A stretch of DNA of 36,183 nucleotides from a virus: the IMG/VR virus record IMGVR_UViG_3300034062_001898, positions 1 through 36,183 of that record; one strand, 5' to 3'. The notes beneath the pieces were generated by a model that made no database searches, was not told the DNA's origin, and saw only the letters and a list, made by a program, of their open reading frames with translations. Made by a program: the position numbers and the translations under genes. How positions within the stretch are numbered: the stretch's first letter is position 1; each line of letters starts with the position of its first letter. Of the stretch, positions 1 through 36,183 are shown piece after piece.

Positions 1-33
1 ATCGAAGCGGCTATTGCAGCCAACTCACGCTGA
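1..33 (+). CDS. Scaffolding protein, 3' end (continues from 36089 side)
   Basis: Codons ATC at 1-3 to the TGA at 31-33 encode the last ten residues of the scaffold gene that is complete at 34956-36089. It appears twice only because the contig ends overlap. It is not a separate gene. Confidence 0.95.
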   Translation: MEAAIAANSR

Positions 34-127
34 TGGTATAAACGCATCGGGGATGCTGCATTCGCAACAATGCACGTCCCCGGTGTGCCAACAGCACCGC
101 CAGCCACCGAAGCTCGAGGAGCGCGCA
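1..127. repeat. Terminal overlap, copy 1 (identical to 36057-36183)
   Basis: The first 127 bases are the same as the last 127, base for base. An overlap of exactly 127 is a standard de Bruijn k-mer length, so this is read as the closure overlap of a circular assembly and not as a biological terminal repeat. It holds the last ten codons and stop of the scaffold gene (1-33) and the start of the leader before the capsid gene. Confidence 0.95.
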
Positions 128-229
128 AGCGCCCACCTACGACATACCGGACTGAACAGGTTCGCGTAGGCCACACGAAAACGGGTGGGGCATGAGCCCC
201 AATCATTTTTTCTTGTGGGAGTTTCATAC
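34..229. other. Structured intergenic leader before the capsid gene
   Basis: This 196-base gap lies between the scaffold stop and the capsid start. It holds a two-part stem at 48-82: CGGGGA 48-53 pairs with TCCCCG 77-82, and TGCATT 57-62 pairs with AATGCA 69-74, around a small internal loop. A terminator-like hairpin at 186-211 follows. I find no good sigma70 promoter in it. A structured leader here could set capsid dosage relative to scaffold through readthrough or RNA processing; that is inference. Confidence 0.5.
186..211 (+). terminator. Terminator-like hairpin upstream of capsid gene
   Basis: TGGGGC (186-191), loop ATGA, GCCCCA (196-201), then six T residues at 206-211. The stem is short and four bases separate it from the T run, so termination may be partial. 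It sits 18 bases before the capsid start codon and right before its ribosome site. Confidence 0.5.
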
Positions 230-1207
230 ATGGCTTTTGCAAATACGTCCGTTACGGACATCATCGCGACTACGATTCAGTCGCGTACTCGTCAGATCGC
301 TGACAACGTCACCAAGAACAACGCTCTGCTTGCCAAGCTCAACCAGCGCGGCAACGTGAAGCCGTTCGGCGGTGGCTCGTCCATCTTCCAGGAACTGTCT
401 TTCGCTGAGAACGGCAACGCCGGGTTCTACTCGGGCTACGACCTGTTGCCGGTCGCTGCGCAGGATGTGATCTCGGCCGCCGAGTTCAGCATCAAGCAGC
501 TCGCTTGCCCGGTCGTGATCTCTGGCCTTGAGCAGCTGCAGAACAGCGGCCGCGAGGCGTTCATCGACCTCCTTGAGGCTCGCATCAACGTGGCTGAGTC
601 GACGATGGCGAACAAGCTCGCTCAGTCGGTCTACTCCGACGGCACGGGCTCGGGCGGTAAGGAAGTCGTCGGCCTCAACGCCGCCGTGCCTGCTGACCCG
701 ACCACTGGCACCTACGGTGGCATCGATCGTGCGACGTGGACGTTCTGGCGCTCCAAGCTGTACGACTTCTCGACCGCTGTCGTGACGCCGTCGGCTTCGA
801 CGATCCAGGGCGCGTTGAACAGCCTCTGGGCCTCGCTCGTGCGTGGTTCTGACCGGCCGGATCTTGTCGTTCTCGACAACACCTACTGGTCGTACTACAT
901 GGGTTCGCTCCAGGCTCAGCAGCGCTTCACCGATCCGGCCACCGGCTCGCTCGGCTTCCCGACCGTGAAATTCATGGATGCGGATGTCGTCCTTGATGGC
1001 GGCATTGGCGGGTACTGCCCGGCCAACACCGGCTTCATGCTCAACACGAAGTACCTGTTCCTCCGTCCGCATCGCGACCGGAACATGGTTTCTTTGAGCC
1101 CGAACCGTCGCTACGCCATTAACCAGGATGCCGAGGTTCAGATCCTGGCGTGGGCCGGCGCGATGACTTGCTCGGGCGCTCAGTTCCAGGGCCGTATCCA
1201 GAACTAA
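230..1207 (+). CDS. Major capsid protein
   Basis: 325 residues; main building block of the icosahedral head. The sequence reads as a phage major capsid protein of the kind found in small-genome podoviruses: an N-terminal stretch on placing the shell (TTIQSRT, LLAKLNQRG), a GGIDR-x-x-W-x-FWR motif near the middle, and a C-terminal part rich in beta strands (NTKYLFLRPHRDRN). An HK97-type fold is expected for this role but cannot be proven by eye. It directly follows the scaffold gene on the circle, the usual order. The start at 230 is preferred over a GTG at 185 because GTGGGAG lies just upstream of it and the extra 15 codons run through the 186-211 hairpin. Terminator-like structures lie on both sides of the gene, suggesting separate dosage control. 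Confidence 0.88.
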   Translation: MAFANTSVTDIIATTIQSRTRQIADNVTKNNALLAKLNQRGNVKPFGGGSSIFQELSFAENGNAGFYSGYDLLPVAAQDVISAAEFSIKQLACPVVISGLEQLQNSGREAFIDLLEARINVAESTMANKLAQSVYSDGTGSGGKEVVGLNAAVPADPTTGTYGGIDRATWTFWRSKLYDFSTAVVTPSASTIQGALNSLWASLVRGSDRPDLVVLDNTYWSYYMGSLQAQQRFTDPATGSLGFPTVKFMDADVVLDGGIGGYCPANTGFMLNTKYLFLRPHRDRNMVSLSPNRRYAINQDAEVQILAWAGAMTCSGAQFQGRIQN

Positions 1208-1219
1208 TGACCTCGTGGT

Positions 1220-1274
1220 GGGGTCACCCTTGCCTTACCGGGTGGGGTGACCCCTCGCTCGGTAAGGCTTTTTT
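1220..1274 (+). terminator. Two interlocked hairpins (pseudoknot or switch) with T run after capsid gene
   Basis: Stem A is ten perfect pairs, 1220-1229 with 1245-1254. Stem B is nine perfect pairs, 1232-1240 with 1260-1268, followed by six T residues (1269-1274). The left arm of B lies inside the loop of A, and the right arm of A lies inside the loop of B. The RNA can therefore form either an H-type pseudoknot or two mutually exclusive hairpins, of which B with its T run is the classic terminator. It sits between the capsid gene and the 62-residue gene. Confidence 0.75.
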
Positions 1275-1286
1275 GGGAGAGTGAAT

Positions 1287-1475
1287 ATGGCAGCGACTTA
1301 CAGCGCAGCAGTGAACGCCAACAATCCGGCCGTCGTTGACACCAATGCGTCGCAGGACACCGGGGCGGCTGTTGAAGGTATCGGTTTGCGCGGCGCGGAT
1401 AACGTGAGCCTAGGCGGCTCTCGTATCGGCGGGGCGCCCGGCACCGACTTCAAGTACGAGACAAACGTAGCTTAA
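1287..1475 (+). CDS. Small protein next to capsid gene, unknown function
   Basis: 62 residues, rich in Ala, Asn and Gly, with no membrane segment or known motif. A GGGAGA ribosome site lies six bases before the ATG at 1287, so this start is preferred to the GTG at 1281. The gene is bracketed by the interlocked hairpins at 1220-1274 and a strong terminator at 1481-1504, so it is a monocistronic unit set beside the capsid gene. Small proteins in this position are sometimes head decoration or cement proteins, but nothing in the sequence shows that. Function is unassigned. Confidence 0.7.
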   Translation: MAATYSAAVNANNPAVVDTNASQDTGAAVEGIGLRGADNVSLGGSRIGGAPGTDFKYETNVA

Positions 1476-1480
1476 TGCTG

Positions 1481-1504
1481 AGCGGGGCTTCGGCCCCGCT
1501 TTTC
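1481..1504 (+). terminator. Rho-independent terminator
   Basis: AGCGGGGC (1481-1488), tetraloop TTCG, GCCCCGCT (1493-1500), then TTTCTTT. Eight perfect pairs capped by a stable UUCG loop. It begins five bases after the stop of the 62-residue gene and separates the capsid region from the tail genes. Confidence 0.88.
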
Positions 1505-1529
1505 TTTGATCACAAAAAAGGAAAACCAC

Positions 1530-2138
1530 ATGTTAGTGAATGCCACCACGACGCCAACAGATTGGAATGCGATCGCTGATGCACCGGGCCTTGATGAGGA
1601 TCGGTTCTCAAGTGACGCAAAGCTTTTTGTGCAGTTTTTCCGCAAGCCTGTGCTTCAGCCAGGGCTGTCGCAGCAGGAAGGCCGCGCAATCTACAAGGAA
1701 ACCGACTACATCCGAATCATGGTGCCTGGCGACAAGCTGAGCATCGTCGAGCGTCCGGTCGATTCGATCGACGCGCGTCGGTTTGCCGACAAGTATGAGA
1801 AATGGAAGGCCGGCGCCGGTAACGCCGTCGAGGGCACTCCGCTCTCGTCGCTGCCAAAGATGACGCCGTCGAAGGTTGAAGAATACAAATTCTTTGGCCT
1901 GCACACCGTAGAGCAGCTGGCCGATGCTAACGACAACCTCGGGCAAAAGTTCTTTGGATTCCAGGAAGACAAGCGCGCCGCAAAGGCGTTTATTGAGCTC
2001 GCTAAGGGCAACGCTCCGATCGAGAAAATGAACGAAGAGCTAAAGGCGCGTGATAGCAAGATTGAAGAGCTACAGGCCCAGATCGAGGCCATCACCAAAA
2101 TGATGGGCGCGAAGAAGAAGGGCGGCACCGAAGAGTAA
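1530..2138 (+). CDS. Conserved phage protein with C-terminal coiled coil
   Basis: 202 residues. The N-terminal two thirds are globular and include a short YKETDYIRIMVPGDK segment that I recognise as recurring in phage proteins encoded beside capsid genes. The last 50 residues form a charged coiled coil (EKMNEELKARDSKIEELQAQIEAI) ending in a lysine-rich tail. The ATG at 1530 has AAAAAGG upstream and is preferred to the TTG at 1506, which overlaps the terminator tail. It stands first after a strong terminator and ten bases before the adaptor gene. A role in the virion or its assembly is likely from context; none can be named. Confidence 0.75.
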   Translation: MLVNATTTPTDWNAIADAPGLDEDRFSSDAKLFVQFFRKPVLQPGLSQQEGRAIYKETDYIRIMVPGDKLSIVERPVDSIDARRFADKYEKWKAGAGNAVEGTPLSSLPKMTPSKVEEYKFFGLHTVEQLADANDNLGQKFFGFQEDKRAAKAFIELAKGNAPIEKMNEELKARDSKIEELQAQIEAITKMMGAKKKGGTEE

Positions 2139-2147
2139 GGAGACCGG

Positions 2148-2903
2148 ATGGCTTTCCAGATCGTCAACGACAGCACCCTTTCGGCGATTGTCCAAAACGT
2201 CGCCGCGCTGGTGAGCTATCCGACCCCGTCCGATCCGGCGGGTTCTATCGATCCGTCGGTGCAGCAGATGGTACAGGCCGTTAATTTGGCCGGCATCGAT
2301 CTGCTGTCGATGAACGACTGGCAGGAGCTGCAGAAAGTTCACACGATGTCGATTGAGGCAGAGTCTGCCGGGCAATCGGAGCGTGCGTTTGATCTGCCGG
2401 AAGACTTCTACGAATTCGTTGATCAGACGCAGTGGAATAGCACCGAGCAGTGGCCCGCCATTGGGCCTATCTCGCCGCAGTTTTGGCAGCAGCTGCTGAT
2501 CCGTCAAACTCTCCCGACGCTGTCATTTTATTGGCAGGTGCGGGAGAACAAGCTCTATATCCTGTCGCCACCCACGTCCGCCCAAACCCTCTCGTTTTAC
2601 TACCAGTCGGTCGCATGGGTGCGCGACCAGGATAACGCGGATCTTTACAAGAACCGCGCCACCAAAAACGGTGACGTGATTCTGCTCGACTCGTACCTCG
2701 TCACGCTGCTCGCTCGCGCGAAGTGGCTTGAAATGAAGGGGCTCGACTCGAGCGCGGCGATGCGCGACTTCCACGTCAACTTTGAAAACCGGAAGGGAAA
2801 TGAGAAGGGCGCGAGTGTCGTTTCGATGGTGCGCGCCTATCGATACCCGTACATCCAGCCGCTGACTAACACGCCCGACACTGGGTACGGCGGCGTCGGC
2901 TGA
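2148..2903 (+). CDS. Head-tail adaptor protein (gp4 / SU10 adaptor type)
   Basis: 251 residues. It should form the ring under the portal that links head to tail nozzle. The LPEDFYEFVDQTQWN stretch (about residues 83-97), followed by WPAIGPIS and a strand-rich part ending in LSFYYQS, is the pattern of adaptor proteins of podoviruses such as SU10. AGGAGA precedes the ATG. The stop at 2901-2903 shares its last base with the next start, so it is translationally coupled to the nozzle protein. The order adaptor then nozzle fits this role. Confidence 0.75.
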   Translation: MAFQIVNDSTLSAIVQNVAALVSYPTPSDPAGSIDPSVQQMVQAVNLAGIDLLSMNDWQELQKVHTMSIEAESAGQSERAFDLPEDFYEFVDQTQWNSTEQWPAIGPISPQFWQQLLIRQTLPTLSFYWQVRENKLYILSPPTSAQTLSFYYQSVAWVRDQDNADLYKNRATKNGDVILLDSYLVTLLARAKWLEMKGLDSSAAMRDFHVNFENRKGNEKGASVVSMVRAYRYPYIQPLTNTPDTGYGGVG

Positions 2904-4489
2904 TGCCGCTAATACCTCTCAAGACGTGGAAAGCGCCTCGGCGCTCCGCGGCCGCGCAGGTGTCTAACCTGTTTGTGGTACCGGCGCCCGTTGGTGGTCT
3001 TAACTATCGCGACCCTATCAGCAACATGGCGCCCACCGACGCGTTGGTGATGCGCAACTTCATTCCGAAGCAGACGGGCTCCGAACTGCGCAAAGGCTGG
3101 CAATACCACACCGCTGCGCTCGAAGATCCGATCGTATCGATCTTCTCCTACAACGCGCCAGATCCGGCAAACAACAAAGTATTTGCGGCGTCTGCCGGCG
3201 ACATCTGGGACGTAACCACAGACCCGCCTGCCGTTTCGCAGCTCGCGACGGGCAGCGACGATGACGTGTGGAACACGACGCAGTTTGCGACGACCTCGGG
3301 CATGTATTTGCTCGCCGTGTCGCCTGGCGCCGGGTACTGGACGTATGACGGCGCGACGTGGACGCAGCAGACCGTTACCGGGCTTCCTGCAGATCCGACG
3401 AGCGTCGCCGTGTGGAAGAACCGTGTGTGGTTCACCGTGAAGGACAGCGCTAGTGTTTACTACCTCGACACCGTGGACGCGATCACCGGCACCGCAACCG
3501 AGTTCCCGATGGGCTCGATCTTGCGCAACGGCGGCTATGTCCGCGGCCTCGTTAACTGGACGCTCGACGCCGGCGTCGGTATTGACGACTACCTGGTCGT
3601 CGTGGGCAGCCAGGGCGATATTGGCGTGTGGCAAGGCACCGACCCGTCGGACCCGACCAAGTTTGGTCTGAAGGGCGTCTGGTACGTCGGCCCGGTTCCC
3701 AAGTACGGCCGATTCTTCACTAACTTTGGCGGCGATGTGATGCTGCTCTCTGAGCTCGGCCTTGTGCCGATGTCGCGCCTGGTCAACGGGCAGTTCTCCG
3801 AGATCCAGCCGGGGCCGTCGCAGAAGATTCAGTCTTTGCTTTCGCCGGTTATTGGCGAGTACCGCGACGACGTGCAGTGGGATTTGTTTCTGGTGCCCGA
3901 CAGCGACGTGCTCGTAATTAAGCCGCCAGAGATCAGTGGGCGGTTTGTTCAGTACGCGATGAACGTAAACACCGGCGCATGGTGCACGTTTACCGACATC
4001 CCGATGGTGGCTGCGGCGCTTCTTAACGGCGAGGTGTATTTCGCGACTGACGACAACCGCGTCGCGAAAGCATTCGTTGGCGAGCTTGATCAAGTCGCCG
4101 TTGACGGCACTGGCGGAGAAGCGGTCGAGGGCGAGATTCAAACCGCCTTCAACGCCTTCGGCACGCCTGGACAACTCAAGCGATTCACGATGGTACGCCC
4201 CGTATTCCTAGCGCGTCAGCCTCCATCGCTAAAGCTGCGCCTCAATACACAGTATTCATTTCAAAGCGTTGCAGGCTCGCCGTCGTTTGTCGGCGAAGAG
4301 CGCGCGGAGTGGGACGACGCAGAGTGGAACCTGGCGCGCTGGGGTAGCGCTTCCAACACATACGAAATTTGGGTCGGCGTCACCGGCCTCGGTTACTACG
4401 GCGCGTTGCGCATGCGCATCCGCGGCCTTGGCGGCACAACCTTGTTTGCGAGCTTCCACGCGATGAGCGAGCTCGGTGGAGTGATGTAA
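2903..4489 (+). CDS. Tail nozzle / hub protein (P22 gp10-like)
   Basis: 528 residues. The protein is made of repeated short beta units (for example YLLAVSPGAGYWTYDGATW, VAVWKNRVWFTVKDSASVYYL, DDYLVVVGSQGDIGVW), as in beta-propeller nozzle proteins of podoviruses such as P22 gp10. The N-terminal GGLNYRDPISNM followed by the ALVMRNFIP motif is characteristic of this group. It would close the DNA exit channel beneath the adaptor. Start and stop both overlap neighbours by one base (TGATG at 2901 and TAATG at 4487), so the three genes are coupled. Confidence 0.8.
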   Translation: MPLIPLKTWKAPRRSAAAQVSNLFVVPAPVGGLNYRDPISNMAPTDALVMRNFIPKQTGSELRKGWQYHTAALEDPIVSIFSYNAPDPANNKVFAASAGDIWDVTTDPPAVSQLATGSDDDVWNTTQFATTSGMYLLAVSPGAGYWTYDGATWTQQTVTGLPADPTSVAVWKNRVWFTVKDSASVYYLDTVDAITGTATEFPMGSILRNGGYVRGLVNWTLDAGVGIDDYLVVVGSQGDIGVWQGTDPSDPTKFGLKGVWYVGPVPKYGRFFTNFGGDVMLLSELGLVPMSRLVNGQFSEIQPGPSQKIQSLLSPVIGEYRDDVQWDLFLVPDSDVLVIKPPEISGRFVQYAMNVNTGAWCTFTDIPMVAAALLNGEVYFATDDNRVAKAFVGELDQVAVDGTGGEAVEGEIQTAFNAFGTPGQLKRFTMVRPVFLARQPPSLKLRLNTQYSFQSVAGSPSFVGEERAEWDDAEWNLARWGSASNTYEIWVGVTGLGYYGALRMRIRGLGGTTLFASFHAMSELGGVM

Positions 4490-5520
4490 TGGCGGAAGGA
4501 TACAAAAGCGGCCTTATTGCCGCACTACGCGGCGGCGGCAACTACAACAGCGTTCAAGCTGGGGCAGGTCCGCAGGCACTAAACCTTTCTTGGAACAATT
4601 CTGGCGGCGCGCCTTTGGCCGTCCGGCAACGGTTTGGGGGTGGCGCATTAAATCCGCAGCGACTGACCACTCAAGCAGTTGCTCCAAAGGATCGCCAGAC
4701 GTTTCTGGCTCAGCAGTTTGCGCGTCAAGCGGATCGATGGACGCCGCAGTCGGGGTACGTCAATCCCGTTGCCGCTTTAATTGATGCAAATAAAGATCGC
4801 GTTGAATACGTTGAAACCGCTAACGATGTGTTGAACCGCGAGCAATTGATGCCGTCTGCACCGTCAGCCGTTGCATCAATTTTGCCGGACGCCGACGTGG
4901 ACATGAAAGGTCCAGCCTACGGCTCTGGCGGAATGGTGATGGCGAAAGGCACACCTGGAGACATGGAGCCAGTGGTTGCAGATCGGTCCGTGCCGGAACC
5001 CGTTATGGAAGAGCCCGACGTGCAGGCGTTTATTGAAAACGAGATTGCATCGTCAATGCCGACGGTGGTTGCGCCTCCGGCAGAAATTACAGAGGAAGCC
5101 GATCCTGAAGTAGCAATTACTTACCAAGAAGTGCCCGACGTAGAGCCGTCGGTGCGCGAGACGCTTGCGCAGTTGATCGATGCGCCTCCGGCAGATTTAA
5201 CGCAAGAGCAAGACCCCGAGGTAGCAATTTCGGTGGAGCAGGTTCCAGATGTAGAGCCGTCGACGTTGCGCGAGACGCTTAGCGCACTTGTCCCGGCCGC
5301 AACTCCTGCAGAAATGGAGGCGGAGCCAGAGACAACGGTGACGATTGAAGAAATCCCGCAAGAAGAAGTCTACGTCGACTCTCGCCGCTCTAGCGGCGGA
5401 TACGGGATCGATACTGGCTTGTCTCGAGAAATGATGATGCTCGCTGCGTTAGCCGACATGGTTGGTGCCGTCGACCCGCAAGGAACGATCACGATTGAAG
5501 AGCTGCAGGAATTGGTCTAG
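4489..5520 (+). CDS. Acidic protein with three tandem repeats, unknown function
   Basis: 343 residues. Residues 1-190 are low in structure and rich in Gly, Ala and Pro. From about residue 195 there are three imperfect repeats of 37-39 residues, beginning at residues 195, 232 and 271. Each runs P-A-E/D-x-T, then a strongly acidic PE-x-x-ISVEQ-like strand, then a short helix (ETLAQLI). The C-terminal end carries a further ITIEELQELV. GGTGGAG precedes the ATG, which overlaps the nozzle stop. It lies between the nozzle and the ejection proteins, so a virion or assembly role is plausible. No family recognised. Confidence 0.7.
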   Translation: MAEGYKSGLIAALRGGGNYNSVQAGAGPQALNLSWNNSGGAPLAVRQRFGGGALNPQRLTTQAVAPKDRQTFLAQQFARQADRWTPQSGYVNPVAALIDANKDRVEYVETANDVLNREQLMPSAPSAVASILPDADVDMKGPAYGSGGMVMAKGTPGDMEPVVADRSVPEPVMEEPDVQAFIENEIASSMPTVVAPPAEITEEADPEVAITYQEVPDVEPSVRETLAQLIDAPPADLTQEQDPEVAISVEQVPDVEPSTLRETLSALVPAATPAEMEAEPETTVTIEEIPQEEVYVDSRRSSGGYGIDTGLSREMMMLAALADMVGAVDPQGTITIEELQELV

Positions 5521-5522
5521 CG

Positions 5523-5933
5523 ATGAAGCTGGTGACAGACAAGCCGGGCGAAGTGCCGATCATCTGGGAGTGGATGACAAAGCAAACGCAAATTCCGTGG
5601 AGCACGGACCTTCGGACGATTGCGGCTATCCGCGACAGCGGCGAGATTGCAGCCGCTGTGGCGTTTGGCTCGTGGACCCCAGAAAGTTGTTTTATTCACG
5701 TTGCGTTCGACACGCCGCATTCGTTGGGCAAGAGCTTGTTGAAGGCTGCGTTTGAGTATCCGTTTGAGTCAATTGGCGTGAAGGCAATTTACGGTTTGAC
5801 GCCAAAGGATTTTGACAAGGCAATTCGGTTCAACAAAAAGATTGGCTTTAAGCAGATTGCAGAGACGGTTGATTGCGTGTTGCTTGAGATGCGCCGCGAA
5901 GACTGCCGATATCTGAAGGAGACGTTGCAATGA
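5523..5933 (+). CDS. GNAT-fold acetyltransferase-like protein
   Basis: 136 residues, the size of a bare GNAT domain. A central strand set (IAAAVAFGSW, CFIHVAF), a helix (GKSLLKAAFEYPF), and a C-terminal KAIYGLTPKDFDKAIRFNKKIGFKQI segment match the end of GNAT domains, where a residue run N/F-x-K-x-G-F packs on acetyl-CoA. The usual R/Q-x-x-G-x-G/A loop is not clear (the closest is SLGKSL), so catalysis is uncertain. It overlaps the next gene by four bases (ATGA). Similar small genes occur among tail genes of podoviruses; substrate unknown. Confidence 0.65.
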   Translation: MKLVTDKPGEVPIIWEWMTKQTQIPWSTDLRTIAAIRDSGEIAAAVAFGSWTPESCFIHVAFDTPHSLGKSLLKAAFEYPFESIGVKAIYGLTPKDFDKAIRFNKKIGFKQIAETVDCVLLEMRREDCRYLKETLQ

Positions 5934-7216
5934 GTAAGGGTAAAGCACCGCCGCCGCCGGATTACGTTGGCGCTGCGCAGCTGCAGGGTGAGCTCTCAAA
6001 AGAGGCGCTTAACATGCAGAACTACGCCAATCGGCCTGTGCAAAACACGCCGTTTGGCTCGACGACATGGGGCACCGAAAACGTAATTGACCCGGCAACG
6101 GGGCAAAACGTCACGCAGTGGACGCAAAACACGACGCTCGCGCCGGGGCTACAGTCAGCGCTTGAGTCGCAGATTGGCCTGCAGCAGGGCCGCAGCGACC
6201 TAGCTTCGGGTTTCATGGACCGCGTCGCTTCGGAGTACGGTCAGCCGTTCGATTGGAACAACTTGCCGGCGATGACCTCTGCCGGCACGCCTGCTCAGTT
6301 GCAGACTGGGCTCGCCGACTATGTGCCGGGCTTGCAGACCAATGTCGCGCCGCAGGGCGCTGTTGGCGGCTTTAACTTTGGCGGCCCGCAGATGGGCGTC
6401 AATTTTGGTAATGCGCCCGCATTGCCACAGATCGATAGCGGATACCGCGACCAGGTTGCGCAGTCGCTCATTGAGCGTATGCAGCCGCAGCAGGACTACT
6501 CGCGCAAGCAGCTCGAGACTCAGCTCTCCAATCAGGGCTTTAAGCTCGGCTCGGAAGGCTACAAGCGCGCGCTTGATGACCTTGCACAGCGCCAGGCAGC
6601 AGAGCGCTACAACGCGTTCGATGTTGCAGGCAACGAGGCGCAGCGCCTGTACGGAATGCAAATGGGCTCTCGACAGCAGGCCATCAACGAGGCGATGGGC
6701 GCCGGTAACTTTGCCAATCAGGCTCAGTCGCAGCTTTACGGGCAGCTCATGGGGCAAGCCAACCTCGCCAACCAGGCGAGCCAGCAGGCGTTTGGGCAGA
6801 ACCTGTCCGCGGCGCAGTTTGGCAACCAGGCGCTGGGGCAAGCCTCGGCACTTGATATTGGCCGCATGCAGGCGCAGAACCAGGCTGCACAGCAGCAGTT
6901 TGCGCTAAACCAGCAGTACGCCAACCAGATGAACCAGCTGCGTCAGCAGGCGATCGCCGAGCAGATGCAGCGCCGCGGCATGTCGCTCAACGAAATGAAC
7001 GCACTGCTTACCGGCCAGCAGGTCGGAATGCCGCAGATGCCGTCGTTCAACGCCTCTGGCCGCGCCGAGACGCCAAACATCCTCGGCGCAACGCAGATGG
7101 GTTACGACGCCGCGCTCGGGCAGTACAACGCAAATCAGGCAGGCGCCAACAACTTGATGGGCGGATTGTTCTCACTCGGCGCCGGTGCTTTAAGCGGCGG
7201 CTTGTTCGGCTTTTGA
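5930..7216 (+). CDS. Internal virion / DNA ejection protein candidate, Gln-Ala-Asn rich
   Basis: 428 residues. It starts with a proline run (APPPPDYVGAAQ), has a TPFGSTTWG segment near residue 45, and from about residue 185 is a long low-complexity helical region very rich in Gln, Ala and Asn. The end (GGLFSLGAGALSGGLFGF) is glycine-rich and hydrophobic, able to touch a membrane. This make-up is typical of the first ejection protein in podovirus genomes. It leads a set of four genes (5930-10681) with the same bias, which follow the nozzle and precede the fibre. Function is inferred from context. Confidence 0.65.
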   Translation: MSKGKAPPPPDYVGAAQLQGELSKEALNMQNYANRPVQNTPFGSTTWGTENVIDPATGQNVTQWTQNTTLAPGLQSALESQIGLQQGRSDLASGFMDRVASEYGQPFDWNNLPAMTSAGTPAQLQTGLADYVPGLQTNVAPQGAVGGFNFGGPQMGVNFGNAPALPQIDSGYRDQVAQSLIERMQPQQDYSRKQLETQLSNQGFKLGSEGYKRALDDLAQRQAAERYNAFDVAGNEAQRLYGMQMGSRQQAINEAMGAGNFANQAQSQLYGQLMGQANLANQASQQAFGQNLSAAQFGNQALGQASALDIGRMQAQNQAAQQQFALNQQYANQMNQLRQQAIAEQMQRRGMSLNEMNALLTGQQVGMPQMPSFNASGRAETPNILGATQMGYDAALGQYNANQAGANNLMGGLFSLGAGALSGGLFGF

Positions 7217-7224
7217 GGTGACGT

Positions 7225-7620
7225 ATGAATGACGATCTTTATCTCGAGTACCTGCTGCAGATGGGCGCTATGTCGCCCGACGAGGAAAAGCTCGCTCGCC
7301 GCCAGGCGCGTGTAGACGCGCTGCGAGAGAAGTCGATGCAGACGCCGACCGGCGAAATGGTTGGCAAGCATTACGTCGCGCCCTCGTGGACGCAGTACGC
7401 GGCTCAGCTTGGCAACGCGTTCATGGCAAACAAGGCTCAGGGCAAAGTCGACCAGCAGTACGGCGAGTTCAACAAGACGCAGGGCGATGCGATCCGCAAA
7501 CTGCAGGAGCGCATGGCACAGCGCCGCGCAGGCAACGCGGTGACGCCTAGCGCGCCGATCCCCGAGGACGACGAGGAAATGCGTAGTCGATACGGCGGCT
7601 GGTACTCGAGCGGTTACTGA
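7225..7620 (+). CDS. Small protein of the ejection-protein cluster
   Basis: 131 residues, mostly helical and charged. A central GEMVGKHYVAPSWTQ segment (about residues 45-59) is a motif I know from internal proteins of podoviruses. It ends in an acidic stretch (EDDEEMR) and a Tyr/Gly-rich tail. GAGGTGAC lies five bases before the ATG. It sits between two larger ejection-type genes and probably travels in the head with them. Confidence 0.65.
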   Translation: MNDDLYLEYLLQMGAMSPDEEKLARRQARVDALREKSMQTPTGEMVGKHYVAPSWTQYAAQLGNAFMANKAQGKVDQQYGEFNKTQGDAIRKLQERMAQRRAGNAVTPSAPIPEDDEEMRSRYGGWYSSGY

Positions 7621-7631
7621 CGGAGAGCAGC

Positions 7632-8732
7632 ATGGACTTTTACGAATCGATGCTCCAAGGCGACCCGTTCGCTACACCCGACGAGCTCTTGCGGCGCCAG
7701 GTGGCGGGCAATGCTGCACCGCGCATGTTGCCTCGAGCAACTGCGAGGACGAGCGTTGGCGGCACGCTAACCAACAACGCCCCGCAGGGCGATGCGGTGT
7801 TGCCTGGCTCAGCTCGCGGAATGGCTGATTACTTCACGCGCCGTGGCCTTGACGCGTACGCCGCCGATCCTGACGTGTCAGGCTTGCAGCAGTACGCGAA
7901 GCAGCGCTCGCAGGAAGGCGAGGGCGCCATGCTCAACGCGCTTGCGGCCGGCTACGCCGGTCGGCGATTCGAGCCGGTGCAGGCTCAGTTTTTGAAGCGG
8001 GCGATGGCTGCGCAGGAGCCGCTCAAAGTTGGCAATGCCGGATACATCACCCCGACTGGCGAGTACGTCAAAGATCCGACCTACTCACAGGATCGCCAGG
8101 CTGAGCGCTTCCTTCAGCTCGGCCAGCTTTACAGTGGGCAGGCTGCGCGCGAGGATCAGGCCGAAGCCGATCGCGCGAATCGGCTTGCGATTGCCGGTAT
8201 GCGCGGTGCCAATAGCGGCGCCGACGATGCGCGCTTGTGGCGCGCAGAAGACAAACTGCGCGGCGATTTTGATAAAGCAACGGGCGATCTCAGCACCGAG
8301 CTCAACGCGACGCGCAAGATTTCGGAAATCATCAACGCGTACGGCGGTCGGCCGGAGGCTATCCCGGCAATTCCTCAGCAGTCGCTTGTGATTCTGCTCA
8401 ACAAGTTCCTCGACCCAGGCTCGGTGGTTCGCGAAGGCGAGTTCGATCGCGTCGTGAAGGCGCAGGGGCTTGAGGGGCGAGCTAAAAACCTGATGGCAAA
8501 CCTTCTTGAAGGAAAGCCGCTCAACGTCGACGCGATCAACCAGATCAATGCACTCGCGCAGCTGTATCAGCGCGCAGCCGAGGCAAAAATCGGCATGGTC
8601 GCGCAGCAGTACACGCAGCTCGCGCAGACGCGAGGGCTAGACCCTGCGGCTGTCATCGTCAACCCGGCATACCGTGGCGGTGGGCAGCCTGCGAGCGGCA
8701 ATCGTCGCGTACGGTATGAGGATCTGCAGTAA
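7632..8732 (+). CDS. Internal virion / ejection protein candidate
   Basis: 366 residues, largely alpha-helical and Ala/Gln/Arg rich. The C-terminal third carries a GSVVREGEFDRV segment followed by RAKNLMANLLEGKPLN, a pattern shared by podovirus internal proteins. The ATG has GGAGAGC upstream. The stop codon shares a base with the start of the 649-residue protein (TAATG at 8730), indicating fixed stoichiometry between the two. Confidence 0.65.
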   Translation: MDFYESMLQGDPFATPDELLRRQVAGNAAPRMLPRATARTSVGGTLTNNAPQGDAVLPGSARGMADYFTRRGLDAYAADPDVSGLQQYAKQRSQEGEGAMLNALAAGYAGRRFEPVQAQFLKRAMAAQEPLKVGNAGYITPTGEYVKDPTYSQDRQAERFLQLGQLYSGQAAREDQAEADRANRLAIAGMRGANSGADDARLWRAEDKLRGDFDKATGDLSTELNATRKISEIINAYGGRPEAIPAIPQQSLVILLNKFLDPGSVVREGEFDRVVKAQGLEGRAKNLMANLLEGKPLNVDAINQINALAQLYQRAAEAKIGMVAQQYTQLAQTRGLDPAAVIVNPAYRGGGQPASGNRRVRYEDLQ

Positions 8733-10681
8733 TGCCAATCGATGTCGAAATGCCTGACGGCACGATCGTCGAGGGAGTACCAGACGGGATCACTCGAGAT
8801 GAGCTGACGCGAATGCTACAGAAGTACGACGCGCCAAAGCTCACCGACGAGTGGCGTCGCAACACGATGCAGAGCATGGCCGGAGCCAAGCTCAAAGAAA
8901 TGTCTTGGCTGCCAAAGACACTGCTTAATGTAGGCGCCGGAGCGCAGGAGCTGCTAACAGGCGCTCAGCAGCGACTGACGGATATGTTCGGCAGCGACGA
9001 TAGCCAAGCGCAGATGCGTAAGCGGGTCGCCGACGAACGTGCGCTAGCGGAGACGCTGGCGGCTAACACCGCTGGTGGAAAGGTTTCTCAGGTCGCCGGC
9101 AACATCGCTCCGACGCTGGCGATCCCGGTCGGCGCATTCGCCAACACCGCGGCTCGCGCTGGCACCTTCTTGCCGCGTGCGTATCAAGCATTTCGCACGG
9201 GGCGCACGTTGGCGCCTGCAGCGACGACCACGGCGCGCCTCGGTGGCGCAGGCCTGGTTGGTGACTCGCTGCTCGCAGGCGGAACGTACGGGGCTCTACG
9301 GCCGACTGCGGAAGGCGAAAGCGCCACGCAGAACGCCCTTGAGGGGGCGGGTTACGGAACCCTGCTCCCGTTGGCGGGGCTTGGCGTCAACTCCATACGC
9401 CGGGTCACGACCGCCTCTGGCGGTGGCGACCGCGCGGCTGAGCGCGTCGTTGATGAGCTCGCCGGTGAGGGCGCGGACGCAGCGGCTCGCCAGAGCGTAT
9501 TGCGGCGCACGCTGTCGCAGCTGCGCGGCAATCGCACTCAAAGCCCGATCCCGCTCTCTACGGCGGCACAGCTCGACAGCGCGGATCTTGCCCGCCTGGA
9601 GCGTGGCAGCCGCGCTCGAGACGCCTCCAATTGGTACGACTTCGACCTCAACCAGGCTCGCACGGTTGCGGACGAGGTTGGCCGCGCCACGCGCGACGCG
9701 GACGTGCTCGCCTCTCGCCGCGCGACGCGCTCGCGGCTCTGGAATGAAAACTGGGCTGACGCTCAGCAGGGAGCTGACCTCGGCCAGTTCGCCGGCGACC
9801 TCGCTCAGTTCCGTAACTTCCTCGACGACGCGATGCTGGGGGCAGAGGCAAGCAACCCGACCGTGCGCGGCATGCTGAAGGCGATCTCGGACGATATCGA
9901 TCGCGTCACGGCGGCCGGCGCCGAGTACACCCCGGCGCACTTGCAGCAAATCCGCGCCAACCTCAGTGCTCGGTTTAATCCCATGAACCCGAACGCGCTG
10001 TCGGCGGCGCCTCGCGATTCGGCCGCACGTCTTGCGACGATGGGCCAGGTCGACGACATCCTCAACCGCGCGACCGACGGCAAGTGGCAAACAGTGGTCG
10101 ACACCTACGCGCGCCGCTCGCGCATGGTCGATGCGAGCAAGGCCGCGGGCCGCGTGCGCGCCGCGTTCTACGACCCGGCAACGGGCCGTGTCTTGGGCGT
10201 CGCTGCCGACGCCGCTGGCGATATTCCAAAGATCACGGAGGCAGGGCTCGGGCGTGCAATGAGTCGCGCTCGAGACAAGGCCGGCGCTTCGCAGCTCTCG
10301 CCTCGCGCTGAGGCTCGGCTGAATGTGGTACTTGAAGCGCTTCGACGGCAAAATATCACCCAGCGTGTTGCGAAGACAGCGACAGCAGGTGGTGGTAGCA
10401 ACACCGCGAGCGACACGATCGCTGCCGAAGCGGCAGGCCAGGTCGGCGACGCAATCGCGGGGGCGGCAGGAGCTCCCACCTGGGCGGCACGGCTTGGATT
10501 GTCGGCGCTTAAAGACGTGGCGGCGCGCAATCGCGACCGGGCGTTGGCGGAGGCGCTGCAGAACCCTGACGAGCTGCTGCAGATCCTGGAGCGGCTTGAG
10601 CGATCGGGTCAGCCGTTGTCGCCTGAGCAGAGCGTACTTTTGAACATGCTGCGTGGCAGTGCCAGCACGGCCGCGAATTGA
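8732..10681 (+). CDS. Large ejection (injection) protein candidate
   Basis: 649 residues, the largest of the four ejection-type proteins. The N-terminal 30 residues (PIDVEMPDGTIVEGVPDGITRDEL) are a small strand-helix cap found at the start of internal proteins in many podoviruses. Residues 90-215 hold Gly/Ala-rich hydrophobic stretches that could enter a membrane. The remainder is a long Arg/Ala-rich helical region. Such proteins leave the virion with the DNA and extend the tail channel through the cell envelope. No lytic transglycosylase motif was seen. Confidence 0.65.
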   Translation: MPIDVEMPDGTIVEGVPDGITRDELTRMLQKYDAPKLTDEWRRNTMQSMAGAKLKEMSWLPKTLLNVGAGAQELLTGAQQRLTDMFGSDDSQAQMRKRVADERALAETLAANTAGGKVSQVAGNIAPTLAIPVGAFANTAARAGTFLPRAYQAFRTGRTLAPAATTTARLGGAGLVGDSLLAGGTYGALRPTAEGESATQNALEGAGYGTLLPLAGLGVNSIRRVTTASGGGDRAAERVVDELAGEGADAAARQSVLRRTLSQLRGNRTQSPIPLSTAAQLDSADLARLERGSRARDASNWYDFDLNQARTVADEVGRATRDADVLASRRATRSRLWNENWADAQQGADLGQFAGDLAQFRNFLDDAMLGAEASNPTVRGMLKAISDDIDRVTAAGAEYTPAHLQQIRANLSARFNPMNPNALSAAPRDSAARLATMGQVDDILNRATDGKWQTVVDTYARRSRMVDASKAAGRVRAAFYDPATGRVLGVAADAAGDIPKITEAGLGRAMSRARDKAGASQLSPRAEARLNVVLEALRRQNITQRVAKTATAGGGSNTASDTIAAEAAGQVGDAIAGAAGAPTWAARLGLSALKDVAARNRDRALAEALQNPDELLQILERLERSGQPLSPEQSVLLNMLRGSASTAAN

Positions 10682-10693
10682 TAGGAGACGGTA

Positions 10694-13600
10694 ATGCCTA
10701 GAAATGGATCTGGTGTATACACGCTGCCCTCTGGCAACCCGGTTGAGCCGGGTACAGTCATCGAAGCGGACTGGGCAAATACCACGCTTGAGGACATAGC
10801 TACCGAGCTCACCGACTCCCTGTCGCGTACGGGCGAGGGCGGCATGCTCGCGCCGTTCCGCCTGGCTGACGGCGCTCAGGCTACGCCCGGCATCTCCTGG
10901 CTTAACGAGACCTCGAGCGGTTTCTACCGCAGCGGCAGCGGCGAGTTTTGGGGCACCGTCCTCGGCACCCGCGTCCTGCAGTACAGCGCCAACGGCGTCT
11001 TGATTCCAACCGGCCGCACGCTGACCGCCCAAGGCAACGTCACTGTTGGTGGCACCCTCGGCGTCACGGGCAACACGACCCTCTCCGGCACTCTTGGCGT
11101 CACCGGCAACACGACCGTCGGCGGCACGTTGGGGGTGACTGGAAACACCACACTCAGCGGAACTTTGGCCGTTACTGGTGCGATTACCGCGACGGGTGGG
11201 GTTTATGGCAACGCCACGATTACGGGTGGCACGATCAACAACACCGCCATTGGCGGCACGACGCCTGCGGCTGGCACCTTCACCAACCTCACCGTCACTG
11301 GCGCGGCCTCGCTGGGCGATGCCATCACCGCGACGGGCGGTACGATCAATGGCGTGACGATTGGTGCTGTGAACCGCGCGGCGGGTAACTTCACGACCGT
11401 CAACGCCAACAGCGGCATCACTGGCACTTTGACCGGCAACGTCACGGGTAACGTGACGGGTAACGTCACCGGCAACGTGACGGGCGATGTGGCGGGTAAC
11501 GTCACCGCCGTAAGCGGAACCTCGACGTTCAACAACGTCACGATAAACGGCAACCTCGACATGACGAGCGGAGTCATCTCCAACCTCGTTGCGCCGACTG
11601 CCGACAGCGATGCCGCCAACAAGGCATACGTCGACCAAGTGGCGCAGGGCTTAGATGCCAAGGCGTCGTGCGTCGCGGCGACGACGGCCAACATCGCGCT
11701 GTCTGGTACTCAGACCATCGACGGCGTCGCCGTTACGGCCGGCCAGCGCGTGTTGGTGAAGAACCAGACGGCTGCTGCCGAAAACGGCATCTACGTCGCT
11801 GCGGCTGGCACGTGGAGTCGCTCGAGTGACGCAAACACTTGGGACGAGCTTGTCTCGGCGTTTGTGTTTGTCGAAGGCGGTACGACCAACGACGACAGCG
11901 GCTGGGTCTGCTCGATATCACCGGGTGGCACACTTGGCGTGACGGCTGTCACCTGGGTGCAGTTCTCCGGCGCAGGGCAGATTACTGCTGGCGCGGGTCT
12001 TACCAAGACTGGCAACACGCTCAACGTCGGCACGGCGTCTGCCTCGCGCATCGTCGTCAACGCGGACGACATCGATCTGGCAACGACGGGCGTTGCTGCT
12101 AACACCTACAAGTCGGTGACGGTCGACGCGTACGGGCGCGTGACGGGAGGCACCAACCCGACGACGCTGGCTGGTTACGGCATCTCGGATGCCTACACCA
12201 TCGCCCAGGTCGATAGCATCTTTGGCAGCACGACTTCGGCGGCGGCGTCTGCTGCTGCTGCTGCGTCTAGCGCGTCTGCTGCCTCGACTAGTGCGTCTAA
12301 TGCGCTGACATCTGAGAACAACGCCTTGTCGTCTGCTAACGCGGCGGCTGCGTCTTTCGACTCGTTCGATGATCGGTACCTTGGCGCGAAGGCGTCTGAT
12401 CCGACCGTGGACAACGACGGCAACCCGCTCATCACTGGCGCGTTGTACTTCAACACCGCCGCCAACGAGATGCGCGTCTACAGCGGCTCTGCGTGGCTTG
12501 CCTCGTACCTGCCGGCGACGACGTATGTACAAGGCCCGGCCTCTGCCACTGACAACGCGATTGCACGGTACGACGGCACGACGGGCAAGGTCATTCAAAA
12601 CAGCGGAGCTGTGATCGACGACAGCGGTAACGTCGGTGTCGGCGTTACGCCTAGCGCGTGGGTGTCATATCAGAAAGGCATCGACTTCGGCGGCGCAGGA
12701 AATTACGGATCGATTACTGCGCGCGCTGCGTGGACTGAGGTTGCCAATAACGCGTACATCAACGGGTCTGCTGTAGACATATACAAAAACAGCAGCACCG
12801 CAGGAAAGTACGCTATTAGTGGCAACGCTCATGTCTGGTATACCGCGCCGACGGGCACCGCAGGCAACACGATTACATATACGCAGGCGATGACCCTAAA
12901 CGCCAACGGTAGCCTGTTGGTTGGCGGAGTTAACGAGCTCTTTCCAACGGCTAACCGCGGCATCGTAGAAGTGCAGGGTTCTTCCCAGGCTATCTACGGC
13001 ATGGGCGTCGGCGGCACCGCGGCCGGATACATCCTGCACGACGGTACCAACATGGATGTCTGGCAGTCGCGCAATGGCTATCTGCGCTTTGCGACTAACA
13101 GCGCAGAGCGTATGCGCATCGACTCGTCGGGCAACGTCGGTATTGGGACGGCTTCGCCTAACTCTAGGTTTATGGTGACGGTAACATCTGGAGAAAACGC
13201 CAGATTTACTAACACCACCGGCACCGAAAGAATCCATTTTGCTGCGCGTAGTTCCGCTGGCGTTGCAAAAATATCGTCAGAAAACAGCGATCTTCAAGTT
13301 TACGCAACTGACGCAAACGCATTGCTTCTTGGTACGAGCAACACCGAACGGATGCGTATTGACTCCTCCGGCAACGTCGGTATTGGAACAACACCTACCT
13401 GCAAACTTGACGTACTGGTTGGATCAAACCAAAGACTTTTGATGCGCGAGCGTGGTTCTGGCGCTGTTTGCTTAGATGCGGCGCTTGGAAATAACACTGC
13501 ATACCAGTCGCTGTTCGTAAATGGATCATCAATCGCGCTTCAGCAAAACGCAACGACCAGAGTAACTGTTAACGCTGGATTAAGCGTTGGGACAGCGGCA

Positions 13601-13993
13601 GACCCTGGCGCAGGCGGAATTTATGCCACGGGCAACATCACGGCCTACTACTCCGACGCTCGTCTGAAGGACTTTAAGGGAACTATTACCAACGCCTTGG
13701 ACAAGGTGTCGAAGCTGAACGGCTACGTCTACGTCGAGAACGAGACGGCGAAGAAGTACGGCTACGACAGCGACGCAGAGCAGGTTGGTGTCTCCGCTCA
13801 AGAAGTTGAGGCAGTGCTGCCGCATGTCGTCACTGCTGCGCCGTTCGACTTAACCGTCGATGAGAGCGGGAACAAAGTCTCTAAGTCGGGTGAGCATTAC
13901 AAGACCGTTCGCTACGAGCGATTGGTGCCGTTGCTCATCGAGGCGATTAAGGAGTTGAAGGCTGAAGTTGAGGCTTTGAAGGCGGCGAAGTAA
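10694..13993 (+). CDS. Tail fibre with C-terminal S74 self-cleaving chaperone
   Basis: 1099 residues; host-recognition fibre. Residues 1-100 should anchor to the tail. Four 12-residue repeats (G-G-T-L-G-V-T-G-N-T-T type) span residues 118-165. Six GNVT-type tetrads start at residue 248. A globular domain follows, then an Ala/Ser-rich helix (near residues 515-555). Two ERMRIDSSGNVGIGT repeats precede the C-terminus. SDARLK at residue 987 opens a peptidase_S74 intramolecular chaperone of 113 residues. In this family the chaperone trimerises the fibre and cuts itself off just before that Ser, which would leave 986 residues. AGGAGA lies before the ATG. The stop overlaps the adhesin start (TAATG). 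Confidence 0.85.
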   Translation: MPRNGSGVYTLPSGNPVEPGTVIEADWANTTLEDIATELTDSLSRTGEGGMLAPFRLADGAQATPGISWLNETSSGFYRSGSGEFWGTVLGTRVLQYSANGVLIPTGRTLTAQGNVTVGGTLGVTGNTTLSGTLGVTGNTTVGGTLGVTGNTTLSGTLAVTGAITATGGVYGNATITGGTINNTAIGGTTPAAGTFTNLTVTGAASLGDAITATGGTINGVTIGAVNRAAGNFTTVNANSGITGTLTGNVTGNVTGNVTGNVTGDVAGNVTAVSGTSTFNNVTINGNLDMTSGVISNLVAPTADSDAANKAYVDQVAQGLDAKASCVAATTANIALSGTQTIDGVAVTAGQRVLVKNQTAAAENGIYVAAAGTWSRSSDANTWDELVSAFVFVEGGTTNDDSGWVCSISPGGTLGVTAVTWVQFSGAGQITAGAGLTKTGNTLNVGTASASRIVVNADDIDLATTGVAANTYKSVTVDAYGRVTGGTNPTTLAGYGISDAYTIAQVDSIFGSTTSAAASAAAAASSASAASTSASNALTSENNALSSANAAAASFDSFDDRYLGAKASDPTVDNDGNPLITGALYFNTAANEMRVYSGSAWLASYLPATTYVQGPASATDNAIARYDGTTGKVIQNSGAVIDDSGNVGVGVTPSAWVSYQKGIDFGGAGNYGSITARAAWTEVANNAYINGSAVDIYKNSSTAGKYAISGNAHVWYTAPTGTAGNTITYTQAMTLNANGSLLVGGVNELFPTANRGIVEVQGSSQAIYGMGVGGTAAGYILHDGTNMDVWQSRNGYLRFATNSAERMRIDSSGNVGIGTASPNSRFMVTVTSGENARFTNTTGTERIHFAARSSAGVAKISSENSDLQVYATDANALLLGTSNTERMRIDSSGNVGIGTTPTCKLDVLVGSNQRLLMRERGSGAVCLDAALGNNTAYQSLFVNGSSIALQQNATTRVTVNAGLSVGTAADPGAGGIYATGNITAYYSDARLKDFKGTITNALDKVSKLNGYVYVENETAKKYGYDSDAEQVGVSAQEVEAVLPHVVTAAPFDLTVDESGNKVSKSGEHYKTVRYERLVPLLIEAIKELKAEVEALKAAK
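11045..11506 (+). repeat. In-frame repeats in the tail-fibre shaft
   Basis: Four tandem 36-base units (11045-11188) encode 12-residue repeats of the GTLGVTGNTT type. Six 12-base units (11435-11506) encode GNVT-type tetrads, one of them changed to GDVA. In-frame units of this sort let fibre length vary by recombination or slippage. Confidence 0.8.
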
Positions 13994-14976
13994 TGACACT
14001 CCCAACGTCAGGACAAATTTCTCTGTCTCAGGTTGCCGTCGAACTTAGCCGGGCGGCTAACGCCACTACATCGCTTGGAGAAACAGCCGTTCGCACGCTC
14101 GCAGGCGTGCCGTCTGGTGCTATCTCGATGAGCAACTTGTGGGGCAAGTCTGCCGTCACGCCGTCTATCGAATATCTTGTTGTGGCAGGCGGTGGTGGTG
14201 GCGGTGGCGCAGGATCAACTTGGGCGACGGCAGGTGGCGGTGGTGGTGGCGGCTATCGTACGGCAACTGGGTTTGCCGTCGTTGCAGGGTCAGCAATCAC
14301 GGTCACGGTCGGCGCTGGCGGCTCCTACGCTGGTGTGTATGCTCGCGGCAACTCAGGCTCTAACTCGTCTATCTCCGGGTCATCGACAATTACCTCAACG
14401 GGCGGGGGTGGTGGCGCGGGCTGGAACGGCAACGCGTTAACCGGCGGATCGGGCGGCGGTGGCGCGGGTTATCAGGACTTGGGCGGGCAAGGCGGCGCAG
14501 CCGGAACTTCCGGTCAAGGAAACGCAGGCGGCACTGGCCTGTACAACATTGGCAGTTACTCCGCAGGCGGCGGTGGCGGTGGCGCGGGCGGTGCCGGTGG
14601 CAATCACAACGGCTCCGGCGGCGGCGGTAACGGCGGCGCTGGCTTGACGTTCGACGGCGTGACGTACGCTGCGGGTGGCGGTGCCGGTGGAACATCCTCT
14701 GGCGGCACTCCTGGCATTCCAACGGGAGGCCACGGCGGTGCTGCCGACGAGAGCGGCGGTGCTGCATTTGCCAACACAGGCAGCGGCGGCGGTGGCGGCG
14801 GCGGTGGCACGGCCAACAGCGGCACCGAAGGCGGTGGCGGTGGCTCCGGCATAGTCATCATTCGTTATGCCAGCACGTATCCGGCTGCCGTCTCAACGAC
14901 CGGCTCTCCGACAGTGACTGTTTCGGGCGGCTACCGCACGTACAAGTTCACCGGCTCCGGCTCGATCACTTTCTAA
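13993..14976 (+). CDS. Glycine-rich tail adhesin
   Basis: 327 residues. The first 50 residues (LPTSGQISLSQVAVEL, then ISMSNLWGKS) are a small module common at the N-terminus of phage tail proteins. Residues from about 60 to 290 are glycine-rich, with runs of 5-7 Gly between short strands, closing with GIVIIRYAS. This is the layout of glycine-rich receptor-binding domains, such as those that build polyglycine-II sandwiches in T-even gp38 adhesins. The protein ends in a small beta domain (GGYRTYKFTGSGSITF). It is coupled by TAATG to the fibre, so it probably forms the fibre tip. Confidence 0.72.
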   Translation: MTLPTSGQISLSQVAVELSRAANATTSLGETAVRTLAGVPSGAISMSNLWGKSAVTPSIEYLVVAGGGGGGGAGSTWATAGGGGGGGYRTATGFAVVAGSAITVTVGAGGSYAGVYARGNSGSNSSISGSSTITSTGGGGGAGWNGNALTGGSGGGGAGYQDLGGQGGAAGTSGQGNAGGTGLYNIGSYSAGGGGGGAGGAGGNHNGSGGGGNGGAGLTFDGVTYAAGGGAGGTSSGGTPGIPTGGHGGAADESGGAAFANTGSGGGGGGGGTANSGTEGGGGGSGIVIIRYASTYPAAVSTTGSPTVTVSGGYRTYKFTGSGSITF

Positions 14977-14985
14977 GGTATCTGC

Positions 14986-15363
14986 ATGGCTCACTTTGCA
15001 CAGCTTGATGAAAACAACGTCGTCACGCAGGTTATCGTCGTGGCGAATGCGGAATTGCTTGACGAGAACGGCGTTGAGTCAGAGCAGCGCGGCGTGGAGT
15101 TTTGTCAGTCGCTCTTTGGCGCAGACACGGTGTGGAAGCAAACGTCATACAACCGGAACATGCGCAAAAACTACGCGGGGATCGGCTTCACCTACCGCGA
15201 AGACCTTGACGCGTTTGTGCCTCCCTCTCCGTTTCCGTCTTGGCTGCTCAATGAAGAAACAGCGCAGTGGTACGCGCCAGTGCCATATCCCGACGACGGA
15301 AAGATGTATCACTGGGACGAAGCAACTTTATCTTGGATTGAAAGCGCGGAGGTACCAGCGTGA
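14986..15363 (+). CDS. Fibre-associated conserved phage protein
   Basis: 125 residues. The sequence opens with a short strand pair (FAQLDENNVVTQVIVV) and holds the KNYAGIGFTY and FPSWLLNEETAQWYAPVPYPDDG segments. This is a widespread family that sits behind fibre genes in many phages, with no biochemical role assigned. The ATG has AAGG upstream. The last four bases overlap the next gene (GTGA). Confidence 0.7.
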   Translation: MAHFAQLDENNVVTQVIVVANAELLDENGVESEQRGVEFCQSLFGADTVWKQTSYNRNMRKNYAGIGFTYREDLDAFVPPSPFPSWLLNEETAQWYAPVPYPDDGKMYHWDEATLSWIESAEVPA

Positions 15364-15674
15364 TTACTTGGAAAATCGAAAGCTTGACCGTCAAGCCGCA
15401 GCAAGGCTCCCACACCGACGTTGTCGTGACGGCAGCGTGGCGTTGCGTCGGAGAGTCTGGCGACATCTATCTGAGCAACTACGGCACCGCTTCATTCGCG
15501 GCACCTGGTTCGACGTTCACTCCGTACGATCAGCTTACGGAAGCGCAGGTGCTGAGCTGGTGCTACGCCAACGGCGTCGATAAGGCCGGTGTGGAAGCAA
15601 ACGTGCGGCTCGAGTTAAACGAAAGAATTAACCCGCCCGTCGTCAGCAAGCCGCTGCCGTGGGTTGTGGGCTGA
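15360..15674 (+). CDS. Fibre-associated small phage protein
   Basis: 104 residues; GTG start overlapping the previous stop. A beta-rich first half (GDIYLSNYGTASF) is followed by a helix (YDQLTEAQVLSW) and a terminal INPPVVSKPLPW motif. This motif set is shared by small proteins encoded just behind fibre genes in many phages. It probably belongs to the fibre or its assembly. No catalytic residues are apparent. Confidence 0.68.
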   Translation: MITWKIESLTVKPQQGSHTDVVVTAAWRCVGESGDIYLSNYGTASFAAPGSTFTPYDQLTEAQVLSWCYANGVDKAGVEANVRLELNERINPPVVSKPLPWVVG

Positions 15675-15726
15675 GTGTTGAGAAAACGCAAAGGCGGTGA
15701 CAGTAACGCAATAGAGGGCTGATGAG

Positions 15727-15906
15727 ATGACCGACAAGCTGACAGAAGCCGAAATTGAGCATATCGCTGAACGTGCTGCGGATAAGGCCATTGAGAAGGT
15801 CTATTCGCAGATCGGCAAATCAGTCGCGCAGAAAATCATCTGGATTATCGGCGTCGCAACTGTCGGCGTTTTCATGTTCGTGTCAGGACGGGAAGTTTTG
15901 AAATGA
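15727..15906 (+). CDS. Small membrane protein of the lysis cassette (59 residues)
   Basis: 59 residues, just below usual ORF cut-offs. Residues 1-35 are a charged amphipathic helix (TEAEIEHIAERAADKAIEK). Residues 37-53 form one membrane segment (IIWIIGVATVGVFMFVS), then a short charged tail. The stop overlaps the holin start by four bases (ATGA), so the two are co-translated. AGAGGGC lies upstream. Phage proteins of this design often stand right before holins; it may be a holin partner or antiholin, which is inference. Confidence 0.78.
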   Translation: MTDKLTEAEIEHIAERAADKAIEKVYSQIGKSVAQKIIWIIGVATVGVFMFVSGREVLK

Positions 15907-16397
15907 TTGAGATGCTGGGCGGTGGCGTTGTCGGCTCCGTGCTGGGCGGCGTCTTCCGCCTAGTGCCGGAGTTTCTGAAAGCGTTTGACCGGAAGAACGA
16001 GCGCACGCACGAGCTCGCAATGTTCCAAGAGCAGTGCAAGCTCGAGGCGCAGCGCGGCGCGCAGAAGATGGCCGAGATCCGCGCTCAGCACCAGGCCGAC
16101 CTCGATGTCGGCGTGATCGGCGCGTTCAAGTCAGCGATCGAGCAGCAGACCGAAATGACCAAGGCCGCGGGCGGCTGGGCGGCAGCGCTCTCCGCGAGCG
16201 TGCGCCCGGTGATCACCTACTGGGTGCTCTTCATCTGGTCGTTCGTGCACGTCTGGTATGCGTACAACGCTTCGTATGCAGGCTCAGCGCCAATCGAAGT
16301 GTTCAAGGCGATGATGACCGCGGACTTCGCAGCGCTCGTTGCCGGCACGCTTAACTACTGGTTCCTTGATAGGACTCTCTCGCGTCGAGGCTTGTGA
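15903..16397 (+). CDS. Holin, GTA_holin_3TM type
   Basis: 164 residues. The N-terminal segment is glycine-rich and hydrophobic (GGGVVGSVLGGVFRLVPEFL). A charged coiled stretch follows (about residues 25-65). Two C-terminal membrane segments are clear (ITYWVLFIWSFVHVWYAY and FAALVAGTLNYWFL). This arrangement matches the 3-TM holin family also found in gene-transfer agents. It would permeabilise the inner membrane at lysis to release the endolysin, which lacks a signal sequence. It overlaps both neighbours. Confidence 0.8.
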   Translation: MIEMLGGGVVGSVLGGVFRLVPEFLKAFDRKNERTHELAMFQEQCKLEAQRGAQKMAEIRAQHQADLDVGVIGAFKSAIEQQTEMTKAAGGWAAALSASVRPVITYWVLFIWSFVHVWYAYNASYAGSAPIEVFKAMMTADFAALVAGTLNYWFLDRTLSRRGL

Positions 16398-16837
16398 TGG
16401 ATCTCGAGCTCGCCACCACATTGTGCAAGGAGTTTGAAGGCTTCCGAAGCAAGAGCTACTTGTGCCCGGCCGGAGTCGAAACGATCGGCTATGGCAGCAC
16501 GCGCTACCCCGACGGGCGAAAGGTAAAGCTCGACGATCCGCCAATCACGCGCACCGAGGCGGAAGACATCCTTCGCTGGCAGCTCGAGCGTGAGTTCTTG
16601 CCAGGCGTGCTGCGCGCGTGCCCGTCGTTGATCTCGCACCCGCAGGCACTCAACGCGGTTGTCGACTTTGCGTACAACCTCGGCGTCGGGCGCCTGCAGA
16701 CAAGCACGCTGCGTCGACGAATCAATCAGGGTGATTGGCAGGGCGCGAAAGAGCAGCTCATGCGCTGGGTACGAGGCGGCGGGCGAGTGTTGCCCGGCCT
16801 AGTGCGCCGGCGAAAGGCTGAGGCCGCGCTGTTATGA
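16397..16837 (+). CDS. Endolysin, GH24 lysozyme
   Basis: 146 residues, the normal length of a T4/P22-type muramidase. It cleaves the N-acetylmuramic acid to N-acetylglucosamine bond of peptidoglycan. The catalytic pattern E-x8-C-x5-T is seen as E14 (FEGFR), C23 (YLCPAG) and T29 (ETIGYGS); the Cys form replaces the Asp of T4. The ALNAVVDFAYNLG helix is also typical. There is no signal or SAR segment, so export depends on the holin. The ATG at 16397 gives a TGATG overlap with the holin stop; a GTG at 16394 is an alternative start. Confidence 0.9.
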   Translation: MDLELATTLCKEFEGFRSKSYLCPAGVETIGYGSTRYPDGRKVKLDDPPITRTEAEDILRWQLEREFLPGVLRACPSLISHPQALNAVVDFAYNLGVGRLQTSTLRRRINQGDWQGAKEQLMRWVRGGGRVLPGLVRRRKAEAALL

Positions 16838-17130
16838 AGCGCACCGGCATCCCCAAGCGCTTCCAGCTACTTGGGCATGTCATCACGGTGCGCATCCTGC
16901 CGCGGTCGAAATGGCGCCACGGCAAGGGCGTGGTCGGAATGTGGGAGCCTGAGAAGCTCCGCATCGACCTGCTGTCAAACCCCATCGAGACGCAGCTGCA
17001 GGCCGTGTTCACTCACGAGCTCGTGCACGCGATGCTCGATCACATGTCGCACGAATTGAGCCACGACGAAGTGTTCGTCGATCAGCTCGGACTTCTTCTA
17101 CAGCAAGCGTTAACGACGTTCGAGGAGTAG
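16834..17130 (+). CDS. Small zinc metallopeptidase-like protein (HExxH)
   Basis: 98 residues. HELVH (residues 66-70) is the HExxH zinc and catalytic motif, followed by AMLDHMSH and a later DEVFVDQLG helix that could give the third ligand. The N-terminal half is a small beta sheet with a basic patch (KRFQLLGHVITVRILPRSKW). Size and motif fit the short phage metallopeptidases related to ImmA/SprT-like domains. It overlaps the lysozyme by four bases. A substrate cannot be inferred; cleavage of a host regulator or a wall-linked role is possible. Confidence 0.7.
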   Translation: MKRTGIPKRFQLLGHVITVRILPRSKWRHGKGVVGMWEPEKLRIDLLSNPIETQLQAVFTHELVHAMLDHMSHELSHDEVFVDQLGLLLQQALTTFEE

Positions 17131-18144
17131 ATGCCGGCAGCAAAGGTATCCGACCAGGAATTCATACAAATTTGGCAAACGTATCGAGAGCCTACCAAGG
17201 TCGCGCGAGCGATCGGCGTCGATGCGCGTAACGTGCATAGCCGCCGCAAAACCATCGAGGCTAAGTATGGCGTCGTGCTCGAGAGCGATAACCAAAGGCT
17301 GAGCGGCGGCCGAAACGGCAAGCTCCGCCAGGCGCTGCAGGCAACTGCCGCGGCCCGCGCCCGCGACTACGAGCGCGAGATGCCGCTCGCAGTCAAAGAC
17401 GGCGTCGTGCTGGTCGGCTCTGACGCGCATTACTGGCCCGGCCTCGTGACGCCGGCACACCAAGCTTTCTGCCAGCTCGCCAAGGAACTAAAGCCGGCTG
17501 CGGTGATCCTCAACGGCGACATCCTCGACGGCGCCAAGATCTCGCGCCATCCGCGCATCATGTGGGAGAAGCAGCCTCACCTAAAGGACGAGCTGCACGC
17601 GGTGCAGGATCGGTGCGCGGAGATTGAGCGGGCGGCCGGCAAGGCACAGCTCATTCGCACGATTGGCAACCACGACGCGCGGTTTGAGAACTACCTGGCA
17701 GCGAACGCGCCCGAGCTCGAGGAGATGTCTGGCGCGACCCTGATCGACTACCTGCCGCGCTGGCGCGCCGGGTGGGCGGTGCACCTCAACGGCGGCACGG
17801 ATGGCTGGACCGTGATCCGGCACCGGCCGGTCGGCGGCGGAATCCACGCCGCGTACAACTCGACGCTTAAGTCGGGGGTGCACTATGTGCACGGCCACCT
17901 GCACAAGCTCCAATACACACCCTGGGGCGATTACAGGGGCCGTCGGTACGGGGTGGACACTGGGAGCCTCGCGGAGGCGAAAGGGCCCCAGTTCGCCTAT
18001 ACGGAGGCCGGGCCGCTCAACTGGGCGTCAGGGTTCGTCGTGCTGACGTACCACAAGGGGCGGCTGCTTGAGCCTGAGCTGTGCGTGGTCCACGACGGCG
18101 ACGCCTGGTTCCGCGGGCAGCGCGTCGGCAAAAAGGCGGCGTGA
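17131..18144 (+). CDS. Calcineurin-like metallophosphoesterase with N-terminal helical domain
   Basis: 337 residues. The four metal-binding motifs are all present: D98-x-H100 (GSDAHYW), G129-D130 (NGDILDG), G179-N-H-D182 (GNHDARF) and G255-H-L-H258. Residues 1-60 form a helical DNA-binding-like region (YREPTKVARAIGVDARNVHSRRK), as in proteins that sense a helix-turn-helix target. The enzyme could act on nucleic acid ends or nucleotides. It directly follows the peptidase gene and is the last late gene before attP. Confidence 0.82.
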   Translation: MPAAKVSDQEFIQIWQTYREPTKVARAIGVDARNVHSRRKTIEAKYGVVLESDNQRLSGGRNGKLRQALQATAAARARDYEREMPLAVKDGVVLVGSDAHYWPGLVTPAHQAFCQLAKELKPAAVILNGDILDGAKISRHPRIMWEKQPHLKDELHAVQDRCAEIERAAGKAQLIRTIGNHDARFENYLAANAPELEEMSGATLIDYLPRWRAGWAVHLNGGTDGWTVIRHRPVGGGIHAAYNSTLKSGVHYVHGHLHKLQYTPWGDYRGRRYGVDTGSLAEAKGPQFAYTEAGPLNWASGFVVLTYHKGRLLEPELCVVHDGDAWFRGQRVGKKAA

Positions 18145-18148
18145 CGTG

Positions 18149-18169
18149 TTGTGCCGTATTTGTGCCGTG
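18149..18169 (+). other. attP P-arm integrase sites (two direct repeats)
   Basis: TTGTGCCGTA (18149-18158) and TTGTGCCGTG (18160-18169), same orientation, offset 11 bases, about one helical turn. The same pair in the same order and spacing lies on the other side of the core at 18346-18366. Paired direct repeats flanking a core are the layout of arm-type sites of tyrosine integrases. Confidence 0.8.
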
Positions 18170-18213
18170 GATTGGGAAAAAGAGGGGTAGCGGGGACCAA
18201 CGCAGTCCAAGAA

Positions 18214-18226
18214 AATCAGCAACTTG
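18214..18226 (+). promoter_or_regulatory. IHF consensus site in the P arm
   Basis: AATCAGCAACTTG matches the IHF consensus WATCARNNNNTTR at every fixed position. The surrounding nine-base palindrome (18213-18221 with 18225-18233) makes the reverse strand match as well. It lies between the arm sites and the core, where a bend is needed to build the intasome. Confidence 0.7.
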
Positions 18227-18252
18227 CTGATTTGTCTGGGGGCTGGTACCTT

Positions 18253-18297
<45 letters not shown>

Positions 18298-18301
18298 ACT
18301 A

Positions 18302-18314
18302 AATCAGGCACTTA
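18302..18314 (+). promoter_or_regulatory. IHF consensus site in the P' arm
   Basis: AATCAGGCACTTA matches WATCARNNNNTTR at every fixed position. It is placed between the core and the second pair of arm sites, mirroring the site at 18214-18226. It overlaps a hairpin (CAGGCAC 18305-18311 with GTGCCTG 18321-18327) that could also end integrase transcription. Confidence 0.7.
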
Positions 18315-18345
18315 CGAGCGGTGCCTGGGGCTAAGAAAAAGACGA

Positions 18346-18366
18346 TTGTGCCGTAATTGTGCCGTG
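18346..18366 (+). other. attP P'-arm integrase sites (two direct repeats)
   Basis: TTGTGCCGTA (18346-18355) and TTGTGCCGTG (18357-18366), again offset 11 bases. They repeat the pair at 18149-18169 exactly. The pair ends three bases before the integrase stop codon. Confidence 0.8.
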
Positions 18367-18368
18367 AC

Positions 18369-19364
18369 TTAGTGAAGGCGTGCCGCGAGCTTCTCGGACG
18401 CCTGCACCAAGTGCTCGGTCGGAAGGTGCACATACGTCTCGAGCATCTGCGGCGACTTCCACCCGCCAAGCTCCTGCAGCGTCTTGCGATCGGTCCCGTC
18501 CAGGGCAAGCCAGCTGGCGAAGCTGTGCCGGATGTCGTGGAACCGAAACCCGGCTGGCAGCCCGGCTCGCTTGGTGTAGCGGTTCCACTGATGCCAGCAC
18601 GGCGGTTCGACCGGGAACACCCGATTCTCGCCCGCCACCCGCGGCTGAGCCTCGAGCAGCGCCTTGGCGGCCGAGTTCAGCGGGCACACGATCAGGTTCT
18701 CGGCTTTGGTGTCGATCGGCTGCACCCACGCAATCGAGCGCTCAAGGTCGACCCGGTCCCAGGCAAGCCCGAACACGTTCGACTTGCGCAGCCCGGTCAT
18801 AAACGCGAACGCGATCGGAGCGCGCAGCTGCTCGGGCAGCACGGCCATGAGCGCCTTCGCCTGGGCGGGCGTCGCGATCGACATCTTTCGCTTTTGCTTG
18901 TCGCCGTACGTCTTGAGCGTCGGCACCTGGTCGATCCACTCCCAATCTTTGAGCGCAGTGTTGAGCACCGAGCGTAGCGTGATGACGTAGTTCATCTTGG
19001 TGCCGGCGCTCGCAAGTTTCTTCTTGCGAGTGACGAGCGCCTCGATTGCCTCGGCGGCGTTGGAGCGGGTGATCTCGGTCAGCGCCATGCCGGCGAAGGC
19101 CTGCCGCCAAAATTTGAGGTGGTGCTTGTAGTCCTCGATCGCCTTGTCGTCGGCGTGCTCGAGCTCCCACTTATCGGCCGCCTCGTCGAACGAGCGCAGC
19201 GGCTTCTCGCCGAGCTGCTCTTGGCGCCAGAGCTGCGCCTTCAGCTGGTCGTGGAGTTCCTGCGCTGCTTTGCGATCAGAAGTCTGAGCAGATTGCCGGA
19301 GTCGGCCCCCGGTCGGGAGCGCGATATCGATATGCCAGGTGTTGCCGCGTTTCTTGATGGACAT
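18369..19364 (-). CDS. int: Tyrosine-type site-specific integrase
   Basis: 331 residues, the usual length for tRNA-targeting phage integrases. It recombines attP with the host tRNA gene. The N-terminal 55 residues (SIKKRGNTWHIDI) form the arm-binding domain, residues about 60-155 the SAM-like core-binding domain, and the rest the catalytic domain. Catalytic residues seen are R193 (TGLRKSN), K220, H276-x-x-R279 (HDIRH), W302 (GGWKS) and nucleophile Y311 (ETYVHL). The gene points at attP. Its first 124 bases overlap the excisionase gene in another frame. Confidence 0.93.
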   Translation of the reverse strand: MSIKKRGNTWHIDIALPTGGRLRQSAQTSDRKAAQELHDQLKAQLWRQEQLGEKPLRSFDEAADKWELEHADDKAIEDYKHHLKFWRQAFAGMALTEITRSNAAEAIEALVTRKKKLASAGTKMNYVITLRSVLNTALKDWEWIDQVPTLKTYGDKQKRKMSIATPAQAKALMAVLPEQLRAPIAFAFMTGLRKSNVFGLAWDRVDLERSIAWVQPIDTKAENLIVCPLNSAAKALLEAQPRVAGENRVFPVEPPCWHQWNRYTKRAGLPAGFRFHDIRHSFASWLALDGTDRKTLQELGGWKSPQMLETYVHLPTEHLVQASEKLAARLH

Positions 19365-19561
19365 GGTTTGCTGGGTTCCTGTTTAGTTGCTTGGAGAACC
19401 TCCGCGACATTGACTCGGATCGCCTTGCCGAACCTGTAAGCCGGCACTGCGCGCCTGTCGACCAGTCGTCGGAGCGTCTTTACGCTAACACCGAGCTGGC
19501 CCGCCGCGTCATCGAGTGTGGTTAGCACTTGATGATGAGATTCTCTCAACACTTCAGCCAT
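19241..19561 (-). CDS. xis: Excisionase / MerR-like helix-turn-helix protein
   Basis: 106 residues. Residues 14-60 are an excisionase-family winged helix: TLDDAAGQLGVSVKTLRRLVDRR for the helix-turn-helix, then VPAYRFGKAIRVN as the wing and AEVLQATK as the last helix. It would bend attachment DNA and steer the integrase to excision. The last 40 residues are basic and unstructured, and are read across the start of int in another frame. It begins inside the stop of the nuclease gene (8-base overlap). The order xis-int at the end of the operon is the lambda-like order. Confidence 0.8.
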   Translation of the reverse strand: MAEVLRESHHQVLTTLDDAAGQLGVSVKTLRRLVDRRAVPAYRFGKAIRVNVAEVLQATKQEPSKPCPSRNAATPGISISRSRPGADSGNLLRLLIAKQRRNSTTS

Positions 19562-19880
19562 CAGTCAACTCGCCCCGCATCAGCGGCAAAAAGTCCTCTA
19601 GTTTCATCACGATGCGCCACGGCTGGCCGTTCTGGCGGTAGGCCACGATCGGCACCTCCCCCGGCTGGCAGTGCTCCTCGATCTGCCGGCACCAAGCGGG
19701 CAGGGCGAGCGTCTCGCGACGTTTGGCCTCGATACGGAACTTGCCGACCTGTATGTCATCGCCCGAGTCTCGAGCCTGCCCGAGCTTGCGCTTGACGACA
19801 AAGCCGAGCTCGTCAGAGAGGATCGCAGCAAGCTCGCGCTCGGCAGCAGCTCCCTTGTTGCGTGACATGCGGCCGCCCAT
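19554..19880 (-). CDS. PD-(D/E)XK endonuclease, Hjc/RecU-like
   Basis: 108 residues, the size of an archaeal Hjc-type resolvase. Seen are an N-terminal RNKGAAAERE helix with E16, a GDDI strand with D42, and E51-x-K53 (RIEAKRR), giving the E-D-ExK nuclease centre. A WCRQIEEHC helix and PIVAYRQNGQPWRI sheet follow. It could resolve Holliday junctions or trim recombination intermediates made by the nearby Sak4 module. The ATG at 19880 shares a base with the stop of the small membrane gene (TGATG), which fixes the start better than the GTG at 19883. Confidence 0.78.
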   Translation of the reverse strand: MGGRMSRNKGAAAERELAAILSDELGFVVKRKLGQARDSGDDIQVGKFRIEAKRRETLALPAWCRQIEEHCQPGEVPIVAYRQNGQPWRIVMKLEDFLPLMRGELTDG

Positions 19881-20014
19881 CACACGACCCAGTTATAGGC
19901 CTTGCGGGCGATGCCGACGAACACTCCCGAGGCCAGTGCTACCAGCACCCAGCTGCCCAGAATCACCGCCGTGTACACGACTGCGGTCACTATTGTCTCG
20001 ATTGAGTTTTTCAT
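19880..20014 (-). CDS. Small membrane protein (44 residues)
   Basis: 44 residues, far below common ORF cut-offs. A single hydrophobic segment covers about residues 8-35 (VTAVVYTAVILGSWVLVAL then GVFVGIA), closing with a basic RKAYNWVV tail. GGAG stands eight bases before the ATG. Its stop and the start of the nuclease gene share one base (TGATG), which supports both. It sits in the integration and recombination operon and may modify the host membrane or block superinfection; no family recognised. A 65-residue frame at 19893-20090 covers the same bases but has no such support. Confidence 0.72.
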   Translation of the reverse strand: MKNSIETIVTAVVYTAVILGSWVLVALASGVFVGIARKAYNWVV

Positions 20015-20058
20015 TGCGAACACTCCACGTTGAGCGCCACGGATGTTTTGGGCGCGGT

Positions 20059-20298
20059 TTACTGGACTTCACGCGGGTCTTTCCCGGCAAGCCACGTTGC
20101 GTACCACAGCAGCTTTCCTGCGTCCTGATCGAACGAATCCTTTGAGCCGAGCCGCCAGTTGTACTTGGCGACCTGGCCGCGCAGGAATCCGCGAAACTCG
20201 GACACCGTCAGCTGTGCGCGAATAGCGTCGATACACTCGATCTCTGTCGACGCGTAGTGCGCCGGCCGTTTCACTAGATCAAACTCTTCGACCATCAT
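20059..20298 (-). CDS. DUF3310-family phage protein
   Basis: 79 residues. The HYASTEIECIDAIR start, then FRGFLRGQVAKYNWRLGSKD and LLWYATWL end, follow the DUF3310 pattern (HY-x-x-x-x-IE-CID, G-x-x-x-KY-x-xR, K-x-x-x-Y). This family is common near phage replication genes; its activity is not established. GGGG lies seven bases before the ATG at 20298, and that start overlaps the exonuclease stop by four bases (ATGA), so it is preferred to an upstream start at 20316. Confidence 0.78.
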   Translation of the reverse strand: MMVEEFDLVKRPAHYASTEIECIDAIRAQLTVSEFRGFLRGQVAKYNWRLGSKDSFDQDAGKLLWYATWLAGKDPREVQ

Positions 20299-21437
20299 TT
20301 CTTTTCCCCTGTCCAATTCACTGAGTCCAGATCGTCATCGACGAACGGCTCGTTTGCTTTTGGAAACTTCGATAGATCCACCTTTGCGCCACGGCCGCGG
20401 CGGGGTGTGCTCGATGACTCGGTGACCGTCGCTTTGAACTTGCTGCGCAACGCTTCGACCGTCGGATCGGTCACGATCTCGGCGACGCTTACCGCGAGTT
20501 CTTTGCTCAAGTAGCCACCGGGGCCGTTTTTGAACACGCGCCCGGTTTGCTTGTGCTGGTACTCAATGTAGTTCTCGCCGCCGTCTATCGGCTCACCGAA
20601 CGGCACGAGCTGCGGTATGAACAAATGCGAGTCGCACGCCTCGCGTTGCGCTCCTTTGTGTCTTTCCGCACTGTGAAGTTCGCAGCGCCATGCTCCACTC
20701 TCAACAGGTGACGCATGGCAACACGTTCGACAACTAACCTCAGCGACCTTCTGCTCGTGGCACAGCGAGTAGAACGAGCAGCCCTTGCACTGCCAGTGCG
20801 CAGGATCATCCGAGAGCTTAGCGGGCGGCTCCTTGGCGCTGATGATGCGCCTGGCGCGGTCCTGCATCGCCTTGAACGCGTCCTCGTCAAAATGCACCCA
20901 CTCGGTATATATCTCGTCGTTGTCTTTGTTCACGGCAAAGTACAACGCGCGATCGATACCGAGCAGGCCCATGTACGACTGCATCTGCGCGTAGTGCTGC
21001 GGCTTGCTTTCAGCGACGCCGAGCTTCTTCATGTCGGTGAAGCTCTTCGCGCTGTGCGTCTTCACCTCGAGGATCGCCCAGGACTTGGGCGCCTCGGGGA
21101 AGCCACGACCGATGCCGTCGACGGAGCCGCCAAAGTGGCCGCTGTCGTCGCGACACTCGATCTGCTTGTCGCCGTCGTGCGTATGAAGCTCAACGCCAAT
21201 GGCGCGCAGCTCCTCGGCAACGACTGCCTCCTCACGCTTGCCGCGGTCGAAGAGGCGCAGCATCCGCCCGTCCCATGTGGGCATCTTTGCCCACCGGAAC
21301 GAGTACCAGATGTGGCGGTCGCATGCATGGCCGATCAGCGACGCGCCCAAGTGCTCGCGATGTTCCTGCGATTGCGCACCACGCCACCGAATGACGGCCT
21401 CCCCGGTGGTGTGCTGACTCGCAGGAATTTGCGGCAT
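20295..21437 (-). CDS. Cas4/RecB-like PD-(D/E)XK exonuclease with Fe-S cysteines
   Basis: 380 residues. The nuclease centre is D107 (GGSVDGI), E124-x-K126 (ILEVKT) and a QMQSYM motif (Q151, Y155). C39 with C217, C220 and C226 (CKGC-x5-C) form the one-plus-three cysteine pattern of the 4Fe-4S cluster in Cas4 and AddB nucleases. A second cysteine set (C236, C239, C240, C252) follows and may bind zinc. The Lys/Arg-rich C-terminal tail has no known motif. It would resect DNA ends for the downstream annealing proteins. Start and stop both overlap neighbours (TAATG and ATGA). Confidence 0.85.
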   Translation of the reverse strand: MPQIPASQHTTGEAVIRWRGAQSQEHREHLGASLIGHACDRHIWYSFRWAKMPTWDGRMLRLFDRGKREEAVVAEELRAIGVELHTHDGDKQIECRDDSGHFGGSVDGIGRGFPEAPKSWAILEVKTHSAKSFTDMKKLGVAESKPQHYAQMQSYMGLLGIDRALYFAVNKDNDEIYTEWVHFDEDAFKAMQDRARRIISAKEPPAKLSDDPAHWQCKGCSFYSLCHEQKVAEVSCRTCCHASPVESGAWRCELHSAERHKGAQREACDSHLFIPQLVPFGEPIDGGENYIEYQHKQTGRVFKNGPGGYLSKELAVSVAEIVTDPTVEALRSKFKATVTESSSTPRRGRGAKVDLSKFPKANEPFVDDDLDSVNWTGEKK

Positions 21438-21919
21438 TACTTGCGCTCCCAGGGCCGCGCGGCCGGTTTGGCATTGGGGGGGCTGGCGGTTGCCGGTCGC
21501 GCAGCCTGGGAGGCAACAGGTTTGGAGCCGCCGATCGCCTGGTACCCCATCACGCGGTTGCGTGACTGGTCCTTGCGGTCGAGGTCGATCTCGGCGAGCA
21601 CCGGAATGTCGTGCAGCTGCTCAGTTTCGGTGAGGTTCGCCACGCTGGCGGCCAGGCAGAGCTCCTGCAGCTGGCGCTTGGCGATGTCCTCGGCGGTTTT
21701 GTTTGGGTTGTTGACGTTCAAGCGGTCCCACACGCGGCGGCCGGCGAACTCGCCGTCGACCACTTGCAGCGTGAGCTCGATGTACTCGCCCGTGCCAGCC
21801 AGAGTTGGCTTGATAGCGGACTCAATGACGATGACCTGGTACATCCCCCGCGGCAACGGCTCCCGGCTAGGGGCCGGCGGTGCGACGTGGGTGGCGGCAT
21901 CGAATTGGAATGAAGGCAT
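21437..21919 (-). CDS. DUF669-family protein, likely ssDNA-binding
   Basis: 160 residues. Residues 25-115 form a small beta barrel (YQVIVIESAIKPT, YIELTLQVVDGEFAGRRVWDRLNV) followed by a helix (AEDIAKRQLQELCLAASV), as in DUF669. The last 35 residues are a Pro/Ala/Lys-rich tail ending RPWERK. Family members are encoded beside phage recombinases and are thought to bind single-stranded DNA. GGGAG lies six bases before the ATG. Its stop overlaps the exonuclease start by one base. Confidence 0.8.
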   Translation of the reverse strand: MPSFQFDAATHVAPPAPSREPLPRGMYQVIVIESAIKPTLAGTGEYIELTLQVVDGEFAGRRVWDRLNVNNPNKTAEDIAKRQLQELCLAASVANLTETEQLHDIPVLAEIDLDRKDQSRNRVMGYQAIGGSKPVASQAARPATASPPNAKPAARPWERK

Positions 21920-21939
21920 GTTTTTGCTCCCGACAGTGT

Positions 21940-22671
21940 TTAGTTTGCGATTGCGGACTCGAAGGCCTCCCAGGAGAGCGGGATGCTCTCAGGCAGGCCA
22001 TATCGATTCTTTGCCATGTATGCGGGGCGCTCTGACGTGAAGAGCAAACGCTCGCCCGTCGTGATCCCACGCGAAACAGTTTTATTGAAACCAACGTCGT
22101 CCTTTTTGATTAGTGTTTTGTAGTTGGCGAAAAGCACTGCATCGCACCATTCGCGCACAAGCGCGCTTGAGCGGGCCTGCAGTTTCGGCTGATACCGATC
22201 GTAAGGCTCGGTCTCAGGTGAATCGAATCGCTTGATTTCCGTGTGCGCGATTAGCACGACGGCCATCCCGCGCTCGTTGCGCAGGGCAGTCAGGCCATCC
22301 AGAATTTCGCGCCACTTATCAGCAGCTATCATCGCGCCTTTTCCGTAGGCTAAGTCTTTCGCGTCGTAGCTGCTTTCGATGTCGCGCCAGATCAGCGTCT
22401 CGAGCCAATCTAACGAATCAATTACAACCGACTTGAACGAGTGATCGTTCGTGAAAAGTGTGCCAACGGCTTCCAGCACATCCGTGACCGAAGTCGCAAT
22501 CGGAAAATGATCTACGGCGAGCGAACCTAAACCGTCTTCAGTCTGAATGAATACTGGGTTAGGTGCGCCTGCAGCAAAAGTCGATTTGCCGATACCTTCA
22601 ACGCCATACACGAGCACGCGCGGCGCGGCAATCGACGTGTTCTTCTTGATGCTTTTGAGATCAAAGGCCAT
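21940..22671 (-). CDS. Sak4-like RecA-fold ATPase (AAA_24), recombination
   Basis: 243 residues. Walker A is GVEGIGKST (residues 23-31) and Walker B is VVIDSLDW (82-89, D85). The TEDG and IAHTEIKRF motifs and a short C-terminal region complete a minimal RecA core without a RecA N- or C-domain, as in Sak4 single-strand annealing recombinases. It would pair ends resected by the exonuclease, with DUF669 as the likely ssDNA-binding partner. It overlaps the next gene upstream by 11 bases. Confidence 0.82.
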   Translation of the reverse strand: MAFDLKSIKKNTSIAAPRVLVYGVEGIGKSTFAAGAPNPVFIQTEDGLGSLAVDHFPIATSVTDVLEAVGTLFTNDHSFKSVVIDSLDWLETLIWRDIESSYDAKDLAYGKGAMIAADKWREILDGLTALRNERGMAVVLIAHTEIKRFDSPETEPYDRYQPKLQARSSALVREWCDAVLFANYKTLIKKDDVGFNKTVSRGITTGERLLFTSERPAYMAKNRYGLPESIPLSWEAFESAIAN

Positions 22672-23044
22672 TCGCAGGTTCCTCGATAACGATGTAAGTT
22701 TTTGCCGGCTTCACGGTGATCGCCGGTGCAATCTGGCGCCAAAGATCTGGACGATCGGTACGAATCGCCCGCAGCAGCGCCTCGTCTGCTTCGACTTTTG
22801 TTTTGACTGGCTTCTCGGGCCAGGCGGCCGTCAGTGCAAGCAGCTTGTCTACGTCAGCTTTGTAGCTGAGCTTGCCTGTCGCCTTAAAACGGAACCCGTT
22901 GCTGAGCGTGGTCGTGGCGCTGCCTTCTTCTTTGTGTGGCAGCATCTTCAGCAGGTCTTGTTCGATTTCGAGTCGGCGTGAAGCGGCTTCGAGTTCCTGT
23001 CGCTTAGCGAGCAGCCACTCTGCCGCGAGTTTTTCTGCGGTCAT
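22661..23044 (-). CDS. Conserved phage protein at head of the recombination operon
   Basis: 127 residues. An N-terminal charged helix (EWLLAKRQELEAASRRLEIEQDLL) is followed by a KEEGSATTTLSNGFRFKATGKL strand pair and a helical end with a K-P-AKTYIVIEEP strand. Proteins of this type lie next to Sak4 genes in many phages, but no activity has been shown. It is the first gene after the promoter at 23074-23102 and overlaps the Sak4 gene by 11 bases. Confidence 0.68.
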   Translation of the reverse strand: MTAEKLAAEWLLAKRQELEAASRRLEIEQDLLKMLPHKEEGSATTTLSNGFRFKATGKLSYKADVDKLLALTAAWPEKPVKTKVEADEALLRAIRTDRPDLWRQIAPAITVKPAKTYIVIEEPANGL

Positions 23045-23073
23045 TTGGAGAGCCTCGTGGTGGGGGCGGTGGG

Positions 23074-23102
23074 AATATAACCGGACAATGCGAATATCTC
23101 AA
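23074..23102 (-). promoter_or_regulatory. Leftward sigma70 promoter (PL-like) with overlapping operator
   Basis: On the - strand: TTGAGA (-35, 23102-23097), a 17-base spacer, and TATATT (-10, 23079-23074), each hexamer one base off consensus. It lies in the 80-base gap between the repressor stop and the first recombination gene and would drive the whole 18369-23044 operon. A 13-base dyad-type sequence (23089-23101) covers the -35 and is a candidate operator. Confidence 0.75.
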
Positions 23103-23114
23103 CACATATGACAA

Positions 23115-23135
23115 AAGGGCCCGGTTATACCGGGC
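23115..23135 (-). terminator. Terminator at end of repressor gene
   Basis: On the - strand, GCCCGGT pairs with ACCGGGC (23129-23135 with 23119-23125, three-base loop), followed after two C by TTTT. The repressor stop codon lies inside the hairpin. It should separate repressor transcription from the leftward operon promoter just beyond. Confidence 0.6.
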
Positions 23136-23721
23136 GAATCCACAACACCGGCGCCGCGGCTTTGACGGCGGCGTTGTCGATCGCCGACGCGCCAGTAAAC
23201 GGCACCAGGTTGAACTTCTCGTCGTCGTAGCCGCGCTTGAGCGTGCCGACCATGTGGCCGTTTCCCGCGAGCTCGACGATGCAAAGCCGGTCGATAAACG
23301 ACTCGACGCGGCTGTCGAACGCACCCGAGAACAGCACCCAGCCGTCGCTCGCGAGATCCGCGGCTCGGATCTGTACCGCAAGCCCGGCGCCTGGCACGTC
23401 GCGCGGCGCCGTCACGCGCCTGGCGTTCTTGGCCGCGATCGTGTGCAGTGCGCCGCGGGCGTCGACCCAGGCCTTGACCGGGAAGCTGCGCGCGTCCTCT
23501 TCAATCGGTACGCCGGCCTGCGCCAGAACCTCGGTAACCGGGACCGTGAGCAGGCCGCTGATACGGTTTGCCTCGTCGGCGGTCATCGTGCGCTTGCCGC
23601 GCAGCATCAAAGAAACCGCGCTCGGGTCGAGCTCGAGCAGCTTCGCCAGCCGGCGCATCGACATGTCGCGCTCGGCGAGCCGTTCGCGGAACCATTTCGT
23701 ATTCACCTTCTGAGCAGTCAT
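23125..23721 (-). CDS. CI-like phage repressor without a clear S24 serine
   Basis: 198 residues. Residues 5-65 are an XRE helix-turn-helix domain (SMRRLAKLLELDPSAVSLMLRGKR). Residues 110-198 resemble the S24/LexA fold in layout (GWVLFSGAFDSRVESF, then LCIVELAGNGHMVGTLKRGY). The G-x-S-M motif that would hold the catalytic Ser is not seen at the expected place (AADLAS), while a Lys in GTLKRGY is. If so, it cannot cleave itself as CI and LexA do. The ATG at 23721 has GAGG five bases before it. The gene is divergent from the Cro-like gene, with a palindrome between them. Confidence 0.8.
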   Translation of the reverse strand: MTAQKVNTKWFRERLAERDMSMRRLAKLLELDPSAVSLMLRGKRTMTADEANRISGLLTVPVTEVLAQAGVPIEEDARSFPVKAWVDARGALHTIAAKNARRVTAPRDVPGAGLAVQIRAADLASDGWVLFSGAFDSRVESFIDRLCIVELAGNGHMVGTLKRGYDDEKFNLVPFTGASAIDNAAVKAAAPVLWIRPV

Positions 23722-23764
23722 GTTTGCCTCGTTACCTCGTTTGCCTGTCAACAGTGTGTTGACA
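23722..23764. promoter_or_regulatory. Repressor operator region
   Basis: An eight-base inverted repeat TGTCAACA-GTG-TGTTGACA occupies 23746-23764. Next to it, GTTTGCCT is repeated at 23722-23729 and 23739-23746, 17 bases apart. A TTGACA hexamer is embedded in each strand of the palindrome, but no convincing -10 stands at 16-18 bases on either side, so promoter positions are not settled. This is the expected place for CI and Cro to compete. Confidence 0.65.
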
Positions 23765-23826
23765 ATTCCACATCAGTATTGCACCTTCCGCCACAACTCG
23801 CAACCCACCACCGAGAAAAACAATCC

Positions 23827-24057
23827 ATGTCGCAACTATCTCCAGCCAAAGAAGTCGTCGCCAAATTAGGCGGCGTGCGTGCTACCGCACGCGTCTTGCA
23901 ACTTAATCCAAGCGCCGTATCGCGCTGGATGATGCCGCCGGAAAAGCGCGGCACGGGTGGGCACGTCCCGCAGCGGCACTGGGCCGCAATTCTTGAACAC
24001 GCAAAAAAGGAACGCATCAAGCTGCGCCTTGGCGATCTCGTCAACCTGCCGAAATAA
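23827..24057 (+). CDS. Cro/YdaS-like helix-turn-helix regulator
   Basis: 76 residues. A single helix-turn-helix covers residues 8-35 (VVAKLGGVRATARVLQLNPSAVSRW), then a loop (PEKRGTGGHVP) and a last helix (AAILEHAKKERI). The size and the loop with GGHVP are typical of Cro/YdaS-like proteins of temperate phages. It is divergent from the repressor and followed by the replication gene after 18 bases, the usual cro position. It should turn off repressor synthesis in lytic growth. Confidence 0.8.
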   Translation: MSQLSPAKEVVAKLGGVRATARVLQLNPSAVSRWMMPPEKRGTGGHVPQRHWAAILEHAKKERIKLRLGDLVNLPK

Positions 24058-24075
24058 TTTTCCGCGGGGGCGGGC

Positions 24076-26094
24076 ATGGTTACAAATTCAGAATTTCTCG
24101 AGGCCGTTTACGGCCCACTTGGCGCCGGCATTTACGGCTGGATTGCTTGCTTTCGTGGCGATCCGAATGGTGTCACAGCTGACGCCTGGGCTGGGCAGCC
24201 TTGGCTTGCAACGGCCAATCAGCGGCTACTGATCGACAAGAGAATTGACGACAACAATTATTACTCTGTTGCGCGCCTCGCGATGGGCGAAGGCAAGCCG
24301 CGCAGATCAAAGAATTGCTTCGACTCGCTCGCGGTGCTCGTGGCGGACGACGCAGATCCGAACGAACTAAACGGCACGCCGAGCTTTGTCATCGAGACTT
24401 CGCCGGGAAATCACCAGATCGGCGTGCTGCTCGATGAAACAGATTCTGCGACACGGAACGCGAAACTGATCGACGCCGTCATGCAGGCGATGGCGGACGC
24501 GCGACTAATACGCGCCGATTCGTCAGGTAATAACGCGGTGCGTTATTGCCGTGTTCCGGTGGGCACCAACGGCAAGGGCGGACGCAACACGCCGGTGCGC
24601 ATGGTGCAGTGGAATCCGAATGCTCGTTACACGCTCGAGGATGCGCTCGCGGTCTTCGGGCTCGACCTCGACGCAGTTCAAGCGCGAGTCGCGACTGTGG
24701 CGCCACGCGCTACGGACACCCCGAGCGATGCGGAGAATGGCGCGCTCATTCAACGCATTCTGAGCGGCGAAAGTTATCACGACCCGCTCGTCAAGCTCTC
24801 AGCCAAGCTCGTCGCCTCTGGCGCAAGCGGCGGGGCGGTCGTCAATTTGCTGCGGGGCGTCATGGACGCCGCGCGGCCAGGCTCACCCAGTGAGCTCGAG
24901 CGGTGGCAATCGCGGTACAACGAGATCCCGCGCATGGTGCAGGGCGCGGAGCGATTCCGGCCCGAGCCGCTGCCCGCGGTCACGATCAACCTCGGTCGCA
25001 AGCAGGAGCCCGCTCAGGGCGCGCTCGAGCCTGCGCCAATGGACTGGGGCAGCCTCGCTGGCACGATCCCAGAGCCCGCCACGTTTCGCTGGGCGGGGTG
25101 GTTGCCGGCACGCACGACGACGCTGCTCAGCGCCAACGGCGGCGTCGGTAAATCCAACCTCAGCCTGCAGCTCGCGGCAGCGCTTGCGCTCGGCGGGCGG
25201 TTCCTCGGGCACGAGCTCGAGCCGGCGAGGGTGCTTGTTATTAGCGCCGAGGATGAGGCGCGCACGGTGCACTTTCGCCTGGCGAACATCGTCGCCGACA
25301 TGGGCGCGTCACTGGCGGATCTCAACGATCGCCTGGTCGCGTACGACCTGACCCAGGTCGATTGCGTGATGTGGCGCGAGGGCGCACCGACGGCGCGCAT
25401 GCAGTGGCTCGCGGATGTTGCAGAGCAGCACCAGGCGCAGGTTTTGGTGATTGATAACAGCTCAGATGTGTTCAACGCCAACGAGAACGACCGAGCCGAG
25501 GTGCGTGGCTTTATGCGCGCGCTGAACTCGATTGCACACCACTCAGGCGCTGCGATCTTGCTGCTCGCTCACGTCGACAAGGCGAGCGTGCGCATGGGTG
25601 CTGGGCAGGACACCAACAGCACGTTCTCAGGCTCGACAGCCTGGAACAACTCCGCCCGCTCGCGCTGGGCGATGACGCGCGATACCGATCGCGTCGTCAC
25701 GTTGCGCCACGAGAAGTGCAACCTCGGCCCACTGCAGGAAGAGATCCGACTCGAGTTCGACCAGGCGGCCAAAGTATTCCGACAATTCGGCACCGTGCCG
25801 GGTTCTGTTTCGGATTCAATGTTGCGAAATTCGCAGCGCGTAACGATTCTCAAACTATTGGCAAGCGCGATCCGTGCCGGGCAGAAGCTCAGCCTGGCGG
25901 CGACGGCCAACAATAACGCCTACAAGGTGCTTGCGGGTAGTAAGGCATTCCCGCGCATTGCGCGCGGCGAGTTCTTCAGCATCCTCTATGACATGCAGCG
26001 CGAGGGGCTGATCGTCGAGCAGGAGTACGAGGCGAACCGGAAGAAGTACAAGGCGCTCGCGTTGAGCGCCGCGGGGGAGGAGGTGACGCTGTAG
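24076..26094 (+). CDS. Replication protein: RepB-like primase fused to RepA-like helicase
   Basis: 672 residues. Residues about 5-200 are a RepB-like primase domain, with FVIETSPGNHQ (residues 104-114) and the later RYCRVPVGTNGKGG motif. Residues about 330-560 are a RecA-fold helicase: Walker A GGVGKSN (355-361) and Walker B VLVIDNSSD (D460). Residues from 590 on are a winged-helix-like tail. The two activities are separate proteins in RSF1010-type plasmids and fused here, so one gene could prime and unwind. It stands in the early position after cro. Confidence 0.83.
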   Translation: MVTNSEFLEAVYGPLGAGIYGWIACFRGDPNGVTADAWAGQPWLATANQRLLIDKRIDDNNYYSVARLAMGEGKPRRSKNCFDSLAVLVADDADPNELNGTPSFVIETSPGNHQIGVLLDETDSATRNAKLIDAVMQAMADARLIRADSSGNNAVRYCRVPVGTNGKGGRNTPVRMVQWNPNARYTLEDALAVFGLDLDAVQARVATVAPRATDTPSDAENGALIQRILSGESYHDPLVKLSAKLVASGASGGAVVNLLRGVMDAARPGSPSELERWQSRYNEIPRMVQGAERFRPEPLPAVTINLGRKQEPAQGALEPAPMDWGSLAGTIPEPATFRWAGWLPARTTTLLSANGGVGKSNLSLQLAAALALGGRFLGHELEPARVLVISAEDEARTVHFRLANIVADMGASLADLNDRLVAYDLTQVDCVMWREGAPTARMQWLADVAEQHQAQVLVIDNSSDVFNANENDRAEVRGFMRALNSIAHHSGAAILLLAHVDKASVRMGAGQDTNSTFSGSTAWNNSARSRWAMTRDTDRVVTLRHEKCNLGPLQEEIRLEFDQAAKVFRQFGTVPGSVSDSMLRNSQRVTILKLLASAIRAGQKLSLAATANNNAYKVLAGSKAFPRIARGEFFSILYDMQREGLIVEQEYEANRKKYKALALSAAGEEVTL

Positions 26095-26107
26095 CGTATA
26101 ACGCTAC
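26091..26107. terminator. Hairpin holding the stop codons of two convergent genes
   Basis: GTAGCGT (26091-26097), loop ATA, ACGCTAC (26101-26107). The TAG of the primase gene (26092-26094) and the TAG of the - strand gene (26104-26106) are mirror images in the two arms. No T run follows on either strand, so intrinsic termination would be weak. The symmetric site may limit read-through between the two converging operons. Confidence 0.5.
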
Positions 26108-26388
26108 GCGTTACCCCTCGCACGGATGGCGGCGGCGCACTCTGATCCTGTCTTCTCCCGTCTTGCTTCTATTGCATGAAACACGAGACACCCCGGTATT
26201 CCATCGGGGCATGGAATCTGCATTTGATACGCCGTTTTTTCCTCACACACTTTCGCACACGCCTCCCGCTCGGCTGCGGCAACAAGGACGGCGAATTGCT
26301 CTAACTGCTCCTGTGATAACGTCCAAACCTGCGCGTTACTTGTGCTGACGGCTTTGGCCAGAAGCCTGTTGATGTCGTCGCGGGTCAT
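26104..26388 (-). CDS. Small conserved phage protein (AEREACAKVCE type)
   Basis: 94 residues. An N-terminal helix (TRDDINRLLAKA), a middle helix with AAEREACAKVCEE, and an end with CAAAIRARG. The AERE-x-CAKVCE and CAAAIRARG motifs recur in many small phage proteins of unknown role; the four Cys may bind metal. The ATG at 26388 overlaps the stop of the next gene by four bases (ATGA), which makes it better than the TTG at 26403. It is last in the small-gene operon. Confidence 0.65.
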   Translation of the reverse strand: MTRDDINRLLAKAVSTSNAQVWTLSQEQLEQFAVLVAAAEREACAKVCEEKTAYQMQIPCPDGIPGCLVFHAIEARREKTGSECAAAIRARGNA

Positions 26389-26612
26389 GGCCGCATCATC
26401 CAAGGCGGTACGCGCGGCTTCACGCGCTTTTTCTCTCGTGCCATACGCTTTTTATGCTTATCCAACGCGGCGCGGAGGTTGTTCAACGATGCGACAGCGG
26501 CTTCAGTGACGCTTAGCGGTGCGAGGGTCTGCCAACCGCTCACGACTTCAGTGCAATGCTCAAGCACATCCTCTGCGGCTTTGCGTAGGTCGGTCATGTC
26601 GTCGCGGGTCAC
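26385..26612 (-). CDS. Small hypothetical protein of the - strand operon
   Basis: 75 residues. A helical first half (DLRKAAEDVLEHCTEVVSGWQTL) and a very basic end (DKHKKRMAREKKRVKPRVPP) that could bind nucleic acid. The GTG at 26612 has GGAG upstream and overlaps the previous stop by four bases (GTGA). Its first five codons match those of the next gene (MTRDD) over 16 identical bases. No family recognised. Confidence 0.6.
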   Translation of the reverse strand: MTRDDMTDLRKAAEDVLEHCTEVVSGWQTLAPLSVTEAAVASLNNLRAALDKHKKRMAREKKRVKPRVPPWMMRP

Positions 26613-26803
26613 GGCTCCATCTCCAGGTGTTTTGTTTTCTCGCGCTCGGTCGCAAGCTCAATGCGAAGCTGAGCAATCTCGCTCAGGTAGCTGATGATCC
26701 GGTCGCGCAGCTCGCGGATCTCGGCGCGGTACTCGGCGCTGGTGTGCGAGCGTGAGTCCCACTCGCGTACCCACGAGCCGGGTTCTGACTGATCGTCGAT
26801 CAT
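26609..26803 (-). CDS. Small coiled-coil protein
   Basis: 64 residues. After 18 polar residues it is one charged heptad-rich helix (AEIRELRDRIISYLSEIAQLRIELATEREKT), likely a dimeric coiled coil. GGAGG lies seven bases before the ATG. It overlaps the gene on each side by four bases. No family recognised; it may be a partner for another protein in the operon. Confidence 0.62.
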   Translation of the reverse strand: MIDDQSEPGSWVREWDSRSHTSAEYRAEIRELRDRIISYLSEIAQLRIELATEREKTKHLEMEP

Positions 26804-27351
26804 TCGCGATCCTCCGCGCTAAACCAGCCACGCTGACGTTTGAGGTAGGTCGGCCACTCGAGCTTGTCGACGAACGAGCGGTCATCGACCAGCACCTGGT
26901 TGGTGGGCTGCGACGTGTAGCGGCCGTTGTCGAGCGCGATGAAATAGAATTCTTTGGACTGCTCTGGCGCTGCGCTGAACGCGTCGCCGACTGGCACAAG
27001 CGTGAAGACGTACATGCCGTCGTGCTCTTCGCCGTTTTGCAGCTTGACGCGCGCGTTCATCGCCTGCAGGAACGGGTACTCGATCATGGCGAACTGCCAC
27101 CCATACGCGTCCCAGGTCTGGGCGTCGGCGGGCGTCCAGGGCGCTGCGTCTTTGCGCGTGGCGATTTTGTGCAGCGGCACGTTGCGGTACACGGCGCCGT
27201 TCTCGAGCAGGATGTGGCACCCGAACGCGCGGCCAGGGTAAGACGTGATCGCGAACCAGACGCCGCGTATCCAGTCGTGTTTGCCGATTGCATCGGGCTC
27301 GAGCCAAACGTACTGATGGACGGGGAGGGAACCAGAGTGTGTGTAGAGCAT
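26800..27351 (-). CDS. Conserved phage protein of unknown function
   Basis: 183 residues, the largest in this operon. Strand-rich with many aromatic residues. SGSLPVHQYVWLEPDAIGKHDW, ITSYPGRAFGCHILLENGAVYRNVPLHKIA and YGWQFAMIEYPFL are motifs I recognise from a family widespread in phages of Pseudomonadota. No catalytic role is known. The start at 27351 (MLYTHSG) is chosen over a GTG at 27372; GAGG stands 12 bases upstream. The stop overlaps the next gene (ATGA). Confidence 0.7.
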   Translation of the reverse strand: MLYTHSGSLPVHQYVWLEPDAIGKHDWIRGVWFAITSYPGRAFGCHILLENGAVYRNVPLHKIATRKDAAPWTPADAQTWDAYGWQFAMIEYPFLQAMNARVKLQNGEEHDGMYVFTLVPVGDAFSAAPEQSKEFYFIALDNGRYTSQPTNQVLVDDRSFVDKLEWPTYLKRQRGWFSAEDRE

Positions 27352-27430
27352 ATAGTTGCTGCCTCGCACCACCGGGGCAGCTCTCGGTCTCTAGGGGTTA
27401 CTCGGTGCGTGAGCGGGCCGTGGCAGGAGG

Positions 27431-27568
27431 TCAGTGCTTCACGGCTTTAAGTTGTTCCAGTTCGCGCTCGAGGCGTCGGACCTCGGCGCGCAGTTGCATC
27501 TCTCGAGCGACGGCCTCGCAGAGCTGGCGCAAGAGGCCACGCATGGCAGCGCGCGCGTCAGAGTTCAT
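27431..27568 (-). CDS. Very small coiled-coil protein (45 residues)
   Basis: 45 residues, nearly all helix (LRQLCEAVAREMQLRAEVRRLERELEQLK), with clear heptads. A longer frame runs upstream to 27730, but its first 54 residues are the low-complexity antisense-type sequence of the neighbour; the ATG at 27568 starts 11 bases inside the end of the 58-residue gene, fitting the overlap style of this operon. Function unknown. Confidence 0.58.
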   Translation of the reverse strand: MNSDARAAMRGLLRQLCEAVAREMQLRAEVRRLERELEQLKAVKH

Positions 27569-27734
27569 GCGACACTTTCTCAAGCGAGGCGGCGACGGCT
27601 TCGATTGCGTAACCCATGCCGAGCAGAAAGTGCGCAAAAGCCTGCACGGCCTCGTCGCTCGTGGTGTGCTCGTCGAGCTTGGTCTCGACGCTGTAGTGGT
27701 CGGTGTGGCCGGTAAGGGTGATGAAGTCATTCAT
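27558..27734 (-). CDS. Small acidic protein (58 residues)
   Basis: 58 residues, just below usual ORF cut-offs. It opens with NDFITLTGHTDHYSVET, a strand pair, followed by helices (TSDEAVQAFAHFLLGMGYAIEAVAASLEKV). The start overlaps the stop of the membrane protein gene by eight bases, and its stop overlaps the 45-residue gene by 11. The balanced composition and the overlaps on both sides favour this frame over the 99-residue one that covers the same DNA. No family recognised. Confidence 0.68.
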   Translation of the reverse strand: MNDFITLTGHTDHYSVETKLDEHTTSDEAVQAFAHFLLGMGYAIEAVAASLEKVSHEL

Positions 27735-27981
27735 GGCGATAGCCCCACTTCACAGCCGGGCGGCTGTCGTGCAGCACCCACTTGTCGCCGAGGTTGCGTA
27801 GTGCCTGGCGGCGCTTGGCCTGGAGCTTGCGCAGCTGCTCGCGGTCTGGCTCGTAGCGGCCGCCGGTGCGGGGCTCGCCGTGGCGCCAAAACACGTCGTA
27901 AAAGAACCAGGCGAGCAATAGTGCCGACGAGATCGCAGAGACGATCGTGGCGACGAGGTAGAACGATTCCCAAAAACTCAT
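27727..27981 (-). CDS. Small membrane protein with basic cytosolic tail
   Basis: 84 residues. One membrane segment covers about residues 7-30 (YLVATIVSAISSALLLAWFFYDVFW). The rest is a basic helix (DREQLRKLQAKRRQALRNLGDKW) that should face the cytosol. GAGGAA lies six bases before the ATG at 27981; the upstream extension to 28050 lacks a site. It belongs to the small-gene operon. Function unknown. Confidence 0.7.
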   Translation of the reverse strand: MSFWESFYLVATIVSAISSALLLAWFFYDVFWRHGEPRTGGRYEPDREQLRKLQAKRRQALRNLGDKWVLHDSRPAVKWGYRHE

Positions 27982-27991
27982 GGCGGGTTCC

Positions 27992-28180
27992 TCAGTAGTT
28001 GCATTTGAGCTCGGCCACCATCGACTCGAGCGTTTTGATGCGCGCCTCAAGCAACTCGATGACGCGTTGTTGGTTGTCGATCAGTCGCGCCTGGACGACG
28101 GCGAGCGTGTCTGCGCGCTCGACCGCCTCGCGCAGGGCAGCGACCTTGGCCGGGTTGGGTGTGTTGATGTGTTCTCTCAT
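27992..28180 (-). CDS. Small coiled-coil protein
   Basis: 62 residues, almost entirely helical (VAALREAVERADTLAVVQARLIDNQQRVIELLEARIKTLESM). The ATG at 28180 has no good ribosome site; a GTG at 28222 would add 14 residues read through a 13-base dyad at 28187-28199. The start is therefore unsure. It lies ten bases before the membrane protein gene. Function unknown. Confidence 0.6.
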   Translation of the reverse strand: MREHINTPNPAKVAALREAVERADTLAVVQARLIDNQQRVIELLEARIKTLESMVAELKCNY

Positions 28181-28186
28181 ACGCAG

Positions 28187-28199
28187 TGCGAATATCGCA
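28187..28199. promoter_or_regulatory. Candidate operator dyad TGCGA-ATA-TCGCA
   Basis: A perfect five-base inverted repeat with a three-base spacer. One-mismatch copies lie at 23089-23101 (over the leftward promoter -35) and 29141-29153 (before the terminase small subunit). All three are next to gene starts or promoters. Which protein binds is unknown. Confidence 0.45.
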
Positions 28200-28400
28200 T
28201 CAGTCGGTGTAAAAAAGAACACGCGCGGTGCCGCTCAGGTACCGCTCGACGTGCGTGCCGAACGAGTCGTGATCCAATCCGGCACGCTCGACGTACTCAA
28301 CGAGCTCGCGGTCGGTCACGTCGTCGGCGTGTACACATAGCGTGTGTACGTTCTTGCCGTAGCGCGATTCGCGGCCGCGGTATTCGATGCGGTCACTCAC
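28200..28400 (-). CDS. Small hypothetical protein of the - strand operon
   Basis: 66 residues with a GTG start at 28400 that overlaps the previous stop by eight bases; a TTG at 28412 is less likely. Basic N-terminal part (RIEYRGRESRYGKNVHTL), then an acidic helix (DDVTDRELVEYVERAGL) and a terminal strand (GTARVLFYT). No family recognised. Its place as second gene in the operon suggests early expression. Confidence 0.6.
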   Translation of the reverse strand: MSDRIEYRGRESRYGKNVHTLCVHADDVTDRELVEYVERAGLDHDSFGTHVERYLSGTARVLFYTD

Positions 28401-28605
28401 AGGGGATCTCAAGCTGGTCCATGCGGGCGCAGGCGCGGCTCAGGGCGTGGGCAATCTCGTTGTGGTCAAGGTGCTCCAGGCTTTTCGCCCAGTGCCCTTC
28501 GGCAATGAGCTCGAGGAGCACAAACGCCGCCTCGGCGCGATCGCAGCAGGCGATCTCGGCGAGCTGAGCGAGGTCCATGCGGGGGCTAATGGCGGTCACT
28601 TTCAT
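28393..28605 (-). CDS. Small helical protein, first gene of the - strand operon
   Basis: 70 residues, all helical, with four Cys (ACCDR, RACARM, EIPCE). AGGGGAGG stands nine bases before the ATG, the strongest ribosome site in the operon, as suits the first gene. The promoter at 28666-28694 lies some 60 bases upstream. The helices (LAQLAEIACC, AAFVLLELIAEGHW) may form a bundle. No family recognised. Confidence 0.66.
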   Translation of the reverse strand: MKVTAISPRMDLAQLAEIACCDRAEAAFVLLELIAEGHWAKSLEHLDHNEIAHALSRACARMDQLEIPCE

Positions 28606-28665
28606 GTTGTTTTCCTCCCCTGGTGTTGCGTCGTTAGTAGTCGGAAATGCATCCGATATGGGTAC

Positions 28666-28694
28666 ATATTATGTTCGGTATCGCACATTGGCAA
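28666..28694 (-). promoter_or_regulatory. Promoter for the - strand small-gene operon
   Basis: On the - strand: TTGCCA (-35, 28694-28689), 17-base spacer, TAATAT (-10, 28671-28666). Upstream (28700-28735) is AT-rich and may act as an UP element. It faces the strong ribosome site of the first gene at 28605. No other good promoter lies in this gap. Confidence 0.62.
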
Positions 28695-28821
28695 TGAGAA
28701 AATCACAACATCACAAAAATTATTTTTGAATGTGCGCTAGATCACTTTGGGCAATTAGGTTGCGCGCTCGCTGTCGTGCGCATGCGGCCGCTATAGCGAT
28801 CGCAGGCAGTCGCAGCAGGGC

Positions 28822-28864
28822 GGGGGATGGCATGGCCCGCGCGTCCAGCGCGGGGCCATCCCCC
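28822..28864. other. Strong GC-rich hairpin or cruciform
   Basis: An outer stem of ten perfect pairs (28822-28831 with 28855-28864), a four-base bulge (ATGG), an inner stem of seven pairs (28836-28842 with 28848-28854) and a five-base loop. No T run follows on either strand, so it is not a simple terminator. In a supercoiled circle it could extrude as a cruciform. Confidence 0.7.
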
Positions 28865-28988
28865 CTGCGAGGGGCAAAAAGGGGTCGAAAAAAGTGCGCG
28901 CGCTCGCATCTAGTAGGGGTGTGGGGAGCAGGAGCAAACTTTGTTGCAGAGTGCGGCGTGGTAGGGTGCGGGGCAGAGGAGGTGCTCG

Positions 28989-29132
28989 ATGAGTGAGCAG
29001 GACAAGGAGATCTGGGCCTGGACGATTGGCGGTATTGCCGCGGTCGTGCTCGGCCTGCCGGCGCTCGGGTTCGTGGCGTATTGGGTCGCGGCGCTGTTCA
29101 TGTTTGGATGGCGACTAGCGTCGGGGTTGTAA
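28989..29132 (+). CDS. Small membrane protein before terminase (47 residues)
   Basis: 47 residues. Two hydrophobic stretches (TIGGIAAVVLGLPALGFVAYW, then VAALFMFGW) follow an acidic start (SEQDKE). GAGGAGG stands six bases before the ATG, one of the best ribosome sites in the genome. It is the first gene on the late strand after the non-coding region. Function unknown; a membrane role at the start of late expression or superinfection exclusion are options. Confidence 0.72.
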   Translation: MSEQDKEIWAWTIGGIAAVVLGLPALGFVAYWVAALFMFGWRLASGL

Positions 29133-29176
29133 CAGCACGTTGCGAATAGCGCATCGCAGTGGCAGACTCGCCACGC

Positions 29177-29713
29177 ATGAGCGCGGTCGCGACCGAGATT
29201 TCAGAAACTGCCATTAAACCTACGGAGAGCCCGCCAGCGCCGGCCAAGCGCCCCCGCGTGGGCACAGGCGTGCCCGGCCCAGGCCGCCCCAAAGGCTCTC
29301 AGGATCGCATTACACGCACGATTAAGGACGCGATCGAGATCGCCGCGCGCGACTGCCACCCGCACGGCTTGGCCGGCTGGCTGATCGAGCGCGCCCAGGG
29401 CGGCGTACAGGACCGGCAGATCTTCGCGACGATGGTCGCCAAGGTGATCCCCGCACAGCTGCAGGCACAGGTAGACGGGGCAATAGTTGTGCAATTGCCT
29501 TGGCTACAGGGGCGCAATGTAGGGGGCAATGGCACGTTTACGGCACAATCGCGAGACATCGATGCGCAAGTCATTGATGTGACAGTAGAAAAGGGTGGAG
29601 CTCTTCGGGTTGGAGACCCGAGGCCAGCCCTCGAGGCGCCTGCCGGGCCGGCCGACCGCGCATTTCCTGACCCCCACCCCCCATTCGATCGGCAGGCGGG
29701 GGGTCGCGAGTAG
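29177..29713 (+). CDS. terS: Terminase small subunit candidate
   Basis: 178 residues. It would recognise phage DNA at the packaging site. After a Pro/Ala-rich start it carries a basic VGTGVPGPGRPKGSQDRITR motif, an AT-hook-like entry of many small terminases, then helices (TIKDAIEIAARD, GLAGWLIERAQGG, RQIFATMVAKVIPAQLQAQV) and a low-complexity tail. It sits right before the large subunit. No ribosome site is clear for the ATG at 29177; a GTG at 29159 is the alternative. A short hairpin (29159-29174) and an operator-like dyad lie just upstream. Confidence 0.68.
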   Translation: MSAVATEISETAIKPTESPPAPAKRPRVGTGVPGPGRPKGSQDRITRTIKDAIEIAARDCHPHGLAGWLIERAQGGVQDRQIFATMVAKVIPAQLQAQVDGAIVVQLPWLQGRNVGGNGTFTAQSRDIDAQVIDVTVEKGGALRVGDPRPALEAPAGPADRAFPDPHPPFDRQAGGRE

Positions 29714-29765
29714 AGGGGCCCCGCCGCCCTTCTCTCGCATTCCAAAAAAGGGGTGTTGAGAAAAA

Positions 29766-31103
29766 ATGGACATCAACACCTACGCGCCACGCTCCGTCTT
29801 CACCCCACTGCACAACCGCACCGCGCGCTGGGCAGTGGTGGTTGCTCACCGCCGCGCTGGCAAAACGGTCGCCATGTGCGCCGACCTCGTGATCAGCGCG
29901 CTTGAGTGCAAGCACCCCAAGCCCCAGGTCGTATACCTAGCGCCGTTTCGCGAGCAGGCGAAGAAGGTCGCGTGGGCCTACCTCAAGGATCTGACCAAGC
30001 CGCTATGGGCCAAGCCGCCCAACGAGAGCGAGCTCAAGATCACGATTCACAACGGCAAGCCGGGCGACTACTCGACGATCTACGTCGGCGGCGCTGACAA
30101 CCCAGACGCGATGCGCGGCATATACGTCGACGCATGCGTGCTCGACGAGGTCGGGCAGATGCGCCCCAGCACCTGGTATTCCGTACTGAGACCGGCCCTC
30201 AGTGATCGTGGCGGGTCGGCGATCTTCGCCGGAACTCCGGCTGGTAAGAATTTCTTCTGGCAGATGCGCGAAGAGGCGCGGCTAAACCCGAGCTCGCACC
30301 TGCTGCTCGAGTTACCCGCAAGCAAGACCGGAATTCTCCCCGAGGAGGAGCTGCGCGACGCGCGTGCGCAGATGACCGAGGAGACGTACGCGGTCGAGTA
30401 CGAGGTTTCCTTCGACGCGGCCGTACCGGGCGCGTACTACGCCAAGCAAATCGGAGAGCTTTATGAACGTCAGCAAGTGGGTCAATTCGCTATTGACCCG
30501 AATTTCCCTGTGGATCTGGTCGCCGACCTTGGATACACCGACAGCTGCAGCTGGTGGGGATGGCAAACCACCCCAGACGGATACCGCATCGTCGACTTCT
30601 ACGAAGCCGACGGACAAGCGATCGGGCACTACATCGACTGGGTCCAAACCCGGCCGTACAAAGTCGGGCAAGTCTTCCTCCCGCACGACGCGAAAGCCAA
30701 AAGCCTTCAAACGGGCAAGTCGATAATCGAGCAGTTCCTGGTCGCCGGCATCACGCCGCGCCTAGTGCCGGAGATGTCGCTGCAGGACGGCATCGAGGCG
30801 GCGCGTATCGTGCTGCCGAAATGCTGGTTCGACGAGAAGGCAACGTACGAGGGGCTCGAGCACCTGCGCGCGTACATGCGCGAATGGGACGAGCGCACGC
30901 AGACTTATCGCAACCGCCCGAAGCACGACCAGCACTCGCACGCCTCGGACGCGTTTAGATACCTAGCGCTAGCCGCGAAACCGATTTCTGGTAAATTGTC
31001 AAGTGCTGATGCTAAAATCACCATACGTTCGGGCAACAGCTACAGCTTCGCGCTCGACGACGTGTGGGACTGTCGGCCTAAACAATCACGGCGGATCGGG
31101 TAA
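29766..31103 (+). CDS. terL: Terminase large subunit (packaging ATPase-nuclease)
   Basis: 445 residues. It pumps DNA into the head and cuts it. Walker A is AHRRAGKT (residues 27-34), Walker B is ACVLDE (123-128), and coupling motif GTPAGKN is at 157-162. The RNase H-type nuclease has D254 (VADLGYTD), D259 and D395 (HSHASDAF). The stop overlaps the portal start by one base (TAATG). Confidence 0.92.
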   Translation: MDINTYAPRSVFTPLHNRTARWAVVVAHRRAGKTVAMCADLVISALECKHPKPQVVYLAPFREQAKKVAWAYLKDLTKPLWAKPPNESELKITIHNGKPGDYSTIYVGGADNPDAMRGIYVDACVLDEVGQMRPSTWYSVLRPALSDRGGSAIFAGTPAGKNFFWQMREEARLNPSSHLLLELPASKTGILPEEELRDARAQMTEETYAVEYEVSFDAAVPGAYYAKQIGELYERQQVGQFAIDPNFPVDLVADLGYTDSCSWWGWQTTPDGYRIVDFYEADGQAIGHYIDWVQTRPYKVGQVFLPHDAKAKSLQTGKSIIEQFLVAGITPRLVPEMSLQDGIEAARIVLPKCWFDEKATYEGLEHLRAYMREWDERTQTYRNRPKHDQHSHASDAFRYLALAAKPISGKLSSADAKITIRSGNSYSFALDDVWDCRPKQSRRIG

Positions 31104-33040
31104 TGGAAAACAGCAGTACGCGAATCGAGTCGAGTAAGGACTTTGCGGATACCCCGCAAGGCCTCGCGCAGCGCTGGAGCACCGAGCTCGAGGCGTCGAA
31201 GAAGGAGCTCCAGAAGTTCCACGACAAGGCCGACAAGATCACGCAGCGCTACCTCGACAAGCGCGACGACTGGGCCGAGGACGAGTCCCGAGTCAACCTG
31301 TTCTGGTCGAGCACCAAGGTTTTGCTGAGCTTGCTCTACGCCCGACCGCCACGCGCGTCTGTGGCGCGCTCCTTCCTGGACGCGGATGACGACCAGGCGC
31401 GCGTGGCCGGGCAGATCATGCAGCGCATGCTCAATCGCTCGTTCGACGACAATGTCTCGGACTGGGACGCCGCGATTCGCCAGGGCATCGAGGACTGGCT
31501 GATTGTCGGCATGGGCCAGATTTGGGAGCGGTACGAGGTCGAGACCGTCGTCGAGGAGATCCCGGCGCAGTTCGACCCGCTCACGGGCGAGGAGATCGCC
31601 CCCGCATCGACCTTTGAGCGCATCGTCAACGAGGACGCGCCGGTCGATTACATTTACTGGAAGGATTTTTTCTGGTCACCCGCGCGTACTTGGAACGAGG
31701 TTCGATGGGTCGCACGACGTGTGTACATGACCAAAGACCAGCTCGGGAAGCGCTTTGGCGAAGACATCGCCAAGCAGGTACCAACCTCGAGCACGGCGCC
31801 AAAAGACGCCGCCGACATGCAGCCCGCGCACGACGTGTGGTCGAAGGCGGAAGTGTTCGAGATCTGGAACAAAGAAGACAAGCGCGTCTATTGGCTCGCC
31901 AAAGGGTGCGAAATCATTCTCGACGTAAAGGACGACCCGCTACGGCTCGACAAGTTCTTCCCCTGCCCGAAGCCGGTGATCGCCAACGTCACCTCAAGCA
32001 ACTTCATGCCGCGCGCGGACTACATTTTCGCCGAGGACCAGTTCAACGAGCTCGACGAGATCAATACCCGCATCACCTGGCTCACCCGCGCCGCAAAAGT
32101 AACTGGCGTCTACGACAAAGCCGCGGGAGATTCGGTCGGCCGCATGTTCTCGCAGGCCGCGGAGAATCAGCTTATCCCTGTCGACAACTGGGCGATGTTC
32201 GCCGAGTCGGGCGGCGTTAAGGGTAAGGTCGATTTTGCCCCGATCGAGCAGGTCGTCAATTGCATCGACCGCCTGCGACAGTACCGCCAGGACAAGACGG
32301 TGCAGATCTACGAGGTGCTCGGCATCTCTGACGTAATGCGAGGATCGTCACGGGCGTCGGAGACCGCCACCGCGCAGCAGATCAAGGCGCAGTTCGGCTC
32401 GACTCGCATCCAGCTGATGCAGTTTTACATCGCCGAGTGGATTACCGAGGCGCTTCGCATCAAGGCTGAGATTATTGCCAAGCACTTCCAGCCCGAGACA
32501 ATCGCTCAGCGCTCAAACATCATGCGCACGCCGGATGCGCAGTATGCGCAGGCGGCGATCGAGTTGATCAAAGACGAGGAGCTCGCTGAATACCGCATCT
32601 CGGTCGAGGCGGACAGCATGGCCGCAATGGACTGGGCCGCCGAGCGCGACGCCGCCGTTCAATTCATGCAAGGACTCGGTGCGTTTATCTCGCAAGTCTC
32701 GCCAATGGCGCAGGCTGTCCCTGGCGCGGCTCCGTACTTGCTGCGTTTGCTGCAGTGGAGCGTGTCGAAGTTCCGTGTTTCGGGCGAGATCGAGGGCGTG
32801 CTCGACCAGGCGATTGCGCAGATGCAGAACCAGGGCATGCAGCCCCCGCAGCCGTCGCCGCTGCAGCAGGCCGAAGTCGCCGAGAAGATGGCCGGCGCCG
32901 AAGAGCGCAAGGCAAAAGCGCTCAATACTCGCGCTGAAGCGGAGCAGAAGGTACTGCAGCTGAACGCGATGCGCGCGCCAATGGCGCAGGCCGCGATGCA
33001 GCCTAACCCGCAACTTCCACCAATCCTGCCGGGAGCGTAA
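31103..33040 (+). CDS. Portal protein
   Basis: 645 residues, the length of podovirus portal proteins. It forms the dodecameric DNA gate of the head. Recognisable parts are an N-terminal charged helix set (ASKKELQKFHDKADKI, then NLFWSSTKVLLSLLYARPP), the central stem and clip region around EDQFNELDEINTRITWL, and a DVMRGSSRASETATAQQIKAQFGS motif typical of portals. The C-terminal Gln/Ala-rich helix (AEVAEKMAGAEERKAKAL) would be the barrel. It follows the large terminase by one-base overlap. Confidence 0.88.
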   Translation: MENSSTRIESSKDFADTPQGLAQRWSTELEASKKELQKFHDKADKITQRYLDKRDDWAEDESRVNLFWSSTKVLLSLLYARPPRASVARSFLDADDDQARVAGQIMQRMLNRSFDDNVSDWDAAIRQGIEDWLIVGMGQIWERYEVETVVEEIPAQFDPLTGEEIAPASTFERIVNEDAPVDYIYWKDFFWSPARTWNEVRWVARRVYMTKDQLGKRFGEDIAKQVPTSSTAPKDAADMQPAHDVWSKAEVFEIWNKEDKRVYWLAKGCEIILDVKDDPLRLDKFFPCPKPVIANVTSSNFMPRADYIFAEDQFNELDEINTRITWLTRAAKVTGVYDKAAGDSVGRMFSQAAENQLIPVDNWAMFAESGGVKGKVDFAPIEQVVNCIDRLRQYRQDKTVQIYEVLGISDVMRGSSRASETATAQQIKAQFGSTRIQLMQFYIAEWITEALRIKAEIIAKHFQPETIAQRSNIMRTPDAQYAQAAIELIKDEELAEYRISVEADSMAAMDWAAERDAAVQFMQGLGAFISQVSPMAQAVPGAAPYLLRLLQWSVSKFRVSGEIEGVLDQAIAQMQNQGMQPPQPSPLQQAEVAEKMAGAEERKAKALNTRAEAEQKVLQLNAMRAPMAQAAMQPNPQLPPILPGA

Positions 33041-33043
33041 GAG

Positions 33044-34402
33044 ATGGCGAACCCGTACGTCGAAGAGCTTCGGCGCCGCGCGCGTAACCTGATTTCTTTG
33101 GATTCGCCGGCCGATCAGGACGTAGCCGATATCGGCGCGGATATTGCGCTCGGATTTGTGCCGGTTGTTGGCACGGCGCAGGCTGGTCGCGACTTCGAGC
33201 GCGCCCGGCGCGAAAACGACAAACTCGGCATGGTGCTATCGGCTGCTGCCGGTGTGCCTATTGTAGGCGGCGTTGCCAAAACGGCGAACGCTGCGCGCAA
33301 GGGCAAAAAGGCCGTTAAGGCCACGGTCGATGCTCTGCGTGGATACGATCCCGCCAAAGTGGCGGTCGATTATCCCGACCGCGCGCCGCCGGTAATGAAG
33401 CTCGACAAGAAGAAGGGCGAGGAGTTCCTCGGCAAAGATTTGTCGCCGGAAGCCAAGGCGGTTCAAAAAGCGCGCAAGGCTGCGCAGAAAGATATCGACG
33501 CCGGCAACTACACTCCGTATTTCAACGTCGCCGATCGTTACTACGTCGACGCCTCAAAGTATCCGCTGCAGGGCGATACCTTGACCGACGCGCTGCCAAA
33601 AAAGCAGGCGACGATCGACAAGTACAAGTCGCGATTTGATACGCCGGAAGTGCGCCAGCGACTGCAGGCGGCATTCTTGCGTGGCAACGCCGACCCGAAC
33701 GCCCAGCGCTGGTACGCGATGGGCCAGCTCGAGAAAGCCTACACCGACGAGCTCGGCGAAAAGGCAGGCCGCGCCGCGTTTAAAACTGATTTCGCGGATG
33801 CGATGGCTGCAACGACTGGTGGCGCCGATCCGACCGACAACTTGATGATGGCGCACTACGGCAACTTCCAGCGCGCTCGCGGCCAGGCGATCCCTGACAA
33901 GGCTTACGACCTGCCGTTCCCGATCGGCGGCCGGTACGCCGGCGGCAACCTGGAGATGTACGACAAGGTGATCAACCGCGGCCGAAACTTTGTCGCCGGT
34001 GAGACGCCAAAGCGGTTTAATTTCTCGGCCAACTTCCAAGGCCACCGCAACCGCGCGACGATCGACGAGCAGATGAGCGGCGGATTCGAGAAGGGCCTCA
34101 AAGCGCCGCCTGGCGATTCGTACGGCGTGATGGAAGGGATCGTGGGGGATCTTGCGCGGCAGAACAATGTGCCGGCTGCAGAAGCTCAGGACGTAATGTG
34201 GGCGGGGCTTAAAGGCACCGCCGGCAAACCGATGATCCAGCACGTCAACGAAGCGATTGAGCGCACGTCGCGCATCACTGGGCTCTCACCTGACGAAGTG
34301 CTGCGCAAAAACCTGATCCGCAAAATGGGGCCGCTTTATGGGGTCGCCGCCGCTGGCGTTGGCACTGCGGCGCTAATGGGTCAGGACGAGGAGTCGCTGT
34401 GA
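33044..34402 (+). CDS. Internal or effector-like phage protein of unknown function
   Basis: 452 residues. Residues 30-80 form a Gly/Ala-rich hydrophobic hairpin (GADIALGFVPVVGTAQAGRDFERAR and GMVLSAAAGVPIVGGVAKTA), as found before effector domains of phage and secreted proteins. Residues 110-320 hold an aromatic, charged domain. The end (YGVMEGIVGDLARQNNVPAAEAQDVMWAGLKG) recurs in phage proteins that lack a defined role. It lies between portal and scaffold, so it is probably packaged or head-associated. Its last 22 bases are overlapped by the antisense gene at 34381-34584. Confidence 0.65.
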   Translation: MANPYVEELRRRARNLISLDSPADQDVADIGADIALGFVPVVGTAQAGRDFERARRENDKLGMVLSAAAGVPIVGGVAKTANAARKGKKAVKATVDALRGYDPAKVAVDYPDRAPPVMKLDKKKGEEFLGKDLSPEAKAVQKARKAAQKDIDAGNYTPYFNVADRYYVDASKYPLQGDTLTDALPKKQATIDKYKSRFDTPEVRQRLQAAFLRGNADPNAQRWYAMGQLEKAYTDELGEKAGRAAFKTDFADAMAATTGGADPTDNLMMAHYGNFQRARGQAIPDKAYDLPFPIGGRYAGGNLEMYDKVINRGRNFVAGETPKRFNFSANFQGHRNRATIDEQMSGGFEKGLKAPPGDSYGVMEGIVGDLARQNNVPAAEAQDVMWAGLKGTAGKPMIQHVNEAIERTSRITGLSPDEVLRKNLIRKMGPLYGVAAAGVGTAALMGQDEESL

Positions 34403-34584
34403 TCGTCGAGCTCAATTTTGAGATCTTTGACCTTTCGCAACTCGTCGCTCGAGACGACTTGGTCGAGTAGGGGAAACATGTCACCCGTATCGATTACCAA
34501 GCCAGCAGCGCGAAGAAATGCGCGCCACGTCGATTGCGGCACGCGCACAACTTTGTCACCCGTCACAATTACTACGTCTTTCAT
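34381..34584 (-). CDS. Antisense moron-like gene inside the late block
   Basis: 67 residues on the strand opposite to all neighbours. It has its own ribosome site (CAGGAGG, five bases before the ATG) and its own extended -10 promoter at 34602-34610. The protein has a strand pair (DVVIVTGDKVVRVP), a helix (STWRAFLRAAGLVI), and an acidic serine-rich tail. This is the layout of a moron, a gene expressed from the prophage while late genes are silent. No family recognised. Its transcript would run antisense to the gene at 33044-34402, since no terminator is seen beyond the stop. Confidence 0.75.
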   Translation of the reverse strand: MKDVVIVTGDKVVRVPQSTWRAFLRAAGLVIDTGDMFPLLDQVVSSDELRKVKDLKIELDDHSDSSS

Positions 34585-34601
34585 GTCTGCCTCCTGTTGA
34601 G

Positions 34602-34610
34602 ATTATAGCA
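34602..34610 (-). promoter_or_regulatory. Extended -10 promoter of the moron gene
   Basis: On the - strand TGC-TATAAT: a perfect -10 hexamer (34607-34602) with the TGn extension. No fair -35 stands at 16-18 bases, as allowed for extended -10 promoters. It is 18 bases from the ATG at 34584 and lies in the gap before the + strand gene at 34614. Expression should not need phage factors. Confidence 0.7.
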
Positions 34611-34613
34611 ACA

Positions 34614-34952
34614 ATGACACGCAAACGCTACATCTGGGACGACGAGGTCAAAGACCTGGTCGAGTTGACCCCCGACTACCAGCCGGGCCGCAAAAAGGAC
34701 GCCGCTAACCACTTAGGCAGCCTCTGGGGCGATCGGCATTACGACGGACTGCGCGCCACTGACGGGGCCGACATTAGCACCCGAAAGAAACACCGCGACT
34801 ACATGCGCAAGATGGGCTTGACCACGGCCGACGATTTTAAGTCGCAATGGGACAAGGCCAAGCGCGCGCGCGAACACTATATGCAGCACGGCGGATCAGT
34901 CCGCCGACAGGACATCAAAGACGCGATTGAACGACTACAAAACCGAAGGTAA
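34614..34952 (+). CDS. Small conserved head-region protein
   Basis: 112 residues, basic. It starts with RKRYIWDDEVKDLVELTPDY and has a DISTRKKHRDYMRKMGLTTADDFKSQWDKAK segment. Both are hallmarks of a small protein that lies between portal and scaffold in many phages. Its role is not known. The ATG at 34614 is chosen because the longer frame from 34518 is only the reverse of the moron gene. Its ribosome site is weak. It is followed three bases later by the scaffold gene. Confidence 0.7.
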   Translation: MTRKRYIWDDEVKDLVELTPDYQPGRKKDAANHLGSLWGDRHYDGLRATDGADISTRKKHRDYMRKMGLTTADDFKSQWDKAKRAREHYMQHGGSVRRQDIKDAIERLQNRR

Positions 34953-34955
34953 CCC

Positions 34956-36089
34956 ATGACAGAACCCACCACGATCCGCGACGCCTTAGAGGCCGCAGTC
35001 CCCGCCGACGATACCGTTGACGCCCCGGCACCTGAGCCGATTAACGAGCCGGTCAGCGAGCCGGCTATGTCGGCCGAGCCGAGCGTCGTGTCGGAGCCGG
35101 TCAAAGACGCTCCCAAACCCGACGGCCGAGACGACAAAGGCCGATTTAAGTCAAAGGAAGACAAGCCGCCTGTGGCGCCAGAAGCGGCGGCGGAGCCGGC
35201 TGCTGAGCCCGCGCAGGGCATACAGCCTGGTCCGAAGTCAGAGCCAAAGGCTGCCCCGCAGGAGCGCGCTCCGGCTTCCTGGCGCCCCGACGTGCGTGAG
35301 CACTGGAGCAAGCTGCCACCCGAAGTTCGCGCCGAGGTAGCCCGCCGCGAGCGCGAGATGCAGACGACTCTCCAAGAAACGGCCGAGGCTCGCCGTTTCA
35401 CTGAGCAGCTGCAGGGTGTCATTCGCCCTTACGAGATGTTTATCAAGGCCGAGGGCAGCAATCCACTGCAGGCGATCGACAACTTGATGGCGACTGCTGC
35501 CAAGCTGCGCACGGGTACCGCGCCTGAGCTCGCGCAGCTTGTTGCGGGGATGGTTAAGCAGTACGGGGTTGGCCGATTCGGTCAGAACTTTATCGAATCG
35601 CTTGACGCCGCACTCGCCGGAGAAGTGCCGCAGGCGGACCCGGTACAGAGCCAAGTGCAGCAAGTGCTGCAACAGCAGCTTGCGCCCGTGCAGCAGTTTA
35701 TGTCGCAGTTCCAGCAGGCCCAGCTCGCCCAGCAACAGCGCGCTCAGCAGGAGGCGGCGAGCGAGGTGCAGCAGTTCCTTGACCGCGCCGAGTTTGGCAA
35801 CGACGTGCGCGAAGAAATGGCAGACATTCTCGAGGTAGCCGAGCGACGTGGCCGCGAGCTATCGCTGCAGGACGCGTACAAGCAGGCGTGCCTCGTTAAC
35901 CCACGAGTGCGTGCCGTGCTGGAGCAGCGCGCAAAGGCGAAGGGCGCTCAGCAGCTGACCGGCGCCGCGCAAAAGGCCAGGGCGGCTGCCGTCAGTGTTT
36001 CGGGCGGCCCGACGCTTTCGGCGCCGAAGGGTGGCGCCGCAGACGTACGCTCGGCAATCGAAGCGGCTATTGCAGCCAACTCACGCTGA
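34956..36089 (+). CDS. Capsid scaffolding protein
   Basis: 377 residues. Residues 1-110 are disordered, acidic and Pro/Ala/Glu-rich with SEP and AEP repeats. Residues 110-270 include a WRPDVREHWSKLPPEVRAEVARREREM helix and a Gln-rich coiled coil (QVQQVLQQQLAPVQQF). The C-terminal end is basic and Ala-rich (RAKAKGAQQL), as expected for capsid binding. It lies directly before the capsid gene on the circle and should leave the prohead before packaging. GAAGG precedes the ATG. Confidence 0.78.
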   Translation: MTEPTTIRDALEAAVPADDTVDAPAPEPINEPVSEPAMSAEPSVVSEPVKDAPKPDGRDDKGRFKSKEDKPPVAPEAAAEPAAEPAQGIQPGPKSEPKAAPQERAPASWRPDVREHWSKLPPEVRAEVARREREMQTTLQETAEARRFTEQLQGVIRPYEMFIKAEGSNPLQAIDNLMATAAKLRTGTAPELAQLVAGMVKQYGVGRFGQNFIESLDAALAGEVPQADPVQSQVQQVLQQQLAPVQQFMSQFQQAQLAQQQRAQQEAASEVQQFLDRAEFGNDVREEMADILEVAERRGRELSLQDAYKQACLVNPRVRAVLEQRAKAKGAQQLTGAAQKARAAAVSVSGGPTLSAPKGGAADVRSAIEAAIAANSR

Positions 36090-36183
36090 TGGTATAAACG
36101 CATCGGGGATGCTGCATTCGCAACAATGCACGTCCCCGGTGTGCCAACAGCACCGCCAGCCACCGAAGCTCGAGGAGCGCGCA
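36057..36183. repeat. Terminal overlap, copy 2 (identical to 1-127)
   Basis: See the entry for 1-127. Removing one copy gives a 36,056-base circle in which the scaffold gene runs directly into the leader of the capsid gene. Confidence 0.95.

Follow-up and report, generated by a model that had tools for sequence, protein, structure and literature searches.

We analysed a viral record of 36,183 nt from IMG/VR (IMGVR_UViG_3300034062_001898) at its full length, and refer to this whole stretch of DNA as the window. Bases 20-127 are repeated as the last 108 bases, forming a direct terminal repeat, so the window is probably a complete, circularly closed genome. Its major capsid protein (MCP) falls in the podovirus capsid family of Myxococcus phages Mx8 and Mx9 and Stenotrophomonas phage BUCT555, and the gene order is gene 0, MCP, the RNA element that is our subject, gene 2, gene 3 and the tail genes (Table 1). 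From its place and acidic composition, we infer that gene 0 is scaffold-like. The slot between the element and gene 3, which gene 2 occupies here, holds one of several dissimilar proteins in relatives, mostly of 61-168 aa. Other terminator-like hairpins lie beside the MCP gene and gene 2, at window positions 186-201 and 1480-1501. In addition, strong structure is predicted for another stretch, the capsid 5' UTR (window 20-229; MFE -92.3, z -6.2), which has conserved blocks in many relatives and no match in Rfam.

Table 1. Genes, RNA segments and complementary sites of the window.
Feature	Position	Strand	Sequence or annotation
MCP gene, major capsid protein, 325 aa	230..1207	+	phrog_9953 major head protein, E=1.3e-110; NCBIfam NF033394 capsid_maj_Podo, E=3.1e-95
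Segment Z	1208..1214	+	may pair with the 5' half of A (MFE hairpin 1208-1226); unsupported by covariation
Motif M, putative antisense to the starts of two genes; shares 1220-1222 with A	1213..1222	+	TCGTGGTGGG; family consensus GT[C/G]GTGGG
A, left arm of A:A'	1220..1229	+	GGGGTCACCC
B, left arm of terminator stem B:B'	1232..1240	+	GCCTTACCG
A', right arm of A:A', inside the terminator loop	1245..1254	+	GGGTGACCCC
B', right arm of terminator stem	1260..1268	+	CGGTAAGGC
T6 run of the intrinsic terminator	1269..1274	+	directly after B'; no T-run after A'
Gene 2, 62 aa	1287..1475	+	without family match
Gene 3, 202 aa	1530..2138	+	phrog_20268, unknown function
Gene 3 site, 9-bp perfect complement of M 1213-1221, codons 5-8	1543..1551	+	CCACCACGA
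Gene 0, 377 aa	34956..36089	+	phrog_25516 virion structural protein
Gene 0 site, 10-bp perfect complement of M 1213-1222, codons 4-7	34965..34974	+	CCCACCACGA

Two interlocked stems after the capsid gene

Stems A:A' and B:B' are both perfect in the window, with 10 and 9 bp respectively, and their arms are interlocked in the order A-B-A'-B'. A first-pass annotation had described these two stems with a T-run after the second only, and its description holds: interlocked perfect stems of at least 10 and 9 bp were found in none of 3000 dinucleotide shuffles of 1205-1290, and stems of at least 6 and 6 bp in 61 of 3000. The MFE of the same 86-nt stretch is -42.3 kcal/mol (z = -4.3), and its nested MFE structure consists of the B hairpin and an upstream hairpin at 1208-1226, with A:A' absent. 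To judge by its GC-rich stem-loop and the T-run that follows, B:B' (1232-1268 plus T6) is an ordinary intrinsic terminator, and its stem grows inward through G-U pairs to 16 positions, overlapping A'. Besides being complementary, arms A and A' nearly repeat each other (GGTGGGGTCACCC and GGTGGGGTGACCC, 12 of 13 identical), so that in a single genome their complementarity could stem from a duplicated near-palindrome. The window has no match in Rfam 15 at the gathering score, and the element is absent from that release; sub-threshold matches around it were taken as chance, for example Trp_leader with 13.8 bits (gathering 41) and E 5.2.

Relatives were collected from four IMG/VR capsid-protein scans (the best 80 of each, from about 600 capsid relatives in all), one GTDB scan, one pattern scan and ten named phage regions. 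Including the window, the set comprises 391 sequences, some of which repeat one contig, and 296 match the capsid protein. The capsid stop codon was found in 292 sequences, yielding 171 distinct 110-nt downstream sequences; left out of these were L061 and L171, which have no stop in the sequence, and L156 and L091, where the match ends early. An early GTGG together with a capsid at least 70% identical defined 88 distinct elements, among them one false member (L118).

An automated search recovered the A-B-A'-B' arrangement with its T-run in 58 of the first 65 distinct sequences, in L024 and L025 through a different arm pair. The pattern that the first-pass annotation had named as fatal to its proposal, relatives keeping only one stem, is thus not what we see, and few members have lost or weakened A: A:A' is lost or weak in L015, L062, L077 and L078 and weak in L010, L024 and L244. 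By eye, the long A:A' is kept in L238, where the T-run is missing. More distant capsid relatives carry simple terminators or have no gap whatever. Matches to TGTCGTGGGTCACC occur at no fewer than 80 loci, of which 14 have A' and the T-run, all 14 beside this capsid gene, while the other 66 lack A'; the element was found outside its capsid context at none of these at least 80 loci. L255 (JADCBH010000335.1), whose element is identical to that of L179, is a contig filed under a Brevundimonas MAG, which hints at the host group.

Among relatives of other types, BUCT555 and four BUCT555-like IMG/VR sequences (L082, L097, L098, L100 and L105) show, by eye, compact H-type pseudoknot-like arrangements after the MCP gene, with A-rich third loops and in some cases without a T-run. 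In L128, L126 and L165, from which the element is absent, upstream arms after the MCP gene could compete with terminators, again as judged by eye.

Covariation and competition of the stems

We compared the pairing of each sequence's own arms with that of swapped arms. The own arms of A:A' gave a summed score of 2289 compared to 1784 ± 32.5 when swapped (86 rows including L118; L041 and L238, without T-run, were left out), and those of B:B' scored 23.9 compared to 13.1 ± 0.57 (85 rows), with 0 of 2000 permutations reaching the observed value in either case. Since such permutation tests are inflated by kinship of the rows, changes were also counted on the MCP tree as a check, and parsimony gave 17 double-compensated A:A' changes against 0-4 in slid controls, alongside 42 broken pairs that arise partly from alignment shifts. 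In alignment A1 (43 rows), 88.7% of A:A' positions were paired, compared to 36-52% in slid controls, and 22 double-change cells were counted compared to 5.5 in shuffles (0 of 500 reaching that number). RNAalifold, when run on A1, chose A:A' unprompted; the alignment of clade I (A2) is out of register at A:A' and was excluded from the pair counts. Stems A and B are both conserved by these comparative measures, with compensatory changes in related uncultured podoviruses, which is what the first-pass annotation had suggested looking for in each stem. The same data exclude a duplicated near-palindrome as the full account of A:A'.

A third hairpin, Z:A, which might serve as an anti-antiterminator, is predicted in the window, but covariation gives no support for its selection, as 1199 of 5000 permutations reach the observed sum and 77.7% of positions pair compared to 78.2% after shuffling. 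Complementarity to A is nonetheless higher for Z than for its letters in shuffled order (1198 compared to 823 ± 23).

The first-pass annotation had left it open whether the two stems form a pseudoknot or compete. When both stems are complete, 68 of 78 sequences leave no more than 0-3 nt for loop L3, while stem S1 is mostly 10-12 bp and loop L1 mostly 1-2 nt; L118 and seven weak rows were left out of this analysis and of the segment foldability analysis below. In A-form geometry, 3 nt are too short to span 10 bp, so the complete stems cannot coexist, and trimmed stems could. The stem order is that of an H-type pseudoknot, and the loop length is not one that permits full coexistence.

Predicted folding points to alternation of the two stems. 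In nascent RNA ending before B', the predicted probability of A:A' is above 0.9 in 72 of 83 sequences (L015, L062 and L118 were left out of the folding-state comparison), and the predicted A:A' hairpin also folds B on itself. The nested A and B states are predicted to be mutually exclusive, and the A hairpin to be complete before the terminator, as in an attenuator. Between the nested states, the mean energy difference is +1.9 (sd 4.4) and the median absolute difference 3.2 kcal/mol. At equilibrium the terminator state is predicted to predominate in 47 of 83 sequences and to have a probability of 0.5 or less in the remaining 36, which is unexpected of a functional terminator. In the window itself, which shares its letters with L003 over 1205-1274, the terminator is the favoured complete nested fold, by a margin of 5.1 kcal/mol, and A could accordingly be a mere folding intermediate. 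Shuffling makes the segment between A and A' less foldable (mean z -1.4 over 52 segments), but this also holds for the terminator loop (mean z -2.6, 66 loops), and foldability of the segment alone is thus not decisive.

At its 3' end, the capsid mRNA might nevertheless adopt a genuine H-type pseudoknot in which A and B are present as trimmed stems, acting as an exonuclease block or as a stronger terminator rather than as a switch. The A-B-A'-B' topology is retained in relatives, and under a standard penalty that ignores sterics the pseudoknot has a lower energy than the nested MFE in 38 of 78 sequences, yet the combination of so short an L3 with so long an S1 argues against it. Nor would a pseudoknot need the extra self-complementarity between A and A', and it leaves the masking of motif M described below unexplained, and we consider it unlikely. 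Two competing states, favoured by the folding models, fit better than a static full pseudoknot, and of the two options in the first-pass annotation it is competition that gains. A pseudoknot for frameshifting or stop-codon read-through was rejected, because the distance from the stop codon to A varies among relatives.

Motif M and the starts of gene 0 and gene 3

Within the element, conservation is highest at the letters that make up the consensus of motif M, just before A and overlapping it. A pattern search of 20 virus records located opposite-strand copies of M near the element, sited in the first codons of gene 3. On the plus strand of the window, M is perfectly complementary over 9 bp or more to exactly two sites, and both are at gene starts, those of gene 3 and gene 0. 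Neither the motif nor the two complementary starts had been recognized in the first-pass annotation.

Gene 3 was located in 83 of 87 element members. Pairing of M with its own gene-3 start scored 21.9, compared to 18.8 ± 0.39 for swapped partners (0 of 3000). The 7-mer core pairs in all 78 classed rows, 53 with Watson-Crick pairs only, 25 with G-U pairs and none with a mismatch; five rows with a diverged M (L001, L023, L024, L238 and L244) were unclassed, and in L002 and L240, which both pair, the two 7-mers overlap. The summed pairing of M with gene 3 was 1751, compared to 1346 ± 28 in a synonymous null based on the gene's own codon usage (maximum of 200: 1439; 80 distinct, with L042, which is too short, left out). 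Taken singly, 31 of 82 gene-3 starts, that of L024 being set by hand from the sequence, beat their own synonymous null at 0.05.

At gene 0, M scored 23.5 with its own start and 19.5 ± 0.48 with swapped ones (66 rows, 0 of 3000), and the sum of 1470 exceeded that of the synonymous null, 1031 ± 27 (63 distinct). The core pairs in 57 of 64 rows, a count that omits L202 (gene-0 start mis-assigned) and L001 (M mutated), and it is lost in one five-member subclade, L043 and L244. In addition, M has either C or G as its third base, and this base switches jointly with its partner at each of the two gene starts, which falls in a Thr codon, with 3 coordinated changes on the tree: 25 tips have the three-site state CGG, 24 have GCC, 6 have lost the gene-0 site and none is mixed. 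Rows with GTGGTAGGG carry CCTACC, in gene 0 in L023, L024 and L252 and in gene 3 in L023 and L024.

The control starts scored 15.8 (MCP) and 15.3 (gene 2), compared to 22.0 for gene 3 and 23.4 for gene 0, and letter-shuffled M reached 13.95 ± 0.29 and 14.66 ± 0.33 at gene 3 and gene 0, respectively. Pairing of M with the capsid 5' UTR was rejected as unspecific (own 19.6, swapped 19.2; 65 of 1000). In relatives without the element, complements of M were absent save for two stray matches (43 loci, 22 of them with both full flanks), and no M site was found at the gene-0 start in any of the 33 loci in which that gene was located, taking gene 0 as the long ORF ahead of the MCP gene. A general rule by which the capsid 3' region pairs with its own gene-0 start was likewise rejected, with a score of 16.1 compared to 16.4 for swapped partners in 33 relatives without the element.

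These comparisons leave the base pairing of M with gene 0 and with gene 3 well supported at the level of sequence, M being a conserved, covarying seed complementary to translation starts, as in antisense and small RNAs. The first-pass annotation had proposed that the switch could tune the output of the 62-residue gene 2 and of tail RNA; the pairings of M suggest instead gene 0 and gene 3, and not chiefly gene 2.

Since three copies per genome that change together would also be expected of a protein-binding site, M and its two complements might be DNA sites for a phage protein, a regulator or packaging factor of drifting specificity, with no RNA pairing at all. The placement of the sites, two of them among the opening codons of a gene and one just past a stop codon, argues against this, as do the deviations in the gene-3 core, which are G-U compatible in 25 of 25 cases, few of them independent; this wobble argument is weak because the tolerated changes are all transitions. 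We judge a protein-binding site to be improbable. More improbable still is that the terminator is an ordinary one beside which A is a by-product of a G/C-rich near-palindrome and M a by-product of conserved protein starts. The near direct repeats of A and A', the ability of A' to form a hairpin by itself and the simple terminators after the MCP gene of other relatives would all suit that explanation, but it is at odds with the double changes in A:A' and with the behaviour of M under synonymous nulls, swapped controls and three-site covariation.

Returning to M as an RNA-pairing motif, its accessibility is predicted to depend on which stem is formed. The core of M had a predicted unpaired value of 0.74 with B:B' imposed and 0.25 with A:A' imposed, being higher in the former in 74 of 75 sequences, a difference that is partly built in because M overlaps A.

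A possible fold-gated antisense tag on the capsid mRNA

The sequence comparisons show three sets of base pairs under selection, namely B:B' with its T-run, A:A', whose predicted fold contains B, and M with the opening codons of genes 0 and 3. We propose that the capsid 3' UTR is a bistable RNA that couples termination to antisense control of two structural genes, a reading that extends to termination control and repression and that we hold to be about evenly balanced between right and wrong. A:A' would form first as RNA polymerase crosses the element and would delay B:B', allowing some polymerases to continue through genes 2 and 3 to the tail genes. If B:B' wins, transcription would stop, and A and M would be released. 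M exposed on the capsid transcript could then pair with the starts of gene 0 and gene 3, most likely in trans, and block ribosome loading at both, so that the abundance of the capsid mRNA would keep the output of its assembly partners low. One and the same fold would thus end the transcript and arm the antisense tag.

Action in trans is an assumption, which we prefer on three grounds: 2.3 kb separate the element from gene 0 upstream, the terminator stands before gene 3 and a loose promoter-like match precedes the MCP gene; this extended -10-like match is present in 43 of 82 sequences and is weak evidence for a promoter. M could alternatively pair in cis on a long transcript, in the manner of the Min Jou interaction, by folding onto the gene 3 (or gene 0) start of the same RNA. 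A ribosome finishing capsid translation, at a stop codon a few nucleotides upstream of M, would open the pairing and so couple gene 3 to capsid translation. The A/M region does start about 4-25 nt past the capsid stop codon, and gene 3 is only a few hundred nucleotides downstream; a 7-nt long-distance pair in MS2 offers a precedent (PMC11339067). Against cis pairing, the terminator lies between M and gene 3, such that most transcripts would lack gene 3, and the equally conserved gene-0 site 2.3 kb upstream is left unexplained. We see pairing in cis as rather unlikely, though less so than a pseudoknot.

The capsid mRNA may itself be regulatory, carrying in its 3' UTR a tag that is gated by the choice between terminator and antiterminator folds and is antisense to the scaffold-like gene and gene 3 at their starts, with capsid transcription setting the stoichiometry of head assembly through RNA-RNA pairing. 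We regard this broader proposal as tentative, somewhat less probable than the coupling of termination to antisense control. What keeps the coat, scaffold and connector proteins of dsDNA phages in proportion is a long-standing problem, for which promoters, terminators and feedback by proteins are the usual explanations. The element described here, a single short RNA conserved across many uncultured phages, seems to link three genes of the structural region through base pairing and to have a fold switch built in. In the open-access literature that we searched, we found no description of the element, nor of an antisense link between a capsid 3' UTR and the starts of scaffold or neighbouring genes in DNA phages.

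Several known systems share parts of this arrangement. T7 has an intrinsic terminator after capsid gene 10, and the element resembles it in placing a GC-rich hairpin and T-run between the capsid and later genes, permitting a step-down in expression; unlike the T7 terminator, it adds the interlocked, conserved A:A' and an overlapping putative antisense motif. Transcription attenuators such as the trp leader, with its 1:2, 2:3 and 3:4 pairings, and that of pT181 repC have two mutually exclusive hairpins, the later one a terminator, as is predicted for the element. In contrast to these attenuators, the element follows the main gene, its arms are interlocked rather than sharing one strand and its putative anti-antiterminator Z:A lacks support from covariation.

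The Min Jou interaction of MS2 is a short long-distance pair from the coat region to the start of another gene (PMC11339067); our case differs in being that of a dsDNA phage, with the element past the coat stop codon, a putative target on each side of it, upstream and downstream, and a terminator in between. Among small RNAs, CisR, which derives from the prtV 3' UTR and not from a capsid gene, acts on phage cep (PMC13250501), and STnc6030 is antisense to a tailspike gene (PMC12197685). Both resemble M in having a short seed on an RNA from or near a 3' end that acts on phage mRNA, but in our proposal the targets would be two partner genes of the very capsid mRNA that bears the seed.
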